A stretch of 15,010 nucleotides of DNA from Thermoleophilia bacterium (GTDB lineage Bacteria > Actinomycetota > Thermoleophilia > Gaiellales > Gaiellaceae): the NCBI GenBank assembly GCA_016844515.1, contig JAERMP010000148.1, positions 1 to 15,010 of the forward strand, in the 5' to 3' direction. The notes under the pieces are model-generated. The model was not told where the DNA came from, made no database searches, and saw only the letters and a list, made by a program, of their open reading frames with translations. Each line of letters starts with the position of its first letter. Positions within the stretch are counted from its first letter, which is position 1. The position numbers and the translations under genes are program-made. Positions 1-15,010 of this stretch are shown piece after piece.

Positions 1-75
1 CGCGGAGTTGGACGAGGAAGGGACAGCGGACGGCCAGGAGCCCCGCGAGGGGCATGACCAAGCCGATTCTGAGGA
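1..75. other. Left edge, no assignable gene
   Basis: These 75 bases lie downstream of the tRNA 3' end and run to the window edge. One plus-strand frame (from base 2) stays open through the tRNA to a stop at about 145, but it reads through a tRNA gene and shows no recognisable motif, so I do not call it coding. The only structure seen is the small hairpin listed separately. Confidence 0.3.
40..53 (-). terminator. Possible hairpin terminator downstream of tRNA-Val
   Basis: GCCCC-GCGA-GGGGC forms a perfect 5-bp stem with a 4-base loop, 22 nt beyond the mature 3' end of the minus-strand tRNA. There is no T-run after it on the minus strand, only mildly pyrimidine-rich sequence. The position suits a tRNA terminator or processing site; the evidence is weak. 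Confidence 0.3.
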
Positions 76-148
76 TGGGCGGTACTGGGCTCGAACCAGT
101 GACCCCCAGCTTGTCGAGCTGGTGCTCTCCCAACTGAGCTAACCGCCC
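76..148 (-). tRNA. tRNA-Val (anticodon GAC)
   Basis: The reverse complement folds as a complete cloverleaf of 73 nt. The 7-bp acceptor stem is GGGCGGT/ACCGCCC. The D-arm carries AGCTCAGTTGGGAGAGC, the anticodon stem is CCAGC/GCTGG around loop TCGACAA, and the T-arm contains GGTTCGAGCC. Anticodon GAC reads valine codons GTC and GTT. Discriminator base A is at 76. The genome does not encode CCA, since TCC follows, so CCA must be added by nucleotidyltransferase. A promoter-like sequence sits 10 nt upstream of the 5' end. Confidence 0.97.
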
Positions 149-158
149 CAGGTGGCTC

Positions 159-188
159 AGATTAGCGCAATCCATCTGATGTTCTCAA
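159..188 (-). promoter_or_regulatory. Putative promoter of tRNA-Val
   Basis: On the minus strand, TTGAGA (188-183) and TAATCT (164-159) are separated by 18 nt, and the -10 ends 10 nt before the tRNA 5' end. The -10 fits the actinobacterial TAnnnT form. The -35 directly abuts the putative -10 of the divergent creatininase gene (189-194), so the two promoters are packed back to back and may compete. Confidence 0.6.
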
Positions 189-194
189 TACGCT
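189..194 (+). promoter_or_regulatory. Putative -10 of creatininase gene (leaderless)
   Basis: TACGCT lies 7 nt before the GTG start at 202, which places the expected transcription start at or within a base of the start codon. No Shine-Dalgarno sequence is visible in this space. Confidence 0.5.
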
Positions 195-201
195 CTCTCG
201 C

Positions 202-972
202 GTGTCGGCGGTGCATCTCGCCCACCTCACCTGGCCCGAGGCTGAGGCGCTACGCGCGCGGGACGACGTCGTCGGGCTCATCCCAACGGGCTCGCTCGAG
301 CAACACGGGCCGCACCTCCCCCTCGGCACCGACTTTTTGGCCGCGGAAGCGCTCGCGGACGCAATTGCCGAACGGCTCCCCGCCCCGGTCGTCGTGACGC
401 CGGTGCTGACGGCCGGCCTCTCGGAGCACCACCTCGCGTTCCCGGGCACCGTCACCCTTCCCGAGGACGCGTTCCGAAGCTGGATCGATGCGCACATCGC
501 CGCGCTCGAGCGGATCGGCGTCCGGCGTGTCGCAGTCTTCAGCGGCCACGGGGGCAACTTCGCGTGCATCGGCGACGTCGCGGCCGGATATGCGGCCCGG
601 GGAAGCGCGGTTCGCGTGATCGCGTACGACGACGTTCTCACCTTCCTCCGAGTGATGACCGAGGCAGCGCGTTCGACAGGCGTCTCGGTGCCCGAGACCG
701 ACGGTCACGCCGGCATCCTCGAGACGAGCTTCGCGCTCGCGCGCTTCAACCCGGGCCTCGTCCGCGACTTCGCCGGCGTGGAGGGCTTCACGGGCGGAGA
801 GCCCGGCTGGGAGGAGCGGATGATGGCGGAGGGAATCGACTCGCTCACGCCAACCGGAGTCCTCGGGGACCCGGCCGGGGCGAGCGTCGAAGTCGGGGAG
901 GCGATCTTCGAGGCGCTGGCGGACGAGCTCACACGCTGGATCGCGCGAGAGTTCGACATCCCAGACGGTTGA
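202..972 (+). CDS. Creatininase-family metal-dependent amidohydrolase
   Basis: This 256-residue protein has the usual length and all signatures of the creatinine amidohydrolase family (creatininase, MftE and related amidases), cytosolic enzymes that cleave cyclic or linear amide bonds with a binuclear metal centre. The N-terminal motif GSLEQHGPHLPLGTD (residues 30-44) supplies Glu33, His35 and Asp44. SGHGGN (114-119) supplies His116, and HAGILETS (169-176) supplies Glu174. These correspond to the family metal ligands. Start GTG 202 is chosen for the TACGCT 7 nt upstream; GTG 211 is the alternative. The stop codon lies inside a hairpin shared with the converging acetyltransferase gene. No mycofactocin genes are adjacent, so MftE is not supported and the substrate is unknown. 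Family assignment is firm. Confidence 0.93.
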   Translation: MSAVHLAHLTWPEAEALRARDDVVGLIPTGSLEQHGPHLPLGTDFLAAEALADAIAERLPAPVVVTPVLTAGLSEHHLAFPGTVTLPEDAFRSWIDAHIAALERIGVRRVAVFSGHGGNFACIGDVAAGYAARGSAVRVIAYDDVLTFLRVMTEAARSTGVSVPETDGHAGILETSFALARFNPGLVRDFAGVEGFTGGEPGWEERMMAEGIDSLTPTGVLGDPAGASVEVGEAIFEALADELTRWIAREFDIPDG

Positions 973-997
973 GCGGCCGCGCCGTTGGCGCCGCTCA
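970..997. terminator. Bidirectional hairpin between convergent genes
   Basis: TGAGCGGC (970-977) pairs with GCCGCTCA (990-997), and an inner GCC/GGC pair forms around GTT. Both flanking stop codons are in the stem: TGA of the creatininase gene at 970-972 and the complementary TGA of the acetyltransferase gene at 997-995. There is no U-tract, as is common in GC-rich actinobacteria. It could end transcription in both directions. Confidence 0.6.
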
Positions 998-2218
998 GAA
1001 GAGCTCGGGGCACCACGGTGCGCGGTCGGTCGCGAAGATCGCGTCCGCCCGCGCGAGGCCGCCGCGCCGCGCTTCCTCGACCAGCCCGGCACGGGCGAGC
1101 TGTGTGAACGAGAACCCGCCGAGATAGGTCGCGCCGAGCGCGGTCACGTCCAGCCGCAGGTCTGCGGCACGGGTCGAGCGGCGCGCCGCGCCGCTCGCGA
1201 GTGTCCACGTGCCGGCGTTCCAGGGACCGAAGTCGTCTCGAACGTCGAACGTCACGCGGCCGTCCGCGCCATACCCGCGGGCCGAGAGGGCAGCGCCCAC
1301 GTCGACGAGGCGCACCCAGAGCCCGGTTTCGGCCGTGAGATCCAGCCGATCGAGACGCGCGACCATGTGCATGAGCGGGTGATCCGCGGGAAGGAACCAC
1401 GCGAGGATCTCGTCTACCCAGTCGATCCCGAACAGGAATCGCCAGATCTCACGCATTCCCGTGACATCGGTCGCGATCGCTTCGATGACGCGGAGCCGAC
1501 GTGTCCACTGACCCTGCTCCTCTCGCTCCACGAGCCGATACATCGCATACGCAGTCGAGCGCCCGTCGAGCTCGAAGACGGCAAAGTTGAGAGGACCGGC
1601 TCCTTGCGGTCGTCTATCCGGATCATCTCGGAGCCGCCGCAGCTCCCACCAGTCCCGCGACCGTGAGAGAAAGCCAGGGGTGGTCTTGCGCACCTGGTTA
1701 TAGATGCGCGGAAACGTGCGCTTCGCCTCGTCCTGGTCGACGAGCCGAACGGCGCCCGCGCGCGCAGGGGCATCAGCCCTCATGGACGCCCAGGTGCGGG
1801 GAAGCGTGACCTGATGCCGCAAGGACGCGAGCCCGTAGCCATAGCGACCGTAGATCGTCTCTTCCGACGCGAACAGGGCTGCTATCGGCTCTCCGCGCTC
1901 GCGGACATCGTCGAGTTGCGCACGCATCATGCGGGTGAGGAGTCCTTGACGGCGATGGGTCGGGAGCGTGCCGACCACCGTCACACCGGCACACGGCACG
2001 GACACCGAGCCCGGGACAGTCATGTCGAAGGTAAATGCGCCCGCACCGGCCACTGCCTTGTCACCGTCGAAGACCGCGTGCGTCCGTTCGGCAGAGAGAA
2101 GTCTCGCGAACCGTTCGACCTCTTCAGGCTTCGGTACCCAGCCGAAGTAGTGGCCAATCGCCCCCCATGCCTGGGCGAGCTCTTCGTGGGAACGGCACGC
2201 CCGAACCCGGTACGCCAC
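995..2218 (-). CDS. Eis-like GNAT N-acetyltransferase
   Basis: This 407-residue protein has the layout of the Eis (enhanced intracellular survival) family: two GNAT folds followed by an SCP2-like C-terminal domain. The acetyl-CoA loop is visible in VTVVGTLPTHRRQGLLTRMM (R/Q-x-x-G/A form, near residue 90). ASEETIYGRYGYGLAS (about 117-132) holds the tyrosine corresponding to the general acid of mycobacterial Eis. The chain ends in WCPELF; in Eis the carboxylate of the terminal phenylalanine is the catalytic base, and that terminal Phe is present here. Eis enzymes acetylate amines on aminoglycosides and other substrates, but the natural substrate here is unknown. Start GTG 2218 has TAGGAT 7 nt upstream, readable as either a -10 or an AGGA ribosome site. 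The helicase gene ends 39 nt upstream on the same strand, so cotranscription is also possible. Confidence 0.9.
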   Translation of the reverse strand: MAYRVRACRSHEELAQAWGAIGHYFGWVPKPEEVERFARLLSAERTHAVFDGDKAVAGAGAFTFDMTVPGSVSVPCAGVTVVGTLPTHRRQGLLTRMMRAQLDDVRERGEPIAALFASEETIYGRYGYGLASLRHQVTLPRTWASMRADAPARAGAVRLVDQDEAKRTFPRIYNQVRKTTPGFLSRSRDWWELRRLRDDPDRRPQGAGPLNFAVFELDGRSTAYAMYRLVEREEQGQWTRRLRVIEAIATDVTGMREIWRFLFGIDWVDEILAWFLPADHPLMHMVARLDRLDLTAETGLWVRLVDVGAALSARGYGADGRVTFDVRDDFGPWNAGTWTLASGAARRSTRAADLRLDVTALGATYLGGFSFTQLARAGLVEEARRGGLARADAIFATDRAPWCPELF

Positions 2219-2225
2219 GGCGCGG

Positions 2226-2231
2226 ATCCTA
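2226..2231 (-). promoter_or_regulatory. Putative -10 or ribosome site before the Eis-like gene
   Basis: TAGGAT on the minus strand ends 7 nt before GTG 2218. It fits the same TAnnnT-to-start spacing seen at other units, but the embedded AGGA could equally serve as a ribosome site in a helicase-acetyltransferase transcript. Confidence 0.35.
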
Positions 2232-2243
2232 CTGATGCGGTCG

Positions 2244-2261
2244 CAGCAAGCCTCGCCCTAC
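2244..2261 (-). repeat. Partial copy of GTAGGGGCGAGGCTTGC element
   Basis: The minus strand reads GTAGGGCGAGGCTTGC immediately at the helicase stop codon (TAG 2260-2258). It matches, with one base missing, the left arm of the perfect palindrome at 13053-13076, which likewise begins at the stop codon of the CeoC-like gene. The right arm is absent here (TGCGACC follows), so no strong hairpin forms. Confidence 0.4.
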
Positions 2262-4449
2262 GCGATCTTCTCGAGCGGGGCGTACTCGACCATGAGCCGT
2301 CTTTCGGTTCCGTCGGCGGCGAAGCGGATGGTCACGACACCTCCGGGCTCGATCCCCGTGACGATCCCTTCACCGAGTGAGCCATGCCGGACGGCGTCGC
2401 CGGTGGAGAGCACTAGTCCTGGCCTCGGCTCCACCGCCGCGCCGGGCTGCGCCTTGTACCCACTCCAGGACGACGGACGAAGTCGCTCCCGCTCGACCTC
2501 ACGAGGCAGCTCGTCGAGGAACCGGGACGAGAGGTTATAGCTCCTCCGGCCGAAGAGCGAGCGCGACAGTGTGTGCGTCAGAGTCAGCCGCTCCATCGCC
2601 CGCGTCATCCCCACGTAGCAAAGACGGCGCTCCTCCTCCACCCCCTGCTCCTCGATCGCGCGGACGTGCGGGAAGATGCCTTCCTCCATCCCGATCACGA
2701 AGACGGTGCGGAACTCGAGGCCCTTCGCGTTGTGCAGCGTCATCAGCGTGACGAGGCCGCGGTCGTCGGAGATCGTGTCCTGGTCGGAGACGAGCGCGAT
2801 GTCCTGGAGGAAGCCGGCGAGCGATGCGTCGGCGGTCTGCTGCCGATACTCGCGGGCGACGCCGACGAGCTCCTGCAGGTTCTCGATCCTTCCTCTGGCC
2901 TCGATCGTCCGCTCGGCCTCGAGCGCGTCGAGCGTTCCCGTCTTCTCGAGCACGCGCTCGAGGATCTCGTCCACCGGGAGCTCCTGCGAGAGCGCCATGA
3001 GCGACTCCATCGTCGCGTGGAAGCCGCGGACGGCGCGACACGAGGCGGCGGTCACGCCAGCAGCCTCGGGATCGGCCATTGCGGCGAAGAGGGTGCGGCC
3101 CGTGTTCTCGGCGTGGGTGACGAGCCGCTGCAGCGAGGTATCCCCGATCCCGCGGCGCGGACGGTTCGCGATCCGTAGCAGCGATGTCGCATCCGGCGGG
3201 TTGACGAGCACGGAGAGGTACGCAGTCGCGTCGCGGATCTCCGCGCGCTCGTAGAAGCGCGGACCGCCGATGACCTGGTAGGGGACGTCCTGCCGGACGA
3301 GCACGTCCTCGAGCACCCGGGACTGCGCGTTCGTTCTGTAGAAGACCGCGATCTCACTGGCCGAGAGGCCGCCGTCGATGTGCGATGCGATCTCCGCCGC
3401 GACGAATCGTGCCTCCGCGTGCTCGTCCTCGACCTCGATAACACGCACAGGATCGCCCTCGCCGAGCTCGGAGAAAAGGTTCTTGGGCTTGCGCTCGCGG
3501 TTCTGCTCGATCAGCGAGTTGGCCGCGCGCAGAATCATGTTCGTCGAGCGGTAGTTCTGCTCGAGTGTGACGACGACCGTCCCGGGGAAGTCCTTCTCGA
3601 ACTCGAGGATGTTGCGTATGTCAGCGCCTCGGAAGCCGTACACCGACTGGTCCTGATCGCCGACCGCACACACGTTCCCGTGCTCGCCGCCGAGGAGCTG
3701 CAGCAGCCGGTACTGCGCGTGGTTCGTGTCCTGGTACTCGTCGACGAGGACGTAGCGGAACGCCTTTCGCCAGCGCTCGAGCGCCTCGGGGAAGCGCTCG
3801 AAGACCTGCACGGTCAACATCAGCATGTCGTCGAAATCGACGGCATTCGAGGCGTGGAGGCGGCGCTGGTAGAGCTCATACGTCTCCGCAACCGTCTGGT
3901 CCCAGAACGAGGCGACGCGCTTCGCGTACTCCTCGGGCGAGACGAGCTCGTTCTTGGCGCGCGAGATCTGCGCGTGGATGCCGCGAGGCGAGAACCGCTT
4001 CGGATCCTTCCCGAGCTGCTCGAGGCACGCCCTGACGAGGCGCACCTGATCCTGGTCGTCGTAGATCGTGAAGGTCGAGCGATAGCCGAGCCGCTCTGCC
4101 TCGCGTCGCAGCATCCGACCGCAGGCTGCGTGGAACGTGAGGATCCAGATCGCCCGCGCAGTCGTGCCGAGCATCCGCTCGAGGCGCTCGCGCATCTCCC
4201 CCGCCGCCTTGTTCGTGAACGTGATCGCGAGAATCTCGTTCCCGCCTTGTTCGTGAATGTGATCGCGAGGATCTCGTTCGGCTTGACACCGCAGGCGCGA
4301 ATCAGATGAGCGACCCGATAGGTGAGGACGCGCGTCTTGCCTGATCCCGCCCCGGCGACGACGAGAAGCGGCCCCTCGGTGGCGAGAACAGCCTCGCGCT
4401 GAGCCTCGTTCAGGTCGGCGAGGTAGCTCTCGGGGGTCGCAACGGCCAC
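2258..4449 (-). CDS. pcrA: UvrD/PcrA-type ATP-dependent DNA helicase, frame broken by a 38-bp duplication
   Basis: This is a superfamily 1A 3'-to-5' helicase of nucleotide excision repair and replication-fork maintenance. The N-terminal frame (from GTG 4449) holds the Q motif LNEAQREAV and Walker A GAGSGKT (residues 33-39) and reaches motif Ia TFTNKA. The rest lies in another frame, open from ATG 4195 to the stop (645 residues), with DEYQDTN (motif II), [14 protein letters not shown] (III), LEQNYRST (IV), [10 protein letters not shown] (V) and [10 protein letters not shown] (VI). A 38-bp sequence encoding [12 protein letters not shown] is present twice in tandem at 4204-4279. Removing one copy gives a continuous 717-residue protein of normal PcrA length. 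As written, no single frame encodes both Walker A and motifs II-VI. I think the gene is intact in the organism and the break is an assembly error, but real disruption is not excluded. TAGCAT sits 6 nt before the start. Confidence 0.9.
4204..4279 (-). repeat. 38-bp imperfect tandem duplication inside helicase gene
   Basis: Copies 4204-4241 and 4242-4279 match at 36 of 38 positions. The differences are 4220 C against 4258 T, and 4232 A against 4270 G. Both are transitions at third codon positions that leave the encoded peptide (around [10 protein letters not shown]) unchanged. The period of 38 is not a multiple of 3 and shifts the frame. Confidence 0.97.
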
Positions 4450-4455
4450 TTTCCG

Positions 4456-4461
4456 ATGCTA
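4456..4461 (-). promoter_or_regulatory. Putative -10 of helicase gene (leaderless)
   Basis: On the minus strand TAGCAT is followed by six bases (CGGAAA) and then GTG 4449. No convincing ribosome site is visible, so the mRNA probably starts at the start codon. Confidence 0.5.
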
Positions 4462-4491
4462 TCCGTCACCACGGAGGAACCCTCCCAGCAC

Positions 4492-4497
4492 TACGAT
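4492..4497 (+). promoter_or_regulatory. Putative -10 of VOC gene (leaderless)
   Basis: TACGAT is followed by exactly six bases and then ATG 4504. This spacing decides the start in favour of 4504 over the in-frame ATG 4456, which overlaps the helicase -10 on the opposite strand. Confidence 0.5.
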
Positions 4498-4503
4498 CGA
4501 CCG

Positions 4504-4905
4504 ATGATCGAGGCGATTCATACGCTCATCTACTCCGACGACCCCGAGGCGACGAGAGCGTTCTTCCGCGACGTGCTCGGTTGGCCGTACGTCGAGCACC
4601 CCGAGTCGGAGCCCGGGTGGCTCATCTTCAAGACTGGGCCGAGCGAGATGGGCGTCCACCCCACCTCCGGAACGCATGCGGGCGAGACCTACACGTATCC
4701 GCGGCACCACTCGATCTCGCTGATGTGCGATGACATCGACGCGACAAGAGCGGAGCTCGCGGCGAAGGGAGCGACGTTCTCCGACGAGGTCCAGGACTTC
4801 GGGTTCGGACTGGGGACGATGCTGGAGCTGCCGGGTGCGGGCGGGATCCTCCTCTACGAGCCTCGGCATCCCGAGGCGCACAGCCCGAGCCGCGACCAGC
4901 TCTAG
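4504..4905 (+). CDS. VOC-superfamily protein (glyoxalase/bleomycin-resistance fold)
   Basis: A 133-residue single-domain vicinal-oxygen-chelate protein with two beta-alpha-beta-beta-beta halves. The first half opens with IEAIHTLIYSDDPEATRAFFRDVLGW and the second with HHSISLMCDDIDATRAELAAKG. Candidate metal ligands are His6 at the first strand, the histidines of RHHSISL and the glutamate of LLYEPRH near the C-terminus, so a divalent metal site may be retained. The family includes glyoxalase I, extradiol dioxygenases and antibiotic-binding proteins, and nothing here selects among them. ATG 4504 is preferred because homologous proteins begin at this point and a -10-like TACGAT lies 6 nt upstream. 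An extension to 4456 adds 16 residues without family similarity. Its TAG stop overlaps that of the converging ATPase gene. Confidence 0.85.
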   Translation: MIEAIHTLIYSDDPEATRAFFRDVLGWPYVEHPESEPGWLIFKTGPSEMGVHPTSGTHAGETYTYPRHHSISLMCDDIDATRAELAAKGATFSDEVQDFGFGLGTMLELPGAGGILLYEPRHPEAHSPSRDQL

Positions 4906-5684
4906 TCGTTCGCGGACGTTCGCCGGGGGACGACGGCGAGCCGGTCGCCTACTGAGATGACGTCGATCGACGCCCCGTAGTGGCTTGCGATCAGGTCCTC
5001 GGTGAGGACGTCGCGCGGGACGCCGTCGGCCGCCACCCGACCGCCGTCGAGGAGGACCATGCGGTCGGCGTACTGCGCCGCCAGGGTGAGGTCGTGCATG
5101 GCCGCGACGAGGGTGAGCCCCGATTCCGCGCGCAGAGTGTCTAGTAGGTCGAAGGCCTGCTGCTGATGGCCGATGTCGAGCGCCGCCGTGGGCTCGTCGA
5201 GGAGGACGATGCGCGCCTCCTGGGCGAGCGCCCGGGCGACGACCGCTCGCTGCTTCTCGCCACCCGAGAGCGTGCCGAGCCGGCGCTCCTCGTAGCCGAG
5301 CAGGTCCAGGCGAGCTAGTGCGCGCGCCGCGGCTTCACGGTCGCGCCTGCTCTCCTTCGCCAGCGGGCCGAGATGCGGAGTGCGGCCGAGGAGCACGTAC
5401 TCGCCGACCGTCATCCACGGAGGCGTGGACGGTTCCTGCGGCACGACCGCGATGAGGCGGGCGAGCTCCACGCGGGCCATCTCCCTGATCGAGCGGCCTC
5501 CGAGCGCGATGAGGCCAGAGAACGAGACGAGGCGCGCGATCGCTCGCAGGAGCGTCGTCTTCCCGGCGCCGTTCGGGCCGATGAGCGCAAGCCACTCCCC
5601 CTCGGCGACCGACGCGTCGATCCCGTCGACGACCGGTCGCCCTCCGAGAACGACGGTGACGCTCTGCAGCTCGATCGCCGTCAC
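4902..5684 (-). CDS. btuD: ABC transporter ATPase, cobalamin/iron-siderophore type (BtuD/FecE-like)
   Basis: This 260-residue nucleotide-binding subunit powers the importer. Walker A is GPNGAGKTT (36-44), the Q-loop glutamine is Gln83 in VVPQEPS, the ABC signature is LSGGEKQR (139-146), Walker B is IVLLDE (159-164) followed by the D-loop ALD, and the switch histidine is His197 in AAMHDLT. All catalytic elements are intact. GTG 5684 is chosen because GGAGGA lies just upstream and the GTGA overlaps the permease stop by four bases, typical of translational coupling. The riboswitch on the operon leader points to B12 rather than iron siderophore; the protein sequence alone would not separate these. 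The TAG stop lies on CTAG at 4902-4905, shared with the stop of the convergent VOC gene. Confidence 0.93.
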   Translation of the reverse strand: MTAIELQSVTVVLGGRPVVDGIDASVAEGEWLALIGPNGAGKTTLLRAIARLVSFSGLIALGGRSIREMARVELARLIAVVPQEPSTPPWMTVGEYVLLGRTPHLGPLAKESRRDREAAARALARLDLLGYEERRLGTLSGGEKQRAVVARALAQEARIVLLDEPTAALDIGHQQQAFDLLDTLRAESGLTLVAAMHDLTLAAQYADRMVLLDGGRVAADGVPRDVLTEDLIASHYGASIDVISVGDRLAVVPRRTSAND

Positions 5685-6745
5685 GAGCCTCCTCCCCGTG
5701 TCGTGCGCAGAACGAGCGCGAAGAACGGCGCCCCGAAGAACGCGGTCACCACTCCGAGCGGGATCTCGGCGGGCGAGAGTGCTGTGCGAGCGACCACGTC
5801 GGCGAGCACGAGGAACCCCGCCCCGATGATCACGGACAGTGGAAGCAGAGCCCGGTAGCCGACACCAGATACGAGGCGGATCGCGTGCGGGACGATGATT
5901 CCGACGAAGCCGATGAGCCCGCTCACGGCGACAGCGGCTGCTGTGCCGAGCGTCGCTGCGACGACGAGAGCGAGCCGCACTCGCCGGACATCGACGCCGA
6001 GGCTGGCTGCCTCGTCGTCGCCGAGGCTCAGGACATCGACGACGCGTCGCAGCGCGAGGATGACAACAATCGCGACGGCGACGTACGGAAGAATCAGCCA
6101 CACGTCGGCCCAGCCCGTGCTCGGAATGTTTCCGAGGATCCAGGAGTACACCTGCTGCAACGTCTCGGCGTTCTGCTGCTGGACGAACGTCTGCCAGGCC
6201 GTGAAGAACGCGGCAACGGTGACGCCCGCGAGGACGAGCGTCGCAGCGTCGCGCTCCCGCTTGGCCGAGCGGCCGACCGCGTAGGTGAGCAGGACTGCCA
6301 CCGATCCGCCGACGAAGGCGGCGACCGGGAGCGCACGCTGTCCACGCAGCCCCTCGGGGAGATACGCGATCGCGATCGTCGCTCCGAGACCCGCACCTGC
6401 GGCGACGCCGAGAAGGTACGGATCGGCGAGGGGATTGCGGAAAACGCCCTGGTAGGTCGCACCGGCTGACGCCAGCATCGCGCCCACGAGCGCAGCGAGG
6501 ACCACACGCGGAACGCGGATCTCCCAGAGGATCGCCTCCTCGGTCGGCGTGAGAGATGTGGAGACACCCGGTACGTGCAAGCGCGCGGCTGCCGACTCGA
6601 GCACAGCGCCGAACCCGAGGTCGATGGGGCCTGCGAGTACTCCGATCGCGAGCGAGAGGAGGAGGAACGCCACCGCAGAGCAGGCCCATCCGGGCGTGAG
6701 ACCTCGCGCCCGAACGTCCGGAGCGTGCTCCGCAGCGACGTTCAT
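5681..6745 (-). CDS. btuC: FecCD/BtuC-family ABC importer permease
   Basis: This 354-residue polytopic membrane protein has the family's usual length and about ten hydrophobic helices. The first is around residues 19-40 (GWACSAVAFLLLSLAIGVLA) and the last is near FFGAPFFALVLR at the C-terminus. The family hallmark GATYQGVFRNPLADPYLLGVAAG follows the second helix, and GLIGFVGIIVPHAIRL is the conserved loop region that contacts the ATPase in BtuC. It would form a homodimeric pore for corrinoid uptake with the ATPase and the upstream binding protein. ATG 6745 begins 4 nt after the binding-protein stop, and the 3' end overlaps the ATPase start by four bases, so the three genes form one transcription unit. 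Confidence 0.93.
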   Translation of the reverse strand: MNVAAEHAPDVRARGLTPGWACSAVAFLLLSLAIGVLAGPIDLGFGAVLESAAARLHVPGVSTSLTPTEEAILWEIRVPRVVLAALVGAMLASAGATYQGVFRNPLADPYLLGVAAGAGLGATIAIAYLPEGLRGQRALPVAAFVGGSVAVLLTYAVGRSAKRERDAATLVLAGVTVAAFFTAWQTFVQQQNAETLQQVYSWILGNIPSTGWADVWLILPYVAVAIVVILALRRVVDVLSLGDDEAASLGVDVRRVRLALVVAATLGTAAAVAVSGLIGFVGIIVPHAIRLVSGVGYRALLPLSVIIGAGFLVLADVVARTALSPAEIPLGVVTAFFGAPFFALVLRTTRGGGS

Positions 6746-6749
6746 CTGA

Positions 6750-7711
6750 CTACTGGCGTAGCCGCGCGAGCGCTGACGACATCGCGCGGAAGAAGTTCAC
6801 GAGCCGAGGGCCCCAGCGCGAGGCGATCGAGTCGTCGATCCGCACGATCGACCCGGTGCGCACGGCGCTGATGCGATCCCAACCCGGTCGCGACGCGACT
6901 GTCGAGGGCTTCTGCCCGCAGCACACGGTGTCCGCCAGCACGATGACGTCGGGGCTCGCGGAGACGACATACTCGGCCGAGAGCTGCGGATAGCCCGTGC
7001 CGACCGAATCGGCCTCGTCGGCGATGTTGCGGAGGCCGAGTGCCGCATAGACCTTGCCGACGAACGTCTTCGAGGTCGCCGAATAGAGGTCGGGCGTCAG
7101 CTCGTGGTACACCGAGAGCCCCCCGCCGGGCGTGCGCGCCGCCTTGACGATGCCGGCGATCTTCGACTTCATGCGATCGATCAGCCGCGTCGCTTCGGCT
7201 TCGTGCCCGGTGACAAGACCGAGCTGCCTGATCTGCTGATACGCGCCTTTGAACGTCGCCGCGCCGTCGTGATGGATGACGGTGATCCCGAGCCGCTCGA
7301 GCGCCCCGGAAAGACCCTTCGGGTCATACGCGATGACCACGAGGTCGGGCCGATAGCCGGCGATGGCCTCCACGTTAGGTGTGAAGCCCGAGAGCGAGGT
7401 GGAGGGAGCGCTCTTCGGGAAGTCGGATTGATCGTCGACCGCGACCACCTGCGAGCCGGCGCCGATGGCAAACAGGGACTCGGTCGCGGTGGGCGAGAGC
7501 GACACGATGCGGCGCGGCCTCGTCGCAACCGTGACCTTGCCGTTCGAGGCCACGATCGTGACCGGGAACGACGTAGGAGCTGCGTGCCTTGTAACAGTCT
7601 GTTGCAAGATCGGGTGAACGCCGGCCGCTCCGGCGACGAACATGGCGAACGCCGCCACCAACGCACCGGTGACGAGAGCTGTGAAGTGACGAGACCTGTG
7701 AAGCGAAGCAC
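6750..7711 (-). CDS. btuF: BtuF-like periplasmic cobalamin-binding protein, frame broken near the start
   Basis: Class III substrate-binding protein (TroA/BtuF fold). RPRRIVSLSPTATESLFAIG opens the first lobe. The glutamates of NVEAIAGYRPDLVV and LSAEYVVSASPDVIV match those that dock BtuF onto BtuC arginines, and CCGQKPSTVASRPGWD with IASRWGPRLVNFF closes the second lobe. A strong ribosome site AAGGAGG (7724-7718) sits 6 nt before GTG 7711, but that frame is not the frame of the protein. A 17-bp imperfect tandem duplication (7670-7703) lies between. Deleting one copy gives 314 residues starting MLRFTALVTGALVAAF, a good signal peptide. As written, the main frame can only start at TTG 7661 or inside the hydrophobic segment, without a ribosome site. 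No lipobox cysteine is visible, unusual for a Gram-positive binding protein. The riboswitch upstream supports B12 as ligand. Confidence 0.88.
7588..7608. repeat. AT-rich dyad, copy 1 (inside btuF-like gene)
   Basis: Arms CTTGTAACAG and CTGTTGCAAG flank a central T and pair over ten positions with one G-T pair. The first 16 bases plus the preceding C are identical to the sequence at 8728-8744. It lies in coding sequence just after the predicted signal peptide (LQQTVT), about 100 nt into the gene. Confidence 0.8.
7670..7703 (-). repeat. 17-bp imperfect tandem duplication at start of btuF-like gene
   Basis: Copies TGACGAGAGCTGTGAAG (7670-7686) and TGACGAGACCTGTGAAG (7687-7703) differ at one base (7678 G against 7695 C). 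The 17-bp period shifts the frame between the ribosome-site-linked GTG 7711 and the rest of the gene. Deleting either copy restores the frame. Confidence 0.95.
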
Positions 7712-7717
7712 CTGAAT

Positions 7718-7724
7718 CCTCCTT
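7718..7724 (-). promoter_or_regulatory. Ribosome binding site of btuF-like gene
   Basis: Minus-strand AAGGAGG with 6-nt spacing to GTG 7711 is the strongest Shine-Dalgarno match seen in the window and decides the intended start. A UCCUCC at the 3' base of the riboswitch (7748-7743) can pair with GGAGGA here, offering a way to hide the site. Confidence 0.75.
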
Positions 7725-7745
7725 CCGCGAGGGGTTCGGCTAGGA

Positions 7746-7887
7746 GGAGCGCGACAGGTCTTCTGACTCGGGGCTCCCTCCCTCGCCGCCTTCCCGGCTT
7801 GCGCCAGTGGCTTCGTGGCGGAGGAGCGTCTCCCCTTACAGCGGCGGGACCGTCCCGGATTCGCACCGGGTTCCCTCACCGTGCTCC
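7746..7887 (-). ncRNA. Cobalamin (B12) riboswitch controlling the btuF-like operon
   Basis: The minus strand holds the conserved core of the cobalamin riboswitch in order: GGTGCGAATCCGGG (7868-7855), CCGCTGTAAGGGG (7844-7832), the B12 box GCCACTG...GCCGGGAAGGC (7811-7788) and GAGTCAGAAGACCTG (7769-7755). A closing P1 stem GGAGC/GCTCC is possible between 7887-7883 and 7750-7746. It lies in the leader 35-176 nt before GTG 7711. Cobalamin binding normally lowers expression of uptake genes. The UCCUCC overlapping the 3' strand of P1 could sequester the ribosome site, which suggests control of translation, but I cannot settle the pairing logic by eye. Confidence 0.93.
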
Positions 7888-7901
7888 TTGATTGGAGGGC
7901 G

Positions 7902-7911
7902 AGCCTATCAT
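7902..7911. promoter_or_regulatory. Overlapping divergent -10 elements (btuF operon and VanZ gene)
   Basis: On the plus strand TATCAT (7906-7911) ends 6 nt before GTG 7918. On the minus strand TAGGCT (7907-7902) would start transcription near 7895, just upstream of the riboswitch. The two hexamers share the self-complementary TA at 7906-7907, so only one polymerase could occupy the site at a time. The minus-strand element is the less certain of the two. Confidence 0.45.
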
Positions 7912-7917
7912 CGGACG

Positions 7918-8268
7918 GTGTCCGCTTCCTTCACGCGACTCTGGCTCCCCGTCCTTGCGTGGGCCGCCTTGATCTTCGCCTTCTCGTCGGTGCCGGATCT
8001 GGGGACGGGTCTCGGTGGCTGGGACCTCGCCCTGCGCAAGCTCGCTCATGCGGCGGAATACTCCGTACTCGGAGCCCTTCTCGTACGCGCGACCGGACGG
8101 AGCGGGCTCGCGTTCGCACTCGGGACGCTGTACGCGACCAGCGACGAGATCCATCAGACATTCGTCTCCGGTCGCATGGGCTCTCCGCTCGACGTCGCGA
8201 TCGATGCGATCGGTGTCGCGTGTGGCGTCGTCCTCTGGCAGTCCATTCGGACTCGTCGGCTCGTATGA
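7918..8268 (+). CDS. VanZ-like membrane protein
   Basis: A 116-residue small membrane protein with about four hydrophobic segments, including LWLPVLAWAALIFAFSS near the N-terminus, YSVLGALLVRA, LAFALGTLYATSDEIHQ and AIDAIGVACGVVLW. The combination KLAHAAEY, DEIHQTFVSGRMGSPLDVAIDAIG is the signature of the VanZ family, whose namesake gives low-level teicoplanin resistance; most members have no known role. GTG 7918 is chosen because the hydrophobic region begins directly after it and TATCAT lies 6 nt upstream. No ribosome site is visible, consistent with a leaderless mRNA. Its stop overlaps the next start by four bases (ATGA), so the HAD-like gene is probably translationally coupled. Confidence 0.85.
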   Translation: MSASFTRLWLPVLAWAALIFAFSSVPDLGTGLGGWDLALRKLAHAAEYSVLGALLVRATGRSGLAFALGTLYATSDEIHQTFVSGRMGSPLDVAIDAIGVACGVVLWQSIRTRRLV

Positions 8269-8735
8269 CGCAAGGACGAGCGGTCGCGATCGATCTCGAC
8301 GCCCTCGGCGACACGCGCGCGCTCTGGAGCGATTGGCTCGCGTCGGCTCGAGCGGTGCTCAGCGTCGATCCCGCCGCGCTCTCCGCCGACCGCGGTGAGG
8401 CAGCCGCGGAGCTCGACCGTCAGGGAGCGGGTAACTGGCGAGCCCTGCTCGAGCGCTATAGCGAGGAACGTGCGCCCGTCTATATCCGCCGAGACGCGGA
8501 GACGAGCGCTGCATTGCGCTCACTCGACGCGTCGGGACACGTGATCGGGGTCTTCACGGATGCCCCCGAACCGCTCGCGCGCGTCGCGCTCGCCCAGCTC
8601 GGCGCCACGCGGCGGATTGCAGAGCTCGAGGTCGGAGACGGCGCTCTCGAGCGCATCCTCGTGGCCTTCGGCGCGGATGCACTCGTGGTTCGCACTCGCG
8701 ACGCGCTCATCGACATCGCGCGAACAACCTTGTAA
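8265..8735 (+). CDS. HAD-like protein with degenerate catalytic motifs
   Basis: A 156-residue protein with a haloacid-dehalogenase layout. Motif I-like AIDLDALGDTRALWSDW (residues 8-24) retains the two aspartates of DxD, and a helical cap-like region contains ELDRQGAGNWRALLERYSEERAP. Motif II-like GVFTDAPEPLARVALAQLG keeps the Thr. The later motifs are poor: there is no clear catalytic lysine, and the usual GDxxxD is replaced by ADALVVRTRDAL. It may have lost phosphatase activity or may bind a ligand. Start ATG 8265 overlaps the VanZ stop by four bases. The TAA stop lies inside the AT-rich dyad at 8732-8746. Assignment to the HAD fold is probable; the substrate is unknown. Confidence 0.7.
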   Translation: MTQGRAVAIDLDALGDTRALWSDWLASARAVLSVDPAALSADRGEAAAELDRQGAGNWRALLERYSEERAPVYIRRDAETSAALRSLDASGHVIGVFTDAPEPLARVALAQLGATRRIAELEVGDGALERILVAFGADALVVRTRDALIDIARTTL

Positions 8736-8746
8736 CAGTCTGTTAC
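8732..8746. repeat. AT-rich dyad, copy 2, candidate operator
   Basis: GTAACAG-T-CTGTTAC is a perfect 15-bp dyad that stands out in GC-rich sequence. The 17 bases 8728-8744 (CCTTGTAACAGTCTGTT) are identical to 7587-7603. It spans the HAD-like stop codon and directly abuts TTGGCA (8747-8752), a possible though widely spaced -35 of the next gene. The position suits a regulator site, but a dispersed repeat is equally possible. Confidence 0.75.
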
Positions 8747-8773
8747 TTGGCAGGGGTCGGGCCCTCCGGTTCG

Positions 8774-8779
8774 TACAAT
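8774..8779 (+). promoter_or_regulatory. Putative -10 of the 72-residue protein gene (leaderless)
   Basis: TACAAT, the best -10 match in the window, ends six bases before ATG 8786. A TTGGCA at 8747-8752 is a long 21 nt away, so its role as -35 is doubtful. Confidence 0.6.
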
Positions 8780-8785
8780 CGGCTC

Positions 8786-9004
8786 ATGGACCAGAAGGAC
8801 GTCGGGGATCGACAGCTCGACGCGCTCCTCGAGCGGCTCGATCGCATCGCGGACGAGCTCGCGCGCCTGAACCGGACGACCGAGAAGCAGGACGGGTTTA
8901 CCCTCGTCGCCCGCGAGCTTCGTGAGCTCACGGAGTCGATGAACGCGCTCGCCTACGCCGCGCTCGGCCAGGCGCCACCTCGCGTGAGGCGTCGCGCCGG
9001 CTGA
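8786..9004 (+). CDS. Small helical (coiled-coil-like) protein of unknown function
   Basis: A 72-residue soluble, strongly charged protein I do not recognise. Residues about 10-30 (RQLDALLERLDRIADELARL) and 40-58 (LVARELRELTESMNALAYA) have leucine/isoleucine spacing of 3-4 residues, so two amphipathic helices or a helical hairpin are likely. The tail PPRVRRRAG is basic. There is no signal peptide, membrane segment or metal motif. The start ATG 8786 follows TACAAT by six bases with no ribosome site, and the gene is preceded by the perfect dyad at 8732-8746 and followed by two hairpins, so it looks like a separately regulated single-gene unit. The good promoter and bounded unit support a real gene. 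Confidence 0.7.
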   Translation: MDQKDVGDRQLDALLERLDRIADELARLNRTTEKQDGFTLVARELRELTESMNALAYAALGQAPPRVRRRAG

Positions 9005-9020
9005 CCAGCGAGCTGCGCAA

Positions 9021-9051
9021 GACCGGAATCCGCTAGCGCGGCATTCCGGTC
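9021..9051 (+). terminator. Hairpin after the 72-residue protein gene
   Basis: GACCGGAAT pairs perfectly with ATTCCGGTC, with an inner CCGC/GCGG pair around TAGC. This long stem begins 17 nt after the stop codon and is the likely end of the plus-strand transcript. No T-run follows. Confidence 0.65.
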
Positions 9052-9069
9052 GCGCCAAGATCCCTGAAG

Positions 9070-9088
9070 GCGGCCGCTTCGCGGCCGC
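9070..9088. terminator. Second hairpin, between convergent genes
   Basis: GCGGCCGC-TTC-GCGGCCGC forms an 8-bp all-GC stem 24 nt before the end of the minus-strand dehydrogenase gene. Being symmetrical, it could terminate from either side, and most plausibly serves the minus-strand gene. Confidence 0.5.
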
Positions 9089-9111
9089 GGCGTTGGCTTG
9101 TAGATCGACGA

Positions 9112-10114
9112 TTACGTCAGTCGGAAGATCGTTCCATCGTGGGAGACTGCGAACAGCTCCCCGGCAGCGTTCTCGCCGAACGAGCTCAGGCTGCCGACCT
9201 CGAACGGCTCGGTCCGAAGGTCGACCACTGCGCCGGCGGAGACGCGGAAGCTCCAGATCGTCCCTGAGCAGTAGTCGCCGACGACGTACCGCCCGCGCTC
9301 CGCCGGACGGGCCGAGCCGCGATAGACCAGGAGCGCCGTTGTCGTAGCGCTGGGATCCTTCGTAGCGATTCCAGCCGTAGTTCTCGAGCCCGGGACTCTC
9401 ACGTGGCGTGAAGTCGACCTCTTCGACCGAGCCCTGCCCAACGTCGCCGATGTAGAGGTCCCCCGTCAGGCGATCGAACGAGAACCGCCACGGGTTTCTC
9501 AGCCCGAGCGCCGCGATCGACCACCTCGCGCCCGGTTTCGACACGTCGAGGGTGAGCAGCTTCCCGAATCGAGACGCCATGTCCTGCGACCTGTCTTGCG
9601 GATCGCCGCCTGCACCGCCATCGCCGATGCTCGTGTACAGGCGTCCATCAGGTCCAAAGGCGAGATGCCCGCCGTTGTGATTCCCGTACGGGTCGCGCAC
9701 GGCGAGCAGGATCTTGCGGCTCGTAGGCACGGCCTTCGTGCCGTTCGAGCGGAACCGGGCAACGGTATTTCGATCGCCGTTCGACGTGTAGGCGACGTAG
9801 AGGAGCCGGTTTTTCGCGTAGTTGGGGTGAAACGCGAGCCCGAGCAAGCCCTGCTCGCCGCCCGAGACGATCTGGCGACGAATGTCGAGGAAGACCGTCC
9901 GTCGGCCCGATCTGAGCCGAATCACCCTTCCACCCTGCTCCACGACGTAGACCGTTCCGGGCTCGCCGGGGGCGTACGTCAACAGCACGGGAGCATCGAA
10001 CCCCCGTGCGTAAGCGACCTTGCCGAACGCTTCGCTCGCACGTGAAGCCGACCCCGCACCTCCGAGCAAGAGGGCGCCCGCGACGGCGACCGCGATCGTC
10101 GACAAGGCGCGCAC
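9112..10114 (-). pseudogene. Glucose/sorbosone dehydrogenase-like protein, frameshifted with apparent internal loss
   Basis: Six-bladed beta-propeller of the GSDH/YliI family (soluble PQQ-dependent aldose sugar dehydrogenases), exported by an N-terminal signal MRALSTIAVAVAGALLLGG. Family landmarks appear in order: GEQGLLGLAFHPNYAKN, NHNGGHLAFGPDGRLY with the likely catalytic histidine, GDGGAGGDP, and GLRNPWRFSFDRLTGDLYIGDVGQ. Frame one continues through ENYGWNRYEGSQRYDNGAP and then degenerates. The C-terminal end (LVYRGSARPAERGRYVVGDYCSG to the TAA at 9112) is in another frame, joined near 9329-9337. Family members normally have some 25-30 residues between these points, including a GCSVTGG-like segment, and these are missing. 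So about 90 bases seem lost, not a multiple of three. GTG 10114 has TACCGT 6 nt upstream. Whether the loss is real or an assembly collapse is open. Confidence 0.82.
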
Positions 10115-10120
10115 GGCACC

Positions 10121-10126
10121 ACGGTA
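10121..10126 (-). promoter_or_regulatory. Putative -10 of dehydrogenase gene (leaderless)
   Basis: Minus-strand TACCGT is followed by six bases (GGTGCC) and GTG 10114. No ribosome site is visible. Confidence 0.45.
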
Positions 10127-10158
10127 GCCAACCCCTGTGAACAAGCCGTGAGCCGGAG

Positions 10159-10164
10159 TAGGGT
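10159..10164 (+). promoter_or_regulatory. Putative -10 of trkA-trkH operon
   Basis: TAGGGT ends 8 nt before GTG 10173, slightly wider than at the other units. No Shine-Dalgarno match is seen, so a leaderless or nearly leaderless mRNA is likely. Confidence 0.4.
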
Positions 10165-10172
10165 ACGCGCTC

Positions 10173-11498
10173 GTGAAGGTCTTCGTGATCGGCGCGGGGC
10201 AGGTCGGAACGACAATCGTCGAGGCTCTCCACGAGGACCACGAGATCACCGTGCTCGACAACGAGGCATCGCGCCTCCAGGCGATCGCCGGGCGGTTCGA
10301 CGTCGCGACGTACGAGGGCGACGGGACGAGCCGCAAGGACCTCGCAGCGGCCGGAGTCGGAAGCGCAGACCTCGTCATCGCCTGCACGTCCCGCGACGAG
10401 GTGAACCTGGTCGCAGGCATGTTCGCGCGCCGTGAGACGCCCGGGGCAACGACGGTGATCCGGACCTCGAACGTCGAGTACGTCGAGCTCTGGCGCGCCG
10501 GCCAGCTTGACGTCGACTTCGTCGTCTCGTCCGAGCTCGAGACGGCGTACGCGATCAGCCGCATCATCGGCGTTCCTGCGGCACGACAGACCGATGTCTT
10601 CGCGGAGGGACAGGTGCAGGTTGGTGAATTCGACGCCGAGGAAGGCGCATCTCCCGACGTGATCGGCGTCGCGCTACGCCACGCGAAGATCCCGGCCGAT
10701 TCGAAGATCGCGGCCATAATCCGCGACAACGAGACCATCCTTCCCGGGGGTGACGAGACGATCCGGATCGGCGATCGAATCGTCGTCATCGGCTCGCCGG
10801 CAGCGGCGAAGGCATGGAGCTCGCTCCTCTGGCCCGAAGGCGGGACCGTGCGTGACGTCGTGATCTTCGGAGCCGGTCACGTGGGAATGGCCATCGCGCG
10901 CGTGCTCGTCGAGCAGGGGCTCAACGTGCGCATGATCGAGGCCTCGAGCGAGCAGGCGCGCCGTGCCGCCGAGGCCCTTCCGACCGTGCGTGTCTACAAC
11001 GCGACCGGGTTCGACCCCGACTTCCTCGAGCGGGAGCGGATCGGCCAGTCGCAGGCCGGCATCTTCGCCATGAGAGACGACGCCAAGAACCAGTACGCCG
11101 CTTCTCTCGCGCAGGTGAACGGCATCCAGTTCACGATCGCGATTGCGCACGAAGCTGTCTCGGTCGCAGCCTTCGAGCACGCGGGCATCGACGTCTCGGT
11201 GAACCCGCGCGGAGTCACCGCCGAGGAAATCGTCCGCTTCGCACACGATCCACGGATGCAGCAGGTCTCGATGCTCGAGGGCAACCGCTACGAGGTGCTC
11301 GACGTCACCACGAGGGAGTCGAGCCGCTACATCGGCATGGCGTTCCGCGACATGCCTGTCCACGGCTCGCTCATCGGCGCGATCGTCCGCAACGGGGAGG
11401 CAATCTTCCCGCACGGCGACGATGTCCTGCAGGCTGGCGACCGCGTGATCATCTTCACCGAGACCGCAAACGCGCCCTGGGTCGTCGAGGCACTCTGA
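10173..11498 (+). CDS. trkA: Trk potassium uptake system NAD-binding regulatory protein TrkA
   Basis: This 441-residue protein is a tandem of two RCK units, each a Rossmann TrkA_N domain followed by a TrkA_C domain, the usual long TrkA architecture. The first nucleotide-binding loop is GAGQVG (7-12), with the acidic end of strand two in VLDNE. The second is GAGHVG (233-238), with MIEAS. TrkA_C parts end the halves, as in GDETIRIGDRIVVIG (193-207) and HGDDVLQAGDRVIIF near the C-terminus. It assembles on the cytosolic face of TrkH and gates K+ flow in response to nucleotides. Start GTG 10173 places the glycine loop at the normal distance. The trkH start follows the stop by one base, so the pair is one operon. 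Confidence 0.95.
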   Translation: MKVFVIGAGQVGTTIVEALHEDHEITVLDNEASRLQAIAGRFDVATYEGDGTSRKDLAAAGVGSADLVIACTSRDEVNLVAGMFARRETPGATTVIRTSNVEYVELWRAGQLDVDFVVSSELETAYAISRIIGVPAARQTDVFAEGQVQVGEFDAEEGASPDVIGVALRHAKIPADSKIAAIIRDNETILPGGDETIRIGDRIVVIGSPAAAKAWSSLLWPEGGTVRDVVIFGAGHVGMAIARVLVEQGLNVRMIEASSEQARRAAEALPTVRVYNATGFDPDFLERERIGQSQAGIFAMRDDAKNQYAASLAQVNGIQFTIAIAHEAVSVAAFEHAGIDVSVNPRGVTAEEIVRFAHDPRMQQVSMLEGNRYEVLDVTTRESSRYIGMAFRDMPVHGSLIGAIVRNGEAIFPHGDDVLQAGDRVIIFTETANAPWVVEAL

Positions 11499-11499
11499 G

Positions 11500-13032
11500 T
11501 TGACTCAAGCTCCATCGCGGATCGGTTCCCCGCGACGACTCGCAATCGACATCCCTGCCGTCGTCAACCTCGTCGGGACGCTGGGGAAGTACCTTGGGCT
11601 CGCCGCACTCTTTCCCATCCCGTTCGCGCTCTGGTACGGCGAGACGCTCCTTCCCTTCCTCGTGGCAGGCGTCCTCACGAGCGGACTCGGGTTCGCCCTC
11701 GAGCGGCTGACGGCCGGCGCTGCCGGGCGCGTGGGCGTGCGGGAAGGCTTCCTCGTGGTAGCCCTGACCTGGCTGCTTGCGGCAGGCTTCGCGTCGATCC
11801 CGTACCTGTTCGAAGGGGGCGAGCAGCTCTCGAGCCCCCTGGATGCCTACTTCGAGGGGATGTCGGGATTCACCACCACCGGCGCCAGCGTCGTGACCGA
11901 CTTCGACGAGATCAACCGCTCACTCGGGATCTGGCGCCAGTTCTCGCAGTGGCTCGGCGGGATGGGAATCATCGTCCTCGCGATCGCGGTCCTGCCTCGC
12001 CTTCGCGTCGGCGGGCGGCAGATGATGGAGTCCGAGCTCCCCGGACCGGAGATCGCGCAGCTCTCCGAGCGTATTCGCTCGACGGCTCGCAAGCTCTGGG
12101 TCCTCTACGTCGGTCTCACGGTGCTTCAGACGCTCATGCTCGCCACCCTGGGGTGGGTCGGGATCGACGATGCGATGACCCCATATCAGGCGCTCGCTCA
12201 CGCGTTCTCGACGATGCCGACGGGCGGGTTCTCGACCCAACCTCGTTCGGCGGAAGCGTTCTCGGCGGAGGCGCAATGGATCCTGGCCTTGTTCATGCTC
12301 GTCGCCGGCGCCAACTTCGCGCTCATGTATCGCGGGATCGTGCGACGCCGACCGCACGTGTTCGCGCGCGACGAGGAGTTCCGGCTCTACATCGTGCTCG
12401 CTCTCGTCGCGTCGGCGGCGGTCACCGCGATGCTCTGGGGATACGGGATCGCCGAGGGCGAGGAGGCCGTTCGAACCGGGTTCTTCCAGACGGTCTCGAT
12501 CATGACGACCACGGGTATGGCGAGTGCCGACTTCGCGCGCTGGCCGGCGGTGCTCCTGCTCGCGCTCTTCGCCCTCATGTTCGTCGGAGGGTCAGCCGGA
12601 TCGACAGGTGGCTCGATCAAGGTCGTGCGTCACCTCTTGCTCGGGAAGGTGCTACGCCGTGAGATCGACCAGACGCTTAGTCCCGAGGTCGTCATGCCGA
12701 TCCGCTTGAACGGCGCGCCCGTGGACGAGCGCACGGTCCGGGCAATCGCTGCGTTCATCCTCCTCTACATCGGATTCTGGGCGATCGGCGCATCGGTCAT
12801 CGCCATCGACTCCGCCATCACCGGCGCGGGCCTGGGGACGCTCGATGCGCTCGCAGCCTCCGCCACGACTCTCGGCAACATCGGTCCTGCCTTCGGGACC
12901 GCCGGGCCCATGGGGTCCTTCGCAGAGCTGGGCGACGTCTCCAAGCTCACGATGATCGGGCTCATGTGGGCGGGCCGGCTCGAGATCGTCCCGGTCGCGG
13001 TGCTTCTGACACGCCACTACTGGCGGCTGTAA
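11500..13032 (+). CDS. trkH: Trk potassium transporter membrane subunit TrkH
   Basis: A 510-residue SKT-superfamily K+ transporter made of four membrane-pore-membrane repeats. The four selectivity-filter segments are all present, each with the key glycine: TTTGAS (125-130), MPTGGF (239-244), TTTGMA (336-341) and TLGNIGP (456-462). GGSAGSTGGSIKVVR (362-376) is the conserved loop after the third repeat that forms the intramembrane gate region. The protein ends shortly after the last helix, in TRHYWRL. The TTG start at 11500 is used because it lies one base past the trkA stop with GAGG about 9 nt upstream; the N-terminal 20 residues are not membrane-embedded, so a slightly later start cannot be excluded. 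It is complete and apparently functional, and pairs with the upstream TrkA. Confidence 0.95.
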   Translation: MTQAPSRIGSPRRLAIDIPAVVNLVGTLGKYLGLAALFPIPFALWYGETLLPFLVAGVLTSGLGFALERLTAGAAGRVGVREGFLVVALTWLLAAGFASIPYLFEGGEQLSSPLDAYFEGMSGFTTTGASVVTDFDEINRSLGIWRQFSQWLGGMGIIVLAIAVLPRLRVGGRQMMESELPGPEIAQLSERIRSTARKLWVLYVGLTVLQTLMLATLGWVGIDDAMTPYQALAHAFSTMPTGGFSTQPRSAEAFSAEAQWILALFMLVAGANFALMYRGIVRRRPHVFARDEEFRLYIVLALVASAAVTAMLWGYGIAEGEEAVRTGFFQTVSIMTTTGMASADFARWPAVLLLALFALMFVGGSAGSTGGSIKVVRHLLLGKVLRREIDQTLSPEVVMPIRLNGAPVDERTVRAIAAFILLYIGFWAIGASVIAIDSAITGAGLGTLDALAASATTLGNIGPAFGTAGPMGSFAELGDVSKLTMIGLMWAGRLEIVPVAVLLTRHYWRL

Positions 13033-13052
13033 CTCACCCGGGACGTCGCTCA

Positions 13053-13072
13053 GGGCGAGGCAAGCCTCGCCC
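13053..13072. terminator. Perfect palindrome (terminator or REP-like element) between convergent K+ genes
   Basis: GGGCGAGGC-AA-GCCTCGCCC is a 9-bp perfect inverted repeat located 20 nt after trkH and ending at the base before the stop codon of the CeoC-like gene. On the minus strand it reads GTAGGGGCGAGGCTTGC then the mirror arm. Its left arm recurs at the helicase stop (2244-2261). It probably terminates both convergent operons and may belong to a family of dispersed small palindromes. Confidence 0.75.
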
Positions 13073-13738
13073 CTACTTCGCGCCGAGAAGCGCGCGCCGG
13101 AGCTCGGGAACCGACCCCTTCGGGACGATCGCGAGGACTTGGTCGCCCGGGCGCATAACCGTGCTCGGCTCGACGAGCTCGGTTCGGCCTTGCCGGTACA
13201 CCGAGATGAGCCGGGAGCCTGTCGGGATCCCGAGTCCGCCTGCGCGCTTTCCGGCAGCAGGTGCGTTGGCCTCGATCTGTACCTCGGCGACGACGAGCCC
13301 CTCTTTCTGCAACTCGAGCAGGCGAACGAGACCATGCTCGGGCATCTCGTGCTCGACGAGCCCGAGGATGCTCGTGGTTGCGCATACCGTCTGCGTGATC
13401 CCGAGCAGGTCGAAGTGCTGCTGGTTGCGCGGGTTGTTCACACGTGCGATCGCCTTGCGGACGCCATACCCCTCTTTCGCGAGTTGGGAGATCACGAGGT
13501 TGTCCTCGTCGTCTCCCGTCACGGCGAGTAGGAGCTCCGGCGGCCGTCCGATTCCCGCGCGCTCGAGCACGCTGATCTCGGTCGCGTCGCCACGCATTGC
13601 GACCGGGCCGAACTCCTCCTCGAGGCGCGCAAATCGGTCGGGGCGCTGCTCGATGAGGGTCACCTCATGGCCCATCTCGAGCAGAGACCGGGTGACGTTC
13701 GAGCCGACCTTTCCTCCACCCGCGACGATCGCGTACAT
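13073..13738 (-). CDS. TrkA-type K+ regulatory protein with TrkA_N and TrkA_C (CeoC-like)
   Basis: A 221-residue single-RCK protein. The Rossmann loop GGGKVG (residues 7-12 in MYAIVAGGGKVGSNV) is followed by the acidic strand-two end LIEQRP, MRGDATEISVLERAGI and AVTGDDEDNLVI, typical of TrkA_N. The C-terminal part GGLGIPTGSRLISVYRQG and STVMRPGDQVLAIV is a TrkA_C ligand domain. ATG 13738 is chosen over upstream in-frame starts because it overlaps the preceding stop by one base (TGATG), and the glycine loop follows at normal distance. With the upstream TrkA_N-only gene it resembles the mycobacterial ceoB-ceoC pair, which regulates K+ transport. It probably forms a ring on the APC-USP transporter encoded first in the operon; TrkH is an alternative partner. 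Confidence 0.9.
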   Translation of the reverse strand: MYAIVAGGGKVGSNVTRSLLEMGHEVTLIEQRPDRFARLEEEFGPVAMRGDATEISVLERAGIGRPPELLLAVTGDDEDNLVISQLAKEGYGVRKAIARVNNPRNQQHFDLLGITQTVCATTSILGLVEHEMPEHGLVRLLELQKEGLVVAEVQIEANAPAAGKRAGGLGIPTGSRLISVYRQGRTELVEPSTVMRPGDQVLAIVPKGSVPELRRALLGAK

Positions 13739-14163
13739 CAGGACGTCGCGCTCTGCTGGTGAGTCGTCGCGCGCACGGTGTCGAGCAACACGGAAATCGC
13801 CGTCTGCGTCGGGCACACCGTCCGCATGCCTCGATCGGCATAGAACTTCGCCCTGGCGGGGTCGAGCACGCGGACGACGACCGTCGTGATCTCGTAGCGC
13901 TCCTGGAGCACCTGGCCGATGACCAGGTTCGTGTTGTCGCCGTTGGTCGCTACGACGGCCGCATCGGCTTCGGCGACGCCTGCGGTCTCGAGCACCGTCG
14001 TGTCCATCCCGTGCCCGATCACGAAGCCGCCGCGCCAGTCGGGCCCGAGCCGGACGAGCGCATCTTCGTTCTCGTCGACGACGACGACGTCCCAGCCGTC
14101 GGCGACGAGCCCCTTGGCCACAGCGGAGCCCACACGACCTGAACCGATTACGACTGCCTTCAC
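13738..14163 (-). CDS. TrkA_N-only K+ regulatory protein (CeoB-like)
   Basis: A 141-residue protein made of one Rossmann domain and no TrkA_C. MKAVVIGSGRVGSAVAKGL carries the GSGRVG loop (7-12), VVVVDENEDAL the acidic residue for the ribose, and VIGHGMDTTVLETAGVAEADAAVVATNGDNTNLV the rest of the nucleotide site. The tail after TVCPTQTAISVLLDTVRATT is short. It starts at GTG 14163, 11 nt after the permease-USP stop, and its TGA overlaps the next ATG by one base, so the three genes are one operon. The lack of a C-terminal domain matches the split arrangement where it pairs with a longer partner, here the next gene. Confidence 0.88.
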   Translation of the reverse strand: MKAVVIGSGRVGSAVAKGLVADGWDVVVVDENEDALVRLGPDWRGGFVIGHGMDTTVLETAGVAEADAAVVATNGDNTNLVIGQVLQERYEITTVVVRVLDPARAKFYADRGMRTVCPTQTAISVLLDTVRATTHQQSATS

Positions 14164-14174
14164 GGCGCGTCAGC

Positions 14175-15010
14175 CTACTCCTCGAAGACGCCGTCAGGGA
14201 ACGCTACGACGAGCACCTCGCACGGGGCGTTGCGAAGCACGAAATCGACAGTGGGCGAGAAGAAGCGCGACTGACGTCTCCAGCGAGGGGACGACCCGAG
14301 AACGATGAGGTCGACGCCCCGCTCTCTCGCCTCGTCCACGATGGCGTGCCCGATGGATCGCGCACGGACGACGTCGGTGCGCACTTCGACGCCGTGGTCC
14401 TCGCCGAGCGCGCGTGCCTCGTCGAGCGCTGCGTCGACCCGGGCGGCGACATCCGGAGGGAGCTCTCCCTCGAGGACGTAGCGGCGGGGCACGCGTACGA
14501 CGGTGATCGCCTCGATCTCGGCGCCGCGCTCCTTGGCGAGCGCGATCGCGGTCGCGACCATCTCCTCTCCGATGTCCCCGAGCTTGACGGGGACGAGGAT
14601 GCGCCCGAACTGAGCTCCGGGCGGAAGCTCCGCGACGGGCTCGACGTGCTCGAGCAGGCCGCGCTCCTGCGATCGTCGTACGAGGACAAAGACCACGAGC
14701 CCCGCAGCGAGCCACAGAGGCCCGGCGTATCGGGCGCCTTCGTGGGTCGCCATCGCCAGCACCCAGATCGCCGCCGTCAGCGGGGCACCGACGAGCGCCG
14801 GAAGCGGGATCGAGACGCCCCGGAACGAGATGTTCGGGCGCGCCCGAAACGGGCGCTCCAGCTCGGGCTCGCTCATGCGGAGGCGGATCACGGCGAGCTG
14901 AGCCGCCGTGAATGCGATGAGGACGCCGAACGAGTAGAGGCTCGCCAGGAACGTCGGATCCCCGCCCGCGACGATCTCGGTGAGCAAAATGAGGCCGATC
15001 GCGAGTCCCG
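14175..15010 (-). CDS. APC-family permease with C-terminal universal-stress (USP) domain, 5' end outside window
   Basis: The last 278 residues of a larger protein; the frame is open to the window edge, so the start is not seen. Four hydrophobic segments, presumably the last helices of an APC transporter, include FGVLIAFTAAQLAVIRLRM, PALVGAPLTAAIWVLAMA and PLWLAAGLVVFVLVRR. The motif ELERPFRARPN before the penultimate pair is common in amino-acid permease relatives. After a linker, FGRILVPVKLGDIGEEMVATAIALAKERGAEIEAITVV to VDFVLRNAPCEVLVV is a USP domain, and its G-2x-G-9x-G ATP motif is not clear. The permease-TrkA-TrkA order recalls Rv2690c-ceoB-ceoC of Mycobacterium tuberculosis (from memory, with a different orientation there). 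Like KimA of Bacillus, an APC-fold K+ importer with a USP-like domain, it may carry K+ and not amino acids; this is inference. Confidence 0.85.
   Translation of the reverse strand, partial: GLAIGLILLTEIVAGGDPTFLASLYSFGVLIAFTAAQLAVIRLRMSEPELERPFRARPNISFRGVSIPLPALVGAPLTAAIWVLAMATHEGARYAGPLWLAAGLVVFVLVRRSQERGLLEHVEPVAELPPGAQFGRILVPVKLGDIGEEMVATAIALAKERGAEIEAITVVRVPRRYVLEGELPPDVAARVDAALDEARALGEDHGVEVRTDVVRARSIGHAIVDEARERGVDLIVLGSSPRWRRQSRFFSPTVDFVLRNAPCEVLVVAFPDGVFEE

Follow-up and report, generated by a model that had tools for sequence, protein, structure and literature searches.

A 38-bp imperfect tandem duplication splits a PcrA-like helicase gene and is best explained as a strain-variant join in a metagenome assembly

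Tandem duplications occur in bacteria, and phase-variable switches made of tandem repeats form one kind of system. The locus described here is like such a switch in that its unit, which lies in a coding region, has a length not divisible by three, but it differs in having two diverged units alone and in that the relatives checked show no copy-number variation. Another comparison is offered by metagenome assemblies, for which part of one report describes local assembly errors and scaffold-join gaps that, when uncorrected, propagate incorrect gene sequences, and states that the most marked fragmentation usually comes from co-existing related strains (PMC7111523). The window, by which we mean the whole 15,010-nt stretch of DNA analysed, resembles the local errors described in that part of the report in having a short frame-breaking discrepancy in a conserved gene; its sequence also resembles uncultured Gaiellaceae metagenome bins, and two sister bins break the same gene, pcrA, at scaffold joins. 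The form of the discrepancy differs: the window has an overlap written twice, with two variable positions and without any N, whereas five relatives with a broken pcrA have missing residues. The excerpts of the literature on tandem-duplication assembly artefacts that we consulted held nothing directly on point.

The affected gene lies on the minus strand, where a 38-bp pair splits a PcrA/UvrD reading frame after residue 69. No single continuous frame for this helicase was found in the window, the split falling at 4204–4279. The first frame (ORF 3820–4449) starts with GTG at 4449 and leaves the helicase sequence at the 38-bp pair; its helicase portion (4243..4449, minus strand) comprises 69 codons whose product is identical to that of the relative L001 over the 69 residues, and it includes the motif AGAGSGKT, which we take to be Walker A. 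The rest of the helicase (2258..4195, minus strand), 645 aa from an internal ATG, is without Walker A and is 96% identical to the intact relative P0001. In this second frame relatives are matched from ~4240 to the stop at 2258, and the frame is open upstream of the internal ATG. PF00580 (UvrD-helicase) matches both pieces and PF13361 (UvrD_C) matches the second, as in the PcrA/UvrD superfamily 1A helicases, of which intact 717-aa relatives are 96% identical over the 645-aa part; the relatives checked are unsplit at residue 69, unlike the window gene. The span from start to stop (2258–4449) is 2,192 nt, compared with 2,154 nt for 717 codons and a stop, an excess of 38 nt, and a length of exactly 717 residues is found in 74 of the 120 relatives listed. 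The claim of the preliminary description that taking away one copy gives a 717-residue protein agrees with this excess, by arithmetic alone (2,192 − 2,154 = 38 nt).

Direct reading and two repeat finders confirmed that an imperfect duplication at 4204..4279 breaks the helicase gene. The two copies are arranged head-to-tail with a period of 38, 2.0 copies and 36 of 38 bases identical. At the two codons that vary, copy 1, on the 5′ side with respect to the gene (4242..4279, minus strand), has ATC and ACA, and copy 2, on the 3′ side (4204..4241, minus strand), has ATT and ACG. TRF gives the pair a score of 138, above every other tandem repeat listed for the window (next 63), and its identity of 0.947 compares with a best value of 0.76 when the window was shuffled 100 times in triplet blocks (periods 25–120). 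A lower-ranking repeat, a 17-bp unit present 2.1 times at 7669–7703, immediately precedes a BtuF-like ORF whose listed start is the TTG at 7661.

The differing bases of the 38-bp copies are 4220 versus 4258 and 4232 versus 4270, which on the minus strand give the codon pairs ATT/ATC and ACG/ACA. Codon arithmetic shows that both are transitions at the third codon position in each copy's own frame, as the preliminary description had said; its further step, from silent differences to a join of strain variants, is weak as a lone argument and adds little by itself, as both differences would fall at third positions by chance with p ~0.11. The longest exact run common to the copies is 16 bases (4204–4219 with 4242–4257). 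No flanking microhomology was found at the ends of the 38-bp unit, and the single-strand fold of the repeat was no better than that of shuffles (z 0.49, with 141 of 200 shuffled sequences folding as well). Slippage is disfavoured by the lack of microhomology and of a special fold, and a hairpin or slippage-prone structure at the repeat was rejected on the fold value. The window sequence contains no N bases, and megablast returned no plasmid match.

Comparison with the same locus in related genomes, a check that had been proposed for the duplication, was then carried out. The GTDB genome collection, when scanned, yielded 80 loci; 26 of them were checked upstream of the match, and none of the 26 holds a second copy of the 38-bp unit (two, L016 and L022, are cut by a contig edge inside the N-terminal part). 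The N-terminal part is open throughout in the other 24, and the 38-base stretch could be aligned in 25, L022 being the exception; copy number of the unit does not vary between the related genomes in this set. In a second sample, 103 genomes of the nearest hit's family were searched for pcrA. At least 81 of these have, by hand count of the matches listed, an unbroken match of ≥66% identity spanning residues 58–72, and the closest family genome among the matches listed (G044, locus L116) has an intact pcrA with 94% identity. The stretch from Walker A to motif Ia is in a single frame in all 30 loci drawn from this family search (L081–L110). A tandem scan of the window and the 80 loci (1,319,725 bases, periods 25–120, ≥90% identity) gave matches at one or two periods in the window, L034, L039, L046, L058 and L062; matches at every successive period listed, in L005, L008, L030 and L065 and likewise in L096 and L102 in a later scan, were taken for runs of N.

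At the first variable site, the 25 aligned loci have C in 22, T in 2 and A in 1, and at the second they have G in 14, C in 10 and A in 1. The rare state of copy 2 is therefore T at site 1 (2 of 25) and that of copy 1 is A at site 2 (1 of 25). Each copy pairs a frequent base with an infrequent one, which is what two related variants would show.

These comparisons bear on a living, reversible switch, in which gain or loss of a 38-bp copy would turn the helicase on or off. Because 38 bp is a frame-shifting step, the gene would be toggled by copy number, and protein models of some relatives begin where the second piece of the window gene does: 645-aa models starting at the window's internal Met account for 6 of the 120 relatives listed. 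Short models of 644 to 690 aa number 41 in the lists and have several different in-frame starts. A full-length relative at ≥95% exists for 19 of the 41 and for none of the other 22 in the lists gathered; eight of those 22 are 645–648 aa long (P0026, P0027, P0029, P0039, P0056, P0117, P0244 and P0260), which could be counted in favour of a switch. The first six of these begin with the internal Met that follows motif Ia, and one of the eight is on a 442 kb contig. Among the loci gathered, none matches any of the 41 short models at ≥95%. Given the varied starts and the 19 models with full-length relatives, many of the short models resemble gene-caller choice, and a split recurring at this Met seems less likely; start-site choice by gene callers would be the simpler account of forms that are known from protein models alone. 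The relatives examined, in which no second copy was seen, add nothing to the on/off alternative of the preliminary description. With two units alone, differing at 2 of 38 bases, and a fold no better than shuffles, we regard a switch as highly improbable. The same holds for a variant with two subpopulations, in which one-copy cells would make PcrA and two-copy cells would not, as a heritable mutator-like switch whose copies are kept different by strain exchange. If the duplication did exist in the cell, it would be surprising to find PcrA silenced in a living lineage.

We examined the remainder of the gene for decay. The 645-aa part has no private change at the 328 columns that are invariant in 114 other proteins, these being the proteins closest in sequence to that of the window. 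It has two residues found in no other row, a number equalled or exceeded in 48 of the 114 rows. Six of 120 rows, namely four intein-length proteins and two without the anchor motif, had been dropped before counting. If 2 changes per 76 bases held gene-wide, the 328 columns should hold ~19 amino-acid changes; the conditional probability that both of two changes fall in the repeat is ~0.009, assuming an equal rate and ~74% nonsynonymous sites. Decay after duplication is disfavoured by the 2/38 difference between the copies set against the absence of decay in the 645-aa part. This weighs on the reading in which the cell really underwent a tandem duplication and later acquired two point mutations, leaving the helicase gene inactive as a young pseudogene. 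Such a history would sit easily with a sequence free of N and with the general knowledge that bacteria undergo tandem duplications, but it has to accommodate copies that differ by 5% next to an undecayed gene, as well as unit ends without microhomology. By analogy, Bacillus subtilis would also speak against it, as loss of PcrA is lethal there according to the part of a report seen (PMC7385302). We consider a young pseudogene improbable.

The affinity of the window to two relatives was compared on either side of the junction, by counting window sites that side with L116 (G044) or with L001. Over five genes right of the junction, the N-terminal part of pcrA included, the ratio L116:L001 was 397:150, whereas to the left, in the first 360 codons of the C-terminal part, it was a neutral 66:67 (p = 8e-7). 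Within pcrA itself, the N-terminal part (13:6) and the first 360 codons of the C-terminal part (66:67) gave p = 0.15, and a shift was also present inside the C-terminal part where there is no lesion (66:67 versus 75:33, p = 0.002). The change of affinity at the junction is therefore not clean, being confounded by gene identity and matched by a lesion-free shift inside pcrA. Amino-acid identity between the window and L116 is 0.91–0.98 in the compared genes at ~4902–9004 and 0.55–0.76 over an acetyltransferase (995–2218) and a dehydrogenase–TrkA–TrkH block (9115–13032); the change in identity to L116 falls between ~9004 and 9115, off a lesion at ~9335 that is described below.

A real mosaic would be one source of such a shift. 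In that case DNA of a related strain would have been taken in with homologous recombination at one end and, at the other, end joining or illegitimate recombination, so that a 38-bp overlap with strain differences remained. The part of a report seen describes homology-facilitated illegitimate recombination (PMC3240628), and a mosaic would account for the copy differences, the missing microhomology and the contrast between 397:150 and 66:67. That contrast is nonetheless confounded by gene identity and has its lesion-free counterpart inside pcrA; the event would also have destroyed the helicase, and it leaves the lesion at ~9335 unexplained. On balance, a mosaic appears very improbable.

The second frame-breaking lesion of the window (9326..9345, minus strand) lies in a glucose/sorbosone dehydrogenase gene at 9115–10144 that is 71 nt short relative to P0121. 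Residues 1–273 of P0121 match 10144–9326 and residues 291–367 match 9345–9115 in a different frame, the deficit of 71 nt following from arithmetic on the match coordinates. The two-frame pattern was repeated against the eight relatives compared, and the syntenic loci L003, L012 and L025 each gave one unbroken match to P0121 across the dehydrogenase region. Two frame-breaking lesions of different type within 15 kb, both in conserved genes, implicate the assembly more than the cell.

The pcrA gene itself is broken in assemblies of related genomes. By our own reading of the matches listed, it is split between frames on one contig in at least 5 of the 103 family genomes (G007, G014, G018, G031 and G088), a count that leaves out family genomes with only part of pcrA among the matches listed. 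Each of the five lacks 5 to 28 residues between its two frames. The break coincides with a two-base N join in L111 (1779–1780) and L114 (1502–1503); in L112, L113 and L115 pcrA is split and residues are missing without N. None of the five has a tandem duplication at the pcrA break, and a scan of the five revealed nothing beyond a 15-base pair (13/15) in L111 and another in L113, neither of them at a break. The breaks at N in L111 and L114 indicate that scaffold joins do break pcrA in sister assemblies, by another kind of error, and the absence of a tandem duplication from all five means that the particular error type of the window is not reproduced.

The absence of a second copy in the relatives checked, the lack of decay, the second lesion and the sister breaks at scaffold joins make a strain-variant join the best-supported reading, in agreement with the preliminary description, which had proposed two strain variants joined end to end. 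We consider it very likely, from comparison of sequences, that the 38-bp duplication is a local error of this kind in a metagenome assembly. The organism would be a Gaiellaceae-like actinobacterium known from metagenomes, with an ordinary and complete pcrA/uvrD-type gene. Two co-existing variants of that gene, differing at two silent sites, would each have been assembled over the same 38 bases, and the pieces, put end to end without being merged, would have had those bases written twice and the frame shifted. We infer that read pairs set the pieces side by side with no gap written. With 16 bases as the longest exact run between the copies, the overlap could have been missed by merging on longer exact words. 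A strain-variant join is less well matched by a window without N, by five broken relatives of which none shows a tandem duplication, and by the expected change of affinity, which is not clean (p = 0.15 within pcrA). Both the mixed-variant origin and the joining step are inferred from these observations. The cell itself probably has an intact helicase gene, and such an artefact calls for caution, as a conserved helicase gene would be annotated as broken though very likely whole in the cell.

Some further features of this region were observed. An ORF at 4456–4905, between pcrA and an ABC transporter, is glyoxalase/VOC-like by reading of its sequence; it has no match in L116, L001 or L003, though the genes on either side do match. 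Among pcrA relatives, P0018, P0019, P0030 and P0105 are 1,087–1,089 aa long and bear PF14890, presumably an intein domain, and a long in-frame insertion near residues 254–258 of pcrA is present in at least six genomes (G013, G026, G049, G062, G078 and G086).
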